From NCBI GenBank assembly GCA_027941995.1, contig CP115966.1, positions 682,001 to 746,000 of the forward strand: a stretch of 64,000 bases of DNA, given 5' to 3'. Shown in pieces: positions 1 through 64,000 of the stretch (positions are counted from its first letter, which is position 1; every line of letters begins with the position of its first letter). Both the position numbers and the translations under genes were made by a program. Below the pieces are notes generated by a model. It was given only the letters and a program-made list of their open reading frames with translations. It was not told the origin of the DNA and ran no database searches. The stretch comes from Erythrobacteraceae bacterium WH01K. GTDB lineage: Bacteria; Pseudomonadota; Alphaproteobacteria; Sphingomonadales; Sphingomonadaceae.

Positions 1-1087
1 AGTAGCCCGCGGCGCGCACGTTTCTGCGCGAATTGCTCGTCCAGCTGGGCAAGGAACACACCCGTGAGCGAGCCGACCCGTTTCGCCTGCAGGAAATACA
101 TCTGCATGAACCGCTCGACCGCGCTCTTGCCCTTGCGGTCGGCGAAATTCATCCGTTCCGCGACTGTCTTCTGCAGGTCGAAGGTCAGGCGATCCTCGGC
201 CCGGCCGGTGACCGTGTGCAGGTGACAGCGCACCGCCAGCAGGAAGCTTTCCGCCCGCCGGAACGACCGGTATTCCTGTGCCCGCAACAGGCCGCTGTCG
301 ACCAGCTCGGCGGCGGTGCGTGCGCGGTGGATGTATTTCCCGATCCAGTAGAGCGCCTGCAGGTCGCGCAGGCCGCCCTTGCCCTCCTTAACATTGGGTT
401 CGACGACATAGCGGCTGTTGCCGGTGCGATTATGCCGTGCCTCGCGCTCGGCCAGTTTCTCGGCGACGAACTGCTTCTCGCTCCCGCTCACCACTTCGGC
501 GAAGAAGCGGGAGCGTACCTCGTCATAAAGCGGGCGGTCGCCCCAGACATAGCGCCCCTCCAGCAGGGCAGTGCGGATGGTCAGGTCCTCGCGCGCCATC
601 TTCACGACATCGTCAGGCGTGCGGCTGGAATGCCCGATCTTCAGGCCCAGGTCCCAGAAAAGGTAGAGCATCGCCTCGATCACCTGCTCGCACCACGGCG
701 CCTTGCGCGTGGGGGTGAGGAAGGCGATGTCGACATCGCTGTGCGGGGCCATCTCGCCCCGACCGTAACCGCCGACCGCCATCAGCGACAGGCGCTCCCC
801 CTTCGACCGGTTGCCCGGCGGATGGAGGTGGGTGGTGACGTAATCGTGGATCACCCGGACGAGCTGGTCGATCAGGAAGGCATGGCCGGCGGTGATCTCG
901 TGACCTGCGCTGGGCTTTTCCTCCAGTCGGGTGGACAGTTCCGCCCGCCCGCTTTCCAGCGCGGCACGCAGGGCCGCCAGCACGTCCGCCCGCGCGGAAT
1001 CGTCCGCGGCACGCACCATCCTGCCGATGTCGGCATCCAGGGCGCGCCGGTCGATGATGGCGCGCTGGCGGGGGACGCGTTGCAGGC

Positions 1088-1091
<4 letters not shown>
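1..1091 (-). CDS. glnD: [Protein-PII] uridylyltransferase / uridylyl-removing enzyme, N-terminal part (truncated by window edge)
   Basis: GlnD modifies and demodifies the PII signalling protein with UMP in response to glutamine, controlling nitrogen assimilation in the cytoplasm. The minus-strand reading frame has the nucleotidyltransferase signature GGYGRGEMAPHSDVDI at about residues 107-122, followed by the GlnD-typical stretch VVEPNVKEGKGGLRDLQ. About 363 codons are present; the HD and ACT domains lie beyond the left edge. I chose the GTG at 1091 because its GTGA overlaps the stop of the upstream ligase, which implies translational coupling. An internal ATG 24 codons later is possible. Identification is firm; the start is moderately sure. 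Confidence 0.93.
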
Positions 1092-2785
<1,694 letters not shown>

Positions 2786-2926
2786 TGCGTGTCTCTCTCC
2801 TTGTCGTTTTCTCCGGCGCAATCGTCCCGACGGGGTTCCCCGGCAACCCGCTGTGTGCCAAGGCACAGGCAATTGTCATGGACGAAGTCGCGCCGTTATC
2901 TGCCGCGCTTCTAAGGGGTTTACGAC

Positions 2927-3787
2927 GTGCTGTCACTATTGGCCGCTATGGCTTCCGATCCGATCCGCTGGGCCGAACTGGGCCTGCAACCGGGTATCGA
3001 CCTCGGATTTTTCACCCTGCGCTTCTATTCGCTGGCCTACCTGCTGGGCATCGTCTTCGCCTATTGGCATCTGTCGAAGATGATCAAGGCGCCCGGCGCA
3101 CCGCTGGCGCAAAACCATGCGGACGACCTGTTCTTCTGGTGCACGATCGGCGTAATTCTGGGCGGCAGGCTGGGCTATGCGACGTTCTACCAGCCGGAAT
3201 TGTGGTCGACCCCGCTGGAAATCCTGAAGCTGTGGACCGGCGGGATGAGCTTCCATGGCGGGCTTGTCGGCGTGCTGGTGGCGATCGCCTATGTTTCGTG
3301 GCGCGGAAAGCTCAGCTTTCTGCGGGTATGCGATTATATCGCGGTCAACGTGCCGATGGGGATGCTGCTCGGCCGTCTCGCCAATTTCGTGAACGGAGAG
3401 CTGTGGGGACGCCAGACCGATGTCGCCTGGGGCATGATCTTCCCCGGCGGCGGCGAAGTGGTGCGCCATCCCAGCCAGCTTTACCAGGCGACGTTCGAAG
3501 GGCTGGTCCTGCTGGTCATCCTGCTGTTGCTGTTCTGGCAGACCCGCGCGCGCTGGCGGCCCGGCCTGCTGGTCGGCGTGTTCACGCTGGGCATGGGGCT
3601 GGCGCGTTTCTTCAACGAATTCTTCCGCCAACCGGACGAACAGCTTGCCGATTTCGCCGCGCGTACCGGCCTGTCCATGGGCCAGTGGCTGACCATTCCG
3701 CTGATCCTGATCGGGCTGTTCTTCGTCGTGCGCGCCTTCATGAAGCCTGCAATGGGCGCCGCGCGGCCTGCCCGGCAGGCAGCCTGA
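2927..3787 (+). CDS. lgt: Prolipoprotein diacylglyceryl transferase
   Basis: Inner-membrane enzyme that transfers diacylglycerol from phosphatidylglycerol to the lipobox cysteine of prolipoproteins, the first step of lipoprotein maturation. The 286-residue protein has about seven hydrophobic segments, the MSFHGGLVG motif (His110 corresponds to the essential periplasmic His) and the Lgt signature GRLANFVNGELW at 149-160. The GTG at 2927 is preceded by AAGGGG at good spacing; an in-frame ATG at 2948 is the alternative. The next gene starts 22 bp downstream, so the two are probably co-transcribed. Several lipobox proteins in this window would be its clients. Confidence 0.96.
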   Translation: MLSLLAAMASDPIRWAELGLQPGIDLGFFTLRFYSLAYLLGIVFAYWHLSKMIKAPGAPLAQNHADDLFFWCTIGVILGGRLGYATFYQPELWSTPLEILKLWTGGMSFHGGLVGVLVAIAYVSWRGKLSFLRVCDYIAVNVPMGMLLGRLANFVNGELWGRQTDVAWGMIFPGGGEVVRHPSQLYQATFEGLVLLVILLLLFWQTRARWRPGLLVGVFTLGMGLARFFNEFFRQPDEQLADFAARTGLSMGQWLTIPLILIGLFFVVRAFMKPAMGAARPARQAA

Positions 3788-3809
3788 CGCTCCTAGAAAG
3801 CAGGCAGGC

Positions 3810-4874
3810 ATGGCAGGGAGCAGCGAAGAAACAGGCGATCTGGGCGCAATCTTCCGCCGCCTGATCCGCAATACCGGCCCCATTTCGCTCACCCAGTACA
3901 TGGGCGAAAGCAATGCCCGCTATTACGCCTCACGCGATCCGCTGGGGCGGGCGGGCGATTTCGTCACCGCTCCGGAAATCAGCCAGATGTTCGGAGAACT
4001 GATCGGCCTCTGGCTGGCCGATATCTGGATACAGTCCGGGCGCGAGGACCCGGTCCATTACGTGGAACTGGGCCCGGGCCGCGGCACGCTGGCCAAGGAC
4101 GCGCTGCGCGCCATGCGCCGGTACGGGCTGGAGCCGGCGGTCCATTTCGTGGAAGGTTCGTCGTCGCTCAAGGAAGTGCAGCAGGAGGGCGTGCCAGGCG
4201 CGCTGTGGCATGACGACCTGTCCACCCTGCCGGCGGACGATCCCCTGCTAGTGGTCGGCAACGAGTTTCTCGACGCGCTGCCCATTCGCCAGATGGTGAA
4301 AACGGCGAGCGGCTGGCGCGAGCGGGAAATCGGCCTGGAGGGGGACGATTTCGTCTTCGTCGCCGGCCAGCGCCCGATGGATGCCGCAGTGCCAGAGGAC
4401 TGGCGCGCCAGCGAGGACCAGACGATCCTCGAAACATCCCCGGCGCAGGCAGCGGTGATGTACGAACTGGCCGGAAGGCTGGCAGATCAGGGCGGGGCCG
4501 CGCTGCTGATCGACTACGGGCATCGGGCCCCGCAGGCCGGTTCGACATTGCAGGCCGTGAAGGACCACCGGAAAGTCGACCCGCTGGCCCATCCCGGCAG
4601 CGCGGACCTGACGGCGCTGGTCGAATTCGGAACGCTGGCCCGTATCGCCCAGTCGCGCGATGTCCGCTGGATCGGGACCGAGGAGCAGGGCGCATGGTTG
4701 CAGGCGCTCGGCATCGATGCGCGTACGCAGGCGCTGTGCAAGGCCGCGCCTCACCTCGCGGACGATATCCGCACGGCGCGCGGCAGGCTGGTGGAGCCGG
4801 ACCAGATGGGCAGCCTGTTCAAGGTGATGGGTCTGGCCGGCCGCGGCTGGCACGGCGGGGCCGGCTTCGCGTAG
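3810..4874 (+). CDS. MidA/NDUFAF7-family class I SAM-dependent methyltransferase
   Basis: Homologue of mitochondrial NDUFAF7 (formerly DUF185), which in eukaryotes dimethylates an arginine of a complex I subunit; a similar role in assembling bacterial NADH dehydrogenase is plausible but inferred. Of 354 residues, the N-terminal part carries GPISLTQYM and GRAGDFVTAPEISQMFGE, diagnostic of the family, and the SAM-binding glycine loop is VELGPGRGTL at about 85-94. GNEFLDALP is a further family motif. It follows lgt by 22 bp on the same strand, an arrangement common in alphaproteobacteria. Confidence 0.93.
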   Translation: MAGSSEETGDLGAIFRRLIRNTGPISLTQYMGESNARYYASRDPLGRAGDFVTAPEISQMFGELIGLWLADIWIQSGREDPVHYVELGPGRGTLAKDALRAMRRYGLEPAVHFVEGSSSLKEVQQEGVPGALWHDDLSTLPADDPLLVVGNEFLDALPIRQMVKTASGWREREIGLEGDDFVFVAGQRPMDAAVPEDWRASEDQTILETSPAQAAVMYELAGRLADQGGAALLIDYGHRAPQAGSTLQAVKDHRKVDPLAHPGSADLTALVEFGTLARIAQSRDVRWIGTEEQGAWLQALGIDARTQALCKAAPHLADDIRTARGRLVEPDQMGSLFKVMGLAGRGWHGGAGFA

Positions 4875-4985
4875 CAGGGTGGCTGCGTCTCTCCGGTTCG
4901 GCGCAGGTTCACGCGCCGGCTGGCACCTTGGCGCCACGTTACGCGTTGAAGCCCCGACGCAGTCCCGAAACGGAGAGACCCGCAT

Positions 4986-5411
4986 ATGACGCGCCGCTTC
5001 ATGTTTGCCGCCATGGCCGCCGGCGCCGCTGTCATCGCCGCACCTGCCGCCGCCGCCGATCCGATTACCGGCAAGTGGATGACGGAGGAACGCGACGCCG
5101 TCGTCACCGTAGGGAAATGCGGCAGCACCTATTGCGGACGGCTGAGCAAGTATCTCGTCACGCCCGAAGGCGGCGCGGACCAGCGCGACATCTACAATCC
5201 CGATCCGAAATTGCGCAAACGCAAGCTGCTGGGTTCGGCCCTGCTGTCCGGTTTTCGCGAGGATGGCGATGTCTGGCGCGGCACGATCTACGACCCGCGC
5301 AACGGCAAGAGCTATCGGAGCGTGGTCCGCCGGAAGAGCGCGAACGTGCTGGAAGTGAAGGGCTGTATCGGTCCGTTCTGCCAGACCCAGCTCTGGCGCA
5401 AGGCAGGCTAG
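4986..5411 (+). CDS. Secreted DUF2147-domain protein
   Basis: A 141-residue protein with an N-terminal signal peptide (hydrophobic Ala-rich segment ending in AAAA-DP at about residue 24), so it is probably periplasmic. The remainder matches the DUF2147 pattern: GKWMTEERDAVV, a CGSTYCGRL motif, IYDPRNGKSY and a C-terminal GPFCQTQLW, with four cysteines that could form disulfides. No biochemical role is established for the family. It stands alone, convergent with the ABC operon whose stop lies 16 bp further on. Start ATG at 4986 follows a GGAGAG site. Confidence 0.85.
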   Translation: MTRRFMFAAMAAGAAVIAAPAAAADPITGKWMTEERDAVVTVGKCGSTYCGRLSKYLVTPEGGADQRDIYNPDPKLRKRKLLGSALLSGFREDGDVWRGTIYDPRNGKSYRSVVRRKSANVLEVKGCIGPFCQTQLWRKAG

Positions 5412-5426
5412 GACTGCTGCGCAGCT

Positions 5427-6995
5427 TCAGGGCTGCTGTGTCGGCTCAAGGGTTCGGGCCAGTTCGCGCGCTGCCTCGGCCGGAGTGCGCTTTTGCGCAT
5501 CGGTCCGGTCGACCGACAGATTGGCCGCGCGCATGGCCTCCACATCGATCGCGCCCACCAGCGGGCTTATCGCCTCCACCAGCGCAGGATCGGTTTTCGC
5601 CTCCGGGCTGAGCAGGATGATCGCGTCGTAATTGGGGAAGGCGCCGCCGGGATCGTCCAGGATCGTCAGGTCGTCCGCCGCGATCCTGCCATCGGAGGTA
5701 TAGGCCCCGATCACGTCGGCCTCGCCCGATTGCAGGGCATTGTACATGAAAGTGGGCGAGAAATTGCGGGTGGCAGCAAATTGCAGGCCATAGGTATCGC
5801 GCACCGCGATCCATTCGGGCCGTTCGAAGAACTCGGGATCGCCGCCGATCGTCATCTGTCGCGATGCCCCCGCAAGATCGGCAATGGAGGCGATGCCGCG
5901 CGCCTCTGCCAGGTCGCTGCGCAGCGCCAGTCCATAGGCGTTCTCGAACCCCAGTCGGCCCAGCACTTCCACCCCGCTCGTCTCCGTCTCCCACGCCGCG
6001 ATTTCACGCAGCATGATGTCGCGGTCGGGATTGTCGGTGCGATTCATCTGGTTGGCCCAGATGGTGCCGGTGTAGTCGACCAGCACGTCGATCTCGCCGC
6101 TGGCCACAGCGCTGTGCGCGACGGCGGAACCCAGCCCGTCTCGGTAGGATACGCTGAAGCCTTCGCTTTCCAGCCGCTGGCCGATCAGGCGGGCAAGGAT
6201 GTATTGCTCGGAAAATCCCTTCGCCCCTATCGTCACGCTGTCGTCGTCCCGCGACCCGCCGAACAGGGCCGCGCCCAGTAGCACCCAGGCAGAGGCCGCG
6301 ATCCCCAGCAGGGCGATGCCGATGCCGCTCCACACGAACAGCCGTCTCCCCTGCGCGAAGCCGCGCTCGACCAGGCCCAGCAGTGCATCGGCGACCAGCG
6401 CCAGCCCGGCGGAGGCAAGGCAGCCTGCCAGTACCAGCGTCCAGTTCTGGGTCTGTAGCCCGGCGAAGATCGGGTCCCCCAGCGATGGCTGACCGATGGT
6501 CGTCGACAGGGTGGCGGCGCCGATGGTCCAGACCGCGGCGGTGCGGATTCCGGCCATGACATAGGGCGCGGCGAGCGGAGCCTCCACCAGTCGCAATTTC
6601 TGCCAGCCGGTCATGCCGACGCCGTCCGCCGCCTCCAGCACGCCGGGGGCCATGTGTTCGCGCGCGGTGACCGCGTTCCTCAGGATCGGCAGCAGGGCAT
6701 AGAGCGCAAGGGCCAGCAGCGCGGGCAGGAAGCCGAGCGTGGGCAGGCCTTCGCCGAAGACGGCGCGGAGCGACAGGAGGATGGGAAAGAACAGGGCCAG
6801 CAGGGCCAGTGCGGGCACGGTCTGGACGAGGCTTGCAAAGCCAAGCGACAGGCGCGCAATCGCAGCGTTGCGGCTGGCCCACACCGCCAGCGGCAGGGCG
6901 ACGAGGATGCCCAGCGCAATGGCGCAGGCGGCCAGCACGACATGGGCGGCCAGCTTGTCGCCAAGGGTGGTCAGCGCGGCCAGCACGTCACCCAC
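5427..6995 (-). CDS. Fused ABC permease / substrate-binding protein, osmoprotectant (glycine betaine/choline) type
   Basis: A 522-residue fusion: residues about 1-230 are an integral-membrane ABC permease with the family loop near EAADGVGMTGWQKLRLVEAP, and about 250-522 are an OpuAC-like substrate-binding domain (TIGAKGFSEQYILA, DYTGTIW). The fusion tethers the receptor to the membrane on the periplasmic side. The family imports betaine, choline, carnitine or related quaternary amines for osmoprotection; the substrate is inferred. The GTG start at 6995 overlaps the upstream ATPase gene by 8 bp. It is the last gene of a three-gene operon with the ATPase and a sensor kinase. Confidence 0.9.
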   Translation of the reverse strand: MGDVLAALTTLGDKLAAHVVLAACAIALGILVALPLAVWASRNAAIARLSLGFASLVQTVPALALLALFFPILLSLRAVFGEGLPTLGFLPALLALALYALLPILRNAVTAREHMAPGVLEAADGVGMTGWQKLRLVEAPLAAPYVMAGIRTAAVWTIGAATLSTTIGQPSLGDPIFAGLQTQNWTLVLAGCLASAGLALVADALLGLVERGFAQGRRLFVWSGIGIALLGIAASAWVLLGAALFGGSRDDDSVTIGAKGFSEQYILARLIGQRLESEGFSVSYRDGLGSAVAHSAVASGEIDVLVDYTGTIWANQMNRTDNPDRDIMLREIAAWETETSGVEVLGRLGFENAYGLALRSDLAEARGIASIADLAGASRQMTIGGDPEFFERPEWIAVRDTYGLQFAATRNFSPTFMYNALQSGEADVIGAYTSDGRIAADDLTILDDPGGAFPNYDAIILLSPEAKTDPALVEAISPLVGAIDVEAMRAANLSVDRTDAQKRTPAEAARELARTLEPTQQP

Positions 6996-7755
6996 TTTCC
7001 AGCTCCGCCAGCCGGTCCGCCTGGTGCCGCGGCACGGCGACCAGTTGCTGCGCCGCGTCCCCGCCCTTGCCGGCGAGCAGCGAGCGGGGTGTTTCGTCGG
7101 CGACGATGCGGCCCGCTTCCATCACCAGCACCCGGTCGGCCAGAAGCAAAGCCTCTGCCATGTCGTGCGTGACCATGACCGTGGTAAGGCCCAGCTGTGC
7201 ATGGAGGGCGCGCACCCGTTCTCCCAGCGCGTCGCGCGTGACGGGATCGAGCGCTCCGAAGGGTTCGTCCATCAGCAGCAGTTCGGGGTTCCCGGCCAGC
7301 GCACGCGCCACGCCGATGCGCTGGCGCTGCCCGCCCGACAGTTCGGACGGCATCCGCCCGGCATAGCCTGCGTCCAATTCCACCATGTCCAGCAATTCGC
7401 CGATCCGATCCTGGCCAAGCCTGGCCCCGGCCAGCCTGGGGCCGATGCCGATATTGCGCGCGACGTCCATGTGCGGGAACAGGCCGATCGACTGGAAGAC
7501 ATAGCCGATCCTGCGGCGCAGGGCCGGGGCAGGCAGGCCGGAGACGTCCTCGCCGCCCAGCAGGACGCGGCCCGATGTCGGTTCGACCAGCCGGTTGACC
7601 GTTTTAAGCAGCGTCGACTTGCCCGATCCCGATGCGCCGACCAGCGCAACGAAGGCGCCATGCGCGATGTCCAGCGTTACGGTATCGACCGCGACGATGG
7701 CGTCATAGCATTTGCGGACATCATCGAACCGGAGGAAGGCAGGCCCTTCGCTCAA
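6988..7755 (-). CDS. ABC transporter ATP-binding protein, osmoprotectant/quaternary amine type
   Basis: A 255-residue ATPase partner of the downstream permease/binding-protein fusion. It contains Walker A GASGSGKST, a Q-loop (GYVFQSIGLFP), the signature LSGGQRQRIGVARAL, Walker B LLLMDEPFGALD and the switch histidine in VMVTHDM, the ProV/OpuA/OsmV pattern. There are no CBS domains at the C-terminus, unlike OpuAA. The probable start is the TTG at 7755, which forms a TTGA overlap with the stop of the sensor kinase gene; longer versions would read into the kinase gene. Confidence 0.9.
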   Translation of the reverse strand: MSEGPAFLRFDDVRKCYDAIVAVDTVTLDIAHGAFVALVGASGSGKSTLLKTVNRLVEPTSGRVLLGGEDVSGLPAPALRRRIGYVFQSIGLFPHMDVARNIGIGPRLAGARLGQDRIGELLDMVELDAGYAGRMPSELSGGQRQRIGVARALAGNPELLLMDEPFGALDPVTRDALGERVRALHAQLGLTTVMVTHDMAEALLLADRVLVMEAGRIVADETPRSLLAGKGGDAAQQLVAVPRHQADRLAELESG

Positions 7756-9302
7756 ACCGCCAGCGACTTGGCAGGGATGGACAGGCGCACTTTCAGGCCG
7801 TCCTTGCCCCACTCGCGCTCCATCGATCCGTCCAGCTGCGATTTGACGCTCATGTCGAGCAGCGTGGAGCCGAACCCGCTGCGCTCGGGCACCTTGCCGC
7901 CCGGGGCGCCGGTCTCGTTCCAGTCGATCAGCACGGTATCGCCGCGTTCCGCCAGCGAAATGGTGACACGCCCTTCTTCACGCGAAAGTGCGCCGTATTT
8001 CGCCGAATTGGTTGCCAGTTCGTGGAAGATCAGGGCCAGCGGGGTTGCCGCCCGCTTGCCCAGCTTGACCGTCACGCCGGACACCTCGACCTGCTTGCCT
8101 TCGCCAATGCCATAGGGGGCCATCAGCACGTTCAGCAGGCCGCGCAGTTCGTTGCCCTTCTCGCTGCCCAGCGGGCGAACGAAGTCGTGCGCCCGGCCCA
8201 GTGCCCGGATCGCTTCGCCCAGTTCCTCGGCAAAGTCCTTCAGTTCGGGCCGGTTGCGCGCACGCAGCAGGACGAGGCCGGATACGACGGCGAAGATGTT
8301 CTTGATCCGGTGCGACAATTCGCGGGCCAGCAGGTCCCGGCTTTCCGACAGGCGGTGGCCGTCGTCGATATCGGTCAGCGTGCCGAACCACTGCGTTACA
8401 TCGCCCGCGCTGTCATGCACGGGGACGCCGCGACCGATCATCCAGCGCCAAGTGCCATCGGACCGGCGGACCCGGAATTCCTGTTCGAAATGCTGGCCGC
8501 TCGCAAGCGCTTCGTCCCACGCATCGACATAGGCCTCCTGATCGTCCGGGTGAAAGACGGAGCGCGATGTCTCGTTGTCGGGCGGCGTGCTGGGATCCAG
8601 CCCGGTATATTCGTACCAGCGCTGGTTGAAGAAATCGATGTCCCCTTCCGCATTGGCGGCCCATGCAATGTCGGGAATGGAATCGGCCAGTGCGCCCAGC
8701 TTTTCCTGGCTGCGCTGCAATTCGGCATCGCGCACGAGGTCGCGCCGGCGCGCATGGAGCCGCCGCATGACGGCATCGCGCAGCACCTTCAGGCCTTCTT
8801 CCTGAATTTCGGTCAGGCCGTCGGGACGCGGGGCGCTGTCGAAAATGCACAGCGCCCCCACCGGCGCACCTTCGCTGGTTATCAGCGGAGCGCCTGCGTA
8901 GAACCGGATCTTCGGCGGGCCAGTCACCAGCGCGTTGTCGGCGAAGCGGGGATCTTCCTTCGCATCGGGCACGACCATGATCGTATCGCCCAGCATGGCA
9001 TGACCGCAGAAGCTGACCGAGCGATCGGTTTCGCGTTCCTCTATCCCGTCGCGGGCGAGGAACCACTGCCGCCGTTCCTCTACGATGGAGACGGTGGATG
9101 TGGGCGCATCGCACAATTTTGCGGCAAACCGCACGATTCGCTGAAGCTCGTCGTCATCCTCCAGCACGTCGAGCCCGAACCCTGCCAAAAACGGGAGGCG
9201 CACGGCATCCTCCTGTTTTGCAGGATCGGGCGCCGTATCTTGCGGCCACGGTGCGGTCGGTACCATCATCACGGAGGAAGATTCCTTCATTTCCCGTCGC
9301 AT
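7752..9302 (-). CDS. GAF-PAS sensor histidine kinase, HWE/HisKA_2 family
   Basis: Cytoplasmic sensor kinase of 516 residues with no membrane segment. Order: GAF domain at about 45-185 (SFCGHAML, YAGAPL, GALCIFD), PAS/PAC domain at about 205-320, then an HWE-type transmitter with the phospho-acceptor His331 in ELSHRIKN, N box HELATNSAKYGAL at about 427-439, the WNE motif at 461-463 that gives the family its WxE signature, and FGSTLL. The PAS domain lacks the LOV cysteine motif, so it is not an obvious light sensor. First gene of the transporter operon; no response regulator is nearby. Such kinases often feed the PhyR/general stress response. Confidence 0.9.
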   Translation of the reverse strand: MRREMKESSSVMMVPTAPWPQDTAPDPAKQEDAVRLPFLAGFGLDVLEDDDELQRIVRFAAKLCDAPTSTVSIVEERRQWFLARDGIEERETDRSVSFCGHAMLGDTIMVVPDAKEDPRFADNALVTGPPKIRFYAGAPLITSEGAPVGALCIFDSAPRPDGLTEIQEEGLKVLRDAVMRRLHARRRDLVRDAELQRSQEKLGALADSIPDIAWAANAEGDIDFFNQRWYEYTGLDPSTPPDNETSRSVFHPDDQEAYVDAWDEALASGQHFEQEFRVRRSDGTWRWMIGRGVPVHDSAGDVTQWFGTLTDIDDGHRLSESRDLLARELSHRIKNIFAVVSGLVLLRARNRPELKDFAEELGEAIRALGRAHDFVRPLGSEKGNELRGLLNVLMAPYGIGEGKQVEVSGVTVKLGKRAATPLALIFHELATNSAKYGALSREEGRVTISLAERGDTVLIDWNETGAPGGKVPERSGFGSTLLDMSVKSQLDGSMEREWGKDGLKVRLSIPAKSLAV

Positions 9303-9475
9303 ACAAGATTGGCCGCAGGGGGCAAGCTTGAAGGAATGGCGCTATGCAAAAAACCGCGTTATTCTAACGGGTTGCTGATTGATACCTGCATGAGGTTTGC
9401 GCGCGCTGCGTGCCTTGCTATGCGCAGGCGCAACAAACACGGCCATCGTCATGGCCGGTATCCCCAGGAGAGACC

Positions 9476-10642
9476 ATGCGCGCGACCCCCGATTTTGATT
9501 TCCAGCTCGGCGAAACCGCCGACATGATCCGCGAGACCACAGGCCGCTTCGCCGACGAGGTCATCGCCCCGCTGGCGGAGAAGATCGACCGCGAGGACTG
9601 GTTCCCGCGCGAATTGTGGGAGCAGATGGGCGAGCTTGGCCTGCACGGCATCACGGTGGAGGAAGAGTTCGGCGGGCTGGGCCTCGGTTATCTCGAACAC
9701 GTGATCGCGTGCGAGGAAATCGGCCGGGTCAGCGCCTCGGTCGCGCTGAGCTATGGCGCGCATTCCAACCTGTGCGTCAACCAGATCCGTCGCTGGGGCA
9801 ATGACGAGCAGAAGCGCAAATACCTGCCCAAACTCATCAGCGGCGAACATGTCGGCAGCCTCGCCATGTCGGAAGCGGCTGCAGGGTCCGACGTCGTCTC
9901 GATGAAGCTGAAAGCGGAGACCGTGCAGGGCGGCTACCTCCTGAACGGGACCAAGTTCTGGATCACCAATGCGCCCGAGGCGGACACGCTGGTCGTTTAT
10001 GCCAAGACCGATCCCGAAGGCGGTTCGAAAGGCATTACCGCCTTCCTGATCGAGAAGGGCATGAAGGGTTTTTCCATCGGCCAGAAGATCGAGAAGATGG
10101 GCAATCGCGGTTCTCCCACGGCAGAGCTGGTGTTCGACGATTGCGAAGTGCCGGAGGAGAACGTGATGGGCCCGCTGCATGGCGGTGTCGCCGTGCTGAT
10201 GAGCGGCCTCGATTACGAACGCATCGTGCTGTCGGGCGGCCCGCTGGGGCTGATGCAGGGCTGCCTCGACACAGTCTTGCCCTATGTCCGCGAGCGCAAG
10301 CAGTTCGGCAAGCCCATTGGCAGCTTCCAGTTGATGCAGGCAAAGGTGGCGGACATGTATGTCAGCCTCCAGCAGGCACGCAGCTATGTATATAATGTCG
10401 CGAAGGCGGCGGATGCCGGGCAGACGACGCGGTTCGATGCGGCGGGCGCGCTGCTCAATGCGTCGGAACGCGCGGTCGAGCTGTCGAACCAGGCGGTGCA
10501 GGCGCTGGGCGGCGCGGGCTACACCACCGACTGGCCGGTCGAGCGGTTCTATCGTGACGCGAAGCTGCTCGACATCGGCGCGGGCACGAACGAGATCCGC
10601 CGCATGCTGATCGGCCGCGAACTGATCGGGGCGGCGGGGTGA
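9476..10642 (+). CDS. ivd: Isovaleryl-CoA dehydrogenase
   Basis: FAD-dependent acyl-CoA dehydrogenase that oxidises isovaleryl-CoA to 3-methylcrotonyl-CoA in leucine breakdown. The 388-residue protein shows MSEAAAGSDVVSMKLKA, the FAD-contacting WITNAPEAD, and LDYERIVLSGGPLG, whose Glu occupies the position of the catalytic base particular to isovaleryl-CoA dehydrogenases. The C-terminal GAGTNEIRRMLIGRELI is typical. Start ATG at 9476 follows AGGAGAG. First gene of an ivd-GFA-mccB operon in which the next reaction (carboxylation of 3-methylcrotonyl-CoA) is encoded two genes downstream, supporting the substrate. Confidence 0.94.
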   Translation: MRATPDFDFQLGETADMIRETTGRFADEVIAPLAEKIDREDWFPRELWEQMGELGLHGITVEEEFGGLGLGYLEHVIACEEIGRVSASVALSYGAHSNLCVNQIRRWGNDEQKRKYLPKLISGEHVGSLAMSEAAAGSDVVSMKLKAETVQGGYLLNGTKFWITNAPEADTLVVYAKTDPEGGSKGITAFLIEKGMKGFSIGQKIEKMGNRGSPTAELVFDDCEVPEENVMGPLHGGVAVLMSGLDYERIVLSGGPLGLMQGCLDTVLPYVRERKQFGKPIGSFQLMQAKVADMYVSLQQARSYVYNVAKAADAGQTTRFDAAGALLNASERAVELSNQAVQALGGAGYTTDWPVERFYRDAKLLDIGAGTNEIRRMLIGRELIGAAG

Positions 10643-11055
10643 TGGTGACCGATCGCGCAATTGCGGGGTCATGCCTCTGCGGTGCCACAGCCTATGCCCT
10701 CTCTTCTCCTTACGACCGGCTGGAAGTGTGCCATTGCATTCAATGCCGACGCGCCAACGGCAGTGCGTTCCACATGGTGGTGCCGGTGACCGAAGAGCAG
10801 GTCGAATGGCAGCGCCGAGACCGCATAAGCGAATACGAGAGCAGCCCCGGCAAGGTCCGCGCGTTCTGCTCGGGCTGCGGCGCGCCCGTCTACAGTCGCC
10901 GTGATAGCCGCCCCGGACGCCTCCGTCTGCGCGCCGGGCTGATGCCCGACCTGCCGAAACCGCGCGATCTCGCCCAGCAATACGGCGAATACGCCTTGCC
11001 GTGGATCGAAACGCTCGCAAAACTTGTGGCCCAACCCGAAGAACCCGTACCATGA
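10642..11055 (+). CDS. GFA family zinc-binding protein (DUF636)
   Basis: A 137-residue protein of the GFA fold (named after glutathione-dependent formaldehyde-activating enzyme). Zinc-ligand cysteines are visible as SCLCGA near the N-terminus, CHCIQC in the centre and CSGCGAPV later. The function of most members is unknown and the name should not be read as proof of formaldehyde metabolism. It is locked between ivd (TGATG overlap at its start; a GTG one codon earlier is possible) and mccB (ATGA overlap at its end), so it is co-translated with leucine catabolism enzymes. Confidence 0.88.
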
Positions 11056-12662
11056 CCGCACACGTTCTCACCTCCACGCTCGATCGCGAGGCGCCGGATG
11101 CCAAGGCGCGTTTCGAGCACAACACATCGCTCGCCGCGGACCTGCGCTCGACCGTCGCCGCTGCCGCACTTGGTGGCTCGGAAGGCAGCCGCGAGCGCCA
11201 TGTGTCGCGCGGCAAACTGCTCCCGAGGGAGCGCGTCGAGCGGTTGCTCGATCCGGGCAGCCCGTTCCTCGAGATCGGCCAGCTTGCCGCCAACGGCATG
11301 TACGGCAAGGACGCAATCAACGGTGCAGGGCTGATCGCCGGGATCGGACGCGTGTCGGGGCGGCAGGTCATGATCGTGTGCAACGATGCCACGGTGAAGG
11401 GCGGCACCTACTATCCGATGACGGTCAAGAAGCATCTTCGCGCGCAGGAGATCGCGCAGGAGAACCGGCTGCCATGCATCTACCTCGTCGACAGTGGCGG
11501 GGCGAATTTGCCGCACCAGGCCGAGGTCTTTCCCGACCGCGATCATTTCGGGCGCATCTTCTTCAACCAGGCCAATATGTCCGCGCTCGGCATCCCGCAG
11601 ATCGCCTGCGTGATGGGCAGCTGCACCGCGGGCGGGGCTTACGTTCCCGCCATGTCCGATGAGACGGTAATCGTGCGCAATCAGGGCACGATCTTCTTGG
11701 CCGGACCGCCACTCGTAAAGGCTGCGACGGGCGAGGAGATCAGCGCCGAGGACCTTGGCGGCGGCGACCTCCACGCGAAGAAATCGGGCGTGGTGGACCA
11801 CCTTGCCGAGAACGACGAGCACGCGCTTACCAACGTGCGCGATATCGTCAGCCATCTGGGCGACAACCACGCAGCGGCGAAGGACATCGACCTGCACGAC
11901 CCTCGCCCGCCCAGGTTCGACGCCGACGACCTCTATGCCATCGTGCCGGAGGACGTGCGCGCACCCTATGACGTGAAGGAAATCATTGCGCGGCTGGTCG
12001 ACGGCAGCGAGTTCCACGAGTTCAAGCAGCATTACGGCAGCACGCTTGTCTGCGGCTTCGCGCATATCTGGGGCATGCCGGTGGCGATCCTCGCCAATAA
12101 CGGCGTGCTGTTTTCCGAAAGCGCGCAGAAGGGCGCGCATTTCATCGAGCTGGCCTGCCAGCGCCGCATCCCGCTGCTGTTCCTCCAGAATATCTCCGGT
12201 TTCATGGTCGGCGGAAAATACGAGGCGGAAGGCATCGCCAAGCATGGCGCGAAGCTGGTGACAGCCGTCGCCACCGCCACCGTGCCCAAGGTCACCGTGG
12301 TGATCGGCGGCAGCTTCGGCGCAGGCAATTACGGCATGTGCGGCCGCGCCTACAGCCCGCGCTTCCTGTTCACCTGGCCCAATGCGCGCATCTCGGTGAT
12401 GGGCGGCGAGCAGGCCGCCAGCGTCCTCGCCACCGTCCACCGAGATGCCGATAGCTGGACCGAGCAGCAGGCCGAGGAATTCAAGGCCCCGATCCGTCAG
12501 AAATACGAGGACGAGGGCAACCCCTATTACGCCACCGCCCGCCTGTGGGACGATGGCGTGATCGACCCGGCCCAGACCCGCGACGTGCTGGGGCTCGCCT
12601 TCGCCGCGACGCTGGAGGCTCCCGTTCCGGAGCGTCCGCAATTCGGCGTCTTCCGGATGTAG
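11052..12662 (+). CDS. mccB: 3-Methylcrotonyl-CoA carboxylase, carboxyltransferase (beta) subunit
   Basis: Carboxyltransferase half of the biotin enzyme that makes 3-methylglutaconyl-CoA from 3-methylcrotonyl-CoA in leucine degradation. Length 536 residues, as expected. Crotonase-fold carboxyltransferase motifs are visible: [50 protein letters not shown] and [11 protein letters not shown]. The glycine-rich pairs form the two oxyanion holes. Start ATG at 11052 overlaps the GFA gene stop (ATGA). The biotin-carrying alpha subunit (mccA) is not next to it within this window. Confidence 0.95.
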
Positions 12663-12750
12663 AGCTGCGGTTCGCGGGGGAAGGAACCGATCCGCCGTTA
12701 CCGTCGTTCGGTCAGGTAGAGGGGCTTGGACGGAGACGAGGAGAGTTTTC

Positions 12751-13365
12751 GTGAGCCAGAATATCCTGACCCTGCTTTTCATCGGGCTGGTGCTTGTCAT
12801 CGCGATTGCTGCGTGGCTGACCCTGCGCAAGCGGCGAACCGACCATTTGCGCGACCGCTTCGGTGACGAATACAATCGCACGGTGGGCGATGCCGACAAT
12901 CGCGGCAGGGCCGAAGCCGAGCTGGAAAAGCGGGAAGAGCGGGTCGATGCGCTGCAGATCAGGCCGCTGACGGCGGAGGAGCACGGCCGCTTCGCCGATG
13001 AATGGCACGACGTGAAGGCGACCTTCGTCGACAGCCCCACGGAAGCGACGCTCCACGCCGACCGCATGCTGGGCAACATGATGAAGACCAAGGGTTTCCC
13101 GATGGCCGATTTCGATCGCCGTTACGAAGACCTGACGGTCAATCACGGGGATGTGGCGCGCCACTACCGTGACGGACACGAGATCGTCGACCGGCATTCG
13201 GCAGGCAACGCCACGACCGAGGATTTGCGCCAGGCGATGAAGCATTACGAGGCGTTGTACGACCATCTCGTATCCGACGCCGAGGGCCCGGTTGCAGGCG
13301 GAAACCGTGTCACCGGCCGTGATATAGACGGCGATGGACGGCCTGAAGGCGCTACTGTGAATTAA
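12751..13365 (+). CDS. Membrane-anchored hypothetical protein
   Basis: I do not recognise a named domain. The 204-residue protein has one N-terminal membrane segment (about residues 6-23, ILTLLFIGLVLVIAIAAWL) followed by basic residues and a hydrophilic, highly charged, probably helical region (EAELEKREERVDAL, EEHGRFADEWHDVKATF). This suggests a single-pass inner-membrane protein with a cytoplasmic tail. The C-terminus has an Asp/Gly cluster, GRDIDGDGRPEG. GTG start at 12751 after a GAGGAGAG site. It stands 89 bp after mccB and is probably separately transcribed. Confidence 0.75.
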   Translation: MSQNILTLLFIGLVLVIAIAAWLTLRKRRTDHLRDRFGDEYNRTVGDADNRGRAEAELEKREERVDALQIRPLTAEEHGRFADEWHDVKATFVDSPTEATLHADRMLGNMMKTKGFPMADFDRRYEDLTVNHGDVARHYRDGHEIVDRHSAGNATTEDLRQAMKHYEALYDHLVSDAEGPVAGGNRVTGRDIDGDGRPEGATVN

Positions 13366-13440
13366 GCGCCGGTCCCGGCCAAAAGGCAGGGTCGCAAAAG
13401 CATCCCCCGCTGCTAAGAGGTGGCGGGGGAGAATTCCGTC

Positions 13441-14067
13441 TTGTCTGACAAAGCGCGCCGAAAGCCGTCGATCCTGTCGCGTATCGTGCGGCGCATCATC
13501 TGGTGGATCTATCGTTTCCAGGGCTGGAAGATCGATAGCGGGCTGCCCGATATTCCGAAATTCGTGATCGCGGGCGCGCCCCATACCTCGAACTGGGACT
13601 TCGTGTTCTTCACGGGCGCCACGGCGGAAGAAGGTATCGCGCCCAGCTTCATGGGCAAGCACACGCTGTTCACCGGCTTCATGAAGAACTTCATGTACGA
13701 CATGGGCGGCGTGCCCGTGGACCGGACGCGGCGCGCAAATTATGTCGAACAGGTGGCAGACGCGTTCGCTGCGGCGGACCACCTGGCCCTCGTCATAGCG
13801 GCGGAGGGTACGCGATCGTCCGACGGGGAATGGAAATCGGGGTTCTGGCACATTGCGCGCGCCGCCAAGGTGCCGGTCGTGGTGACATGGGTATCGTGGG
13901 ACAGCCGCACCCTGGGCTTCAGCGAACCGATCTGGCCCAGCGACGATTATGCTGCGGACCTTGGAAGGATTGCCGACTTCCTGCGATCGAAGCGCCCCGA
14001 ATACGAGCGCTACAAGGTGCTGGAGGCGCAGGCCGAACGCTTGAGGATGGAAGCTGAGACGACATGA
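13441..14067 (+). CDS. 1-Acyl-sn-glycerol-3-phosphate acyltransferase family protein
   Basis: PlsC-type acyltransferase of about 208 residues. The catalytic HX4D box is HTSNWD, followed by FTGATAEEG, a KHTLF block, GGVPVDRT and an EGTRS block, the order found in lysophospholipid acyltransferases. It would acylate a lysolipid at the membrane face. Start is uncertain: TTG at 13441 has GGGGAGA at correct spacing, while GTG at 13420 would sit directly on its own ribosome site. Its end overlaps the DUF1295 gene by ATGA, so the two are translationally coupled. Confidence 0.82.
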   Translation: MSDKARRKPSILSRIVRRIIWWIYRFQGWKIDSGLPDIPKFVIAGAPHTSNWDFVFFTGATAEEGIAPSFMGKHTLFTGFMKNFMYDMGGVPVDRTRRANYVEQVADAFAAADHLALVIAAEGTRSSDGEWKSGFWHIARAAKVPVVVTWVSWDSRTLGFSEPIWPSDDYAADLGRIADFLRSKRPEYERYKVLEAQAERLRMEAETT

Positions 14068-14869
14068 CCGATGCGCTGCTGCTGAATGCCGCGATACTGG
14101 TGGGAATCGTGCTGGTCCTGTGGGCCCTGTCCGTCGCAATCGACGACGTGTCGTTCATCGACGCCTTCTGGGGCGCCGGCATGGCGGTCATGGCCATCAC
14201 CAGCTGGCTCCAATTGCCGGACCGCGGACCTGCGGCGAACCTCCTGCTCGCCATGACCTGCGCATGGGGCTTTCGCCTCGGCATCTATCTCTTCGCGCGC
14301 TGGTGGAAAGACGGGGAAGACCAGAGATACAAGCGCATGATGCGAAAGGCGCGAGAGAAGGGGCGCGCCGCCTTCGCCCTGTCGGCCCTGTTCAAGATAT
14401 GTCTGGGACAGGCCCTACTGCTGTTCCTGGTGTCCAGCCCGGCGCAGGTCGGCATTCTCGCCGCCGGGAACGACAGCGGGATTACCGGCCTTGCATGGGC
14501 AGGCCTTGCCCTGTTCCTGGTCGGCATCTTCTTCGAATGGGTCGGGGACTGGCAATTGCAGCGGTTCAAGTCGAACCGCGCCAATGAAGGCGAAATCCTC
14601 GACACCGGCCTGTGGCGCTACACCCGCCACCCCAATTATTTCGGCGATGGCTGCGCGTGGTGGGGTATCTGGCTGGTTACCGCTTCGGTCGGCTGGGAAT
14701 GGGCGCTCTACACCATTGCCGGGCCGATCTTCCTGACCTTCACCCTGACGAAGTGTCGGGCGCCGCCCTTCTGGAAAGCGGCATGAAGAAGAAGCGCGGC
14801 GGGAAGTACGAAGATTACATCGAACGGACCAGCGCTTTCATCCCCTGGCCTCCGAAGGACGCAGGCTGA
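14064..14869 (+). pseudogene. DUF1295 / steroid 5-alpha-reductase-like membrane protein with an apparent frameshift
   Basis: Multi-pass membrane protein of the DUF1295 family (isoprenylcysteine methyltransferase / 5-alpha-reductase fold). Seen: ALSVAIDDVSFIDAFWG near the N-terminus and GLWRYTRHPNYFGDGCAWWG in the conserved C-terminal part. After FLTFTLTK (codon AAG at 14751-14753) the frame runs to an early stop at 14786 through unrelated residues. In the next frame the family's normal ending continues (VSGAALLESGMKKK, then YEDYIERTSAF and a stop at 14869). One missing G after 14753 explains this. It could be a real mutation or a base-calling error; if an error, the product is about 268 residues. 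Confidence 0.8.
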
Positions 14870-14964
14870 GCTTTTCTCTGGCATCCACTTTCGCACGGTT
14901 TGCCTGAAACTTTGGACCCGGCTGGCCGTTGGTCAGGTAATCACTTGCAACAGAGGATACCTCA

Positions 14965-15420
14965 ATGAAAACCCTGACACGCCTTGGCCTTGCCGCCCCG
15001 CTCGCCCTTGCCCTTGCTGCATGCGGCGGCGCCGAAACGGACGAGCGGGTGGTCGATGACGGCACGACTGCCGGCGTCGATGTCGATGTTCCGGAAGTGG
15101 ACGTCGAATATCCCGAAGTGCCCGTCGATGCGCGCGGCACCGTCGATTACCAGCGCACCTACACCAATGCGGGCAGCGCTGGCGGCGCGTCCTCGATCAC
15201 GCTCGGCGCGAACGACAGCTATACCATGGTCGGTGCCGACGGAACGGAGACGACCGGCACGTTCAACTGGTATTCGGACAACAGCCGCATCCTGATCCGC
15301 GAGAACGGGGAAAGCCAGGTCTACGCGGTGGCCGATGGCGCGCTCTACCGCCTGGCGGACGAGAATGCCGATCCCAATGGCGCACGCGATGCCGGCACGA
15401 CCTATATGGCCGCCCAGTAA
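14965..15420 (+). CDS. Small lipoprotein, unknown function
   Basis: A 151-residue exported lipoprotein: a lipoprotein signal peptide ends in the lipobox LAAC at about residue 20 (LALALAACGGAE). A low-complexity acidic Val/Asp linker (about residues 30-55) precedes a compact C-terminal domain of alternating polar and hydrophobic segments (SYTMVGADGTETTGTFNW, GESQVYAVADGALYRL) that looks like beta-hairpins. No family is recognised with certainty. It is followed 32 bp later by a strong intrinsic terminator, so it ends its transcription unit. Confidence 0.75.
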   Translation: MKTLTRLGLAAPLALALAACGGAETDERVVDDGTTAGVDVDVPEVDVEYPEVPVDARGTVDYQRTYTNAGSAGGASSITLGANDSYTMVGADGTETTGTFNWYSDNSRILIRENGESQVYAVADGALYRLADENADPNGARDAGTTYMAAQ

Positions 15421-15451
15421 GCGGGCGCTGCTCCTTTCGGGGAGACGGTAG

Positions 15452-15485
15452 AAAGGGCCGCCGGTTCGTTCCGGCGGCCCTTTTC
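15452..15485 (+). terminator. Rho-independent terminator
   Basis: A 10-bp perfect GC stem (GGGCCGCCGG with CCGGCGGCCC) closes a 6-nt loop and is followed by TTTTCTT; a run of A before the stem could extend the pairing. It ends the transcript of the small lipoprotein gene just upstream. Confidence 0.88.
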
Positions 15486-15532
15486 TTATGCCGCTTCGCC
15501 GCCTAGATCGGCGGCATGACAGAGGATGGACG

Positions 15533-16165
15533 ATGAACGCGCCGATGAACGATGCAGGCGAGCGCGCGCACCTCGTGGCGCAGGCGCTGGAGCTGACGCG
15601 AACGGAAGGCAAGGTCGTGACCCGCGCCGATCTCGCCCGGGCAACGGGTTCTTCCCGCAGCAAGATCGACCGGTCCTTCCCGGAAGAGGACATGCTGTTC
15701 GACGGCGTGGCGGAGGCGTTCTACCAGCCCCAGATCGAGGTGATGGAGCAGGTCGTCGACAGCGATCTCCCGCCGCGCCGCAAGCTCTATGAATTCATCG
15801 CCCGCCGTTACCTGATGCTGCGCGACGATTTCCGCCGCGATCCGGCCGGTTTCCGCGCCTTGTGCGAAGCGGGTTCGGACGCGGCCGAGCGGGTCAGGGG
15901 CTATGTCGACCTCGCCGACCATTACCTCGCCATGATCGTTGCCGAGGCGCAGGGCGAAGGTGCGCTGCCCGGCCTCAAGATCGACGAGGCGCTGCCTGTC
16001 ATCAACCAGATGGTGCTGTGCTATACCATGCCCGACATGATCGCCCTCATCGACCAGCGCCTGAACGAGCGGAAGCTGGCCCGGATCGTCGATACGATCT
16101 TCTACGGCCTGTCGGGCAAGGATGGCGGCGCGGCGCCGGTCGCGGGACTGCGCGCGGCGGACTGA
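15533..16165 (+). CDS. TetR/AcrR family transcriptional regulator
   Basis: A 210-residue one-component regulator. The N-terminal helix-turn-helix spans about residues 12-58 (VVTRADLARATGSSRSKIDRSF), with the usual first helix before it; the recognition helix is less canonical (KIDRSF in place of the common LYYHF-like block). The rest is helical and should bind a ligand and dimerise. Start ATG at 15533 follows AGAGGATGG; a second ATG is four codons downstream. Its target is not evident: the neighbours are a terminator upstream and a convergent flavoprotein gene. Confidence 0.83.
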   Translation: MNAPMNDAGERAHLVAQALELTRTEGKVVTRADLARATGSSRSKIDRSFPEEDMLFDGVAEAFYQPQIEVMEQVVDSDLPPRRKLYEFIARRYLMLRDDFRRDPAGFRALCEAGSDAAERVRGYVDLADHYLAMIVAEAQGEGALPGLKIDEALPVINQMVLCYTMPDMIALIDQRLNERKLARIVDTIFYGLSGKDGGAAPVAGLRAAD

Positions 16166-16195
16166 AGCGCCGCCGCGACTGGTGCGCCCGGGGGC

Positions 16196-17389
16196 CTAGA
16201 GGTCCTGCGCCGCAGCCCAGGCCGATGCCCACGCCCACTGGAAATTGTAGCCGCCCAGCCAGCCGGTGACGTCCACCGCTTCGCCGATGGCGTAAAGGCC
16301 CGGCACCGACTTTGCCTCCATCGTGCGGGACGACAATTCGCCGGTGCTGATGCCGCCTGCAGTGACTTCCGCCTTGGCGAAGCCTTCCGTGCCGTTCGGC
16401 ATGAATTGCCAGCGTTTCAGCCTCTCGCCCGCCTGGCGTAGCGCCTTGTCCGAAAGGCCCTGCAGCGGGCCGGACAGGCCCAGCCGCTCCGCCAGCACGC
16501 GGGCGAGGCGTTCCGGCAGGTGTTCGCGAAAGAGCGCCGTGACATCGGTCTGGCTGGCCTGCCGTTTGCGCTCCAGCAGCCAGTCCGCGCGCTCGTCGGG
16601 GAAGAAATCGACCGCCACCGGCTCGCCGTGCTGCCAGTAGCTGGAGACCTGCAGCATGGCCGGGCCGGACAGGCCGCGATGGGTCAGCAGCGCCGCCTCG
16701 CGAAACGACGCGCCGGTCTTGCCCTTGCCGGCGGAGGCGACGACCTCGGCGGATACGCCCGACAATTCGCGGAACAGCACGTCTTCCCCGCCAAGGGTGA
16801 AGGGCACGAGGGCGGGTCGGGGCTGCACGATCTTCAGCCCGAACCGCCGCGCCAGGGTGTAGGCGAAATCGCTCGCCCCCATCTTCGGGATGGACGGTCC
16901 GCCGGTGGCGATGACCAATCGGTCCGCAGTCAGCGCGCGGCCATTCGCCATGACCGCGAACCGTCCGCCGTCCTGCACCACCTCGGTGACGTCCTGTCCG
17001 GTCATGATTTCGGCCGCGCCGCCATCCCTTGCCGCAGCGCATTCGGCCAGCAGCATGTCGACGATCTGTTTCGACGGGCCGTCGCAGAACAGCTGGCCCA
17101 GCGTCTTTTCGTGCCAGGCAATCCCGTGCGCTTCCACCAGCGCCAGGAAGTCGCGCGGGCGATAGCGGCTGAGCGCGGATTTCGCGAAGTGCGGATTGGC
17201 CGACAGGTAATGCTGCGGACCTGCGCCGATATTGGTGAAATTGCACCGGCCTCCGCCGGAGATCAGGATCTTGCGGCCGACCTTGTCCGCTTTCTCCAGC
17301 ACGGCGACGCGGCGCCCGCGCTGGGCCGCCTGCGCGGCGCAGAACAGGCCCGCTGCACCTCCGCCCAGGATGATGGCATCGTAGGACAT
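16196..17389 (-). CDS. NAD(P)/FAD-dependent oxidoreductase, HI0933/YhiN family
   Basis: Flavoprotein of 397 residues. The N-terminal Rossmann FAD-binding motif is AIILGGGAAGLFCA (residues about 5-18), followed by KVGRKILISGGGRCNFTN, diagnostic of the HI0933/BaiN-like family. Other landmarks are VIATGGPSIPKMGASDFAY and a C-terminal GEAVDVTGWLGGYNFQWAWASG-like FAD loop. The cellular substrate of the family is not established. Start ATG at 17389 gives the motif at the expected position. Downstream of the AI-2E-type permease gene by 13 bp on the same strand, so probably part of that operon. Confidence 0.9.
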   Translation of the reverse strand: MSYDAIILGGGAAGLFCAAQAAQRGRRVAVLEKADKVGRKILISGGGRCNFTNIGAGPQHYLSANPHFAKSALSRYRPRDFLALVEAHGIAWHEKTLGQLFCDGPSKQIVDMLLAECAAARDGGAAEIMTGQDVTEVVQDGGRFAVMANGRALTADRLVIATGGPSIPKMGASDFAYTLARRFGLKIVQPRPALVPFTLGGEDVLFRELSGVSAEVVASAGKGKTGASFREAALLTHRGLSGPAMLQVSSYWQHGEPVAVDFFPDERADWLLERKRQASQTDVTALFREHLPERLARVLAERLGLSGPLQGLSDKALRQAGERLKRWQFMPNGTEGFAKAEVTAGGISTGELSSRTMEAKSVPGLYAIGEAVDVTGWLGGYNFQWAWASAWAAAQDL

Positions 17390-17402
17390 GGCCCGGCTGC
17401 TC

Positions 17403-18509
17403 TCAGCGATCCCCGGGTTCCAGCGGTACGGAATGGACCTCGCCATTGGACAATTCGCGATATTCACGCAGCACGGTCCAGCCGGCAATGAACAGTCCGG
17501 CGACCAGCGGCCCGATCACGATGCCCGACAGACCGAACGTGGCCAGCCCGCCCAGCGTCGTCAGCAGGACCACCCAGTCGGGTATCCCCGTGTCTCGCCC
17601 CACCAGGATCGGGCGCAGCAGATTATCCGCCATGCCTATGACGAACACGCCGGAGGCCAGCACAACCAGCCCCTCCCAGATGCTGCCTGTAGCCAATAGC
17701 CAGATGGCCGCCGGGCCCCACACGATGGCGGGACCGATGGCCGGCAGCAGCGAGAATATGCCCATCAGCACCGCGAACAGCACGACGGACGGAAGGCCCA
17801 CGATCCAGAAGGTCAGCCCGCCGAGAATGCCCTGCACGATGCCGACGACGAACGTGCCCTTGATCGTCGCGCGCACGATGTTGAGGAAGCGCTCGCCCAG
17901 TCGCTCTGCAATGTCGTGATCGACGGGCAGAGCGCGCAGGATTTCTGCGCCCAGCCGCGTGCCGTCGCGCAGCAGGAAATACATGACATACAGCATGACG
18001 CCGAGCGCGAGGAACCAGCCGAGCGCGCTGCCGCCGATGGACACGGCCTGCCGCGCAATCAGCCCGGCGCTTTCCGCGACCAGTTGCTGCAGGCGGTCCT
18101 GGATTTCGGCGAGATTGGTCAGGCCGCTGCTTTCCAGCTGGGCCTGCATTCCTTCGGGGAGGGCGGTAATGATGTCGCGGAACCAGCCCACGATGTCGAT
18201 GCGCCCTTCGCGAAAGGCGACGACGATGCGCGCCGTCTCGCGCACGACGACGCTGCCGACCCAAAGCGCCGGCAACAGCACGGCGAACAGGATGACCACC
18301 AGCGCCGCCGCCGCCGCGCGGTTGGGATAGGTCGGCATCCGGGCCAGCATCCAGTCGTAGAGCGGGCGGAAGATGATCGCCGCCATCGCCGCCCACAGCA
18401 GGGGCGAGATGAACGGCCAGACGATGTAGACCAGGCCCGCCGTCAGCAGGAGCAGCAGCAGGACGAAGCCTCCCTGTTCGATATCGATGATACGTTCGCG
18501 GTGGTTCAT
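17403..18509 (-). CDS. AI-2E/PerM (UPF0118) family membrane transporter
   Basis: A 368-residue integral membrane protein with a hydrophobic N-terminal pair, a large soluble loop (about residues 100-180) and five or so C-terminal segments, the layout of the PerM/TqsA family. Conserved features seen: LPAIGPAIVWGPAAIWLL and DNLLRPILVGR in the second half. Members are proposed exporters of the quorum signal AI-2 or sodium/proton antiporters; the substrate here is unknown. Its ATG overlaps the stop of the M50-like protease gene (ATGA). Confidence 0.88.
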   Translation of the reverse strand: MNHRERIIDIEQGGFVLLLLLLTAGLVYIVWPFISPLLWAAMAAIIFRPLYDWMLARMPTYPNRAAAAALVVILFAVLLPALWVGSVVVRETARIVVAFREGRIDIVGWFRDIITALPEGMQAQLESSGLTNLAEIQDRLQQLVAESAGLIARQAVSIGGSALGWFLALGVMLYVMYFLLRDGTRLGAEILRALPVDHDIAERLGERFLNIVRATIKGTFVVGIVQGILGGLTFWIVGLPSVVLFAVLMGIFSLLPAIGPAIVWGPAAIWLLATGSIWEGLVVLASGVFVIGMADNLLRPILVGRDTGIPDWVVLLTTLGGLATFGLSGIVIGPLVAGLFIAGWTVLREYRELSNGEVHSVPLEPGDR

Positions 18510-19270
18510 GGCCGTCTCTTCACTCTGCGCGGCGTCCAGTCGCTGGGGGTCCGCCGGTCCGACAATGCATAGCGCAGGCTGGCCCCGATCATGAGCGCGG
18601 CAAGCGCGATGATGCCGATGGCCCAGACCGAGTGCGGCAGCAGCAAGGCAGCCTCCAGCTGGCCGGTGTCGGACAGCATCGTACCGCCCCCGATATCGGC
18701 CTGTTCCATCAGCAGGTAATCCCACTGCGCGAACATGGACAGCGCCGCCTGCAGGCCCAGCAATTGTAGGGCGAAACGGTCCAGCCACGGCGTGCCCTTC
18801 AGCCCGATCGCGACGAGCCCCGCAGCAATCAGCGGCAGGACGATCCAGCCGGTCATCCCGTCGACCCAGATGACGGTCGACAGCGCGATGGCAGCGGCCA
18901 GCAGGAACAGGGCCGGCTTCCACGCGCGCGGATGGGCCGAGGCGATGATCAGCAGCGAACCGATAATGGCGGGGCCGATGGGACCGGCTGCGCTGATGGT
19001 CGCTTCCTTCAGCCGCGTACCGCGCAGGGGGCCGTAGGATTCCGCAACGCCCGATCCGTCGGGGAAGAGGACCAGCCGCTCGAAATCGTAACCGACCATG
19101 ACCGCCGCCATGCCGTGGCCCATTTCATGGAACCAGGTCGACAGGATCATGAAGGGGTAGAGCACCAGATTGCCGAGCGGCAGCAGCGGCAGCACGATCA
19201 GGATCGCGCCCGCCAGCACCAGCGCCTTGATATGCTCTTCCCGAGAATGGATGGCCGGCGTCAGGCCCAC
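18506..19270 (-). CDS. Site-2-protease-like M50 membrane metallopeptidase
   Basis: A 254-residue polytopic membrane protein. The zinc-binding motif HEMGH (HExxH) sits in a hydrophobic segment, STWFHEMGHGMAAVMVGYDF, near residues 47-66, and the following SAAGPIGPAIIG resembles the glycine-rich second segment of M50B-like proteins. No PDZ domain is present. Substrate unknown. GTG start at 19270 has only weak ribosome-site sequence. It lies between gyrB (stop-to-start 15 bp) and the PerM-like gene (ATGA overlap), so it may share gyrB transcription. Confidence 0.82.
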   Translation of the reverse strand: MGLTPAIHSREEHIKALVLAGAILIVLPLLPLGNLVLYPFMILSTWFHEMGHGMAAVMVGYDFERLVLFPDGSGVAESYGPLRGTRLKEATISAAGPIGPAIIGSLLIIASAHPRAWKPALFLLAAAIALSTVIWVDGMTGWIVLPLIAAGLVAIGLKGTPWLDRFALQLLGLQAALSMFAQWDYLLMEQADIGGGTMLSDTGQLEAALLLPHSVWAIGIIALAALMIGASLRYALSDRRTPSDWTPRRVKRRP

Positions 19271-19285
19271 ATTCGTCCCGCAGGA

Positions 19286-21898
<2,613 letters not shown>

Positions 21899-21949
21899 CT
21901 ATTTTCCACCGCCCGAATTTCCCCCTGCCTGCAACCCTTTCGCAGGGCC

Positions 21950-22669
21950 GTGCGTTTGCGCTTCATGGTAATGATGCTGGTCGTCGTGGGGGTGGTGTCG
22001 GGCGCGCTGGTCGCCGGGGCGGCATGGGGCGTCTTCGGGCGGATGAAGCCTGCCACGGAAGGGTTCCTTATCGCGCTGGCGGGCGGGGCGTTGCTGGTAT
22101 CCGTGGTGAGCGAACTGGTCGAACCCAGTATCGAGGCAAGCTCCGTCTGGATCGCGATGGCCGGGCTTGCCGCAGGCGCAATCGTGTTTTCGCTGCTCGA
22201 CTATTTCGTCGACGAGAAATGGGGCAGCGATTCAGGCGGCGGCCTGCTGGCGGCCATTACACTGGACGGCGTGCCGGAAAACCTCGCGCTGGGCGTCGCG
22301 CTGATCGGCGCTGGTCCGGCGGAAATCGCGGCGCTCGCCGGGTCCATCCTGCTCTCCAACCTGCCCGAGGCGGCCGGCGGCGCACGGGAAATGGCAAGCG
22401 GGGGGCGTTCGCGCGGACGGGTCATCGGGCTGTGGATCGCGACCGCCGTGCTCCTGTCCGCAGCAGCCGTCGTGGGGAATGTCGCCCTTGCCGGTGCGGG
22501 CGACGAAACGCTGGCCGTCATCCGCTGCTTTGCCGCAGGGGCGGTGGTCGCCAGCCTCGCAACGGAGGTGTTTCCCAAGGCCTTCCGCGAAGGCCATCAC
22601 TGGGCCGGAGTCGCGACGGCGCTGGGGGTCATCCTCGCCTTCGCGCTCGGCTCTCTTTCCGGGGGCTGA
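21950..22669 (+). CDS. ZIP-like divalent metal transporter, variant active site
   Basis: A membrane protein of about 235-239 residues with seven or eight hydrophobic segments. TLDGVPENLALGVAL and LLSNLPEAAGG align by pattern with the two metal-site helices of ZIP transporters (usual HNxPEG), but the histidine of the first is replaced by Asp and the second lacks a His too. Transport of Zn, Fe or Mn is therefore inferred with caution. Start is uncertain: GTG 21950, ATG 21965 and ATG 21971 are all in frame and none has a clear ribosome site. Divergent from gyrB. Confidence 0.72.
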   Translation: MRLRFMVMMLVVVGVVSGALVAGAAWGVFGRMKPATEGFLIALAGGALLVSVVSELVEPSIEASSVWIAMAGLAAGAIVFSLLDYFVDEKWGSDSGGGLLAAITLDGVPENLALGVALIGAGPAEIAALAGSILLSNLPEAAGGAREMASGGRSRGRVIGLWIATAVLLSAAAVVGNVALAGAGDETLAVIRCFAAGAVVASLATEVFPKAFREGHHWAGVATALGVILAFALGSLSGG

Positions 22670-22727
22670 GGCGGCGCAAGGCCTGCGCGCTCTCGACACG
22701 GGGTCGGTGCGCCCTAAAAGAAAGCGC

Positions 22728-24287
22728 ATGACCGACCACGACATCGCCGGACAGGCATTCCTCGAAAAGCCCTTCCATTCCTTCAGCGAAATGCTGGGGT
22801 TCTGGGCCAGGCGCCAGCCGGAAGCGATTGCCCTGCGCGATACCTCGGCAGAGCTGAGCTGGTCCGCGATGCATGACCGGATAGAACGCATTGCAGCGCG
22901 CCTGGTCGAAACCGGCCTGGAGCGCGGGCAGTCGGTCGCCATCCTCGGCACGTCGGGCGTTCCCTATGCGCTCGTCTTCCTCGCCGCGGTGCGCGCGGGC
23001 GGGGTGGCGGCCCCGCTCACCACCAGCGCCAGCCCGCAGCAGCTGGAAGGCATGGCCCGCGATTCGGGCGCGGCGCACCTGTTCATCGACCGGACCAAGC
23101 TTGGCGAACTGGGCGAGGATTTCATGCCCGGCCTGCAGCGCATCGTGCTGGACGAGGAACTGGACGCCTGGATGGCGCCCGAAGGGACGGTGGCCCCGCC
23201 CGTCACGCCGGAGAAATCGGACCCGTTCAACATCATCTATTCCAGCGGCACGACCGGTACGCCCAAGGGGATCGTCCATTCGCACGCCATGCGCTGGACG
23301 CAGTTCGCGGCTACGGGGCTTTCCTACCTGAAGGCCGGCGTCGATCCCGTCAGCCTCGCCTCCACGCCGCTTTACTCAAACACCACCATGGTCGCCTTCC
23401 TCCCCATCCTGCTGGCCGGCGGGACGGTGAACATCATGGGCAAGTTCAAGACGGTGGACTGGCTTGCCACCGCGCAGCGGTTCGGCGTCGCCATCACGAT
23501 GCTGGTCCCGGTGCAATACCAGCGGCTGATGGACGAGCCGCGCCTGGACGAATTCGACCTGTCCGCGCTGAAGCTGAAATATTGCACCAGCGCACCGTTC
23601 CCCGCCGCGCTGAAGCGGCAGGTGCTGGAGAGGATGCCCGGCGCCCTTATCGAGATTTATTCCATGACCGAAGGCGGCGTCGTCTGCCTGCTTCAGGCGC
23701 ATGAATTCCCGGACAAGCTGCATACGGTGGGCCGCCCTGCACCCAGCAGCGAGCTGATGGTGCTGGACGACGACGACCGGCCCGTACCCGCAGGCGAGCC
23801 GGGCAATCTGATTGGCCGATCCCAGACGATGATGGCGGGATACAAGAACCAGCCCGAAAAAACGCGCGAGGGATACTGGATCGATCCATCATCGGGCGAG
23901 GTCTGGCAGCGCATGGGCGATATCGGGCGGGTCGATGCCGACGGCTTCGTCGAGCTGGTCGGCCGCGCGAAGGACATGATCATTTCCGGCGGCTTCAACA
24001 TCTTCCCCAGCGACCTGGAGGCGGAACTGGAAAAGGATCCGCGCGTGGCGGAGGCGGCCGTGATCGGCGTGCCCAGCCCGCAATGGGGCGAAACGCCGCT
24101 GGGCTTCGTCCGGCTGGAGGCAGGCGTCAGCCGGGACGAGGTTGCCGATATCCTTGCCGGCGTGAACGGCAATGTCGGCAAGACGCAGCGCTTGTCGGAC
24201 CTTCATGCCATCGACGAGATGCCGCGCAGCCATATCGGCAAGCTGCTGAAGACCGAATTGCGGGACATGGCGGACCGGCTGGCTTGA
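22728..24287 (+). CDS. AMP-binding acyl-CoA synthetase
   Basis: ANL-superfamily ligase of 519 residues that activates a carboxylate via acyl-AMP to acyl-CoA. Motifs: IYSSGTTGTPKGIVHSH (P-loop), YSMTEGG, GDIGRVDADG and the hinge GRAKDMIISGGFNIFPSD, ending in the lysine-containing RSHIGKLLK. Lower similarity to the ligase at 1088-2785 shows it is not a recent duplicate. Substrate not predictable. Start ATG at 22728; upstream sequence has only AAAAGAAA as a weak site. The next gene is 0.6 kb away. Confidence 0.88.
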   Translation: MTDHDIAGQAFLEKPFHSFSEMLGFWARRQPEAIALRDTSAELSWSAMHDRIERIAARLVETGLERGQSVAILGTSGVPYALVFLAAVRAGGVAAPLTTSASPQQLEGMARDSGAAHLFIDRTKLGELGEDFMPGLQRIVLDEELDAWMAPEGTVAPPVTPEKSDPFNIIYSSGTTGTPKGIVHSHAMRWTQFAATGLSYLKAGVDPVSLASTPLYSNTTMVAFLPILLAGGTVNIMGKFKTVDWLATAQRFGVAITMLVPVQYQRLMDEPRLDEFDLSALKLKYCTSAPFPAALKRQVLERMPGALIEIYSMTEGGVVCLLQAHEFPDKLHTVGRPAPSSELMVLDDDDRPVPAGEPGNLIGRSQTMMAGYKNQPEKTREGYWIDPSSGEVWQRMGDIGRVDADGFVELVGRAKDMIISGGFNIFPSDLEAELEKDPRVAEAAVIGVPSPQWGETPLGFVRLEAGVSRDEVADILAGVNGNVGKTQRLSDLHAIDEMPRSHIGKLLKTELRDMADRLA

Positions 24288-24316
24288 TCGAATGATGCCC
24301 GGCTGCTTTCGCGCAT

Positions 24317-24356
24317 GGTCCGCCGGTCTTGGGGGAGGGGGGTATACCGGCGGACC
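24317..24356 (-). ncRNA. Candidate sRNA hairpin with C/U-rich loop (unit 3)
   Basis: A perfect 11-bp stem: GGTCCGCCGGT (24317-24327) with ACCGGCGGACC (24346-24356). On the minus strand the loop reads ATACCCCCCTCCCCCAAG; the CCCTCCC...CAAGAC portion resembles the loop of unit 1. It lies 30 bp after the stop of the acyl-CoA synthetase gene, so a plus-strand role in ending that transcript is the alternative, but no T-run follows on either strand. Confidence 0.38.
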
Positions 24357-24482
24357 ACACGCTGTCGCCCCTTCATGAGGGGCGGCGACCCGGAAGGACC
24401 GGGTAAGGCTGCTATCCTGATCCCCGAGCAATACGGCCGGCAGGGCGGCGCGGTTACAGCAGGGTGCAGGGAAATCCATGAA

Positions 24483-24565
24483 ACTCGAAACCGCGCGGGA
24501 TATGGACCCGGTCGAGGGGGGAGAGAGGAGAAAGGATCTCACACCACCGCGCGGCCTGTTCGAGT
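24483..24565 (-). ncRNA. Candidate sRNA hairpin with C/U-rich loop (unit 2)
   Basis: ACTCGAA (24483-24489) pairs with TTCGAGT (24559-24565), and CCGCGCGG (24491-24498) with CCGCGCGG (24547-24554), a 15-bp interrupted stem. On the minus strand the loop includes CCTTTCTCCTCTCTCCCCCC, again Shine-Dalgarno-complementary. The same design as the other two hairpins suggests tandem copies of one RNA element. Confidence 0.38.
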
Positions 24566-24686
24566 GAATGCCGCCCGCTCCGCCCGGCAGTCCCGGATTT
24601 CGCGGCAGCAACACCTGGCCGGGAGAAATGTCTCGCCGGGCCTGCAGGAAACCGGCCTTGGGAACCGGTTCTAAACCTGCTGAAGG

Positions 24687-24735
24687 GCCGGACGGGGTGT
24701 CTTGGGAGGGAGAGAGAGGACTGCCACCGCCCGGC
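24687..24735 (-). ncRNA. Candidate sRNA hairpin with C/U-rich loop (unit 1)
   Basis: Read on the minus strand, GCCGGGCGGTG pairs with CACCCCGTCCGGC (one wobble, one bulge) around a 25-nt loop containing CCTCTCTCTCCCTCCC and CAAGA. Such a loop is complementary to Shine-Dalgarno sequences. The hairpin begins about 5 nt after the predicted start site of the promoter at 24746-24774, and a second hairpin (AACCGG with CCGGTT, 24653-24671) follows. The strand choice rests on the promoter and on loop composition only. Confidence 0.4.
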
Positions 24736-24745
24736 TTCGGGGAGC

Positions 24746-24774
24746 TATCTAGCGTTGCATGGCAGTAACCAAAA
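24746..24774 (-). promoter_or_regulatory. Putative sigma-70-like promoter for minus-strand RNA
   Basis: On the minus strand TTTTGG (24769-24774) and TAGATA (24746-24751) are 17 bp apart. Transcription would start near 24739-24740, directly before the first C/U-loop hairpin. The -35 box is a weak match, so this is a suggestion from position and spacing. Confidence 0.35.
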
Positions 24775-24914
24775 GCGAGATAATCGCATCGTCTGTGCAG
24801 TTCTTTGCAACATAGAGCGTTGAAGTTCCTCGGGCGTCCTGCGGGGCTGGCGCGTCGAGCCGCATCCATGTGCCGCGCCTCGCTGGACAGGAATTGCACC
24901 CGCTCGTAACGCAC

Positions 24915-26495
24915 ATGGCCATGCAGCCAGACCATCTCCCCGATTCCATCCTCATCGTCGATTTCGGCAGCCAGGTGACCCAGCTGATAGCGCGCCGCGT
25001 GCGCGAAGCGGGGGTCTATTCCGAGATCGCGCCCTTCACGCAGGGGGAAGAAGCATTCGAACGCCTCCGGCCCAAGGGTATCATCCTGTCCGGTTCCCCC
25101 GCAGGTGTCCCCGAGGAAGGCAGCCCGCGCGCGCCCGACGCCTTTTTCGAGGCAGGCATTCCGGTCCTGGGCATCTGCTATGGCCAGCAGGTCATGACGC
25201 ACCAGCTCGGCGGCGAGGTGAGGCCGGGCCACGATACCGGGGAAGGCGGTGAATTCGGCCGCGCCTTCCTGACCGTGACGAAGGACTGCGCGCTGTTCGA
25301 CGGGCTGTGGCAGGAAGGCGAGCGGCACCAGGTCTGGATGAGCCACGGCGACAAGGTCACGCGCTTCGCCGACGGGTTCGAGATCGTCGCCACCAGCGAC
25401 GGCGCGCCCTTCGCTGTCATCGCCGACGAAAGCCGCAAGTTCTACGGCACGCAGTTCCACCCCGAAGTCGTCCACACGCCCGACGGGGGCAAGCTGATCG
25501 CCAATTTCGTGCGCCATGTCTGCGGGCTGGCCGGTGACTGGACGATGGCCGCCTATCGTGAAACGAAAGTGCGCGAGATCCGCGAACAGGTCGGCGACAG
25601 GAAGGTCATCTGCGGCCTGTCAGGCGGGGTCGACAGCTCTGTCGCTGCCATCCTGATACACGAGGCGATCGGCGACCAGCTGACCTGCGTCTTCGTCGAT
25701 CACGGTCTGCTGCGCCTGAACGAACGCGAACAGGTCGAGACCATGTTCCGCGACCATTACAACATCCCGCTGGTCGTGGTGGATGCGGAAGAGATGTTCA
25801 TGAGCGGCCTTGCCGGGGTCACCGATCCCGAGGCCAAGCGCAAGTTCATCGGCAAGACCTTCATCGACGTGTTCGAGGCCGAGGCGAAGAATGTCGGCGG
25901 CGCCGATTTCCTGGCGCAGGGCACGCTCTATCCGGACGTTATCGAGAGCGTCAGCTTCACCGGCGGGCCCAGCGTCACGATCAAGAGCCACCACAATGTC
26001 GGCGGCCTGCCCGAACGCATGGACATGGCGCTGGTCGAACCCTTGCGCGAGCTGTTCAAGGACGAGGTGCGCGAGCTGGGCCGCGAACTGGGCCTGCCCG
26101 ACATGTTCGTCGGCCGCCACCCGTTCCCGGGGCCCGGCCTCGCCATCCGCATCCCGGGCGAGGTGACGAAGGAGCGCTGCGACATCCTGAGGAAAGCCGA
26201 CGCGATCTATCTCGACGAGATTCGCAAGGCGGGCCTGTACGACGCGATCTGGCAGGCCTTCGCCGTGCTGCTGCCGGTCAAGACCGTCGGCGTGATGGGC
26301 GATGCGCGCACCTATGACAGCGTCTGCGGCCTTCGCGCCGTGACTAGCACCGACGGCATGACGGCCGACGTCTACCCCTTCGACGCCGCCTTCCTGACAG
26401 GCGTCGCCACCCGCATCGTGAACGAAGTGCAGGGCATCAACCGCGTGGTCTACGACTATACGTCGAAGCCGCCGGGGACGATTGAATGGGAGTGA
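24915..26495 (+). CDS. guaA: GMP synthase (glutamine-hydrolysing)
   Basis: Converts XMP to GMP using glutamine amide nitrogen and ATP, the last step of guanine nucleotide synthesis. The 526-residue protein has the class I glutaminase domain first ([21 protein letters not shown]; nucleophile in GICYGQQ), then the ATP pyrophosphatase P-loop [11 protein letters not shown], and the C-terminal dimer domain ending [13 protein letters not shown], which is the universal GuaA terminus. Start could be ATG 24915 or ATG 24921; no clear ribosome site. Preceded by the hairpin-rich tract, convergent with the DUF7662 gene. Confidence 0.97.
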
Positions 26496-26545
26496 TATTG
26501 CAAGCGAAGTGCCGCGCGACCATCAGTTCGCACGGCAATTTAAAA

Positions 26546-26923
26546 TCAGCCCTTGATATGAATCTCGATCGAGTCTTTTGAAATGCCGAAGTTGGCCGCG
26601 AGACCGGCCTTGGCTTGAGCAATCGTCAGTGCGCCAGTGGCTTGCAAGGACTCTATCTTTCTTTTGTGCTTTCGCGCCCGGACGAAAGTAACTTCATCGA
26701 GTTCCATGTTTACGTCGCGGGTCTCCCACCCCACCGATTGCCACGCGAGATTTTGCGAGCCTTTCCCTTCGCTTCGGTTGGCCCACCACGGGCGGTGCCG
26801 GAATGCGCTATCCGGAAGATTGCCGCCGACCAAGTCATTCACGCTCTCAAAACTCATGACGATCTTGTCTTCGCAAAGATCGCTCAAAAAGTCCGACAAA
26901 CCCTGATACTTTTCCATATGCAT
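26546..26923 (-). CDS. DUF7662-domain protein with short C-terminal extension
   Basis: A 125-residue protein. The first 80 residues fit the DUF7662 pattern: EKYQGLSDFL, then LPDSAFRHRPWWAN, then WQSVGWETRDVNMELDEVTFVR. The conserved aromatic/arginine cluster suggests nucleic-acid or protein binding, but function is unknown. The C-terminal about 40 residues form a separate Ala-rich segment ending GISKDSIEIHIKG. Base composition is clearly lower in GC than the neighbours, suggesting acquisition. GGAGAAGG precedes ATG 26923 and an in-frame ATG at 26917. Convergent with guaA. Confidence 0.75.
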   Translation of the reverse strand: MHMEKYQGLSDFLSDLCEDKIVMSFESVNDLVGGNLPDSAFRHRPWWANRSEGKGSQNLAWQSVGWETRDVNMELDEVTFVRARKHKRKIESLQATGALTIAQAKAGLAANFGISKDSIEIHIKG

Positions 26924-26988
26924 GCCTTCTCCACTCCTACAGCACTTCCTGTTTGTGCATATGTATAAAAAGATAATTATAAGTCAAT

Positions 26989-27732
26989 ATGAATTTGCGC
27001 CTCCTGTCGCGAGGGCGGGTTGAAATGCAACTCCCCCTAGGCCCGGACCCGCGCACCGAAACGCTTCGCCGTTTGCAGCCGCTGCTGGTCCAGCGGTTCG
27101 GGCGGATCGAGCGGGCGGCGGCATCGTGGCGGGCGCCGGAATGGGTGCTGGTGCAAGGGGTCATCGGGGCGCGCACCAAGTCCGAGATTTCCAATGCTGC
27201 CACCCAGGGCCTGCTGGACCGGCATGGCAGCTGGGAGGCGGTGGCCGGGCTGCCGCTGGAGCAGTTGCAGGACGAGCTTTCCACCCAGACCTATCCCAAC
27301 ATCGCGGCGGAGCGGCTGAAGGCGAGCCTTACTGCGCTGATCGAGCGGCGCGGGCGCGTGGATCTGTCGCATCTTGCGGACATGGAGACGGGCGAGGCGA
27401 TGCGCTGGCTGGAGCAATTGCCCGGCATCGGGCGCAAGATCGCAGCGGGCGTCATGAATGCCAGCACGCTCGATCGCCGCGCCATCGTGCTGGACGGGCA
27501 TCATACCCGCATCCTCCAGCGCATGGGGCTGGTCCCCGCCAGGGCCAGCGCAACCCGTGCCTTCGAGGCGATCATGCCCGTAATGCCGCCCGAATGGAGC
27601 GCGGCCGATTACGACGAGCATCACCTGCTGATGAAGAAGGTCGGGCAGACTTATTGCCGCCCGTCCGCCCTCCATTGCGGGGACTGCCCGGCGCAGGCGC
27701 TGTGCGCGACGGGCCGGGAGCGTGCCCCTTAA
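26989..27732 (+). CDS. Endonuclease III-like HhH-GPD DNA glycosylase with [4Fe-4S] cluster
   Basis: Base-excision repair enzyme of the Nth superfamily, about 235-247 residues. The helix-hairpin-helix LPGIGRKIAAGVMN has the catalytic-lysine position of endonuclease III, LDGHHTRIL has the catalytic Asp (in place of the usual VDTHV), and YCRPSALHCGDCPAQALC gives the C-x6-C-x2-C-x5-C iron-sulfur loop. It is divergent from the Nth at 28265, so damage specificity may differ. Start is ATG 26989 or ATG 27025; the latter has GAGGGCGGG nearby. Its TAA overlaps the stop of the convergent glyoxalase gene within TTAA. Confidence 0.85.
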   Translation: MNLRLLSRGRVEMQLPLGPDPRTETLRRLQPLLVQRFGRIERAAASWRAPEWVLVQGVIGARTKSEISNAATQGLLDRHGSWEAVAGLPLEQLQDELSTQTYPNIAAERLKASLTALIERRGRVDLSHLADMETGEAMRWLEQLPGIGRKIAAGVMNASTLDRRAIVLDGHHTRILQRMGLVPARASATRAFEAIMPVMPPEWSAADYDEHHLLMKKVGQTYCRPSALHCGDCPAQALCATGRERAP

Positions 27733-28217
27733 CCGCCGGCCATCGCCTTCGCGCTCAGGATCTCGATCCAGTAGCCGTCCGGGTCCTTGATGAAGGCGAT
27801 GTGTTTCATCATGCCGTCTTCGGGCCGTTTCTGGAATTCGACGCCGTGCTCGTCGAAATGCGCGACCGCTGCCGCCAGGTCCGGCACGTCGAGCGCGATG
27901 TGGCCGAAGCCCTGCGGCTGCGCGTTGCCGTCGTGATAGACCGGGCCGTCCTCGTCCTCCGTGCCCCAATTGTGGGTCAGTTCCAGAACGCCTTGCCGGC
28001 TGAAGACATACTCGGTCGCTTCCGCATCGCCCTGCGGCACTTCGTCGTCGCTATCCGTGAAGCCGAGGAAATAGAGCGAGAACTCGCCCGCCTCCACATC
28101 CGCCTTGCGCAGCAGGGTCATGCCCAGCACGCCGCAATAGAAGGCGAGGCTCTTCTCCGGGTCCTTCACCCGCAGCATCGTGTGGTTGAGGGTGAAATCG
28201 TGCGGATTGGCTGTCAT
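27729..28217 (-). CDS. gloA: Lactoylglutathione lyase (glyoxalase I)
   Basis: Detoxifies methylglyoxal by isomerising its glutathione hemithioacetal. The 162-residue VOC-fold protein has two beta-alpha-beta-beta-beta modules: NHTMLRVKDPEKSLAFYCGVLGM with the first metal His, a LELTHNWGTE block with the metal Glu, GFGHIALDVPDL with the second His, and DPDGYWIEIL with the catalytic Glu. These four ligands match metal-dependent glyoxalase I. ATG 28217 follows GGGAGCC. Sits between two endonuclease III relatives; stops of this gene and the preceding one share TTAA. Confidence 0.94.
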   Translation of the reverse strand: MTANPHDFTLNHTMLRVKDPEKSLAFYCGVLGMTLLRKADVEAGEFSLYFLGFTDSDDEVPQGDAEATEYVFSRQGVLELTHNWGTEDEDGPVYHDGNAQPQGFGHIALDVPDLAAAVAHFDEHGVEFQKRPEDGMMKHIAFIKDPDGYWIEILSAKAMAGG

Positions 28218-28264
28218 CGTTCGGCTCCCGTTGGAATACATGCCCGCAACCATCGGCTGCGCCC

Positions 28265-28936
28265 GTGCGTTCCCTGTCCATGCTGAGCGAAGAGCAGACC
28301 GAGACGGTGTATCAGCGGCTGGCGCAGGCCATGCCGGGGCGCACGAAGAATGCCAAGGGGCCCAAGGGGCAGCCCGACGCTTTTCGCAGCTGTATCTCCT
28401 GCATGCTCAGCGCCCAGTCGCTCGACACCAATACCGCGAAGGCGGCGCGCGCCCTGTTCGCGCTGGCGACGACGCCGGAAGACATGCTGGCGCTGGACGA
28501 CCGCGCCATTGCCGCGGCGATAAAGCCGTGCGGCCTCTACAACATGAAGACACGCAATATCCGCATGTTCTGCGAGGCGCTGCTGGCAGAGCATGGCGGC
28601 ACGGTGCCGGACACGCGCGAGGGTCTGTTGTCGCTGCCGGGCATCGGGCGCAAATGCGCCGATATCGTACTGAGCTTCACCTTCGGGCAGGACGTGATCG
28701 CGGTCGACACCCATGTCCACCGCGTGTGCAACCGCATCGGACTGACGCAGGCGAAGACGGCGGACCGGACAGCGCAGCAGCTTGAGGAACGCAGCCCCGG
28801 CTGGGCCTTTCGCGACGGGCACTTCTGGCTGATCCAGTTCGGCAAGCGCGTGTGCACGGCGCGCAGCCCGAAATGCGCCGAATGCCCTGTATCGGACCTG
28901 TGCGAATGGTATGCGGCCAACATCGCCGCGGCCTGA
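28265..28936 (+). CDS. Endonuclease III domain protein (Nth family)
   Basis: DNA glycosylase/AP lyase for oxidised pyrimidines by family. In 223 residues: SCMLSAQSLDTNT near the N-terminus, the HhH motif LPGIGRKCADIVL with catalytic Lys, AVDTHVHRVCNRIGL with catalytic Asp, and the cluster ligands CTARSPKCAECPVSDLC (C-x6-C-x2-C-x5-C). This is closer to canonical Nth than the protein at 26989-27732. The N-terminal lysine-rich GRTKNAKGPKGQPDAF replaces the usual PELNYKNPFELL, so it is a subgroup variant. GTG 28265 or ATG 28280 could be the start. Confidence 0.88.
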   Translation: MRSLSMLSEEQTETVYQRLAQAMPGRTKNAKGPKGQPDAFRSCISCMLSAQSLDTNTAKAARALFALATTPEDMLALDDRAIAAAIKPCGLYNMKTRNIRMFCEALLAEHGGTVPDTREGLLSLPGIGRKCADIVLSFTFGQDVIAVDTHVHRVCNRIGLTQAKTADRTAQQLEERSPGWAFRDGHFWLIQFGKRVCTARSPKCAECPVSDLCEWYAANIAAA

Positions 28937-28954
28937 TCGCTACCAGCCGAACCG

Positions 28955-29506
28955 TTACCAGCTGAAACCCGCGTCGATCGCGCGCTGCTCTGCCGGCGTG
29001 GTCGTGCGGCCGAGCATTTCGTTGCGATGGGGGAAGCGACCGAAGCGGTCGATCATCGCCTTGTGGCTGCGGGCGAAGGACAGCGCGCCGGGAACGTGGC
29101 GGGCGAAGATTTCCACGCACAGGCGCTGGTCGGCCCGGTCCTCGCTATGCATCAGCGGCATGGCGAGGAACTGGATTTCCTCGCTGGCCACGGCGCGGTG
29201 CCAGCCCCGGCGAAGAGCTGCATGGCTTAGCGCCAGCGCGAGCGGGTCGGATGCGAACGCTTTCGCAGTGCCGCCGAACAGGTTGCGCGGCACCTGGTCG
29301 AACAGGATGATTGCGCCCAGCGTCGTGGGAGGATCGATCAGGAATTCGCCCGGCGGACGATGCCTCAGCTGCTGCCAGTCCGATGAAAAACGCCGTTCCA
29401 GCAAACGATCGACCGCATCGGCGCCGCCGAACCAGTCGGCGGGGCCAAGCACGCCGAACCATATGCGCAGCACCTCGCTCGCCCAGTCGCGCCGCGCCAG
29501 CGCCAT
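28955..29506 (-). CDS. DUF924 family protein
   Basis: A 183-residue cytoplasmic protein of the DUF924 family, predicted all-helical and TPR-like. Family landmarks: VLRIWFG near the start, ILFDQVPRNLFGG in the first half, FLAMPLMHSED and RFGRFPHRNEMLGR towards the end. No reaction is known. It follows the secreted protein gene with an 8-bp gap on the same strand, so it is probably in one transcript with it. Start ATG at 29506 places the conserved W-F block at residues 10-17, as usual. Confidence 0.86.
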   Translation of the reverse strand: MALARRDWASEVLRIWFGVLGPADWFGGADAVDRLLERRFSSDWQQLRHRPPGEFLIDPPTTLGAIILFDQVPRNLFGGTAKAFASDPLALALSHAALRRGWHRAVASEEIQFLAMPLMHSEDRADQRLCVEIFARHVPGALSFARSHKAMIDRFGRFPHRNEMLGRTTTPAEQRAIDAGFSW

Positions 29507-29514
29507 TTGCGGGC

Positions 29515-29961
29515 TTACCCCTCGTCCGCGGCGCGGGTGAAGGGGATGAAATCGCCGAGGAACAAATTGCCGGTGGGGTGTCCGCTTGAGCGGTCCTCGG
29601 TCCGGATCAGGTGGTTGCTGCACAGCCCGCCGAAGCTGCGCCGGGTGACCAGCCGGTCGCGCTTGCTCAGCAATTCGGGCTGGGCGGGGTAGCTCACATA
29701 GATCGTGCTGCCGTAATCGAACACGACGGCCGTATCCTCGATGATCGTCATGTTGCGCAGGCCCCGGCGCGGCAGGCAGGTCTGCGGCTCGCCCGCGACG
29801 CGGTTTTCGGTCAGGCGGACCAGGCGTTCCTCGCCTTCTGTCAGGAGGCTTTGTCCTTCGACCGGATTGCCCTGCGTGGGCCCGTCCTGCGCTGCGGCGG
29901 GAATGGCCGGCGAGAGAGACAGTGCGAAGGCGGCAATTGCGGCGGGATAGGAGATGGTCAT
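29515..29961 (-). CDS. Small exported protein resembling DUF6491
   Basis: A 148-residue protein with a signal peptide cleaved after about AAAQ (residue 24). The mature part has two cysteines spaced as in DUF6491 proteins, CLPRRGLRNMTIIEDTAVVF and GLCSNHLI, with FIPFTRA at the end. The assignment is by pattern and is tentative. Role unknown; probably periplasmic. Upstream of the DUF924 gene by 8 bp. ATG 29961 has a weak upstream ribosome site. Confidence 0.65.
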   Translation of the reverse strand: MTISYPAAIAAFALSLSPAIPAAAQDGPTQGNPVEGQSLLTEGEERLVRLTENRVAGEPQTCLPRRGLRNMTIIEDTAVVFDYGSTIYVSYPAQPELLSKRDRLVTRRSFGGLCSNHLIRTEDRSSGHPTGNLFLGDFIPFTRAADEG

Positions 29962-30050
29962 GGAAACGGTCCTCGATCTGGGCGGACATGATAGCATGGC
30001 TTCATGAACCCGGATTGAGCGGGCCGCATGCCCATTCCGACCGGCGGCGC

Positions 30051-30311
30051 TTACCGGTGGCCGGGATCGGCGCCTTCGGAAATGTCCGTCAGCTGCGACT
30101 GGTCGACCCCGTCCGCCGGGCCGCCTTCCAGCACGAAGCGCCGGTCGCAATAGCCGCAATCGACATAACCATGCTCGTCGATCTGCAGGTAGATCTTGGG
30201 ATGGCCGAGAGCCGCGGGGCGATAATTCTCTCCGCTGCGGATGTCGGTCGCGCCATCGCACCACACGCGGGTGGTGGTGACCTTGCTTACTTCGGGAGGG
30301 GCGATGCTCAT
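30051..30311 (-). CDS. Zinc-finger (zf-CHCC) protein related to complex I subunit NDUFS6
   Basis: An 86-residue protein with the zf-CHCC domain: one Cys in WCDG, His in GHPKIYLQID, and two Cys in DCGYCDRRFVL. This is the fold of mitochondrial complex I subunit NDUFS6, and alphaproteobacteria carry a small homologue thought to be an accessory subunit. The role here is inferred from the family. Length fits. ATG 30311 is preferred; an ATG five codons upstream is possible. Confidence 0.88.
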   Translation of the reverse strand: MSIAPPEVSKVTTTRVWCDGATDIRSGENYRPAALGHPKIYLQIDEHGYVDCGYCDRRFVLEGGPADGVDQSQLTDISEGADPGHR

Positions 30312-30363
30312 GATGCATCTGCCCATACTGCGCCCGCGGGCGGGTGGCAATGCAATCGGCAGC

Positions 30364-30924
30364 CTACTGGAAGTCGACCTGTACGGTGAACGTGCCGGTA
30401 TAGACGCCCGGCAACTGGTCCGCCGCAACATCCAGGGTTCCACCCACCCGGAAATCATACTCGGTCAGGCCCCACCAGCCCGGCACGGTAAAGATGAAGA
30501 TCTGGCGCGTGCGATCGAAATCCGAAGTCAGGTCGCGGATCGTCATCGTCGCGGACGGATCGGTCTCGTGCGTGATTTCGACCGTGCTCGGAAGAATAGG
30601 CGAATAGCCGGTGGGATACTGGATCCCGACATCGCGTTCCAGCAGGAAACTGGCCGCCCGCGATCCGCCCATCGGAATCGTCCCCCCGGTATTGGTGACG
30701 CCGCCATCGGGCGCTATGGTCACGGTTCCGGCGACGCCGGTTGCTATGATGCTGCCGAAATCGAGGTCCCCGGTATTGGAAAGGGAACTGGCGGTACTGA
30801 TTGCGACGGCGGTTTCGGCCGTCGATGCGTTTGCATTGGCATTGGCCGAGGTCTGCGCGCTCGCCCCGGAGGATGCGAACAGCATGGCCAGCATGGCAAG
30901 AACGGCAATGGGCGCGCGCATTCC
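30364..30924 (-). CDS. Exported DUF4402-domain protein
   Basis: A 186-residue secreted protein: signal peptide APIAVLAMLAMLFASSGASA, an Asn/Ala repeat (SANANANAST) and then a DUF4402 beta-sandwich, with LDFGSIIATGVAGTVTI, YDFRVGGTLDVAADQ and a C-terminal GVYTGTFTVQVDF. DUF4402 proteins resemble pilin or surface-adhesin modules; no chaperone/usher genes are adjacent. I chose the ATG at 30924 because it puts the signal peptide at the N-terminus; ATG 31014 in frame would add 30 residues. Confidence 0.78.
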   Translation of the reverse strand, partial: GMRAPIAVLAMLAMLFASSGASAQTSANANANASTAETAVAISTASSLSNTGDLDFGSIIATGVAGTVTIAPDGGVTNTGGTIPMGGSRAASFLLERDVGIQYPTGYSPILPSTVEITHETDPSATMTIRDLTSDFDRTRQIFIFTVPGWWGLTEYDFRVGGTLDVAADQLPGVYTGTFTVQVDFQ

Positions 30925-31259
30925 GGCACCCAGCGCCTGGCGCACGCGCGACGCAGCAGGCGCGAAGACACCTGCCACCGGTAATGCCGGAAAACGTGAA
31001 TGGAGCGATCCCATGTCCGCACCCTTACCTGGCCAGCCGTTAACCCTCGCCATCCGGACATGGTTAAGAGCGCGCTAACGAAGTCCGCTCACGCTGTGCT
31101 AGGCGCTCGCGGCTGGGCGCCAGGTACGGCAGGCCGAACTGCAGGACCGTATGTTCGAACTCGCCGGTAAGCTCGCCTGATATTTGCCCTCGGAACAGGC
31201 TTTCGTTCGGGTTAATGCCGCTGGGCACTGGACGCAGCGGCCCCGCCCGGCGTAGGCGC

Positions 31260-32204
31260 ATGGCCATGACCGATACGTCTCCCGCCATTGCGATCCGCGA
31301 CCTTGTCAAACGCTATGCCGGGGAAAAGGGCGCCGAGGGGAAGCTGGCGCTGAAAGGCGTAAGCTTCGATGTTCCGCAGGGCGGGGTCTTCGGCCTGCTG
31401 GGCCCCAATGGCGCGGGCAAGTCGACCCTGATCAACATCCTTGCCGGCCTGGTTTCCAAGTCATCGGGCAGCGCGGAAATCTGGGGCTTCGACATCGATG
31501 CCCAGCGCCGCAACGCGAAACGCGCCATCGGTATCGTGCCGCAGGAAATCGTCTTCGACCCGTTCTTCACACCGTACGAGGTGCTGGAGAACCAGGCAGG
31601 CTTCTACGGCATTCCCAAGGCCGATCGGCGGAGCGAGGAATTGCTGGAGGCGGTGCGCCTGTCGGACAAGCGCGATGCCTATGCCCGCACGTTGTCCGGA
31701 GGCATGAAACGCCGCCTGCTGATCGCAAAGGCGATGGTGCATTCGCCCCCGATCCTCGTACTCGACGAACCGACCGCCGGGGTGGACGTGGAGTTGAGGC
31801 GGCAGCTGTGGGAATTGGTTACGCAGCTGAACGAACAGGGGGTCACCATCGTGCTGACCACGCATTACCTCGAAGAGGCGGAGGAACTATGCGACCGCAT
31901 CGCCATCATCGGCAATGGCGAACTGATCGCGAACAAGCCGACGCAGGACCTGATCGGCATGGCCCGCGAGAAGATCGTGCGCGTCACCGTGGACAAGGTT
32001 CTGGGCGGCCCGGTGATGGAGGAAGGCTTCCTGAAGGCCGAGACGATCGAACCGCGCACGCTGGAAGTGACCTATGACCGCGACGCGATGAGCGCAGGCC
32101 AGGTGCTGGGCGTGATCCAGAGCCACGGCTATACGGTGGAGGACGTCACCACCCGCGAGGCGGACCTGGAGGACGTGTTCGTGCAGCTGACGGGCGGGGG
32201 CTAG
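31260..32204 (+). CDS. ABC transporter ATP-binding protein (ABC-2/NodI type)
   Basis: A 314-residue ATPase: Walker A LGPNGAGKST, Q-loop GIVPQEIVF, signature LSGGMKRRLLIAKAM, Walker B ILVLDEPTAGVD, and switch His in TTHYLEEAEELCD, followed by a 90-residue C-terminal domain typical of ABC-2 exporters. No permease gene is adjacent; nadB follows after 4 bp. The partner must be elsewhere. Start at ATG 31260, with ATG 31266 as alternative. Confidence 0.88.
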   Translation: MAMTDTSPAIAIRDLVKRYAGEKGAEGKLALKGVSFDVPQGGVFGLLGPNGAGKSTLINILAGLVSKSSGSAEIWGFDIDAQRRNAKRAIGIVPQEIVFDPFFTPYEVLENQAGFYGIPKADRRSEELLEAVRLSDKRDAYARTLSGGMKRRLLIAKAMVHSPPILVLDEPTAGVDVELRRQLWELVTQLNEQGVTIVLTTHYLEEAEELCDRIAIIGNGELIANKPTQDLIGMAREKIVRVTVDKVLGGPVMEEGFLKAETIEPRTLEVTYDRDAMSAGQVLGVIQSHGYTVEDVTTREADLEDVFVQLTGGG

Positions 32205-32208
32205 GGCG

Positions 32209-33786
32209 ATGGAACACGATATCCTGATTATCGGGTCGGGCGCGGCCGGCCTCACCGCCGCGCTGGCGCTGGCCGAACACAAGCGCGTACTGGTGCTGGC
32301 CAAGGGCTCGCTGACCGGAGGCTCCACCGCGTGGGCGCAAGGGGGGATCGCTGCGGTCCTCGACGCAGGCGACACGTTCGAGAACCATGTGCGCGACACG
32401 ATGGTCGCCGGTGCGGGCCTGAACGACCGGGAGACGGTCGAGTTCGTGATCGAGCGTGCGCCCGAAAGCATCGACCGCCTGTGCGAGCTGGGCGTGCCGT
32501 TCAACCGGGATTCGGGAGACCTTCACCTCACCCGCGAGGGCGGGCATTCGCACCGCCGCATCGTCCATGTCGACGATGCGACCGGCTGGGCGGTGCAGGA
32601 GGCGCTGCTGAAAGCGGCGGAGGCCAATGGCAACATCACGCTGCTGCCGGGGCGCACCTGCGTCGATCTCATCACCAGCCGCAATGGCGAGAAATATTCG
32701 GGCGACGGGCGCGTGTGGGGCGCCTATGCGCTGGACGAGGCGACCGGCCGGGTGGAGGCGCATGTCGCCCGCGCCACCGTGCTGGCGGCTGGCGGCGCGG
32801 GCCGGGTCTACCAGTTCAGCACCGCCCCTCGCGGCGCGACCGGCGACGGGATCGCGATGGCATGGCGGGCCGGCGCGCGCGTCTCCAACATGGAGATGAT
32901 GCAGTTCCACCCCACCTGCCTCTACAATCTGGAGGTCAAGAACTTCCTCATCACCGAGGCCGTGCGGGGCGAGGGCGGGCATTTGCTGCACCCGGAAACC
33001 GGGCACCGCTTCATGGCGGATTACGATCCGGAACGCATGGAACTGGCCCCGCGCGACGTGGTGGCCCGCGCGATCGACGACCAGATCAAGCGCTACGGCC
33101 TCGATTACGTCCATCTCGATATCAGCCACAAGCCGGCGGATTTCGTGCGCGGCCATTTCCCCACCATCGACGAGAAACTGTCCGGCCTCGGCATCGACAT
33201 GACGGCGCAGCCGATCCCGGTCGTGCCCGCGCAGCATTATACCTGCGGCGGGGTGATCGTCGGGCTGGACGCAAGCACCGACCTGCCGGGCCTGTGGGCG
33301 GCAGGCGAATGCACCGAGAGCGGGCTGCACGGCGCGAACCGCCTCGCCTCCAACAGCCTGCTCGAATGCTTCGTCTATGGCGAGGCGGCGGCGAAGGACA
33401 TCCTCGCGCGCTGGGACGAACTGCCGGAACCGCCTGCAATCAAGTCATGGGACGAGAGCCGCGTGACCGATTCAGACGAGGAAGTCGTGATCAAGCAGAA
33501 CTGGACCGAGATGCGCCGCTTCATGTGGAACTATGTCGGCATCGTGCGCACGACCAAGCGGCTGGAACGCGCCCGCCACCGCATCCGCCTGCTGGGGCGG
33601 GAGATCGACGAATATTACGGCAGTTTCCGCGTGACGACCGACCTCATCGAACTCAGGAACCTGCACCAGGCGGCCTACCTGATCGTCGAGAGCGCGCTGC
33701 AGCGACACGAGAGCCGCGGCCTGCACTTCACGCTCGACTATCCCGAAACGGATCCGGTCGCGCGCGACACGGTGCTGGTGCCCTAG
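32209..33786 (+). CDS. nadB: L-aspartate oxidase
   Basis: FAD enzyme that oxidises L-aspartate to iminoaspartate, first step of NAD synthesis. The 525-residue protein has the FAD motif DILIIGSGAAGLTAALALA at the N-terminus, STAWAQGGIAAVL, MEMMQFHPTCLYN, the active-site HYTCGGVIVGLD and GLHGANRLASNSLLECFVYG, all matching NadB/SDH flavoproteins with NadB-type spacing. nadA and nadC are not in the window. It follows the ABC ATPase by 4 bp. Confidence 0.95.
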   Translation: MEHDILIIGSGAAGLTAALALAEHKRVLVLAKGSLTGGSTAWAQGGIAAVLDAGDTFENHVRDTMVAGAGLNDRETVEFVIERAPESIDRLCELGVPFNRDSGDLHLTREGGHSHRRIVHVDDATGWAVQEALLKAAEANGNITLLPGRTCVDLITSRNGEKYSGDGRVWGAYALDEATGRVEAHVARATVLAAGGAGRVYQFSTAPRGATGDGIAMAWRAGARVSNMEMMQFHPTCLYNLEVKNFLITEAVRGEGGHLLHPETGHRFMADYDPERMELAPRDVVARAIDDQIKRYGLDYVHLDISHKPADFVRGHFPTIDEKLSGLGIDMTAQPIPVVPAQHYTCGGVIVGLDASTDLPGLWAAGECTESGLHGANRLASNSLLECFVYGEAAAKDILARWDELPEPPAIKSWDESRVTDSDEEVVIKQNWTEMRRFMWNYVGIVRTTKRLERARHRIRLLGREIDEYYGSFRVTTDLIELRNLHQAAYLIVESALQRHESRGLHFTLDYPETDPVARDTVLVP

Positions 33787-33826
33787 CGGCGCCGCGCAAG
33801 ACCAAGGACCAAGGAGAGAGACCAGC

Positions 33827-34714
33827 ATGCCCGAAGCCACAGCCAACAACCTGACCCTCCATTACGACGACCACGGCGATCCGGCGAACCCGCCCGTACT
33901 GCTGGTCATGGGGCTGGGCGCGCAGATGACGATGTGGCCCATGGAGCTGGTCGAGGCGCTGGTGACGCGCGGTTTCCGGGTCATCCGCTACGACAACCGC
34001 GATATCGGGCTCAGCCAGAAAATGGGCGGGGCGAAGGCGCCGGGCATGGTGCGTCACATCCTGTTCCGCCGCATCGGCCTGCGCCCGCGCGTGCCCTATA
34101 CGCTGTCCGACATGGCGGATGACGGCATGGCGTTGCTGACCTGCCTCGGCATAGAGAAAGCGCATGTCGTGGGTGCCAGCATGGGCGGGATGATCGCGCA
34201 GCTGATGGCGGTGAACCATGCGGACCGCCTGCTGAGCCTGACCTCGGTCTTCTCAACCACCGGCAATCCGAAACTGCCACAGGCGGAAAAGGCAGCGATG
34301 CAGGCGCTGACGAAGCGGCCCGAATCGATGGAGGAGGAAGTGCTGGTCGAGCACGGGCTGAACGTCACCCGCGCCATCGGCAGTCCCGGCTATCGCCCCG
34401 ATCCCGAGCGCCAGCGCGAGCGTGTTCGCGAAAGCGTGCGGCGCAGCGTCTATCCCGAAGGCATGGTGCGCCAGATGGCCGCGATCATCGACGATGGCGA
34501 CCGCCGCGACCGGCTGAAATCGGTGAAGGTTCCAACGCTCGTCCTGCATGGCGAGGACGACCCGCTGGTCAAGGTCGAGGGCGGGCGCGATACCGCCGCC
34601 GCGATTCCCGGTGCGAAGCTCAAGACCTATCCCGGCTGGGGCCACGACCTGCCGGTGGAACTGGCGGAACCGATCGCGGATGACATCGCGGCCCACGCGC
34701 GCTCTTCCGCGTAA
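33827..34714 (+). CDS. Alpha/beta-fold hydrolase
   Basis: A 295-residue hydrolase. The nucleophile elbow is VGASMGGM (Ser at about 116), the oxyanion segment VMGLGAQMTMW lies near residue 30, the acid is in VLHGEDDPLVK near 245, and the catalytic His is in GWGHDLP near 279. A cap domain lies between about 145 and 220. Substrate unknown; these are often annotated as peroxidase-like esterases. Start ATG follows AAGGAGAGAGA. Not obviously linked to nadB, 40 bp upstream. Confidence 0.87.
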   Translation: MPEATANNLTLHYDDHGDPANPPVLLVMGLGAQMTMWPMELVEALVTRGFRVIRYDNRDIGLSQKMGGAKAPGMVRHILFRRIGLRPRVPYTLSDMADDGMALLTCLGIEKAHVVGASMGGMIAQLMAVNHADRLLSLTSVFSTTGNPKLPQAEKAAMQALTKRPESMEEEVLVEHGLNVTRAIGSPGYRPDPERQRERVRESVRRSVYPEGMVRQMAAIIDDGDRRDRLKSVKVPTLVLHGEDDPLVKVEGGRDTAAAIPGAKLKTYPGWGHDLPVELAEPIADDIAAHARSSA

Positions 34715-35301
34715 TCGCCTGGGCATCCGACCGGTTGCGGGGGCGCGGTCGAGAAGGCGCGTTCGCGGGAGCGCGTTCGAGGGAGCGTGCGCGCCCCTCG
34801 CCGCGAAGCAAAATTGCGCGCCTCGATTCGATTGATTCAAAGCCCCCGCAGGCACCTTTTCCCGCGAAAAATTTTTGCCGTGTTTTATTTTCGGCCTTGC
34901 GCCTCGCGCCAGCCCAGCTTTGTCCACGCGTCGAGGTGTCTTGCGAGGGTAACACACAGGGGTGCAGGCCACCTTCCGGCGGTTAAATCGACCTTTACCC
35001 TATTGCGCGGCGCGGCCTCCTGATTCAGTATCTAGTGGTTCGCAAGGGTTGTGGACCCCAAAACCTAGTCAGGACGCCCGGTAATCGCGGATTCCCGCGA
35101 GGGGGAGGGGAGTCGCTGGCGGGAACGGGGCCGGAGCGGTCTGTGGACAAGACGGGGGGCAAATCCGGGACGGCAAAAACCGCCCTCGCTTCCTATATGC
35201 GAGGGGAGCATGGTTGCGCTCGACTCGCGGGAACGAATGTGGAACATCACCGGCAGCCCGCACGACTCGCGGCAAGCCGGCGCAAGAGCGTGAGGCGGAC
35301 A
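34715..35301 (+). promoter_or_regulatory. Long intergenic/leader region upstream of nrdA
   Basis: No gene found. An AT-rich block around 34868-34893 could hold promoter elements. Three TCCAC-containing, DnaA-box-like words are visible: TTTGTCCACG near 34918, a GTCCACAA on the minus strand near 35048, and TTGTCCACA on the minus strand at 35142-35150. In E. coli nrdAB is DnaA-controlled, so this is suggestive only. No clear NrdR box was found. An 18-codon open frame at 35237-35293 ends 8 bp before nrdA; I do not call it a gene. Confidence 0.35.
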
Positions 35302-37377
35302 ATGGATTTCAAGGCTGGGGACGACAGGGTGACGGATACGGATACGCTGAACACGGACGTACAGGACGACGCGGCCACCCGTGCCGATACCCCCGAATCA
35401 GGAAACGCTGCCGCAGGCAGGAAGGCTGTAACGATGGACAAGAGCGACCCCGGCACCGACGCGCTGGCACAGGACATTGCCGGCGCGACCGCTGGCGCCA
35501 TGGGCGAAGCGGCGAAGGCGATGGCCTCCGTCGCCGCGGCGAAGGATGATAGCAAGAAGGTCAACGACCGCCGCTTCACGATCACGACCGACGCGGAGCG
35601 GGATGCGAACCTGACCGAATTCGGCAAGGAAACGCTGATCGACCGTTACCTGCTGCCCGGCGAAAGCTTCCAGGACCTGTTCGCCCGCGTGGCCGACGCC
35701 TATGCCGACGACCAGGACCATGCCCAGCGCCTGTACGATTACGTCAGCCGCCTGTGGTTCATGCCGGCAACGCCGGTCCTGTCCAATGGCGGGACCAATC
35801 GCGGCCTGCCCATTTCGTGCTACCTCAATTCGGTGTCCGACAGCCTGAACGGCATCGTCGATACCTGGAACGAGAACGTCTGGCTGGCGTCCAAGGGCGG
35901 CGGCATCGGCACATACTGGGGCAATGTGCGCGGCATCGGCGAACCGGTCGGCCTGAACGGCAAGACCAGCGGCATCATCCCCTTCGTGCGCGTGATGGAC
36001 AGCCTGACGCTGGCCATTTCGCAGGGGTCGCTGCGGCGCGGCAGCGCGGCCTGCTATCTCGACGTATCGCATCCGGAGATCGAGGAGTTCCTCGAAATCC
36101 GCAAGCCCAGCGGCGACTTCAACCGCAAGGCGCTGAACCTGCATCATGGCGTGCTGCTGACCGACGAATTCATGGAAGCGGTCCGCGCGGGCGACGATTT
36201 CGAGCTGAAATCGCCCAAGACGGGCGAAGTCCGCTCCACCGTCAATGCGCGCAGCCTGTTCCAGAAGCTGGTCGAGACGCGGCTGGCCACGGGCGAGCCC
36301 TACATCGTGTTCAGCGACACGGTGAACCGCATGATGCCCAAGCATCACCGCGACCTGGGCCTGAAGGTGTCGACCTCGAACCTGTGCAGCGAGATCACCC
36401 TGCCGACCGGCATCGACCATCTCGGCAACGACCGCACGGCGGTGTGCTGCCTGTCCTCGCTCAACCTGGAAAAATGGGACGAGTGGAAGGACGACAAGAC
36501 CTTCATCGAGGACGTCATGCGCTTCCTCGACAACGTCCTGCAGGACTATATCGACCGCGCGCCGGACGAGATGGCACGGGCGAAATATTCCGCGCACCGC
36601 GAACGCAGCGTGGGTCTCGGCGTCATGGGCTTCCACTCCTTCCTCCAGTCGAAGGGCCTGCCGATGGAAGGCCCGATGGCGAAGGCGTGGAACGAGAAGA
36701 TGTTCAAGCATATCAGCGCCCGCGCCGAAGAGGCGTCGCTGATGCTGGCCAAGGAACGCGGTCCCTGCCCCGATGCCGCCGACATGGGCGCGATGGAACG
36801 CTTCAGCTGCAAGATGGCGATCGCGCCGACCGCGTCGATCAGCATCATCTGCGGCGGCACCAGCGCCTGCATCGAACCGATCCCGGCCAATATCTACACC
36901 CACAAGACGCTGTCCGGCAGCTTCGTGGTGAAGAACCCGTATCTGGAAAAGCTGCTCCAGAAGAAGAGCAAGGATTCCAACAATATCTGGAACTCGATCC
37001 TGGAGAAGGGCGGCAGCGTCCAGCACCTCGATTTCCTGACGCCGGACGAGAAGGCGGTGTTCAAGACCAGCTTCGAGATCGACCAGCGGTATTTGCTCGA
37101 ATTCGCCGCCGACCGCGCGCCCTATATCGACCAGGCCCAGTCGCTGAACCTGTTCATTCCGGCCGATGTCGACAAGTGGGACCTGATGATGCTGCACTTC
37201 CAGGCGTGGGAGAAGGGCATCAAGTCGCTCTATTACCTCCGCTCGAAGAGCGTGCAGCGCGCAGGCTTCGCCGGCGGTGTCGAGGCCGACAATACGTCGG
37301 ACGCCAAGGAAATCGAGCTGAAGGCCGAACTGGGCGAACAGCAGACCGATTACGAGGAATGCCTGAGCTGCCAGTAG
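35302..37377 (+). CDS. nrdA: Ribonucleoside-diphosphate reductase class I, alpha subunit
   Basis: Catalytic subunit that reduces ribonucleotides to deoxyribonucleotides. Of 691 residues, the core has SNGGTNRGLPISCYLNSVSD (first redox Cys), FNRKALNLHHGV, STSNLCSEITLP (active-site N-x-C-x-E), AIAPTASISIICGGTSACIEPI and the C-terminal cysteine pair ECLSC that relays electrons from thioredoxin/glutaredoxin. The N-terminus lacks an ATP-cone; it is instead about 90 residues of Ala/Asp-rich, probably disordered sequence. ATG 35302 has GAGGCGG; ATG 35434 with AGGAAGG is an alternative start. nrdB lies 3 kb downstream. Confidence 0.95.
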   Translation: MDFKAGDDRVTDTDTLNTDVQDDAATRADTPESGNAAAGRKAVTMDKSDPGTDALAQDIAGATAGAMGEAAKAMASVAAAKDDSKKVNDRRFTITTDAERDANLTEFGKETLIDRYLLPGESFQDLFARVADAYADDQDHAQRLYDYVSRLWFMPATPVLSNGGTNRGLPISCYLNSVSDSLNGIVDTWNENVWLASKGGGIGTYWGNVRGIGEPVGLNGKTSGIIPFVRVMDSLTLAISQGSLRRGSAACYLDVSHPEIEEFLEIRKPSGDFNRKALNLHHGVLLTDEFMEAVRAGDDFELKSPKTGEVRSTVNARSLFQKLVETRLATGEPYIVFSDTVNRMMPKHHRDLGLKVSTSNLCSEITLPTGIDHLGNDRTAVCCLSSLNLEKWDEWKDDKTFIEDVMRFLDNVLQDYIDRAPDEMARAKYSAHRERSVGLGVMGFHSFLQSKGLPMEGPMAKAWNEKMFKHISARAEEASLMLAKERGPCPDAADMGAMERFSCKMAIAPTASISIICGGTSACIEPIPANIYTHKTLSGSFVVKNPYLEKLLQKKSKDSNNIWNSILEKGGSVQHLDFLTPDEKAVFKTSFEIDQRYLLEFAADRAPYIDQAQSLNLFIPADVDKWDLMMLHFQAWEKGIKSLYYLRSKSVQRAGFAGGVEADNTSDAKEIELKAELGEQQTDYEECLSCQ

Positions 37378-37393
37378 GCAGCTCAGTTTTTTT
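37363..37393 (+). terminator. Rho-independent terminator of nrdA
   Basis: CTGAGCTGCC pairs perfectly with GGCAGCTCAG (10 bp) around the tetraloop AGTA, followed by seven T. The stem overlaps the last codons and the stop codon of nrdA, so termination is immediately after the gene. Confidence 0.93.
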
Positions 37394-37401
37394 GACCTGA
37401 G

Positions 37402-37443
37402 GGGGAAAAGAAAAGGCCCGACAAATCCGAAGATCTGCCGGGC
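37402..37443 (-). terminator. Strong minus-strand terminator without an evident gene
   Basis: On the minus strand GGCCCGG-CAGATC pairs with GATTTG-TCGGGCC (13 bp including two wobbles) around a C(TTCG)G tetraloop, followed by TTTTCTTTT. The UUCG loop and T-run are only correct on the minus strand. No minus-strand gene lies to its right, so either an unannotated minus-strand RNA ends here or it remains from a lost convergent gene. Confidence 0.75.
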
Positions 37444-37512
37444 CATCGAACCGGGAGTTTCCTCCTCAGCTCTGTTTGCAACCGGACAATGCTCCGGCTC
37501 AGTTTCGAGGTC

Positions 37513-37554
37513 AAGGATACTCTCAAACAACTCACCGCAAATGAGAGTATCCTT
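37513..37554 (+). promoter_or_regulatory. 12-bp perfect inverted repeat abutting a start codon
   Basis: AAGGATACTCTC (37513-37524) and GAGAGTATCCTT (37543-37554) form a perfect inverted repeat with an 18-nt spacer, and the next base is the ATG of the 37555 gene. The only Shine-Dalgarno-like sequence, GAGAG, is inside the right arm. It could be a protein-binding operator or an mRNA hairpin that hides the ribosome site. Confidence 0.6.
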
Positions 37555-37887
37555 ATGACGATATGGAACAAAATTTTGGGCGAAAGTAAGCGCGAATACG
37601 CTTTTCGGATGTGTCACGATTCAGAGAATTTCGCAGGCCTTCCCGGGGTTTATATCATTACACGCATTGTGGATTTCTCTCGTGAAACGATGCTAGTCGA
37701 GGCTGTAAACGACCTTGCTGTCGGCGTCGATTGCTGTCGATCAATGCAAAACAATCGTTCCGTCGATGAACGCCTGACGCTCGGTGTCTTACTATGCCCG
37801 CAATCTGACGCAGAAGCGCGTGAAGCGATAGCCAATGACGTAAGGCGCGGAGTTCTGTTTGCCTCGCGCAACGATATGGCCGCATAA
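37555..37887 (+). CDS. Hypothetical protein of unusual base composition
   Basis: I do not recognise this 110-residue protein. It starts MTIWNKILGESKREYAF, has no signal peptide or membrane segment, and contains three cysteines including VGVDCCRSM near the middle and LLCPQSDAEAREAI later; a mixed alpha/beta domain is likely (VYIITRIVDF, TMLVEAVNDL). GC content is visibly lower than in nrdA and the permease, suggesting acquisition. ATG 37555 directly follows a 12-bp inverted repeat holding GAGAG; an upstream in-frame start at 37489 would read through that repeat. Likely soluble and cytoplasmic; function unknown. Confidence 0.6.
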   Translation: MTIWNKILGESKREYAFRMCHDSENFAGLPGVYIITRIVDFSRETMLVEAVNDLAVGVDCCRSMQNNRSVDERLTLGVLLCPQSDAEAREAIANDVRRGVLFASRNDMAA

Positions 37888-37900
37888 GTTTGGATCCATC

Positions 37901-38074
37901 GTGACCGCCTACCTCGTCTTCCGCATCGGTGGCACGGTGCTGCTGTTGATCCTCGCCTTCGTGTTCTGGAGCGGGGTCGGGCGCCGGCGGCGCACGATGG
38001 GGCGCGGCTTTGCCGCTGCCATGGCTGCGCTGGCCGCGATCTTCATCTGGCCGGTGATCGAACTGTTGATCTAG
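37901..38074 (+). CDS. Small two-segment membrane protein
   Basis: A 57-residue protein with two hydrophobic segments, IGGTVLLLILAFVFW and FAAAMAALAAIFIWPVIELL, separated by a basic turn GRRRRTMGRG, so both termini face the periplasm by the positive-inside rule. GTG at 37901 is the likely start (GGATCC region upstream is a weak site). High GC, unlike the preceding gene. Function unknown. Confidence 0.55.
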   Translation: MTAYLVFRIGGTVLLLILAFVFWSGVGRRRRTMGRGFAAAMAALAAIFIWPVIELLI

Positions 38075-38184
38075 CCGTGCGGGTCCGCCCGGCACCCGGG
38101 TCCCCGACCGGTTACGCCGGGGCCATTCCGCGCTTCCCATGCTGCCTTCGCTGTGGTGTATTTCATGGCGAGGGGAGAGGGCGG

Positions 38185-39543
38185 ATGCTGGGAATCATGG
38201 GACTGCTGGCGGGGCTCGGCCTGCTGATCTGGCTGGCGCTGCGCGATGTGAACATCATCTTCGCATCGGTCCTGTGTTCGCTGCTGGTGATTGCCACGAA
38301 CGGCCTGCCGCTCGCCGCCAGCCTGAGCGATGCCTACACTTTCGGCGATCTGGGCGCCTTCACCTTTGCCGGGCGGTTCTTCCTTCTGTTCGCCGCCGGG
38401 GCCATGTTCGGCCGCGTGATGGGCGAAAGCCATGCCGCGACGTCCATCGCCATGGCCATGGTCCGCGCGCTGGGGGCGCAGCGGGCGCTGTGGATCACGG
38501 TGCTGTCCTGCGCGCTGCTGACCTATGGCGGGGTGGTGGTGTTCGTGGTGATCTTCGCCATGTACCCGCTCGGCCTGCGCCTGATGAAGGAAGCCGACAT
38601 TCCCAAGCGCCTGTTCTGCGGCGCCGCGGCCCTGGGCGCGGGGACGTTCACGCTGACCGCGCTGCCGGGCACGCCGTCCATCCACAACGTCATCCCGACC
38701 CTGACCCTGGGGACGGACCTTTTCGCCGCCAGCGGGCTGGGCCTGTTCGGCGGGGCGCTGATGTTCATTCTGGGCATGACCTATCTCGAGCGGGAGCGGG
38801 TCCGGGCGCAGGCCGCTGGCGAGCGGTTCGAACCCGGTCCGCGCGATGTCATTCCCGACCTGGACAGCATCGCGCAGGACGTGCCGCCATGGTGGCTGGC
38901 GGTGCTGCCCCTGGTGCTGGTGATCGGCACGATCCTGGCGCCGCGCCTGCTGGCGCTGGCCGGGACGGACGGGGACATCGCCCTGCTGCAATTCGCCAAT
39001 GCCCAGCCGGTGCTGTGGCCCTCCATCGCGCTGCTGCTGGCGAACGTGGTGGCGCTGGCGCTGTTTCCTGCAGTCAGGCGCGCGCCGCTGAGGGCGCTGG
39101 GGGAGGGGACGCAGGACGCGATCATGCCGCTGATGGCGACATCGGCAGTGATCGGCTTTGGCGGCGTGGTGGCGCAGACGGGCGGGTTTGCGCTGTTCAC
39201 GCAGACGGTGCTCGGTCTCGACCTGCCGCCGCTCGTGTCCATGTTCGCCGCTGCCAGCGCGGTGTCGGGCATCACCGGATCCTCGTCCGGCGGCCTGCAG
39301 ATCTTCATGGCGACGCTGGCGGAGCCCTACCTCGCGCTGGGTATTGCGCCTGAGGAGCTGCACCGGCTGGTCGCCATGGCCAGCGGAGGCCTCGATTCCC
39401 TGCCGCATTGCGGCGCGGTCATCGCGATGCTGACCATTACCGGCCTGACGCACAAACAGGCTTACAAGGATATCGGCATGGTCACCGTGGTCGTGCCCGT
39501 AATCGCCTCGATCGCGACGATCGCACTGGCCATGCTGACCTGA
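38185..39543 (+). CDS. GntP-family permease (organic acid/gluconate-type)
   Basis: A 452-residue integral membrane protein with about twelve hydrophobic segments. GntP-type signatures: LTYGGVVVFVVIFAMYPLG, ALPGTPSIHNVIPT, SGITGSSSGGLQIFM and MASGGLDSLPHCGAVIAML. The family imports gluconate and other sugar acids or hydroxy-acids with protons; the substrate here is unknown because no catabolic genes are adjacent. ATG 38185 follows AGGGGAGAGG. It is one of the genes separating nrdA from nrdB. Confidence 0.88.
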   Translation: MLGIMGLLAGLGLLIWLALRDVNIIFASVLCSLLVIATNGLPLAASLSDAYTFGDLGAFTFAGRFFLLFAAGAMFGRVMGESHAATSIAMAMVRALGAQRALWITVLSCALLTYGGVVVFVVIFAMYPLGLRLMKEADIPKRLFCGAAALGAGTFTLTALPGTPSIHNVIPTLTLGTDLFAASGLGLFGGALMFILGMTYLERERVRAQAAGERFEPGPRDVIPDLDSIAQDVPPWWLAVLPLVLVIGTILAPRLLALAGTDGDIALLQFANAQPVLWPSIALLLANVVALALFPAVRRAPLRALGEGTQDAIMPLMATSAVIGFGGVVAQTGGFALFTQTVLGLDLPPLVSMFAAASAVSGITGSSSGGLQIFMATLAEPYLALGIAPEELHRLVAMASGGLDSLPHCGAVIAMLTITGLTHKQAYKDIGMVTVVVPVIASIATIALAMLT

Positions 39544-39550
39544 ACGCAAG

Positions 39551-39601
39551 AAGCCCGGCTCTCGCACAGCCTCCTTGAGGCTTTTGCGAGGAGCCGGGCT
39601 C
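39551..39601. terminator. Long hairpin after the permease gene, probable terminator
   Basis: AGCCCGGCTC pairs with GAGCCGGGCT around a nested arm (TCGCA with TGCGA, AGCCTC with GAGGCT), giving a stem of more than 20 bp immediately after the permease stop. There is no good T-run on the plus strand, so Rho-independent action is uncertain; it may serve both convergent genes. Confidence 0.6.
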
Positions 39602-39645
39602 CTGCTGCTACCACGCGGGGCGCGGCAGTAAGGTGTAGTCGGTGC

Positions 39646-39888
39646 TTACGAGGCGACGGTCGCCTTGTTGCCGAGACCTTCCGGAATACGCGCATCCTTC
39701 TTCAGTACGACGCGGTTCTCGGTGATTTCGTCGACATCGTCGACCATCAGGAAGTGGTGCATGTCGTCCATGCTGTCCGATTTGGTCAGCTTGATCTTGT
39801 CGCCGGTGACTTCATCCACCGTGCCGACATGCAGGCCTTCCGAATTGGCGACTTCCATGTGTTCCTTGATACGAATCTTCTCAAACAT
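39646..39888 (-). CDS. DUF2171-domain protein
   Basis: An 80-residue soluble protein of the DUF2171 family, related to PRC-barrel-like folds. Matching pattern: IKEHMEVANSEGLHVGTVDEV, IKLTKSD and HHFLMVDDVDEI. In sphingomonads these small proteins are often stress-associated, but the role is unknown. ATG 39888 follows GGAAAG. Convergent with the permease gene. Confidence 0.87.
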   Translation of the reverse strand: MFEKIRIKEHMEVANSEGLHVGTVDEVTGDKIKLTKSDSMDDMHHFLMVDDVDEITENRVVLKKDARIPEGLGNKATVAS

Positions 39889-40019
39889 ATTGATCTTTCC
39901 GGCCGGGTTTCCCGTGCCTTTCTAAGTGGTTATGCCTTATTAACGGGCGACCCCTAGGAGCGTTCCTCGGTTCGTCGACGATGGGAAACGCCTTGTGAAG
40001 CCAGCCCTTGATGCGGGCA

Positions 40020-40274
40020 TTATTTCGCCGCGTCCTGCTCGCGCTTCCCGTGTTCGGTCCGGCTGTTGCCATAGCCGACCTGTGCGCCGTCGACCTCGGC
40101 ATCGGTCGTCTCCTTGCCCTTGGCATTGTTGCGCAATTCGGCGTCCTGCTCCGCGCCCCGGCGTTTCTCGACCTCGGGACCGGTGCGCGTCGGTTCGATG
40201 GGATTGGTGGAGGGTTTCAGCGCAACGTCGCGCTGGTCGTGCCCAGTGGTGTTTTGGGTGGTGTTCTTGGTCAT
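40020..40274 (-). CDS. Small hydrophilic hypothetical protein
   Basis: An 84-residue protein rich in Asn, Thr, Glu and Lys, without hydrophobic segments, beginning MTKNTTQNTTGHDQRDVAL and ending in GNSRTEHGKREQDAAK. It is probably disordered and may resemble general-stress hydrophilins. No family is recognised. ATG 40274 follows AGGAA. Divergent from nrdB across about 190 bp. Confidence 0.6.
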   Translation of the reverse strand: MTKNTTQNTTGHDQRDVALKPSTNPIEPTRTGPEVEKRRGAEQDAELRNNAKGKETTDAEVDGAQVGYGNSRTEHGKREQDAAK

Positions 40275-40462
40275 GGCCGTTCCTATATTGTGCGTGTACA
40301 CAGGGAAGAACGGGCCCCGCGCCCCTGCCGTTCCCACCCGCTTTGGTCCGGGGTCGGCAGTATCACCGGTCTTATCCCCGACCCTTTGGTCAGGCTTGCT
40401 ATCGAATCACCGCTATGATTCTGTAACAAGATAGACCACGCCCAATCCCACGGAGATACAAG

Positions 40463-41527
40463 ATGTCGTTGCTCGAAGCCCGCAAGACCTACAAACCCTT
40501 CGAGTATCCGTGGGCCTACGATTTCTGGAAACTGCAGCAGCAGGTCCACTGGATGCCGGAAGAGGTGCCGCTGGGCGAGGATTGCCGCGACTGGGCGCAG
40601 AAGATTTCGGAGCACGAGCGCAACCTGCTCACCCAGATCTTCCGCTTCTTCACCCAGGCCGATGTCGAGGTGCAGGATTGCTACCACGACAAATATGCCC
40701 GCGTGTTCAAGCCGACCGAGGTCAAGATGATGCTGACCGCGTTCAGCAACATGGAAACGGTCCACATCGCGGCCTATTCCCATCTGCTCGACACGATCGG
40801 CATGCCCGAAAGCGAATACAGCGCCTTCCTCGAATACGAGGAGATGAAGGACAAGCACGATTACCTGCAGATCTTCGGCGTCGACACGGACGAGGATATC
40901 GCCCGCACGCTGGCGGCCTTCGGCGGTTTCACCGAAGGGATGCAGCTGTTCGCCAGCTTCGCCATGCTGATGAACTTCCCGCGCTTCAACAAGATGAAGG
41001 GCATGGGCCAGATCGTGAGCTGGTCGGTCCGCGATGAAAGCCTGCACTGCGAAGGCATCGTCAAGCTGTTCCACGAATTCGTGCGCGAGCGGGACTGCTA
41101 TACGAAGGCGGTGAAGGAAGACATCATCGACATCTGCCAGAAGTCTGTCCGGCTGGAGGACAACTTCATCGACCTGGCGTTCGAGATGGGCCCCGTCAGC
41201 GGCATGACGCCCAAGGAAATCAAGAAATACATCCGCTACATCGCCGACTGGCGCCTGGGCCAGCTGGGCCTGCAGCCGATCTACATGGTGGAAGACCACC
41301 CCCTGCCCTGGCTCGCCCCGCTGCTGAACGGCGTGGAGCACGCCAACTTCTTCGAACAGCGCGCAACCGAATATTCCAAGGGCGCGACGAAGGGCAACTG
41401 GCAGGACGTGTGGAGCACCTTCGACAAGCGCAAGGGTGCAGGGAAAGCCGCAAACGCCGAGGACGAGGCCGCGGATGACGGTCCGGGGCTGTTCGGGGAT
41501 GAGAGCGGGAGCGTGGCGGCGGAGTAG
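40463..41527 (+). CDS. nrdB: Ribonucleoside-diphosphate reductase class I, beta subunit
   Basis: Radical-generating dimetal subunit of ribonucleotide reductase, 354 residues. Metal and radical residues are visible: QADVEVQD helix, then METVHIAAYSH with Glu, His (+3) and the radical Tyr (+4 after the His), GFTEGMQLF, and VRDESLHCEG with the second Glu and His. The Tyr means a class Ia/Ib-type radical rather than the class Ic Phe variant. There is no N-terminal ATP-cone. The acidic Ala-rich tail ends about 40 residues after the core. ATG 40463 follows ACGGAGATACA. Confidence 0.95.
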   Translation: MSLLEARKTYKPFEYPWAYDFWKLQQQVHWMPEEVPLGEDCRDWAQKISEHERNLLTQIFRFFTQADVEVQDCYHDKYARVFKPTEVKMMLTAFSNMETVHIAAYSHLLDTIGMPESEYSAFLEYEEMKDKHDYLQIFGVDTDEDIARTLAAFGGFTEGMQLFASFAMLMNFPRFNKMKGMGQIVSWSVRDESLHCEGIVKLFHEFVRERDCYTKAVKEDIIDICQKSVRLEDNFIDLAFEMGPVSGMTPKEIKKYIRYIADWRLGQLGLQPIYMVEDHPLPWLAPLLNGVEHANFFEQRATEYSKGATKGNWQDVWSTFDKRKGAGKAANAEDEAADDGPGLFGDESGSVAAE

Positions 41528-41529
41528 GG

Positions 41530-42621
41530 ATGTGCGCAATGGCCGACGACGTGTGCGAAGATGCCAACCATGATCGAAGTGGTGATCGGATAGACGAAGA
41601 TAACTCTCCAGAACAGAACTCGAACCAGGCTGGCGCACTATCAGGGATTGGGGCTCTTGTTTTTGGTGCGGTCGCTGCACTCTTGCTAGCGCTTTTTCTA
41701 CCTGAGCTAGTACGCAGTCTGCAAGACGAGGCCGTAACTATACCTCAGATTGTAATTGCCGCCCTTGGTCTGACTTATAGTGCATTCCTGATCGTGTTAG
41801 TCGGAACCGCCCATGGCCGAAAAATGGCTGTTAGCTCTTTCGAGCGATTGAACCGCGCCGTTGCTGCTGCTGTGAGTACATTAGTCGGCGTTAATCTGAA
41901 CGCCGAACTTTCCTCGCGGCCGAAGGACACTGAAGAGATTCGAGAGGCACTCGAATATTTACGTTCACGGTCCGCGTCCCAATCTGTAAATCTTTCTCGA
42001 GGAGCCGAAGAAGAGATTATTCAGCTGGTGAGAGAATCATTCAAGGACCAGTTGCGTCCTCAAATGGATCTGGCGTTCGGCCATATTATCAAAGAGAGGG
42101 CTCGAGATTTTTCGCGCAATGATGCAATAGATGTTTTGCTCGATGCTACGGAGCAACTTAAACGTGCTTCTTCGACTGTAACGGTGAGGGGTTTCATAAA
42201 TTTAATAATCGGTATCGGATTTGCTCTCGCTGCACTTTACTTTCTGAAAGAGTCGGTAGAAGCCTTCGATCCCGTGCAAATTGCGAGGTTAAGTCAATCA
42301 CAGGCGATATATTTGATTGGCATACGCGTATCCTTGACGATTGTAATTACGGCAATCGCTTACTTTTTCCTATCTCTTTACAGAAGAAGTCTTGAGGATG
42401 TTAAATATTACCAGAATGAGGTGGCTTTTTTATCGGGGAGGGTTGCTGCGATCGCGCTCGTGATCAGCGCGGGAGACAAGGAGTCCCTCGCACATGCGAT
42501 GCCGCTCTTGAATAGCACAGACCGGAATAAGGCAGATCAGAAGTCGGTAGAGGCGAGGTCGGTTGATGTGACATTCTTTGAAAAAGTCTTAGAAAAGATC
42601 CCCAGCCTGAAAGCTGAGTGA
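41530..42621 (+). CDS. Low-GC multi-pass membrane protein of unknown function
   Basis: A 363-residue protein I cannot assign. Layout: acidic hydrophilic N-terminus (1-34), two membrane segments (about 38-60 and 72-93), a 110-residue soluble helical domain (about 95-215; EEEIIQLVRESFKDQL), two more membrane segments (about 220-240 and 260-285), and a helical C-terminal domain with VKYYQNEVAFLSGRVAAIALVIS and LLNSTDRNKADQ. It begins 2 bp after the nrdB stop, so it may be translationally coupled, yet its GC content and codon use are clearly lower than nrdB. An in-frame ATG at 41539 is the alternative start. Probably acquired. Confidence 0.72.
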   Translation: MCAMADDVCEDANHDRSGDRIDEDNSPEQNSNQAGALSGIGALVFGAVAALLLALFLPELVRSLQDEAVTIPQIVIAALGLTYSAFLIVLVGTAHGRKMAVSSFERLNRAVAAAVSTLVGVNLNAELSSRPKDTEEIREALEYLRSRSASQSVNLSRGAEEEIIQLVRESFKDQLRPQMDLAFGHIIKERARDFSRNDAIDVLLDATEQLKRASSTVTVRGFINLIIGIGFALAALYFLKESVEAFDPVQIARLSQSQAIYLIGIRVSLTIVITAIAYFFLSLYRRSLEDVKYYQNEVAFLSGRVAAIALVISAGDKESLAHAMPLLNSTDRNKADQKSVEARSVDVTFFEKVLEKIPSLKAE

Positions 42622-42706
42622 CTATTTGATGCAGTCCATTCGCAAGCCCGTCCGCAAGAGGGGAAAGGGAAATACGCTTCGGTGGTGGTCTTGGCGCAAT
42701 TCAGTC

Positions 42707-42740
42707 CCCCTCCCGCTTGCGGGAGGGGTTAGGGGTGGGC
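42707..42740 (+). repeat. GC-rich palindromic repeat, copy A (left of DUF559 gene)
   Basis: CCCCTCCCGC-TT-GCGGGAGGGG (42707-42728) is a perfect 10-bp palindrome with a 2-nt centre, followed by TTAGGGGTGGGC. The same unit recurs inverted on the other side of the DUF559 gene at 43237-43271. A related, shorter palindrome (CCCTCCTGC-AGGCGGGAGGG) lies at about 42833-42851. Confidence 0.85.
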
Positions 42741-42863
42741 GAGGCCCTTGGGGCGGGGCCGGTCTTGGGTGAGGGCTGTCGCGCTGGCCCACCCTGATGC
42801 GACTAATCAGCGAAGCTGATAAGGCTCGCTTCCCTCCTGCAGGCGGGAGGGAGTGTCTTGCGC

Positions 42864-43226
42864 TCAGCTCTTGGCCTGGCGCAGTTTCTCAATTTCCCGC
42901 CTGATTGCGGTTGCGCCTGCTTCGGGATCTTCCACCACGTCGTCATTGGTGAAATGCAGGGTGCGATAGCCGCGGGACCGGAGGTCGGCGTCGCGCCGCT
43001 CGTCGCGCTGCGGGTCGATGTCGTGGCTATATCCGTCGAGTTCGATCACCAGTTTGAGTTCCCGGCAGAGGAAATCGGCAAACCACGGGCCAACGGGCAT
43101 CTGGCGGCTGAACTTCGCACCCAGCTGTGAGCGGGCGAGGTATTGCCACAGCGTGCGTTCCGCCGGTGTCGCGCGGTTGCGGAGATCGCGGGCGCGGCTT
43201 GTGTTTCTGTGTATCCAGTCGGGCAT
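42864..43226 (-). CDS. DUF559 (Vsr/PD-(D/E)XK-like) endonuclease-domain protein
   Basis: A 120-residue DUF559 protein. Matching pattern: RARDLRNRATPAERTLWQYL, FSRQMPVGPWFADFLC, then LVIELDGYSHD with the ELDG metal-site motif, DLRSRGYRTLHFTNDDVVED. The fold is that of very-short-patch-repair endonucleases. Function of stand-alone DUF559 proteins is not established. Both sides carry inverted copies of a GC-rich palindrome, as if gene and repeats were a cassette. Start ATG at 43226. Confidence 0.9.
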   Translation of the reverse strand: MPDWIHRNTSRARDLRNRATPAERTLWQYLARSQLGAKFSRQMPVGPWFADFLCRELKLVIELDGYSHDIDPQRDERRDADLRSRGYRTLHFTNDDVVEDPEAGATAIRREIEKLRQAKS

Positions 43227-43236
43227 CTGTGTGACT

Positions 43237-43271
43237 TGCCCACCCCCGGCCCCTCCCGCAAGCGGGAGGGG
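43237..43271 (-). repeat. GC-rich palindromic repeat, copy B (right of DUF559 gene)
   Basis: CCCCTCCCGC-AA-GCGGGAGGGG (43250-43271), preceded by GCCCACCCCCGG. It is the reverse complement of copy A with few differences, so the two copies bracket the DUF559 gene as inverted repeats. Confidence 0.85.
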
Positions 43272-43335
43272 TGTAATTGCGCGTCTTCGCGGCGAAATGA
43301 TTTCTTCAACATTCGCTCGCTAATTGTAACGGGTG

Positions 43336-43791
43336 ATGCTTGAATATTTGACCTATTACCTGATCGCTATCAATTTTGCGGCATTCGCTCTCTTCGCCTA
43401 TGACAAGCAACAAGCGGAAAACGGCGGTTGGCGGGTGCGCAATGACACGCTGATCCTGATGGCTACGCTAGGCGGAATCATCGGCGCGTTCGCGGGGCGC
43501 GCCGTGTTCCGCCACAAAATCCGCACTCCCGGCTTTGCAGGCAGCCTGCTGGCAGGGTTCGGGACGGGTGCGTTCCTGGCGGCCGGTGCTTACTTCCTGC
43601 TTCCCGGATACCTGATGCCTCGCAGCGCCAAGGAAACCGCCAGACTGGAAGCAGTTATGGCCAGCAGGCATTTCAGCGGTTGCAATGCGGTTCGCGCTGC
43701 CGGCGCCGCTCCACTCCGTTATGGCGAACCGGGCTATCGGAGCGACATGGATGGTGACGGCGACGGGGTGGCGTGCGAACCCCGCTATTGA
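43336..43791 (+). CDS. DUF1294 membrane protein fused to an excalibur calcium-binding motif
   Basis: A 151-residue protein. Residues about 1-95 are DUF1294: LIAINFAAFALFAYDKQQA, LILMATLGGIIGAFAGRAVFRHKIR and a further hydrophobic segment. The C-terminal 40 residues match the excalibur motif: SGCNAVRAAGAAPLRYGEPGY followed by DMDGDGDGVACE, with the Dx-Dx-DG calcium loop and conserved cysteines. The excalibur end should face the periplasm. Start ATG 43336 (GTG 43333 adjacent). Next to the DUF559 cassette; function unknown. Confidence 0.85.
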   Translation: MLEYLTYYLIAINFAAFALFAYDKQQAENGGWRVRNDTLILMATLGGIIGAFAGRAVFRHKIRTPGFAGSLLAGFGTGAFLAAGAYFLLPGYLMPRSAKETARLEAVMASRHFSGCNAVRAAGAAPLRYGEPGYRSDMDGDGDGVACEPRY

Positions 43792-44215
43792 CCTTGGCGA
43801 AGGCCTAAACTCGATGGTCCGTTTTCCACCAAGAGCGGACGATCTACATGGATATGTATCACCGTGGTCATGTCGAGCAGGATGCCGTCGAAGGCTATGG
43901 CATCGTCGGCGGACGCGAGGCCGGACCGGAGGGCTAGTCAGAACGGCAAGGGTTGGGAGCCTGGCCGCGCTGTAGGAAATCTCCGGAAACCCGCGCGACA
44001 TATTCGTGCGCTATGCCCTGTTTTGCGATTCGCGCATCAGCGGCGTGTAAGCCGCTCCACCGGCGGCTTTGCGCTGGATGACGCTTCGCGGCGCCGTGTC
44101 ACATCTGTCACCCTGGGCCTGCGAAAGGCTGCCTGCCGGTGGGCTTTCCGAAAAGGAGATCGGCGGCGCCAATCCAATCGTGTCATGTTGGACGCGTTCG
44201 CCGGCCGGTCGGGGG
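43792..44215. other. Intergenic stretch without a convincing gene
   Basis: No supported gene. A 29-codon open frame at 43848-43937 (starting MDMYHRGHVEQDAVEGYG) has only a weak ribosome site and is left as a possibility. Small GC hairpins occur near 44040-44075, but no terminator with a T-run, tRNA or riboswitch signature is seen. Confidence 0.4.
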
Positions 44216-44752
44216 TCAGGCGCACCAGTCGATAGATGCCGCGCCCCAGCCGGACCCTTGCGCCAGGCCGCTCTCGATCATGACATCCGCCAGCAGGCTG
44301 CCATCGGCCCGCGACGCGGCGCGCAGTTCGCGGCCATAGCGGTCGCGGGGCGGCTGCTCCCCGCCATCGACGTAGGCGCGCTCGGCATTGAGCCATACCA
44401 GCAATGCGGCCCGCGCCCGCTGCGCCGCCTCCCGCTCGCCCGCGCAGGCGCCGTTCATTTCCGGGGCGTCGAACCCGGTCAGGCGCACGCGCCGCCGCTG
44501 GTCGAAAGGGCCAAGTGCGACGGTGTCGCCATCGATGACGCAGGCGCTCGCACCGCCCTGTCCGCACAGGACGAAGCGCTGTGGCAGGGCCTGCGGATCC
44601 TGGCCGGGCGTGGCGGTCCGGGTCAGCAGCCAGCTCGCCGCCAATATCGCGGCCAGCACCAGCGGCAGGCGGACTGCGCGCCACCATCCGCTCAAGCGCC
44701 GCTTCGCCTGCCACCTTGCATCGAAGCGCGGGGGTTTGTGGCGGTGGATCAC
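44216..44752 (-). CDS. Thermonuclease (SNase-like) family protein, membrane-anchored
   Basis: A 178-residue protein with a basic N-terminus and one membrane segment (LPLVLAAILAASWLL, about 25-40), then a staphylococcal-nuclease-like OB-fold domain: ACVIDGDTVALG with the calcium Asp, RVRLTGFDAPEMNG with the catalytic Arg, and a DRYGRELR motif with the second catalytic Arg. It would degrade nucleic acid or bind it in the periplasm. The GTG at 44752 is a guess that gives a sensible length; longer frames overlap the upstream lipoprotein gene. Confidence 0.83.
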   Translation of the reverse strand: MIHRHKPPRFDARWQAKRRLSGWWRAVRLPLVLAAILAASWLLTRTATPGQDPQALPQRFVLCGQGGASACVIDGDTVALGPFDQRRRVRLTGFDAPEMNGACAGEREAAQRARAALLVWLNAERAYVDGGEQPPRDRYGRELRAASRADGSLLADVMIESGLAQGSGWGAASIDWCA

Positions 44753-44792
44753 GCGGCGTGCCGTGGGCGAGGGCGCGGGCTTGGGCGAGGGG

Positions 44793-45461
44793 TCAGGAGC
44801 CTTCGAAGCCCCACGGCGCCGGGGGCGGGGGAACCTCGTCCTTAAAATCGAACTCGGCGCGGAAGAGGCGCGGGGCGGGTGCGCCGCCTTCGACCGTGCG
44901 GCGCAGCTGGTAGGCGAACTGCCCGCCTGCCGTGCCTGCGGGGTCGACCTCGACCGACCAGACATTGGTGACGGAGGCGTCCAGCCCCTCGGTCAGGAAG
45001 AGCTCGACGCTTTCCTCGTCCACCGGGAAAGCCTGCGCGGTGGCGCTGCCGGGGGTGGCGGTGTCGCCGCCATACAGGGTGACGGCATCGGGCTCGCCAT
45101 CCTCGTGCCGGTGGTCGTGTTTCAGGCGCAGGCCTCCGGGCGTTCGGGTGAACACCCAGGTGCGGCTGCGGTCCCACCCGGCACCTGCCGGGCGGATGTG
45201 GAACGGCACGGCGATGCGGTTCGCTGAGCAGTCGCGGACATGCATTACCATCTCGGCGCCCGCGAGGTCGCTATCGGCGGCATCCTTGCTGACCAGCGCG
45301 CCCGAATACGCCTTGCCGCAATGGCTGGCGAGATTGGCGAAGAACGCATCCTGCGGCGTCTCTGCCACGCCAGAAGGCCCGGAGGACGCGTGCTCGCAGC
45401 CTGCCAGCAGGATCACGGCGAGAGCGGGGAGGATGGCGATGCGCGGGGCAGGGAGGGTCAT
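44793..45461 (-). CDS. Lipoprotein of unknown function
   Basis: A 222-residue exported lipoprotein: the signal peptide ends in the lipobox LLAGC at about residue 22. The mature protein has two more cysteines (SHCGKAYSG, VRDCSANRI) that may form a disulfide, then WVFTRTPGGLRLKHDHRHEDG and a beta-rich C-terminus. No family named. ATG 45461 has AGGG five bases upstream; ATG 45473 is an alternative. 40 bp upstream of the nuclease gene, likely one transcript. Confidence 0.75.
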   Translation of the reverse strand: MTLPAPRIAILPALAVILLAGCEHASSGPSGVAETPQDAFFANLASHCGKAYSGALVSKDAADSDLAGAEMVMHVRDCSANRIAVPFHIRPAGAGWDRSRTWVFTRTPGGLRLKHDHRHEDGEPDAVTLYGGDTATPGSATAQAFPVDEESVELFLTEGLDASVTNVWSVEVDPAGTAGGQFAYQLRRTVEGGAPAPRLFRAEFDFKDEVPPPPAPWGFEGS

Positions 45462-45620
45462 GACCGCCCTCATGGCAAAGCGCATGCGCGGCGGCAATCG
45501 CTTCGCGTCGTCGCGGTCCGGGAAGGGCGGACGCGTGGACGAATGCGGAACGGCTTGGCGAACAGGATGTTGGATGAAGGAAGCGCGTTTGCAAATGCGC
45601 GTGCAACAGGAGAATATTCG

Positions 45621-45896
45621 ATGACCGATCCCGTCCCCGATTCAAAGCCGTCCACCCGCTGGTTCTGGGTCGGCGCGCTCGTCCTGCTGGCAGTGGTGCT
45701 GATCATCTTCGTCTTCAACGCCGATGGCGACGAGGACGACTTCACCGTCACCGATGCGGACATTACCACGACGGAGGAACGCCTCAATACCGATCTCGGC
45801 GCCACCGACATGGATGAGGCGGCCGAACAGGTGAACGGCGCCGAAACCGGCGATACGGCCGAACCGATGATGACGACGCCGACCGAAGGCGAATAA
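45621..45896 (+). CDS. Small single-pass membrane protein with acidic tail
   Basis: A 91-residue protein: short N-terminus, one membrane segment (WFWVGALVLLAVVLIIFVF, about 14-32) and an acidic Thr/Asp/Glu-rich tail of about 55 residues (DADITTTEERLNTDLGATD). No family recognised. ATG 45621 has an AGGAG site eight bases upstream. It precedes argB by 53 bp on the same strand. Confidence 0.7.
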   Translation: MTDPVPDSKPSTRWFWVGALVLLAVVLIIFVFNADGDEDDFTVTDADITTTEERLNTDLGATDMDEAAEQVNGAETGDTAEPMMTTPTEGE

Positions 45897-45949
45897 CTCC
45901 GCAGGCGCAGCCGCTTTCCAGTCGGCTGCGCTTGCGCTAGGCGCGGCGC

Positions 45950-46876
45950 ATGACCGACAAGAGCGCATCGCCCGGAACGCTGGCCAAGACACAGGTCCTC
46001 ATCGAGGCCCTGCCCTATTTCCAGCGTTATGCCGGGCGTACCTTCGTGGTGAAATATGGCGGCCATGCCATGGGCGATGCGAAGGCCGCCCGTGAATTTG
46101 CCGAGGACATCGTCCTGCTGAAGGCAGTCGGCATCAACCCGGTGGTCGTGCATGGCGGCGGTCCGCAGATCGGTGACATGCTGAAACGGCTGGGGGTGGA
46201 AAGCACCTTTGTCGACGGCCTTCGCGTAACCGACCAGGCAACGGCGGAGGTCGCCGAAATGGTGTTGTCGGGCGCTATCAACAAACAGCTCGTCAGCTGG
46301 ATCGCGGCTGCCGGCGGCAAGGCGATGGGCATTTCGGGCAAGGATGGCGGTCTCGTCACCGCGACCAAGCTGGAACGGACGACCAGAGATCCCGATAGCC
46401 AGATCGAGCGGGTGCTGGACCTGGGCTTCGTAGGCGAACCGACCCATGTCGACACCACCATCCTCCAGACGGCGAGTGCGGCGGGCATGATCCCGATCGT
46501 TGCGCCGATCGGACGGGGCGAGGACGGGGAAACCTACAACATCAACGCCGATACGATGGCTGGTGCGATTGCCTCTGCCCTGGGTGCGGCGCGCCTGCTG
46601 CTGCTGACCGACGTGCCGGGCGTGCTGGACAAGGAAGGGACGCTCATGACCGACCTGACGCCGGAAAGTATCGCCCCGCTGCGGCAGGACGGCACGATTT
46701 CCGGCGGGATGATACCGAAGCTGGAAACCTGCACCGCCGCGGTCGAGGCCGGGTGCGAGGCGGCGGTCGTCCTAGACGGGCGGGTTCCGCACGCCATGCT
46801 GCTGGAATTCTTCACCTCGCGCGGGGCCGGTACGCTCATCAGCCTTGCGGCACCCGGCGGGGATACCGGCGATTGA
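45950..46876 (+). CDS. argB: Acetylglutamate kinase
   Basis: Phosphorylates N-acetyl-L-glutamate, second step of arginine synthesis. The 308-residue amino-acid-kinase-fold protein has [12 protein letters not shown] (nucleotide Lys), [16 protein letters not shown] (substrate loop), VEMVLSG-like [25 protein letters not shown] and [11 protein letters not shown]. The N-terminal helix [15 protein letters not shown] is typical of the arginine-inhibited hexameric type. Other arg genes are not adjacent. Confidence 0.96.
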
Positions 46877-46968
46877 GCCTTGCGCCGCCGTCCATGCGTA
46901 TTAGTTTGTTGATACACCTGTGCGCCGACGCTAGATCGGCGCTACTCCTCCCGGCCTGAAAGGCGACC

Positions 46969-47268
46969 ATGTCCAACCTCCTGTTCACCCTGATCCAGAT
47001 CGTCGACCTGTTGACCACGGCGCTCATCACGCTGGTCATCATCCAGTTCGTCATCGGGCTGCTGTTCGCCTTCAACGTCATCAACCAGTCGAACGAGTTC
47101 ATGGCCTCGGTCTATCGGTCCATCAACGCCCTGCTGGAGCCGATCCTGGCGCCGATCCGCCGCCTGATACCCAGCGCGGGTTCGATCGATTTCTCGCCCC
47201 TGGTGCTGATCATCCTGCTGCAGGTCCTGATGATCGTCCTAACCGGCGTTGCGCGGTCCGTCGTATGA
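46969..47268 (+). CDS. YggT family membrane protein
   Basis: A 99-residue protein with two YggT-type hydrophobic hairpins: an N-terminal membrane segment pair ([20 protein letters not shown]) and a C-terminal one, separated by [19 protein letters not shown], the diagnostic PxxRRxxP block followed by [11 protein letters not shown]. Members are linked to osmotic tolerance and cell-division/membrane homeostasis. Its end overlaps the folD start by 4 bp (ATGA). Confidence 0.92.
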
Positions 47269-48158
47269 CCGCGCGGATCATCGACGGGAAGGCTTTCGCG
47301 GCCGGGCTGCGCGAGCGGGTGGCGAAGGTCGCGGCCGAGTTCGAGGAGAAGGCGGGACGCAAGGCAGGCCTCGCCGTGGTGCTGGTGGGCGAGGATCCGG
47401 CCAGCCAGGTCTATGTCCGGTCCAAGGGCAAGGCGACCATCGCTGCAGGCATGGAAAGCTTCGAGCACCGGATGCCGGAAAGCACCTCGCAGGAGTTGCT
47501 GCTGGCGAAGGTCGACGAACTGAACGCCGATCCGGCCGTGGACGGTATCCTGGTCCAGTTGCCCCTGCCGAAACATCTCGACGAACAGGCGGTGGTCGAC
47601 CGGATTTCTCCGGCAAAGGATGTGGACGGACTGACCCCGGTCAGCACCGGTCAGCTGGTCCTGGGGCAGGCAGGGCTGGTCCCGTGCACCCCGCTCGGCA
47701 GCCTGATGCTGCTGAAGGACCAACTGGGCGACCTGTCGGGCATGGACGCGGTCGTCATCGGGCGATCCATCCTGGTGGGCAAGCCGATGGCGCAATTGCT
47801 GCTGGATGCGAATGCAACCGTCACGATTGCGCACAGCCACACGAAGAACCTGCCGGAGGTCGTCGGCCGCGCCGATATTGTCGTGGCAGCGGTCGGCCGC
47901 GCAGAGATGGTCAAGGCCGAATGGCTGAAGGAAGGCGCGACGGTAATCGATGTCGGCATCAACCGGCTGGCGCCCGAACCGGGCGCGGAAATGGGGCGCC
48001 TTGTCGGCGACGTGGATTTCGCCGGGGCCTCGCAGAAGGCCGGGGCGATCACTCCCGTGCCGGGCGGGGTCGGCCCGATGACAATTGCGGTCCTGCTGAG
48101 GAATACCGTCGTTGCCGCCCATCGGCGCGAAGGGATGGAGGCGCCCGGCGGTCTCTGA
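47265..48158 (+). CDS. folD: Methylenetetrahydrofolate dehydrogenase / methenyltetrahydrofolate cyclohydrolase
   Basis: Bifunctional NADP enzyme interconverting methylene-, methenyl- and formyl-THF. Of 297 residues: [16 protein letters not shown] with the catalytic Yxxx[44 protein letters not shown] (nucleotide loop) and [16 protein letters not shown] at the end. Coupled to yggT by ATGA and followed 17 bp later by a lipoprotein gene. Confidence 0.97.
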
Positions 48159-48175
48159 CCGGGCCGGGCTCTGTC

Positions 48176-48901
48176 ATGCGCGGATTCGCAATCCTAGCTG
48201 TCGCTATCGCCACGCTCGCCGGCTGCGCTTCCGGCCCGCCGCGGCCGGGCAAGGCCGAGATACAGCGCATCGACCGGATGCTGAACAATGCCCCGGGCAA
48301 GGCCCAGCCGAGCGTGGTGGTCGCGGCGGAAATGGCATTCGCCCGCTCTGTTCGCAAGGACGGCGCTGCGGACGCACGGCGGGACTTCGCGGCCATCGGT
48401 GCAAGCGAGCCGAGCATGGCGCTGGCAAGCGTCTACGATACCAAGACGGTCTGGATCAGCTGCGACGGAACACTGGCCATCACGCGCGGCCAGTTCGAGA
48501 CGCCGCAGGGCGAGGCGGGAACCTACGTCACCACATGGCAATGGCAGACCGACCGCAGCTATCGCTGGATCGCGCACGACATGATGCGCGATGCGGCAGT
48601 CGAGCGCAGGCTGGTCGCAGCGCGTGATGTCGATCCCGACGACGGCGCAATCGTCGTCGAGGGAACGCCGACCGTCGAAGGGATCGTGTCGGAATGCATT
48701 CCATCGACCGAGGGACCGGTGCTTGATCCTGCAATGCAATCTAGGGCGAGCAGGAAAGGCGCCATGACTTCGGCCGACTATACGCTGCGAACCTATTGCG
48801 ACGAGGCGGACGGGCGGCGCACGCAGACCGCATGGTACCTCGAAAATGCGCAGTGGATGCAGGCGCTGGAGCTTGCCGTGCCGACGGATGAAAGGTGCTA
48901 G
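48176..48901 (+). CDS. Lipoprotein of unknown function
   Basis: A 241-residue exported lipoprotein: the signal peptide ends with lipobox LAGC at about residue 17. The mature domain contains SVVVAAEMAFARSVRKDGAA, WQWQTDRSYRWIAHDMM and a C-terminal YCDEADGRRTQTAWY; the early FARS...DG pattern resembles SnoaL/DUF4440-like exported domains but the match is weak. Co-directional with folD (17-bp gap) and marC-like gene (5-bp gap), so probably one operon. Confidence 0.75.
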   Translation: MRGFAILAVAIATLAGCASGPPRPGKAEIQRIDRMLNNAPGKAQPSVVVAAEMAFARSVRKDGAADARRDFAAIGASEPSMALASVYDTKTVWISCDGTLAITRGQFETPQGEAGTYVTTWQWQTDRSYRWIAHDMMRDAAVERRLVAARDVDPDDGAIVVEGTPTVEGIVSECIPSTEGPVLDPAMQSRASRKGAMTSADYTLRTYCDEADGRRTQTAWYLENAQWMQALELAVPTDERC

Positions 48902-48906
48902 GCGGG

Positions 48907-49530
48907 ATGGTCGATCTCTTCATCTCCGCATTCGTGACCCTGTTCGTGGTCATCGATCCGCCCGGCTGCGCGCCGATCTATGCCGGGCTGACCCATGCCG
49001 CCGATGCCCGCGCGCGGCGGATCATGGCGACCCGCGCCGTGCTGATTGCCGCGGCGATCCTCGTCGGCTTTGCAGCCTTTGGCGAGGAATTGCTGGGCGC
49101 ACTGCATATCGAACTCGACAGTTTCCGCATTGCAGGCGGGCTGATGCTGTTCTGGATCGCCTTCGAGATGGTGTTCGAGAAACGCACGCAGCGGCGCGAG
49201 GAACGTGCCGACCGCGTGCGCGCAACGCCCGAGGTGGAGGATGTCTCGGTCTTCCCCATGGCGATGCCGATGCTGGCCGGGCCGGGCGCGATTGCCGCCA
49301 TCATGCTGCTGACGAACGAGGCGGACGGACTGACCGGCACGATGGTCGTCTTGGGCGCTTTGGTAACGGTGCTGGTGCTGACGCTGGGTGCGCTGATCGC
49401 GGCGGGTCCGCTGATGCGGCTGCTGGGCGACAAGGTGGAAGCTGCGATCACGCGGCTTCTCGGCGTACTGCTGGCGGCACTTGCCGCGCAATATGTGATC
49501 GACGGTATCAGGGGCAGTTTCGGGATCTGA
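48907..49530 (+). CDS. MarC family integral membrane protein
   Basis: A 207-residue protein with six hydrophobic segments in the MarC pattern: FVTLFVVIDPPGCAPIYAGLT at the N-terminus and FPMAMPMLAGPGAIAAIMLL in the centre (the P-x-L-x-GPG motif). Despite the gene name, MarC proteins are not proven to confer multiple antibiotic resistance; they are placed in the NAAT transporter family. ATG 48907 follows GGCGGG. Confidence 0.9.
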   Translation: MVDLFISAFVTLFVVIDPPGCAPIYAGLTHAADARARRIMATRAVLIAAAILVGFAAFGEELLGALHIELDSFRIAGGLMLFWIAFEMVFEKRTQRREERADRVRATPEVEDVSVFPMAMPMLAGPGAIAAIMLLTNEADGLTGTMVVLGALVTVLVLTLGALIAAGPLMRLLGDKVEAAITRLLGVLLAALAAQYVIDGIRGSFGI

Positions 49531-49538
49531 GCCCCGCC

Positions 49539-50207
49539 TTATTGCAAGGTAACCTTGTCGTCCTCGCCATCGGTGCGGCCGTAGAAATACATCAGCTGGA
49601 TCAGCAACTCGCAGCGCGCTGCCAGGTCGGGCGCTTCCAGCAGGGCCTGTTTGGAAGCCGGATCGAAGGGCGCGATCTGCGACACCCCGTTGATGAGCGA
49701 CTGGTCGTCCAGCCGCTCCATATTGTCCCAGTCGACCTTGTAGCCCTGCGCATCGGCAAACCGCCGCGCTTCCCGTTCGAAGCCCGCACGCTCTACCGTG
49801 GCAAGGACTTCGTCGCCGTCATCGGCGATGGGTTCTGCCTCCACCTGGCGAAAGGCGGTTTCGACTTCGCGTTCCTCGATCAGGCGGAACCGGGTCTCGC
49901 CGGTCAGGATGAGGTTGTAACGACCGTCATCCAGCGCTTCGATCTCCTCGATCTTCCCGATGCAGCCTACCTTGTAGAGCGGGGCGCCCTCGCGCGGCTC
50001 CTGCGGCTGGATCATTCCGATGCGCCGGTCGCGCGCCAGCGCATCGCCGATCAGGGCGCGGTAGCGCGGCTCGAAGATGTGGAGGGGCAATTGCAGCCCC
50101 GGAAACAGGATCGCACCGGGCAGGGGGAAGATGGAGAGGCGCAAAAGCAGGGGCCCGCTTATCCGAACAGGATCTTGGACAGGCGTCGCCGCGTCGAGAC
50201 GACCCAT
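49539..50207 (-). CDS. LON peptidase substrate-binding domain protein
   Basis: Up to 222 residues containing only the N-terminal LON domain, without ATPase or protease parts: LSIFPLPGAILFPGLQLPLHIFEPRYRALIGDAL, MIQPQEP, GCIGKIEEIEALDDGRYNLILTGETRF. Stand-alone LON-domain proteins are of unknown function. Start uncertain: ATG 50207 (GAGGA upstream) would overlap the thioredoxin gene by 49 bp; TTG 50144 gives a 201-residue protein with a more usual short N-terminus. Transcribed with the thioredoxin gene. Confidence 0.87.
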   Translation of the reverse strand: MGRLDAATPVQDPVRISGPLLLRLSIFPLPGAILFPGLQLPLHIFEPRYRALIGDALARDRRIGMIQPQEPREGAPLYKVGCIGKIEEIEALDDGRYNLILTGETRFRLIEEREVETAFRQVEAEPIADDGDEVLATVERAGFEREARRFADAQGYKVDWDNMERLDDQSLINGVSQIAPFDPASKQALLEAPDLAARCELLIQLMYFYGRTDGEDDKVTLQ

Positions 50208-51079
50208 TCGTCCTCAAGGCCGACCGCCTCGAAAATCTGCAGCAGCTTCGTGCGGGCCGCACCCTCGTTCCATTCGCGGTCGCTTTCGACCATGGCCAGC
50301 AGGGTATCGGCGGCATCGTCGCGCTGACCGGCGGCATAGGCGGCTTCGGCGAATGCGAATTGCGCATCCATATCGGCCGGCTTTTCTGCAGCAGTGGCGC
50401 GGAGCGTGGCAAGCTCGCCGTCGTCGATCTGCGTTCCGGCCAGTTCCAGCGCGCTTTTCGCCTGCTGGACCAGCGGATCGTTCGCAACCTCTTCGGGCAG
50501 CGAAGCAAGATGCGCCTGCGCAGCATCGGCCTTCCCGCCCGCGACAAGCGCGCGGATGAGCCCGGCATGGGCCGCCGCACTGGTCGGCGCCATTTCCGCA
50601 ACCTGAGAGAAAACACCTGCCGCGCGTTCGGCATCGCCTTCGGCGAGAACCTGTTCGCCCATGGTGATGAACTGCTCGATGTCCGGCTGCTGCTGACCGC
50701 CGCCGGCGCCTGCATCGCCGATGGGGATCTGCGCCAGGATCTGGTCGAGCGCTTCCTTCAGTTGGCTTTCCGTGCGGGTCGGGGTGAGGTCCGCGACCGG
50801 CTGGCCCTGGAACATCGCATAGACGGTGGGGATCGATTTCACCTGGAACTGGCTGGCGATGAACTGTTCTTCATCGACATTGACCTTCTCCAGGATCACG
50901 CCCTTGTCGGCATATTCCGCGGCGACTTTCTCCAGCGTCGGGGTCAGCGCCTTGCACGGCCCGCACCACTCAGCCCAGAAATCGAGAATCACGAGCTTGG
51001 TCATGGACGGTTCCACCACCTGTGTGCGGAAGCGGTCCACCGCCTTTTGCTCGTCGAGATTGAGACCCATGCTGGCCAC
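50159..51079 (-). CDS. Thioredoxin-domain protein with TPR region (CnoX/YbbN-like)
   Basis: A 306-residue cytoplasmic protein. The thioredoxin domain (about 20-120) has LDFWAEWCGPCKALTPTLE with an active CxxC and SIPTVYAMFQG with the cis-Pro. The C-terminal half is helical with TPR-like repeats (AERAAGVFSQVAEMAPTSAAAHAG). This is the architecture of E. coli CnoX, a holdase/redox chaperone, though CnoX itself lacks a reducing CxxC while here WCGPC is intact. GTG 51079 has GGGGAA at good spacing; ATG 51070 is the alternative. Confidence 0.9.
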   Translation of the reverse strand: MASMGLNLDEQKAVDRFRTQVVEPSMTKLVILDFWAEWCGPCKALTPTLEKVAAEYADKGVILEKVNVDEEQFIASQFQVKSIPTVYAMFQGQPVADLTPTRTESQLKEALDQILAQIPIGDAGAGGGQQQPDIEQFITMGEQVLAEGDAERAAGVFSQVAEMAPTSAAAHAGLIRALVAGGKADAAQAHLASLPEEVANDPLVQQAKSALELAGTQIDDGELATLRATAAEKPADMDAQFAFAEAAYAAGQRDDAADTLLAMVESDREWNEGAARTKLLQIFEAVGLEDEWVVSTRRRLSKILFG

Positions 51080-51327
51080 GGCGTATTCCCCTGATCGAAT
51101 CCAGTATCGTGCCACCCGCGAGGGGGGCTTTGCGTAGGTCCTATGTGGACCATTGCGGCGCGATGTGAAGGGGTGGTCGCGAATTGAATCGGGCGGGTCC
51201 GCCCGTGCGGGGACCGCAAATCGGCATTTCATGCAATTAGGGCTTGCCGGGCACAAAAGCCCCTGCTAACCGCGCGCTTCCCCACCGATACGGGCCGAAC
51301 GGAACGTCATCGGGGAGCGTCTAGTGA

Positions 51328-51402
51328 GCGGGCGTAGCTCAGGGGTAGAGCACAACCTTGCCAAGGTTGGGGTCGGGCGTTCGAATCGCCTCGCCCGCTC
51401 CA
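51328..51402 (+). tRNA. tRNA-Gly(GCC)
   Basis: Full cloverleaf: acceptor GCGGGCG (51328-51334) pairs with CGCCCGC (51392-51398); D-arm GCTCAGGGGTAGAGC; anticodon stem AACCT/AGGTT with loop CTTGCCAA, anticodon GCC; T-arm GGGCG-TTCGAAT-CGCC. Discriminator T at 51399, and CCA is encoded (51400-51402). A T-rich stretch follows. The window between the thioredoxin gene and the tRNA (51080-51327) has no gene. Confidence 0.97.
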
Positions 51403-51598
51403 TTTTCTTCCCAGAACCAGTGACCTGACGTCTGCCGCATTGCGGCAGTGCGCCGTTTGGCGTGCTTCGTCGATGGGACGCCGCCGACCGCATGGATCTG
51501 CGCGCCATGACGTTCGGCTGCGCGCGTCCAACCTTCGTCGAGCAGGATGACGCGTGTGCGAACACCGCGGTTGCAAGCGCGCTCCTCATGTGCTTCAG

Positions 51599-51620
51599 GA
51601 AATGTTACCACGTATCATTC
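51599..51620 (+). promoter_or_regulatory. Zur-like operator upstream of the TonB receptor gene
   Basis: AATGTTAC (51601-51608) and GTATCATT (51612-51619) form an inverted repeat with one mismatched pair around CAC; with the flanks GA and C the site closely resembles the GAAATGTTATA half-site architecture of zinc-uptake-regulator operators. It sits 24 bp upstream of the receptor start, where binding would block expression when zinc is plentiful. Inference from sequence similarity only. Confidence 0.5.
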
Positions 51621-51643
51621 AGATCCGAGAGCTTTCTCCCTCC

Positions 51644-53863
51644 ATGCGTCGATCCCGTATTGCCTTACATACCGTTTCCATGGCCGCGCTGGCCTTTGGT
51701 TCTGTGCCCGCATTCGCACAGGCTGCGGGTACGCCTGCGACCCCTGCGCAGGAAGATGCGGATGACGACCTGCACAACAGGAATATCGGCCCGGACGGCG
51801 AGATCATCGTCACCGTCGAAGGTCTGACCCAGCTGGATGTGCTGGCGGGCACGAATGTGGTCGAGGGCATCGACCTGCAGCGAAACCTCGACGGACAGCT
51901 TGGCGAAGTGCTGGCGGACCTGCCGGGTGTTTCGGCCACCAGCTTCTCTCCCGGCGCGTCGCGTCCGGTCATACGCGGGTTCTCCGGCGAGCGTGTGAAG
52001 GTCCTCGTCGACGGACTCGCAGCGCTCGACGTATCGAACACGTCCGACGACCACGCGGTATCGATCGATCCGCTGACGGCCGAGAGCATCGAGGTCCTGC
52101 GCGGGCCTGCCGTGCTTCTTTACGGCAGCCAGGCCATTGGCGGCGCGGTCAACGTGATCGACAAGCGCATCCCCCGCCGACGCGTTGCAGAGGATTTCCA
52201 CTTTGACGCACTGGCAGAGGTCGACACGGCTCGCAATCTGTGGGGCGGGGGCGCCTCGCTCGACCTGCCGCTCGGCCCGAATGTCGTGCTGCACACCAGC
52301 GGTTCGTACCGCAACAGCGACGACGTCGAGGTGCCGGGCTTCACGGTGGCCGACGGACTGCGCGCCGAAATCCTGGCGGAAGCGGCCGAAGAGGAAGAGG
52401 AAGGCGAATTAGAGGAAGCCGAAGAGCTGCGCGAGGCTGCGGAGCAGCGCGGCTTCGTGCCGAATAGCGGCAGCGAGACCTGGAGCACGAATGGCGGCCT
52501 GACGATCTTCCAGGGCGACAGCAGCCTCGGTTTCTCGCTGGGCTATTACGACACGAATTACGGTGTCCCCGGCCGTCCGGGCGCGGGTCACCATCACGGC
52601 GAGGAAGAGCACGGCGACGAGGATCACGATCATGACGAGGACCATGACGAAGATCATGGCGACGAGCCGGGCGGCGAGGAAGAAGCAGAGATCGTCACCA
52701 TCGATCTGCAGCAGTTCCGCGCCGACCTGCGCGGCGAGCTCGATCTCGGCGACGGCTTCTTCGGCCGCATGATCACGCGCGCCGGCTATTCCGATTACAG
52801 CCATATCGAGTTCGAGGGCGACGAGGTCGGCACGACCTTCGACACCGAAGCGATCGAGGCGCGGATGGTGCTCGCGCAGAACCGCCGCGGCGGATATGGC
52901 GGCTCCTTCGGCCTGCAGTATTATTTCCGGGATTTCGAAGCTGTCGGCGCAGAAGCCTATGTGGCTCCGAACCGGACCGACCAGTTCGCCGTTTTCGGCC
53001 TGCAGGAACTGACGCTGGGACAGATCCAGCTGGAAGCGGCAGCCCGTTACGAGATGACGGACGTATCGTCCCGCACACTGAACCTGGAGCGCGACTACGA
53101 CACCGTCTCGGGTGCGCTTTCGGCCATTTACGAAACGCCGGCGCTCGAGCCGCTGCGCTTCGGCGTGACCGTTTCGCGCGCAGCCCGTGCGCCGAGTGCG
53201 GAAGAACTCTTCTCCAACGGTCCCCACATCGCCACGCAGGCCTTCGAGATCGGCGACCCGGACCTGGAGGCGGAAACCTCCATCGGGGTCGAAGGCTTCG
53301 TGCGCGGCCGTCTGGGCGCGGCGAACGTCACCTTCTCCGTGTTCCAGAACTGGTTCGACGATTACGTCTACCTGTCGGATACGGGCGCGGAAGAGGACGA
53401 CCTGCCGGTCTTCGTCTACCTGCAGCAGGACGCCGACTATTTCGGCATCGAAGGGTCGGTGGATTTCCCGCTGGCCGATCTCGGCGCCTTTGCCCTGTAT
53501 GGCGACCTACGCGGCGAATATATCCGCGCCGAACTGGACGATGGTTCGAATGTGCCGCGTATCCCGCCGCTCAGCCTGCTGGGCGCCGTGGAAGCCCGAT
53601 CGCAGCAATTCGATGCGCGGGTCGAAGTCCAGTGGTTCGACGAGCAGGACGATGTCGCCTCGTTCGAGACGCCGACCGACGGCTTCACCTTCGTCAACGC
53701 CTCGCTCGGCTTCCAGCCGCTTCCGGGCGACGACACGGTGCGCCTGATGCTGCAGGCGAAGAACATCTTCGACGTGGAGGGCCGCCGCCATGCCAGCTTC
53801 ACGAAGGACTTCGTTCCGCTGGCAGGCCGCAATTTCCGCGTCAGCCTGCTCGCCAGCTTCTGA
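51644..53863 (+). CDS. TonB-dependent outer-membrane receptor, zinc (ZnuD-like) type
   Basis: A 739-residue outer-membrane receptor: signal peptide (to about residue 26), plug domain (EGIDLQRNLDGQLGEVLADLPGVSATSF, SRPVIRGFSGERVKVLVDGL, ESIEVLRGPAVLLYGSQAIGG), then a 22-strand barrel ending in LLASF with terminal Phe. Two barrel loops are unusual: an acidic one near 244-263 and a His/Asp/Glu-rich one near 314-341 (GHHHGEEEHGDEDHDHD). ZnuD of Neisseria has a similar metal-binding loop, so Zn uptake is likely; Ni or Cu is possible. Zur-like operator upstream. ATG 51644 is chosen by the signal peptide. Confidence 0.92.
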   Translation: MRRSRIALHTVSMAALAFGSVPAFAQAAGTPATPAQEDADDDLHNRNIGPDGEIIVTVEGLTQLDVLAGTNVVEGIDLQRNLDGQLGEVLADLPGVSATSFSPGASRPVIRGFSGERVKVLVDGLAALDVSNTSDDHAVSIDPLTAESIEVLRGPAVLLYGSQAIGGAVNVIDKRIPRRRVAEDFHFDALAEVDTARNLWGGGASLDLPLGPNVVLHTSGSYRNSDDVEVPGFTVADGLRAEILAEAAEEEEEGELEEAEELREAAEQRGFVPNSGSETWSTNGGLTIFQGDSSLGFSLGYYDTNYGVPGRPGAGHHHGEEEHGDEDHDHDEDHDEDHGDEPGGEEEAEIVTIDLQQFRADLRGELDLGDGFFGRMITRAGYSDYSHIEFEGDEVGTTFDTEAIEARMVLAQNRRGGYGGSFGLQYYFRDFEAVGAEAYVAPNRTDQFAVFGLQELTLGQIQLEAAARYEMTDVSSRTLNLERDYDTVSGALSAIYETPALEPLRFGVTVSRAARAPSAEELFSNGPHIATQAFEIGDPDLEAETSIGVEGFVRGRLGAANVTFSVFQNWFDDYVYLSDTGAEEDDLPVFVYLQQDADYFGIEGSVDFPLADLGAFALYGDLRGEYIRAELDDGSNVPRIPPLSLLGAVEARSQQFDARVEVQWFDEQDDVASFETPTDGFTFVNASLGFQPLPGDDTVRLMLQAKNIFDVEGRRHASFTKDFVPLAGRNFRVSLLASF

Positions 53864-53881
53864 AGAACCGGCGAGCGACGC

Positions 53882-54256
53882 CTAGCCGGCGGCGACCGTG
53901 CGGGTCGCCTCGGCATGGGCGAAGACCATGAAGAGCCCGCCTGCAATGGCGAGGTTCTTCATGGCCAGCGCCATTTCCTGCGTGCTCGACGTGTCGTAGT
54001 GGAAGAACACGATCGTAAGCAGGGTAAAGACTGCCATGGCCGGTGCGACAATGCGCGGCCACAGGCCCACGGCGAGGGCCATCCCTCCGAATATCTCGAA
54101 CAGGGCGGCAGGCAGCGCGAGGAAGGACGGCAGGACACTGACCCCCTCGATATACGCCTGCGTCGTGTCGAGGTTCAGCAGCTTGTTCACCCCAGCAAGG
54201 ATGAACAGGATGGCCAGCATGATGCGTCCGCCGATGGCAGCAATCTTTGCAATCAT
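53882..54256 (-). CDS. DoxX family membrane protein
   Basis: A 124-residue protein with four hydrophobic segments in the DoxX pattern: GRIMLAILFILAGVNKLLN, LFEIFGGMALAVGLWPR, MAVFTLLTIVFFH and MKNLAIAGGLFMVFAHA. Family members occur in quinol/thiosulfate metabolism and redox homeostasis; function here is not defined. ATG 54256 follows AGGAGACG. Follows the saccharopine-dehydrogenase-like gene by 20 bp on the same strand. Confidence 0.9.
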   Translation of the reverse strand: MIAKIAAIGGRIMLAILFILAGVNKLLNLDTTQAYIEGVSVLPSFLALPAALFEIFGGMALAVGLWPRIVAPAMAVFTLLTIVFFHYDTSSTQEMALAMKNLAIAGGLFMVFAHAEATRTVAAG

Positions 54257-54276
54257 GGCGCGTCTCCTGCCCGGCC

Positions 54277-55461
54277 TCAGCCTTCGACCGCGAAGGTCAG
54301 GGCGGCGTGGTCTTCCAGCCGCTCGACGAGGTCTTCACCGAGGAAGGAGCCCGGTGTCCCGACGCCGCCTTGTGCGTCGCTGTCCAGCAGGGCCATGCCG
54401 GTTTCGCCCAGCATCCGGCTGGTGGATCCGTAACCCGGATCGAACTTGCCCTTCACGCCGTAACGGATCGTCTCGCCATCCGGCATCATGCCGATGAACA
54501 GCACGTCGTAGAACCCGTTCTCGCGCTCTTCCGGGGTCGGACCTTCGCCCGGCTTGGGCGGTTTCGCACCGAACGGATTCTTTAGCATTTCGGCTGCGAC
54601 CTTTGCCGCTTTCTCGCCGATTTCGCCCGGGCTGGTCAGCATCATCTCGTCATATTTGAAGTCCTCGCCATAGGGATGGCCGCGCAGGAAATTGGTGCGG
54701 TGGACGTTCTTGGTATTGATGGTCGCCATGATGAAGGGGGCGGCCCACTTGCCCGCTTCCTTGTCATATTCCGGCAGCAGTCCGCTCGGCTGGTCCGGCC
54801 CTTCGAACCCGGGCGTCAGGCCGAAGGGGCTTTGCAGGATCTTCAGCAGGCTCGCATCCTTGGCCACGGCCTTCATCGTCGCGGTCAGGCTGGCGGCCGT
54901 CCCGCCGGAGAACGTGCCCTGCATGGCGCGCACGCGGCCTTTGACGCGCGGGGCGGGCTTGCCGAATTTCGCCTTCGCTTCTTTCTGCAGCATCAGCACG
55001 CCGAGATCGAAGGGGATGGAATCGAAACCACTGGAGAAACAGATGCGGGCGCCGCTGGCCCTGGCCGCTTCGTGATGCTTGTCGATCTGCTGGCGCATCC
55101 AGCCCGGCTCGCCGCACAGATCGGCGTAATCGGTCCCGGTGGCAACGCAGGCGGCGACCAATTCATCGCCGTAAAGCTGGTAGGGACCGACGGTGGTCAG
55201 GACGACTTTCGTGCGCTCGCACATGGCGACGAGGCTGGCCGTGTCGTCCGCATCGGCCACCACCAGCGGCGTGTCGGCAGGCGCGCCGATCTCGTCGCGG
55301 ACCGATACCAGCTTGTCGAGGCTGCGTCCCGCCATCGCCCATTTGGGCGCGGCATCACTGTCGTCATATTCGCGCACGAAATGTTCGGCCACCAGCCGTC
55401 CGGTATATCCGGTCGCGCCATAGACGATAATATCAAATTCGCGGGTGTTCTTGTCGGCCAT
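54277..55461 (-). CDS. Saccharopine dehydrogenase-like NADP-dependent oxidoreductase
   Basis: A 394-residue protein with an N-terminal Rossmann motif IIVYGATGYTGRLVAEHFV (about 10-28), then LTTVGPYQLYGDELVAACVATGTDYADLCGE, which marks the saccharopine dehydrogenase-like / trans-acting enoyl reductase group, and GFDSIPFDLGVLML. Related mycobacterial proteins reduce lipids; eukaryotic ones associate with lipid droplets. The substrate is unknown. ATG 55461 follows AAAGGAGAG. Likely co-transcribed with the DoxX gene. Confidence 0.88.
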   Translation of the reverse strand: MADKNTREFDIIVYGATGYTGRLVAEHFVREYDDSDAAPKWAMAGRSLDKLVSVRDEIGAPADTPLVVADADDTASLVAMCERTKVVLTTVGPYQLYGDELVAACVATGTDYADLCGEPGWMRQQIDKHHEAARASGARICFSSGFDSIPFDLGVLMLQKEAKAKFGKPAPRVKGRVRAMQGTFSGGTAASLTATMKAVAKDASLLKILQSPFGLTPGFEGPDQPSGLLPEYDKEAGKWAAPFIMATINTKNVHRTNFLRGHPYGEDFKYDEMMLTSPGEIGEKAAKVAAEMLKNPFGAKPPKPGEGPTPEERENGFYDVLFIGMMPDGETIRYGVKGKFDPGYGSTSRMLGETGMALLDSDAQGGVGTPGSFLGEDLVERLEDHAALTFAVEG

Positions 55462-55553
55462 GCTCAACTCTCCTTTGTCGCCGCTTACTGCGCACACTGC
55501 GCGGCCAAGTCAAAGCCGTTACGGCAATGCTGTCCCGCTCCGCATCGTACGGC

Positions 55554-55999
55554 CTAGGCCGAGTCGGGCATGACCATGGGGATGCGGGGGAGCACGCCCG
55601 TCTGGCTCGAAATGGCGAGCAGGGTGCCGTCTTCTGCAAAATGCCGTGCCTGGCCGGAAACCGTGCCCCTTTCGAAAGCGGCCAGCTGCGTGACCGACAG
55701 GACCCAGCCGGCGGGAGCAGGGCAGAAGAAGCGAAGGGTCGCATCGAGGCTGGAGCCGCCACGCGAATGCGGGTGCGCGCCGAGGAAGAAATCGGAATGG
55801 ATGGCCAGCCACCCGGCATCGTTTGCAAAACCGCTTCGGGACCGGGTCCATACGGCATCGATCCCCTGCTCGCTATCCTATAGGGCCGTTCGTCTCTCGA
55901 CTTCGGTGAGCTGGCCGGTGTCTTCGGCAAGGGGATCGACCGGGGGCGCGGCCATGCTGCCGGGTACGACGCGCCAGAAGGGGACACGGGCGGTCAATC
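55554..55999 (-). pseudogene. Degraded TesB-like thioesterase gene (C-terminal remnant with internal stop)
   Basis: One minus-strand frame encodes the C-terminal hotdog part of an acyl-CoA thioesterase: DAGWLAIHSDFFLG, SSLDATLRFFCPAPAGWVLS, AFERGTVSGQARHFAEDGTL, ending MVMPDSA and TAG at 55554. The same frame upstream reads RVPFWRVVPGSMAAPPVDPL but is cut by an in-frame TAG at 55878-55880, and the first hotdog domain (about 100 residues) is missing because dcd ends at 56005. Double-hotdog thioesterases are normally about 270 residues. No in-frame start follows the internal stop, so it is probably not expressed. Confidence 0.75.
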
Positions 56000-56004
56000 G
56001 ACGC

Positions 56005-56559
56005 TCACAGCCGGGGCAGGGTCACGCCCCGCTGTCCCATGTATTTGCCGGCCCTGTCGGCATAGGTCACTTCGGGCCTCTCGTTCCCCTGCAGGAACAG
56101 GAACTGGCACACACCTTCATTGGCGTAGATCTTGGCCGGCAGAGGCGTGGTGTTGGAAAATTCCAGCGTGACGTGGCCTTCCCAGCCCGGTTCCAGCGGG
56201 GTGACGTTCACGATGATGCCGCAGCGGGCATAGGTGCTCTTGCCGAGGCAAATGACCAGTACGTCTTCCGGGATGCGGAAATATTCGACCGTGCGGGCGA
56301 GAGCGAAGGAATTGGGAGGGATGATGCAGACATCGGTTTCCCGGTCGACGAAGCTCTTCGGGTCGAACGTCTTGGGGTCGACCACGCTGGAATCGACATT
56401 GGTGAAAATCTTGAATTCGGGCGCCACGCGCGCATCATAGCCATAGCTCGAAAGGCCGTAGGAAATGCAGCCGTCGCGGCGCTGCGCTTCCTCGAACGGC
56501 TCGATCATGCCGTCGGCGCGCGCACGTTCCCGAATCCACTTGTCTGAAAGAATCGCCAT
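56005..56559 (-). CDS. dcd: dCTP deaminase
   Basis: Deaminates dCTP to dUTP for thymidylate synthesis. The 184-residue trimeric dUTPase-fold protein has [49 protein letters not shown] with the catalytic SxxAR region, [20 protein letters not shown] with the catalytic Glu, and the C-terminal [12 protein letters not shown]. The last is the standard family terminus. ATG 56559. Its stop is immediately followed by the thioesterase remnant. Confidence 0.96.
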
Positions 56560-56632
56560 GGCCGGACCCTGCGCCAACGTCCTCGGGGCGGCAAGCTGGC
56601 GCTTGGAATTTTTTGGCCCCTGGCGCGCGACG

Positions 56633-57160
56633 TCAGAGGGGCTTTGCACCCAGTTCAGGGTTCAGCGTTCCAATATAATTAAGCCATTGCTTGGGCTTGC
56701 GCAGCATTTTCTTCGGGTAGCCGACCTTCAGTCCGGCAATCTTCGCCATTTCCCCGACGAAGTGAATACAGTTGCGCGTGTCCAGATCGTAATACTTGCC
56801 CGGGGCGTTCTTCCACCTGTCCTTCAGCGCCTTCACCTCGCGGTACTGGGCATCGGTCAGGGTCACCGTGAAATGGCGGTTGGTGGACCCGATATACTTC
56901 TCTTCCTCGATCAGGATATCGTGTTCGACCGGGCCGGTCAGGATGGCGGGCGTCGTGCGTTTTGCCGTGAAGCCGTAATTCTCGTTCACCTGCTGGCCCG
57001 TTTCATCCAGCGTGCCTTCCAGCACGATGAAGGTGTGGGGATAGCGCCCGAAAAACACCGATCCGTTGAACGAATGGAAATGCATCTTCACTTCCGCGAA
57101 GGCTGCATTGGACCATGCAAAGGCGAGGAGGGCGAGGAAAAGCTTGGCGTAATGTCGCAT
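56633..57160 (-). CDS. Exported protein resembling a circularly permuted NlpC/P60-type cysteine enzyme
   Basis: A 175-residue protein with a signal peptide ending AAFA (residue about 23). The order [10 protein letters not shown] (His), NYGF, then [16 protein letters not shown] (Cys) recalls the permuted papain-like fold in which the His precedes the nucleophile Cys, as in LRAT-like or DUF4105-like enzymes. Basic C-terminal tail ([10 protein letters not shown]). A role in cell-wall or lipid cleavage would be inference. ATG 57160 is preferred to ATG 57172 because it places the signal peptide correctly. Confidence 0.68.
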
Positions 57161-57247
57161 GGCGCGGTCCATAGCGGGTCGCGGCGTTAAGCTGAACTGA
57201 ATTTCCCTCGCATCCCCCCCGCGCCGGCCCCGTCCGGGCGGCAGCGC

Positions 57248-60200
57248 CTACCCGTTCAGCAGGCTCGCATTGCCGCCCGCGGCCGTCGTGTCGATCGTCA
57301 CCACGCGCTCGGTTGCGAAGCGGGCGACGTAATGCGGGCCGCCCGCCTTGGGTCCGGTTCCCGACAGGCCTTCCCCGCCGAATGGCTGGCTTTCGACGAC
57401 CGCGCCGATCTGGTTGCGGTTGACGTAGAAATTGCCGACCCGCGCGCGGCTTTCGACAAAGCGCGCGACGCCTTCGATGCGGCTGTGCAGCCCCAGCGTC
57501 AGGCCGAAGCCTGTGGCATTGATGTCTTCCATCACCTTGCCCAGTTCGCCGCCGCGGAACCGCACGACATGCAGCACCGGGCCGAAATTCTCGCGCTTGA
57601 GGTCGAGGATCGAACCCATCTCGATGATGGTCGGGGCCACGAAACAGCCCGACGACAGGCCGCGCGCCAGCTTGCGCCGCCAGACGGTGCGCCCCGCTTT
57701 CTTGCGGCGCGCGACATGGCGTTCCAGCGCGGCCTTGGCATCGGGGTCGATGACCGGGCCGACATCGGTCGCAAGATCGGCCGGGTCGCCCACTTCCAGC
57801 GCCTCGAACGCGCCGCGGATCATGCCCAGCATCTCGTCATAGACGTCGTCCTGGATGTAGAGGACGCGCAGGGCGGAGCAGCGCTGGCCTGCGCTCTGGA
57901 AGGCGGAGGCGACGACATCGCGCGTCACCTGTTCGGGCAGCGCGCTGGAATCGACGATCATCGCGTTCTGACCGCCGGTCTCTGCGATGAAGGTCGCGAT
58001 GGGACCTTCCCGCGCGGCGAGCGCGCGGTTGATCGCCTGCGCCGTTCCGGTCGACCCGGTGAAGGCAACCCCGGCAATGCGCGGATCGGACGTGATGAGC
58101 TGGCCGACATCGCCTGCCCCGGGCAGCAGCTGGAAAACTTCCTCCGGAATGCCTGCCTCGTGACACAGCCGGGTGGCCAGCGCCGCGATCAGCGGTGTCT
58201 GTTCCGCCGGCTTGGCGATTACGGTATTGCCCGCTGCCAGCGCCGCTGCCGCCGGACCGATGAAGATCGCCAGCGGGAAGTTCCACGGACTGATGGTGGC
58301 AAAGACACCGCGCCCCGCCATGGTGAGGCGGTTTTCCTCGCCCGTCGGGCCGGGCAGGGCCAGCGGTTCTGCAAACAGGCGCCGCGCCTCTGATGCGTAA
58401 TAGCGCAGGAAATCGACGGCCTCGCGCACCTCCAGCACGCCGTCGAGCAGGGACTTGCCCGCCTCGCGGCGGCACAGGCTGAGCAATTCGTCGCTATGGT
58501 CCTCGAACGCGTCGGCTGCCGCTTCCAGCAGCAGTGCGCGCCGTTCCCCGCCCAGCGCGTTCCATCCCGGCTGGACCAGCAGAGCGCGGTCGACCGCAGC
58601 CTGTACCTCGGCTTCAGTCGAATCGCGGCGCGTGCCGACTTCCTGGTTCAGGTCCTGCGGCGCGTTGATCGGTGCGCTTTCGCCCTCTTCGGGCAGGGTG
58701 AAAGTGGGCGAGGCGTTCCAGTGCCGGTCCGCCAGGGCGTCCAGCCGTTCCATCAACGGTTCGCGCACCAGCGGATCGGCAAGATCGATGCCTGCACTGT
58801 TGACGCGTCCGGGGAAGATGTCCGCCGGCAGCGGGATGGCCGGATTGCGCTTCGGCTCCAGCGCGGCGAGTTCCGCCACCGGGTCGCCCGCCAGTTCTTC
58901 CGCCGGCACGTCGGCATCGGCCATGCGGTTGACGAAGCTGGAATTGGCGCCGTTCTCCAGCAAGCGCCGCACGAGATAGGCGAGCAGGTCCTTGTGACTG
59001 CCCACGGGCGCATAGATGCGGACGGGGGTGCGTTCATTGCCCTCCGCCTTGCCCAGGGCACCGTACAATTCCTCGCCCATGCCGTGCAGGCGCTGGAATT
59101 CGAAATCGATACCCTTGTCGCGGGCCATCGTGCGGATGGCGGCAATGGTATAGGCATTGTGCGTGGCGAAAGCGGGATAGATCGCATCGCCGCCCTCGAT
59201 CAGGATCTTCGCGCAGGCGAGATAGCTGACATCGGTCGCCACCTTGCGGGTGAAGACGGGATAATCGTCATACCCGCCGACCTGGCTGAGCTTGATCTCG
59301 GTATCCCAGTAGGCGCCCTTTACCAGCCGCACCATCAGGCGGCGGTCATGCCGGCGGGCCAGGCGGACGACCCAGTCGCACAGCGGGGCCGCGCGTTTCT
59401 GGTAGGCCTGGATGGCAAGACCGAACCCTTCCCATTGACCGCCATCGTCGAGGCGGAACAGGCTGTCGTCGCTCGCCAGTTCCTCGATGATGTCGAGCGA
59501 GAGTTCCAGCCGCTCGGCCTCCTCCGCATCGATGGTGAAGTGGATGTTGGCCGCCCGCGCCTTCTCCGCCAGGCCGCGAACCATCGGGACCAGTTCCGCC
59601 CGCGCCTTGTCCGCATGGAGGAAATCGTATTTCGGATGCAGCGCCGACAGCTTTACCGAAATGCCCGGGCTGGCGCCGACACCCGCGCCGCCTTCGCGCG
59701 CAAGGCGTTCGATCGCGCGTTCATAGGCCAGGCGGTACCGCTCCGCATCGGGGTAGGTCATCGCCGCTTCGCCCAGCATGTCGAAACTGTGGGTCAGGCC
59801 CTTTGCCCGCTCCGGCTTCGCCCGGCCCAGGGCTTCCTCGATCGAGCGGCCATAAACGAACTGGCCGCCCATGATGCGCATCGCCTGAAGCGTCGCCTTG
59901 CGGATCACGGGTTCGCCCACACGGCCGATCGTGCGGCGCAGTGTCGCGCCCATGCCGCGCTGGGCTTCTTCCGGTTTTTCCAGCACTTCGCCGGTCAGCA
60001 TCAGCGAGAAAGTCGCTGCGTTGACGAAGGTGGAGGAGCTTTCGCCCAGATGTTCGGACCAGTCGATATCGCCCAGCTTGTCGCGAATCAGCGCATCCGC
60101 CGTGTCATGGTCGGGAACACGCAGAAGCGCCTCTGCCAGGCACATCAGCACGATGCCTTCTTCCGTGTCGAGGCCGAACTGGTGAAGGAATGCGTCGAGC

Positions 60201-60385
60201 CCGCTGGCCTTGCGCGCACGGGCATCGCGGACCAGCTGCGCGGCAAAGGCGCCGGCCGTTTCATGCTGTTCGCTGGCGGACCGGGCCTGCGCCATGCGCT
60301 GCGCCACGCAGGCGCCTTCTTCCATCCGGTAGGCTGCGCGAAGCTTCGCGCGATCGAGGGGGGCTAGTCGCGACATAACGTTCAT
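57248..60385 (-). CDS. putA: Bifunctional proline dehydrogenase / L-glutamate-gamma-semialdehyde dehydrogenase
   Basis: Oxidises proline to glutamate in two coupled steps. The 1045-residue protein has an arm domain, a proline dehydrogenase TIM barrel (GISVKLSALHPKY, MVRLVKGAYWDTEIK, FATHNAYTIAAI, FEFQRLHGMGEELY), then an aldehyde dehydrogenase domain (ISPWNFPLAIFIGPAAAALAAGN, FTGSTGTAQ, AETGGQNAMIVDSSA, AGQRCSALRVLYI with catalytic Cys). No N-terminal ribbon-helix-helix DNA-binding domain, so it cannot be a PutA autorepressor. ATG 60385 or 60376. Divergent from the SDR gene. Confidence 0.96.
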   Translation of the reverse strand: MNVMSRLAPLDRAKLRAAYRMEEGACVAQRMAQARSASEQHETAGAFAAQLVRDARARKASGLDAFLHQFGLDTEEGIVLMCLAEALLRVPDHDTADALIRDKLGDIDWSEHLGESSSTFVNAATFSLMLTGEVLEKPEEAQRGMGATLRRTIGRVGEPVIRKATLQAMRIMGGQFVYGRSIEEALGRAKPERAKGLTHSFDMLGEAAMTYPDAERYRLAYERAIERLAREGGAGVGASPGISVKLSALHPKYDFLHADKARAELVPMVRGLAEKARAANIHFTIDAEEAERLELSLDIIEELASDDSLFRLDDGGQWEGFGLAIQAYQKRAAPLCDWVVRLARRHDRRLMVRLVKGAYWDTEIKLSQVGGYDDYPVFTRKVATDVSYLACAKILIEGGDAIYPAFATHNAYTIAAIRTMARDKGIDFEFQRLHGMGEELYGALGKAEGNERTPVRIYAPVGSHKDLLAYLVRRLLENGANSSFVNRMADADVPAEELAGDPVAELAALEPKRNPAIPLPADIFPGRVNSAGIDLADPLVREPLMERLDALADRHWNASPTFTLPEEGESAPINAPQDLNQEVGTRRDSTEAEVQAAVDRALLVQPGWNALGGERRALLLEAAADAFEDHSDELLSLCRREAGKSLLDGVLEVREAVDFLRYYASEARRLFAEPLALPGPTGEENRLTMAGRGVFATISPWNFPLAIFIGPAAAALAAGNTVIAKPAEQTPLIAALATRLCHEAGIPEEVFQLLPGAGDVGQLITSDPRIAGVAFTGSTGTAQAINRALAAREGPIATFIAETGGQNAMIVDSSALPEQVTRDVVASAFQSAGQRCSALRVLYIQDDVYDEMLGMIRGAFEALEVGDPADLATDVGPVIDPDAKAALERHVARRKKAGRTVWRRKLARGLSSGCFVAPTIIEMGSILDLKRENFGPVLHVVRFRGGELGKVMEDINATGFGLTLGLHSRIEGVARFVESRARVGNFYVNRNQIGAVVESQPFGGEGLSGTGPKAGGPHYVARFATERVVTIDTTAAGGNASLLNG

Positions 60386-60508
60386 GGCTTCGCAAGTGGA
60401 CCCGCAGACGAGTCTTATCAAGGATAGTGGACTCGCTTCGTCCCTGCGGGCACTCACCGGTGGCAACGAACCCCCCGGGGGAAACCCGGGGTCACGGCAG
60501 GGGAGACG

Positions 60509-61411
60509 ATGATGGACACGAGCAGACTGATGTTCCGCGACGGGCTGATGGACGGGATGCGCATCCTCGTCACCGGCGGCGGGACGGGCCTCGGCCTCGA
60601 GATGACCGAGGCGTTTCTCAAGCTGGGCGCGGCCGTGCACATTTGCGGGCGGCGGCAGGGGAAGGTCCAGGAGGCGGCAGAGACCCTGATGGCCCGGCAC
60701 GGCGGCAAGGTCGTGGCCCATGGCTGCGACATCCGCGACCCGCAGGCGATCGCGGACATGGTGGATGAAATCTGGGACGAAGGCGGCGCGCTGACCGGGG
60801 TCGTGAACAACGCGGCCGGAAATTTCGTCAGCCGGACCGAAGACCTCTCCATCAACGGCTTCAACGCGATCTCCGATATCGTCTTTCGCGGGACGTTCTA
60901 CGTCACCCATGAAATCGGCAAACGCCTGATTGCGGAGGGGCGCAGCGCCAGCTTCCTGTCGATCCTGACCACCTGGATATGGAACGGCGGCCTGTTCACC
61001 GTTCCCTCCGCCATGAGCAAGAGCGCCATCAACACGATGACGCAGAGCCTTGCGACCGAATGGGGCCGCTATGGCCTGCGCTTCAATGCCATCGCCCCGG
61101 GCCTGTTCCCGACCGAGGGGATGAGCGCGCGCCTTTCCCCCGGTGGCAAGCAGGACGAGCGCAGCGAACGGCACAATCCGATGGGTCGGCACGGCGAAAT
61201 GCATGAACTGGCCAATCTTGCCGTGTTCCTGATGGGGCCGGGCGCCGAGTGGGTGAATGGCCAGACCATCGCGATCGACGGTGCGGGCTATCAGGCCAAT
61301 GGCGGAAACTTCTACCAGGCGCTCTCGCCCCTGGGCGACGAGGACTGGGAGAAGATGCGCGCGTTGATCAAGGGGACGAACGAACGGGACAAGGCGGAGC
61401 GAACGACGTAA
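60509..61411 (+). CDS. SDR-family oxidoreductase, 2,4-dienoyl-CoA reductase-like
   Basis: A 300-residue short-chain dehydrogenase: NADP motif VTGGGTGLGLE near residues 20-30, then NNAAGNFVSRTEDLSING, and active-site region ILTTWIWNGGLFTVPSAMSKSAI. The usual YxxxK is replaced by SxxxK (Ser-Ala-Met-Ser-Lys), as in mammalian 2,4-dienoyl-CoA reductase, and the GNF motif agrees. FNAIAPGLFPTEGMSARL follows. Inferred role: degradation of unsaturated fatty acids. ATG 60509 (or 60512) follows AGGGGAGACG. Divergent from putA. Confidence 0.85.
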   Translation: MMDTSRLMFRDGLMDGMRILVTGGGTGLGLEMTEAFLKLGAAVHICGRRQGKVQEAAETLMARHGGKVVAHGCDIRDPQAIADMVDEIWDEGGALTGVVNNAAGNFVSRTEDLSINGFNAISDIVFRGTFYVTHEIGKRLIAEGRSASFLSILTTWIWNGGLFTVPSAMSKSAINTMTQSLATEWGRYGLRFNAIAPGLFPTEGMSARLSPGGKQDERSERHNPMGRHGEMHELANLAVFLMGPGAEWVNGQTIAIDGAGYQANGGNFYQALSPLGDEDWEKMRALIKGTNERDKAERTT

Positions 61412-61413
61412 CG

Positions 61414-62229
61414 CTACGCGTCCAAGGCGGCGCGTGTCCGCGGACCGACCAGCCCGTCCGCTGCCAGTCCCCGGCCACGCTGGAAAGCGCGCACCGCCGC
61501 GGCAGTGATCGGTCCGAACAGCCCATCGACTGCGACATCCAGCCTCGCCTGCAGGCGCATGACCGCCGATCCGCGCGAACCCTCCCGCAGCAGCGCATGG
61601 TCCGAATGCCGCCGCCAGGCTGCCGCGAGGCGTTCGTCGTAGCGATGCCCGCGGAAAGCCGGGCCGTTATAGCCGCGCGCAAACCGTGCCCAGTCGTGTT
61701 CGCGCAAGGCCGCGTCCAGACCCTCAGCTTGCAGGAACGCCGTGAAGGCGAGCAGGTGCGCGTCCTCCCCCTCCATCATGGCGGCGATGAAGGCGTCCAC
61801 ATCGGCAAAGCCGCATGCGGCGAAATTGTCGCCCATGATCTGGAACGCGCCCCAGCTTGCGGAACGAAGCGCGGCCTCCCTGTCCAGCGCGATGGCGCGT
61901 TCGAGGCGGCGATATTGTGCCGCGCTCCGCCCGTAACCGCCCCAGCGCCGGTGGCTGATGTCGGGCGCCCGCTCGTCGAAGCGGCCCCCGGTCAGGCGGT
62001 GGAAATAATGTCGCTCGAACAGGATGCGGGGTCGCCGGGCGGCGTCGAACCCGCCTCTGCTCTCGATCTCGATTACGGCATGGATCGCCGCAGTATCGCA
62101 GCCGATGGAGCGGGCTGCATCGGCGATGGCGTCCGGCGTCATCGGCCGGGCCGTGCCTGCGAACTGGTCGGCGCTGACGGGGCAGGGCTGGGTGGTCGCG
62201 CCAGGCTGCGTGGACTGCATGGGCTGCAT
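61414..62229 (-). CDS. N-acetylmuramidase-domain protein with C-terminal peptidoglycan-binding domain
   Basis: A 271-residue cell-wall hydrolase: the muramidase domain (about 30-200) has AIHAVIEIESRGGF with the probable catalytic Glu, RPRILFERHYFHRLTG, and SASWGAFQIMGDNF; the C-terminal 65 residues are a PG_binding_1 repeat (GSRGSAVMRLQARLDV, DGLFGPITAAAVRAFQ). No signal peptide is visible, the layout of phage or gene-transfer-agent endolysins. ATG 62229 (or 62220) has no good ribosome site. Convergent with the SDR gene. Confidence 0.85.
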   Translation of the reverse strand: MQPMQSTQPGATTQPCPVSADQFAGTARPMTPDAIADAARSIGCDTAAIHAVIEIESRGGFDAARRPRILFERHYFHRLTGGRFDERAPDISHRRWGGYGRSAAQYRRLERAIALDREAALRSASWGAFQIMGDNFAACGFADVDAFIAAMMEGEDAHLLAFTAFLQAEGLDAALREHDWARFARGYNGPAFRGHRYDERLAAAWRRHSDHALLREGSRGSAVMRLQARLDVAVDGLFGPITAAAVRAFQRGRGLAADGLVGPRTRAALDA

Positions 62230-62419
62230 GATGTGGGGGGGTCTCCGGCGGGCTGGATGTCGAACCGCAAGGCCGTTTGCATGGGCATCACGGGCGAATC
62301 CAACACACCGGACCCGCAGCCGGATGTGGCATCGCAAGTCCCTGTAGGAAAATGATCTTTTGAAGGATTTGCGTACTGTTCTGCGGTTGCGCCCCGCCAT
62401 GGATATTCGCAAGCCCGGT

Positions 62420-63190
62420 TTAGTCGCGGTTCCCGTCCAGATGGGTTTTCACATCTCGGCCCAGCCTTTTCGACGCGAGGAGGAACCGCGTGTTATCGAT
62501 GAAGCGCGGCAGCAACCGTTTTGGCTCGCGCGCAAGGCGATAGGCCCATTCCACCTTGGCCCGGCGCATCCATCCGGGCGCCCTTTGGATCTCGCCGCTC
62601 ATGAAATCGATGATGGCACCGCCATTGACCACGACCATCCCGGTCCGAGTGAATGCAGGGTCTTGCAGCAACCTCTCTGCCAGCAGTTCCTGTTTCGGCA
62701 TGCCCATGCCCAGAATCACGAGAGAGGGGCGCTCTTCCGCCAGCAGCCGGACGTAATGGTCTTCGTCCTTGAACCCATCGCACTGTACGATTTCGCCGAA
62801 GCCTGCCTGCTCCAGCCTCCGGCTCGTGGCGGCAACGCGTCCGGCAGTCGTGCCGAGCAAGGCCAGTTTTCGTTCGCGAGGCGTGGCAGCGATCAATCTG
62901 GGAATGAAGTCGGTTCCGTTCACGTTGAGTCCCGGTTCGCGACCTGCTTTTCGCATCAGTATCTCGACCCCGATACCGTCCCTGTAGACCCGGTGAGACA
63001 ACATGATTGCATCGAAAAAACGGGCATCCTCGCGTGCCTTGATGATCGTGTTGACATTGACGAACGAGATAACGCGCAAATGCTGGTCGGGGCGGACCAG
63101 GTCGCGTATCTCCTTCTGCACGGCATTGTCGTCGAGGCAGATCGTCTGCTTCGCGACCAGCTTTGCTGCGACGGGTGCGGCTTCCCTCAC
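62420..63190 (-). CDS. WecG/TagA/CpsF family glycosyltransferase
   Basis: A 256-residue cytoplasmic glycosyltransferase that uses UDP-ManNAc-type donors on polyprenyl-linked sugars. Landmarks: VISFVNVNTIIKAREDARF, HRVYRDGIGVEILMRKAG, NGTDFIPRLI, LLGTTAGRV, ILGMGMPKQELLAERLL and RRAKVEWAYRLAREPKRL. It begins with GTG 63190 (CAGGAG upstream) overlapping the stop of the upstream GT2 gene by GTGA. Part of an exopolysaccharide/O-antigen locus extending past the right edge. Confidence 0.92.
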   Translation of the reverse strand: MREAAPVAAKLVAKQTICLDDNAVQKEIRDLVRPDQHLRVISFVNVNTIIKAREDARFFDAIMLSHRVYRDGIGVEILMRKAGREPGLNVNGTDFIPRLIAATPRERKLALLGTTAGRVAATSRRLEQAGFGEIVQCDGFKDEDHYVRLLAEERPSLVILGMGMPKQELLAERLLQDPAFTRTGMVVVNGGAIIDFMSGEIQRAPGWMRRAKVEWAYRLAREPKRLLPRFIDNTRFLLASKRLGRDVKTHLDGNRD

Positions 63191-64000
63191 GACCGGCTCC
63201 TGATCAATGCGGCGAATACATGACGACCATAGACGTAGAAAGGTAGAAGCGCGTACATTGCCATGCGTTCGGGAAAGAATTGGACATTCTTCCCGATGAA
63301 GTACTTGAGAGATCGATACTTCAATCGCGCGACGGTGAAATTGAACGCTTTGGAAGCATTCCAGCCAAGCTTGTGAACGACCGGGGGGCCATCGACGATG
63401 GTCACGCGAAATCCGCGCCTATGTGCTTCGAGGCACAAATCTTCGTCCTCTCCATACAGGAATATGGCCGGATCGAATCCGCCGCTGGCGTCGCGGAACG
63501 GACGGGAGATCCCGAGGGCGGCCCCCGCGACCCAACTTGCATCGCGGACGCGAAGGTCGTCCGCCCGGACGGGTCGGGCTGCTTCGGCCAGCGGAAGGGG
63601 GGAGACCCCATGAGTCCGGGCGAAGGTCTTGGTCAACGGCAGTCGCAGCATGAGCGATTTGAACAGCGGGCTGCGAATCATCCGGTTGGCGAGGCGGCGG
63701 GCGCCGAGAATAAAGAGAAACCATCGAAACGCCGAGGATCGTTCGAACGCGGCGGTCTGCGGCGAACCGTCAGGGAAGACGAGGGGCAGGCCGACAACAC
63801 CGATGTCTTCGTTCCGCAAAATCAGTTCATGGGCGGGACCGATACTGTCCGCGATCAGCCAGGCATCGGCATTGAGGAGCCAGTACGTGCGTGCCTCGAT
63901 CCCTCGCAGGACAACATTATTGGCGTTGCCGAAACCCAGATTTTCATCGTTCAGATGAATTTGCAGCCACGCGAATTCCTGCGCCAGTTGCGCCAGGATG
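63187..64000 (-). CDS. Glycosyltransferase family 2, C-terminal part (truncated by window edge)
   Basis: GT-A-fold glycosyltransferase missing its N-terminus. Visible: NLGFGNANNVVLRG and a NADAW block at the far right (the latter is the DXD-like region with Asp), VVGLPLVFPDGSPQ, WVAGAALGISR, FDPAIFLYGEDEDLCLEAHRRG with the ED motif, and VVHKLGWNASKAF. About 271 codons lie in the window. Related to rhamnosyl-transferase-type GT2 proteins. Stop overlaps the WecG gene start. Substrate unknown. Confidence 0.9.
   Translation of the reverse strand, partial: ILAQLAQEFAWLQIHLNDENLGFGNANNVVLRGIEARTYWLLNADAWLIADSIGPAHELILRNEDIGVVGLPLVFPDGSPQTAAFERSSAFRWFLFILGARRLANRMIRSPLFKSLMLRLPLTKTFARTHGVSPLPLAEAARPVRADDLRVRDASWVAGAALGISRPFRDASGGFDPAIFLYGEDEDLCLEAHRRGFRVTIVDGPPVVHKLGWNASKAFNFTVARLKYRSLKYFIGKNVQFFPERMAMYALLPFYVYGRHVFAALIRSRS

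Follow-up and report, generated by a model that had tools for sequence, protein, structure and literature searches.

The window analysed here, a 64,000-nucleotide stretch of Erythrobacteraceae bacterium WH01K (contig CP115966.1, positions 682,001 to 746,000), probably carries beside guaA a gene for a small regulatory RNA whose loops, judging from sequence, could pair with ribosome-binding sites. We give a probability of roughly 0.6 to the reading that this RNA is of a new multi-hairpin, anti-Shine-Dalgarno (anti-SD) type, that it is controlled together with suhB, and that it represses translation by pairing of its loops with Shine-Dalgarno (SD) sequences. We infer a noncoding transcript that would start on the minus strand just before the first hairpin (HP1), measure ~430–450 nt if it ends after the third (HP3), and run divergently from guaA under a control block resembling that of the organism's own suhB/mmgR. 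Its three hairpins are predicted to present C/U-rich, anti-SD-type loops in single-stranded form. By analogy with NfeR1, AbcR and suhB, these loops would pair with the purine-rich SD regions of several mRNAs and block their translation, which would make the RNA a multivalent companion of suhB and not a member of the suhB family. Because the upstream blocks are similar, timing of the array may be suhB-like.

Multi-hairpin anti-SD RNAs are already known from rhizobia and Rhodobacter; among the titles and abstract openings returned by literature searches, none describes the present locus. If the preferred reading is correct, a separate sphingomonad array with neither the canonical loop motif nor a DUF1127 partner would indicate convergent origin of this design, and a suhB-like upstream block on the array would point to a concrete suhB regulon.

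Three hairpins in a gene-free tract

Positions 24288-24920 of the window form a tract without genes between an acyl-CoA-ligase-like gene and guaA (Table 1). The first-pass annotation had placed three inverted repeats here, with CCCTCCC and CAAGA in two of the loops. All three are present on the minus strand at the positions claimed, with the bounds of HP2 and HP3 refined, and both motifs are indeed common to the HP1 and HP3 loops; the HP2 loop is without CCCUCCC. Each loop is pyrimidine-rich on the minus strand (C/U fraction 0.72 in HP3), and the HP3 stem comprises 17 pairs, including two G-U pairs on that strand.

Table 1. Features in and around the guaA-adjacent tract (window coordinates)
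Feature	Position	Strand	Remarks
Acyl-CoA-ligase-like gene	22479-24287	+	top family matches under the cut-off
HP3	24311..24362	-	loop AUACCCCCCUCCCCCAAG
HP2	24480..24566	-	bulged stem; loop UCCUCUCUCCCCCCUC
HP1	24687..24735	-	loop CUCUCUCUCCCUCCCAA; by position, HP-A of relatives
Conserved upstream block	24736..24810	-	aligned in 18 loci over 75 bp
-10-like hexamer TAGATA	24746..24751	-	17 nt past the -35-like hexamer; in the alignment, opposite ATTATT of relatives
-35-like hexamer TTTTGG	24769..24774	-	inside the aligned block
guaA	past 24920	+	NCBIfam GMP synthase, 790 bits

Relative to shuffled sequences, folding z-scores on the minus strand were -1.2 for HP1, -5.0 for HP2 and -6.4 for HP3; on the plus strand they were -0.4, -2.6 and -1.4, poorer for each hairpin. 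The tract from 24288 to 24760 scored -4.5. Background was drawn from 300 kb of the window's own genome, sampled on both strands (600,000 strand-bases), taking the best stem score of every pyrimidine run of at least 11 that contained CTCC or CCTC. The 65 background runs reached scores of at most 29.5. The window has 18 runs of this kind; of these, HP2 scored 43.5, HP3 43.0 and HP1 27.5, and one other run (19038-19087) scored 33.0. The stems of HP2 and HP3 exceed every comparable stem of the genome sample; HP1, with a score inside the background range, is by itself not beyond chance, and its support is comparative. A looser scan of the window picked up HP1 and HP3 within a set of 13 C/U-loop hairpins and missed HP2. 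No terminator was found in the tract by a scan with a loop limit of 8; in the same-genus relative G001, HP3 is followed on the minus strand by T6 (TTTTTT), which that loop limit prevents from being listed.

The genus of the window's own genome (G000) includes two relatives, G001 and G002. G001 keeps the three hairpins in the same order before guaA, with HP2 and HP3 stems that are altered yet still pair. Own arms of HP2 gave duplex energies of -43.7 (G000) and -40.0 (G001) versus -31.3 and -30.2 for swapped arms, and the corresponding values for HP3 were -35.1 and -33.3 versus -26.6 and -25.3. Among 15 HP3 pairs compared, two double-sided and three one-sided changes preserve pairing and none is broken. 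HP2 and HP3 of the two genomes together form 10 G-U pairs on the minus strand versus 2 on the other. The comparison supports the original proposal of a minus-strand RNA gene with anti-SD-type loops in tandem and a promoter directly ahead of HP1, the stem covariation coming from this one same-genus relative. No counterpart of HP2 or HP3 was found outside G000 and G001. After HP1, G001 has AACAGG without a small hydrophobic open reading frame (ORF); in G002 (L021/L121), a hairpin with the outer stem of HP1 is followed by an SD and a 27-aa ORF.

An upstream block and loop core shared with suhB

HP1 is preceded by a conserved block that contains a GTTGC..GCAAC-type dyad and a TTTTCKCAYTTG-type element, both degenerate in the window, plus a -10-like hexamer. 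The promoter-like pair that had been proposed to start transcription just before HP1 is confirmed in its coordinates and in its setting within a conserved block, but it is absent from the list returned by a sigma-70 consensus scan.

A sequence-only model of the block (R2) was built from aligned loci with no suhB row among them. At E up to 1, R2 gave two matches in the window's own genome: the array block, itself a training row (E 4.1e-11), and a segment at G000:C1:207374-207420 (E 3.5e-4) that ends 18 nt before suhB/mmgR. The latter gene (G000:C1:207277-207355, minus strand, L194) scores 41.0 bits with RF00519, exactly the gathering score. Across 34 genomes R2 yielded, besides full-length matches, 17 partial ones (E up to 0.02), all of which were examined; 15, from 14 genomes, are followed after ~10–25 nt by a suhB that reaches the gathering score. 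One exception (G016:C4) sits ~0.7 kb from guaA before a secreted-protein-like ORF, and the other (G010:C1:358360) precedes another short ORF. Given its occurrence before these non-sRNA genes (2/17) and before small ORFs, the block is not private to RNAs. By eye, array and suhB blocks of relatives commonly read GTTGC-N7-GCAAC, followed ~11 nt on by TTTTCKCAYTTG.

With E limited to 1e-4, R2 found matches in 52 of the 149 family genomes; in 35 of the 149, counted from the match list, the match covered at least 67 of the 75 positions. A less biased view of the hairpins comes from 22 full-length block matches that are not model rows, 15 of them with a locus and 14 readable. A C/U-loop hairpin begins no more than 8 nt from the block end in 8 of the 14 and lies within ~330 nt in 13; an A/G-loop hairpin occurs in one. 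Small ORFs, defined by ATG starts and a hydrophobicity cut, were found within 330 nt in three loci, and all 11 loci without one have a C/U-loop hairpin. Thus, the hairpin accompanies the block and the small ORF is not needed.

Apparently similar blocks (TTGC..GCAA plus TTTTCGCATTTG) were noticed upstream of UrcA-like genes for small secreted proteins at L136, L030 and L049. Another short ORF family (MxxFFKRVFNAYV..YPLPMxWTF) occurs at L176/L205 and L039, and its L176 member has the same upstream block. At L117 and L129, a block copy with a C/U-loop hairpin of its own lies past the small ORF.

The resemblance to suhB extends to the loops. CUCUCCC is the core of the unpaired suhB segment CAUCCUCUCCC (DNA: CATCCTCTCCC), which 14 of 15 suhB loci examined carry, and the HP1 loop holds this core. 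Of 22 pyrimidine tracts of HP-A, the first hairpin of relatives, 19 contain CUCUCCC; shuffling gave a mean of 4.2 and never reached 19 in 5000 rounds. When only loci detected through the block are considered, 7 of 8 tracts have it. Loop C/U fractions were 0.94 for HP-A and 0.86 for HP-B, a second hairpin of relatives, in sets chosen for such loops.

The block of GTTGC-N7-GCAAC plus TTTTCKCAYTTG may be the target of one regulator that drives both the single-seed suhB and the multivalent array. This broader proposal, which we put forward tentatively and at somewhat under even odds, also holds that array RNA of sister lineages encodes a membrane-type peptide of 26–28 aa and that the whole constitutes a new sphingomonad RNA family not descended from the cuckoo RNAs. 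PhaR/AniA is described in a passage of PMC12542648 as a repressor of mmgR in S. meliloti, and the window's own genome encodes PhaR (PF07879). Since no exact PhaR site was seen in the array block and the dyad spacing differs, PhaR/AniA is not claimed as the common regulator; NtrC is likewise unsupported. A PhaR-like sequence of YGCRNYGCR type, TGCACTGCA, lies in the promoter of the organism's own suhB, just upstream (L194).

Hairpins and a small ORF in other sphingomonads

In other sphingomonads, the block is followed directly by HP-A, to which the window's HP1 corresponds; an SD with a hydrophobic 26–28-codon ORF often comes next, and HP-B (stem GAGACGCGGCC..) is also frequent. The first hairpin would in such lineages form the 5' leader of the ORF; the window's lineage and several others have hairpins only. 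These loci were gathered from the guaA upstream regions of 80 named contigs and from family genomes. By reading, 18 of the 80 upstream regions, nearly all from the closest relatives, contain a convincing C/U-loop hairpin; in Novosphingobium, several loci carry the ORF but no such hairpin.

MAFFT left the HP-A stems unaligned, and arm swaps were used in place of pair counts from that alignment. Across 22 HP-A loci picked by hand, the averages were -23.2 kcal/mol for own and -14.3 kcal/mol for swapped arms (0 of 10000 permutations as good); in 12 of the 22 the own arm outdid every foreign one. This test is partly circular because HP-A rows were collected with hairpins in view; the comparison of G000 with G001 and the test on non-model blocks are free of that circularity. 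HP-B stems are nearly invariant over the outer 10 bp. Two HP-B pairs show double changes, a number reached in 17 of 500 shuffles; with stems that barely vary, HP-B covariation says little. Only 8 of 20 HP-B hairpins paired best with their own arm. Better folding on the sense strand was seen for 11 of 22 HP-A and 6 of 20 HP-B hairpins, a preference that is nil or contrary, and HP-B forms 24 G-U pairs on the antisense strand versus 8 on the sense strand. The exact HP-B pattern occurs in 2 of 149 genomes, with looser model matches in 10/59 at E up to 0.1. The HP-B model (R1) has no match in G000, G001 or G002, so HP2 and HP3 are not recognizable as HP-B.

At E up to 0.1, a limit that also admits weak hits within longer frames, a profile of the small ORF (A1) matched 51 of the 149 family genomes; G002 is among those matched, and neither G000 nor G001 has a match. 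Folding of 59 distinct ORF loci by a loose criterion (C/U of at least 0.65) placed a C/U-loop hairpin upstream of the ORF in 22 loci and downstream in 18; 32 have one on at least one side and 27 have none. Hairpins before the ORF were sought in 130 nt, and a few of the 22 have loops that are not anti-SD-like. The ORF family (26–28 aa, consensus MRxxAxxxxxxxxAxxxSGxxFxxTLx) has members at L035, L036, L038, L062, L064, L110, L113 and other loci. An SD is usual, the ORFs are often divergent from guaA, and L133 and L137 have them in tandem. Searches of Pfam and NCBIfam with three members gave no family above cut-off.

Known RNA systems and rival explanations

The first-pass annotation had likened the locus to the CcsR/cuckoo and suhB-type RNAs. 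By the features tested, the array is neither, and it would work, if at all, like them. Rfam, which presumably holds an alpha-r14 model, gave no family match for the window tract, and loci of 15 relatives likewise had none that reached the gathering level; the window tract matched neither suhB nor a cuckoo-type model even at E up to 10. Passages of PMC3927594, PMC7143759 and PMC10746234 describe the alpha-r14/cuckoo sRNAs (NfeR1, SmelA075/SmelA099; CcsR1-4) as having at least three hairpins, with stems that differ freely and an unpaired anti-SD sequence in every loop. The array similarly has three hairpins with C/U-rich, anti-SD-like loops and stem change in one relative, but its spacing is longer and the identical CCUCCUCCC of each loop is lacking. 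This cuckoo motif (DNA: CCTCCTCCC) is absent from both strands of the whole window and from all 46 hairpins inspected (0/22 HP-A, 0/20 HP-B, 0/4 HP2/HP3 loops). Among fetched loci, with 15 background stretches left out, a single CCTCCTCCC lies next to a block, within a small additional hairpin at L117; no other occurrence is near a block. The CcsR/CIN1 locus is portrayed in passages of PMC10253847 with a co-transcribed gene for a short DUF1127 protein, an RpoHI/RpoHII promoter and stress induction. In the window's own genome DUF1127 (PF06568) has no match at E up to 0.01, and relatives have the small hydrophobic ORF instead. Membership in the CcsR/cuckoo group is unsupported, the loop motif and the DUF1127 gene both being missing.

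The suhB parallel survives in part. The array shares with suhB/mmgR (RF00519, alpha-r8) a similar upstream block, in its own genome and in relatives, and the same CUCUCCC core; it is not a suhB homologue. The suhB model spans 77 positions and includes a single unpaired anti-SD segment and a U-run terminator, whereas the array holds CUCUCCC in hairpin loops and has no match to the suhB model (41 bits). AbcR1/AbcR2 (alpha-r15) are encoded by tandem genes and have C/U-rich anti-SD motifs in unpaired regions, according to a passage of PMC7143759; they differ in being two separate sRNAs of 114-120 nt, and the window tract has no such Rfam match. Passages of PMC7143759, PMC10746234 and PMC6563040 describe or predict pairing of the anti-SD segments of NfeR1, AbcR and suhB with mRNA translation starts; the last of these papers also assigns SuhB a part in catabolite repression in Sphingopyxis.

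The hairpins could instead be the altered leader or trailer of the small hydrophobic ORF, with the anti-SD loop of HP-A pairing in cis with an SD (e.g., ACAGGAG) tens of nucleotides downstream and controlling peptide translation; the window would then have lost the ORF and kept the hairpins as leftovers. Consistent with this are the 22 of 59 ORF loci with a preceding hairpin, the ORF and hairpin in G002 of the same genus, and the AACAGG of G001 after HP1, though the ORF is absent there. We nevertheless consider a cis-acting leader unlikely, in view of the 11 ORF-less block loci that all have the hairpin and of the compensated HP2 and HP3 stems in two genomes where the ORF profile finds nothing. 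Alternatively, an RNA-binding protein such as Hfq, RNase E or another factor might dock on the C/U-rich loops, which would make the RNA a protein sponge or processing scaffold and not an antisense RNA. Loop letters and length do vary while staying C/U-rich, a looser pattern than a fixed seed would leave. Enrichment of CUCUCCC beyond composition, its identity with the suhB segment, and the binding of an mRNA 5' UTR with Hfq described for Sphingopyxis suhB in a passage of PMC6563040 make this distinctly improbable.

That the hairpins are palindromic protein-binding sites or mobile repeats in DNA, with no role as RNA, is very unlikely. The near invariance of HP-B stems would suit such elements, but BLASTN of the own genome found no second copy, only short matches with E of 0.05 or worse; HP2 and HP3 stems change in compensating pairs, G-U included, and loops after the block are C/U and rarely A/G. 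Finally, the functional strand could be plus, with G-rich loops at the 3' end of the acyl-CoA ligase mRNA or in a guaA leader. Each repeat also folds on that strand, both flanking genes lie on it, and the folding energies of HP-A and HP-B in relatives show no strand preference. Against a plus-strand function, which we likewise regard as very unlikely, stand the much better folding of HP2 and HP3 on the minus strand, their G-U pairs, the conserved block lying upstream in the minus direction, and the block-hairpin-ORF unit at L120 and L133, where no guaA start occurs within 1.5 kb on each side. The preferred reading of a minus-strand anti-SD RNA accords with the presence of Hfq in the window's own genome.

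The Hfq gene (G000:C1:1871237-1871662, minus strand, L226/L227) is a single 211-aa frame with two tandem Hfq domain matches. Hfq with two domains has precedents among sphingomonads. An unconnected hairpin away from guaA (L159, G016:C2:829089-829131), which counts among the CCTCCTCCC occurrences and matches the HP-B model, has a 12-bp stem and a loop with CTCCTCCCCCCTCTCTC, and is perhaps another anti-SD RNA.
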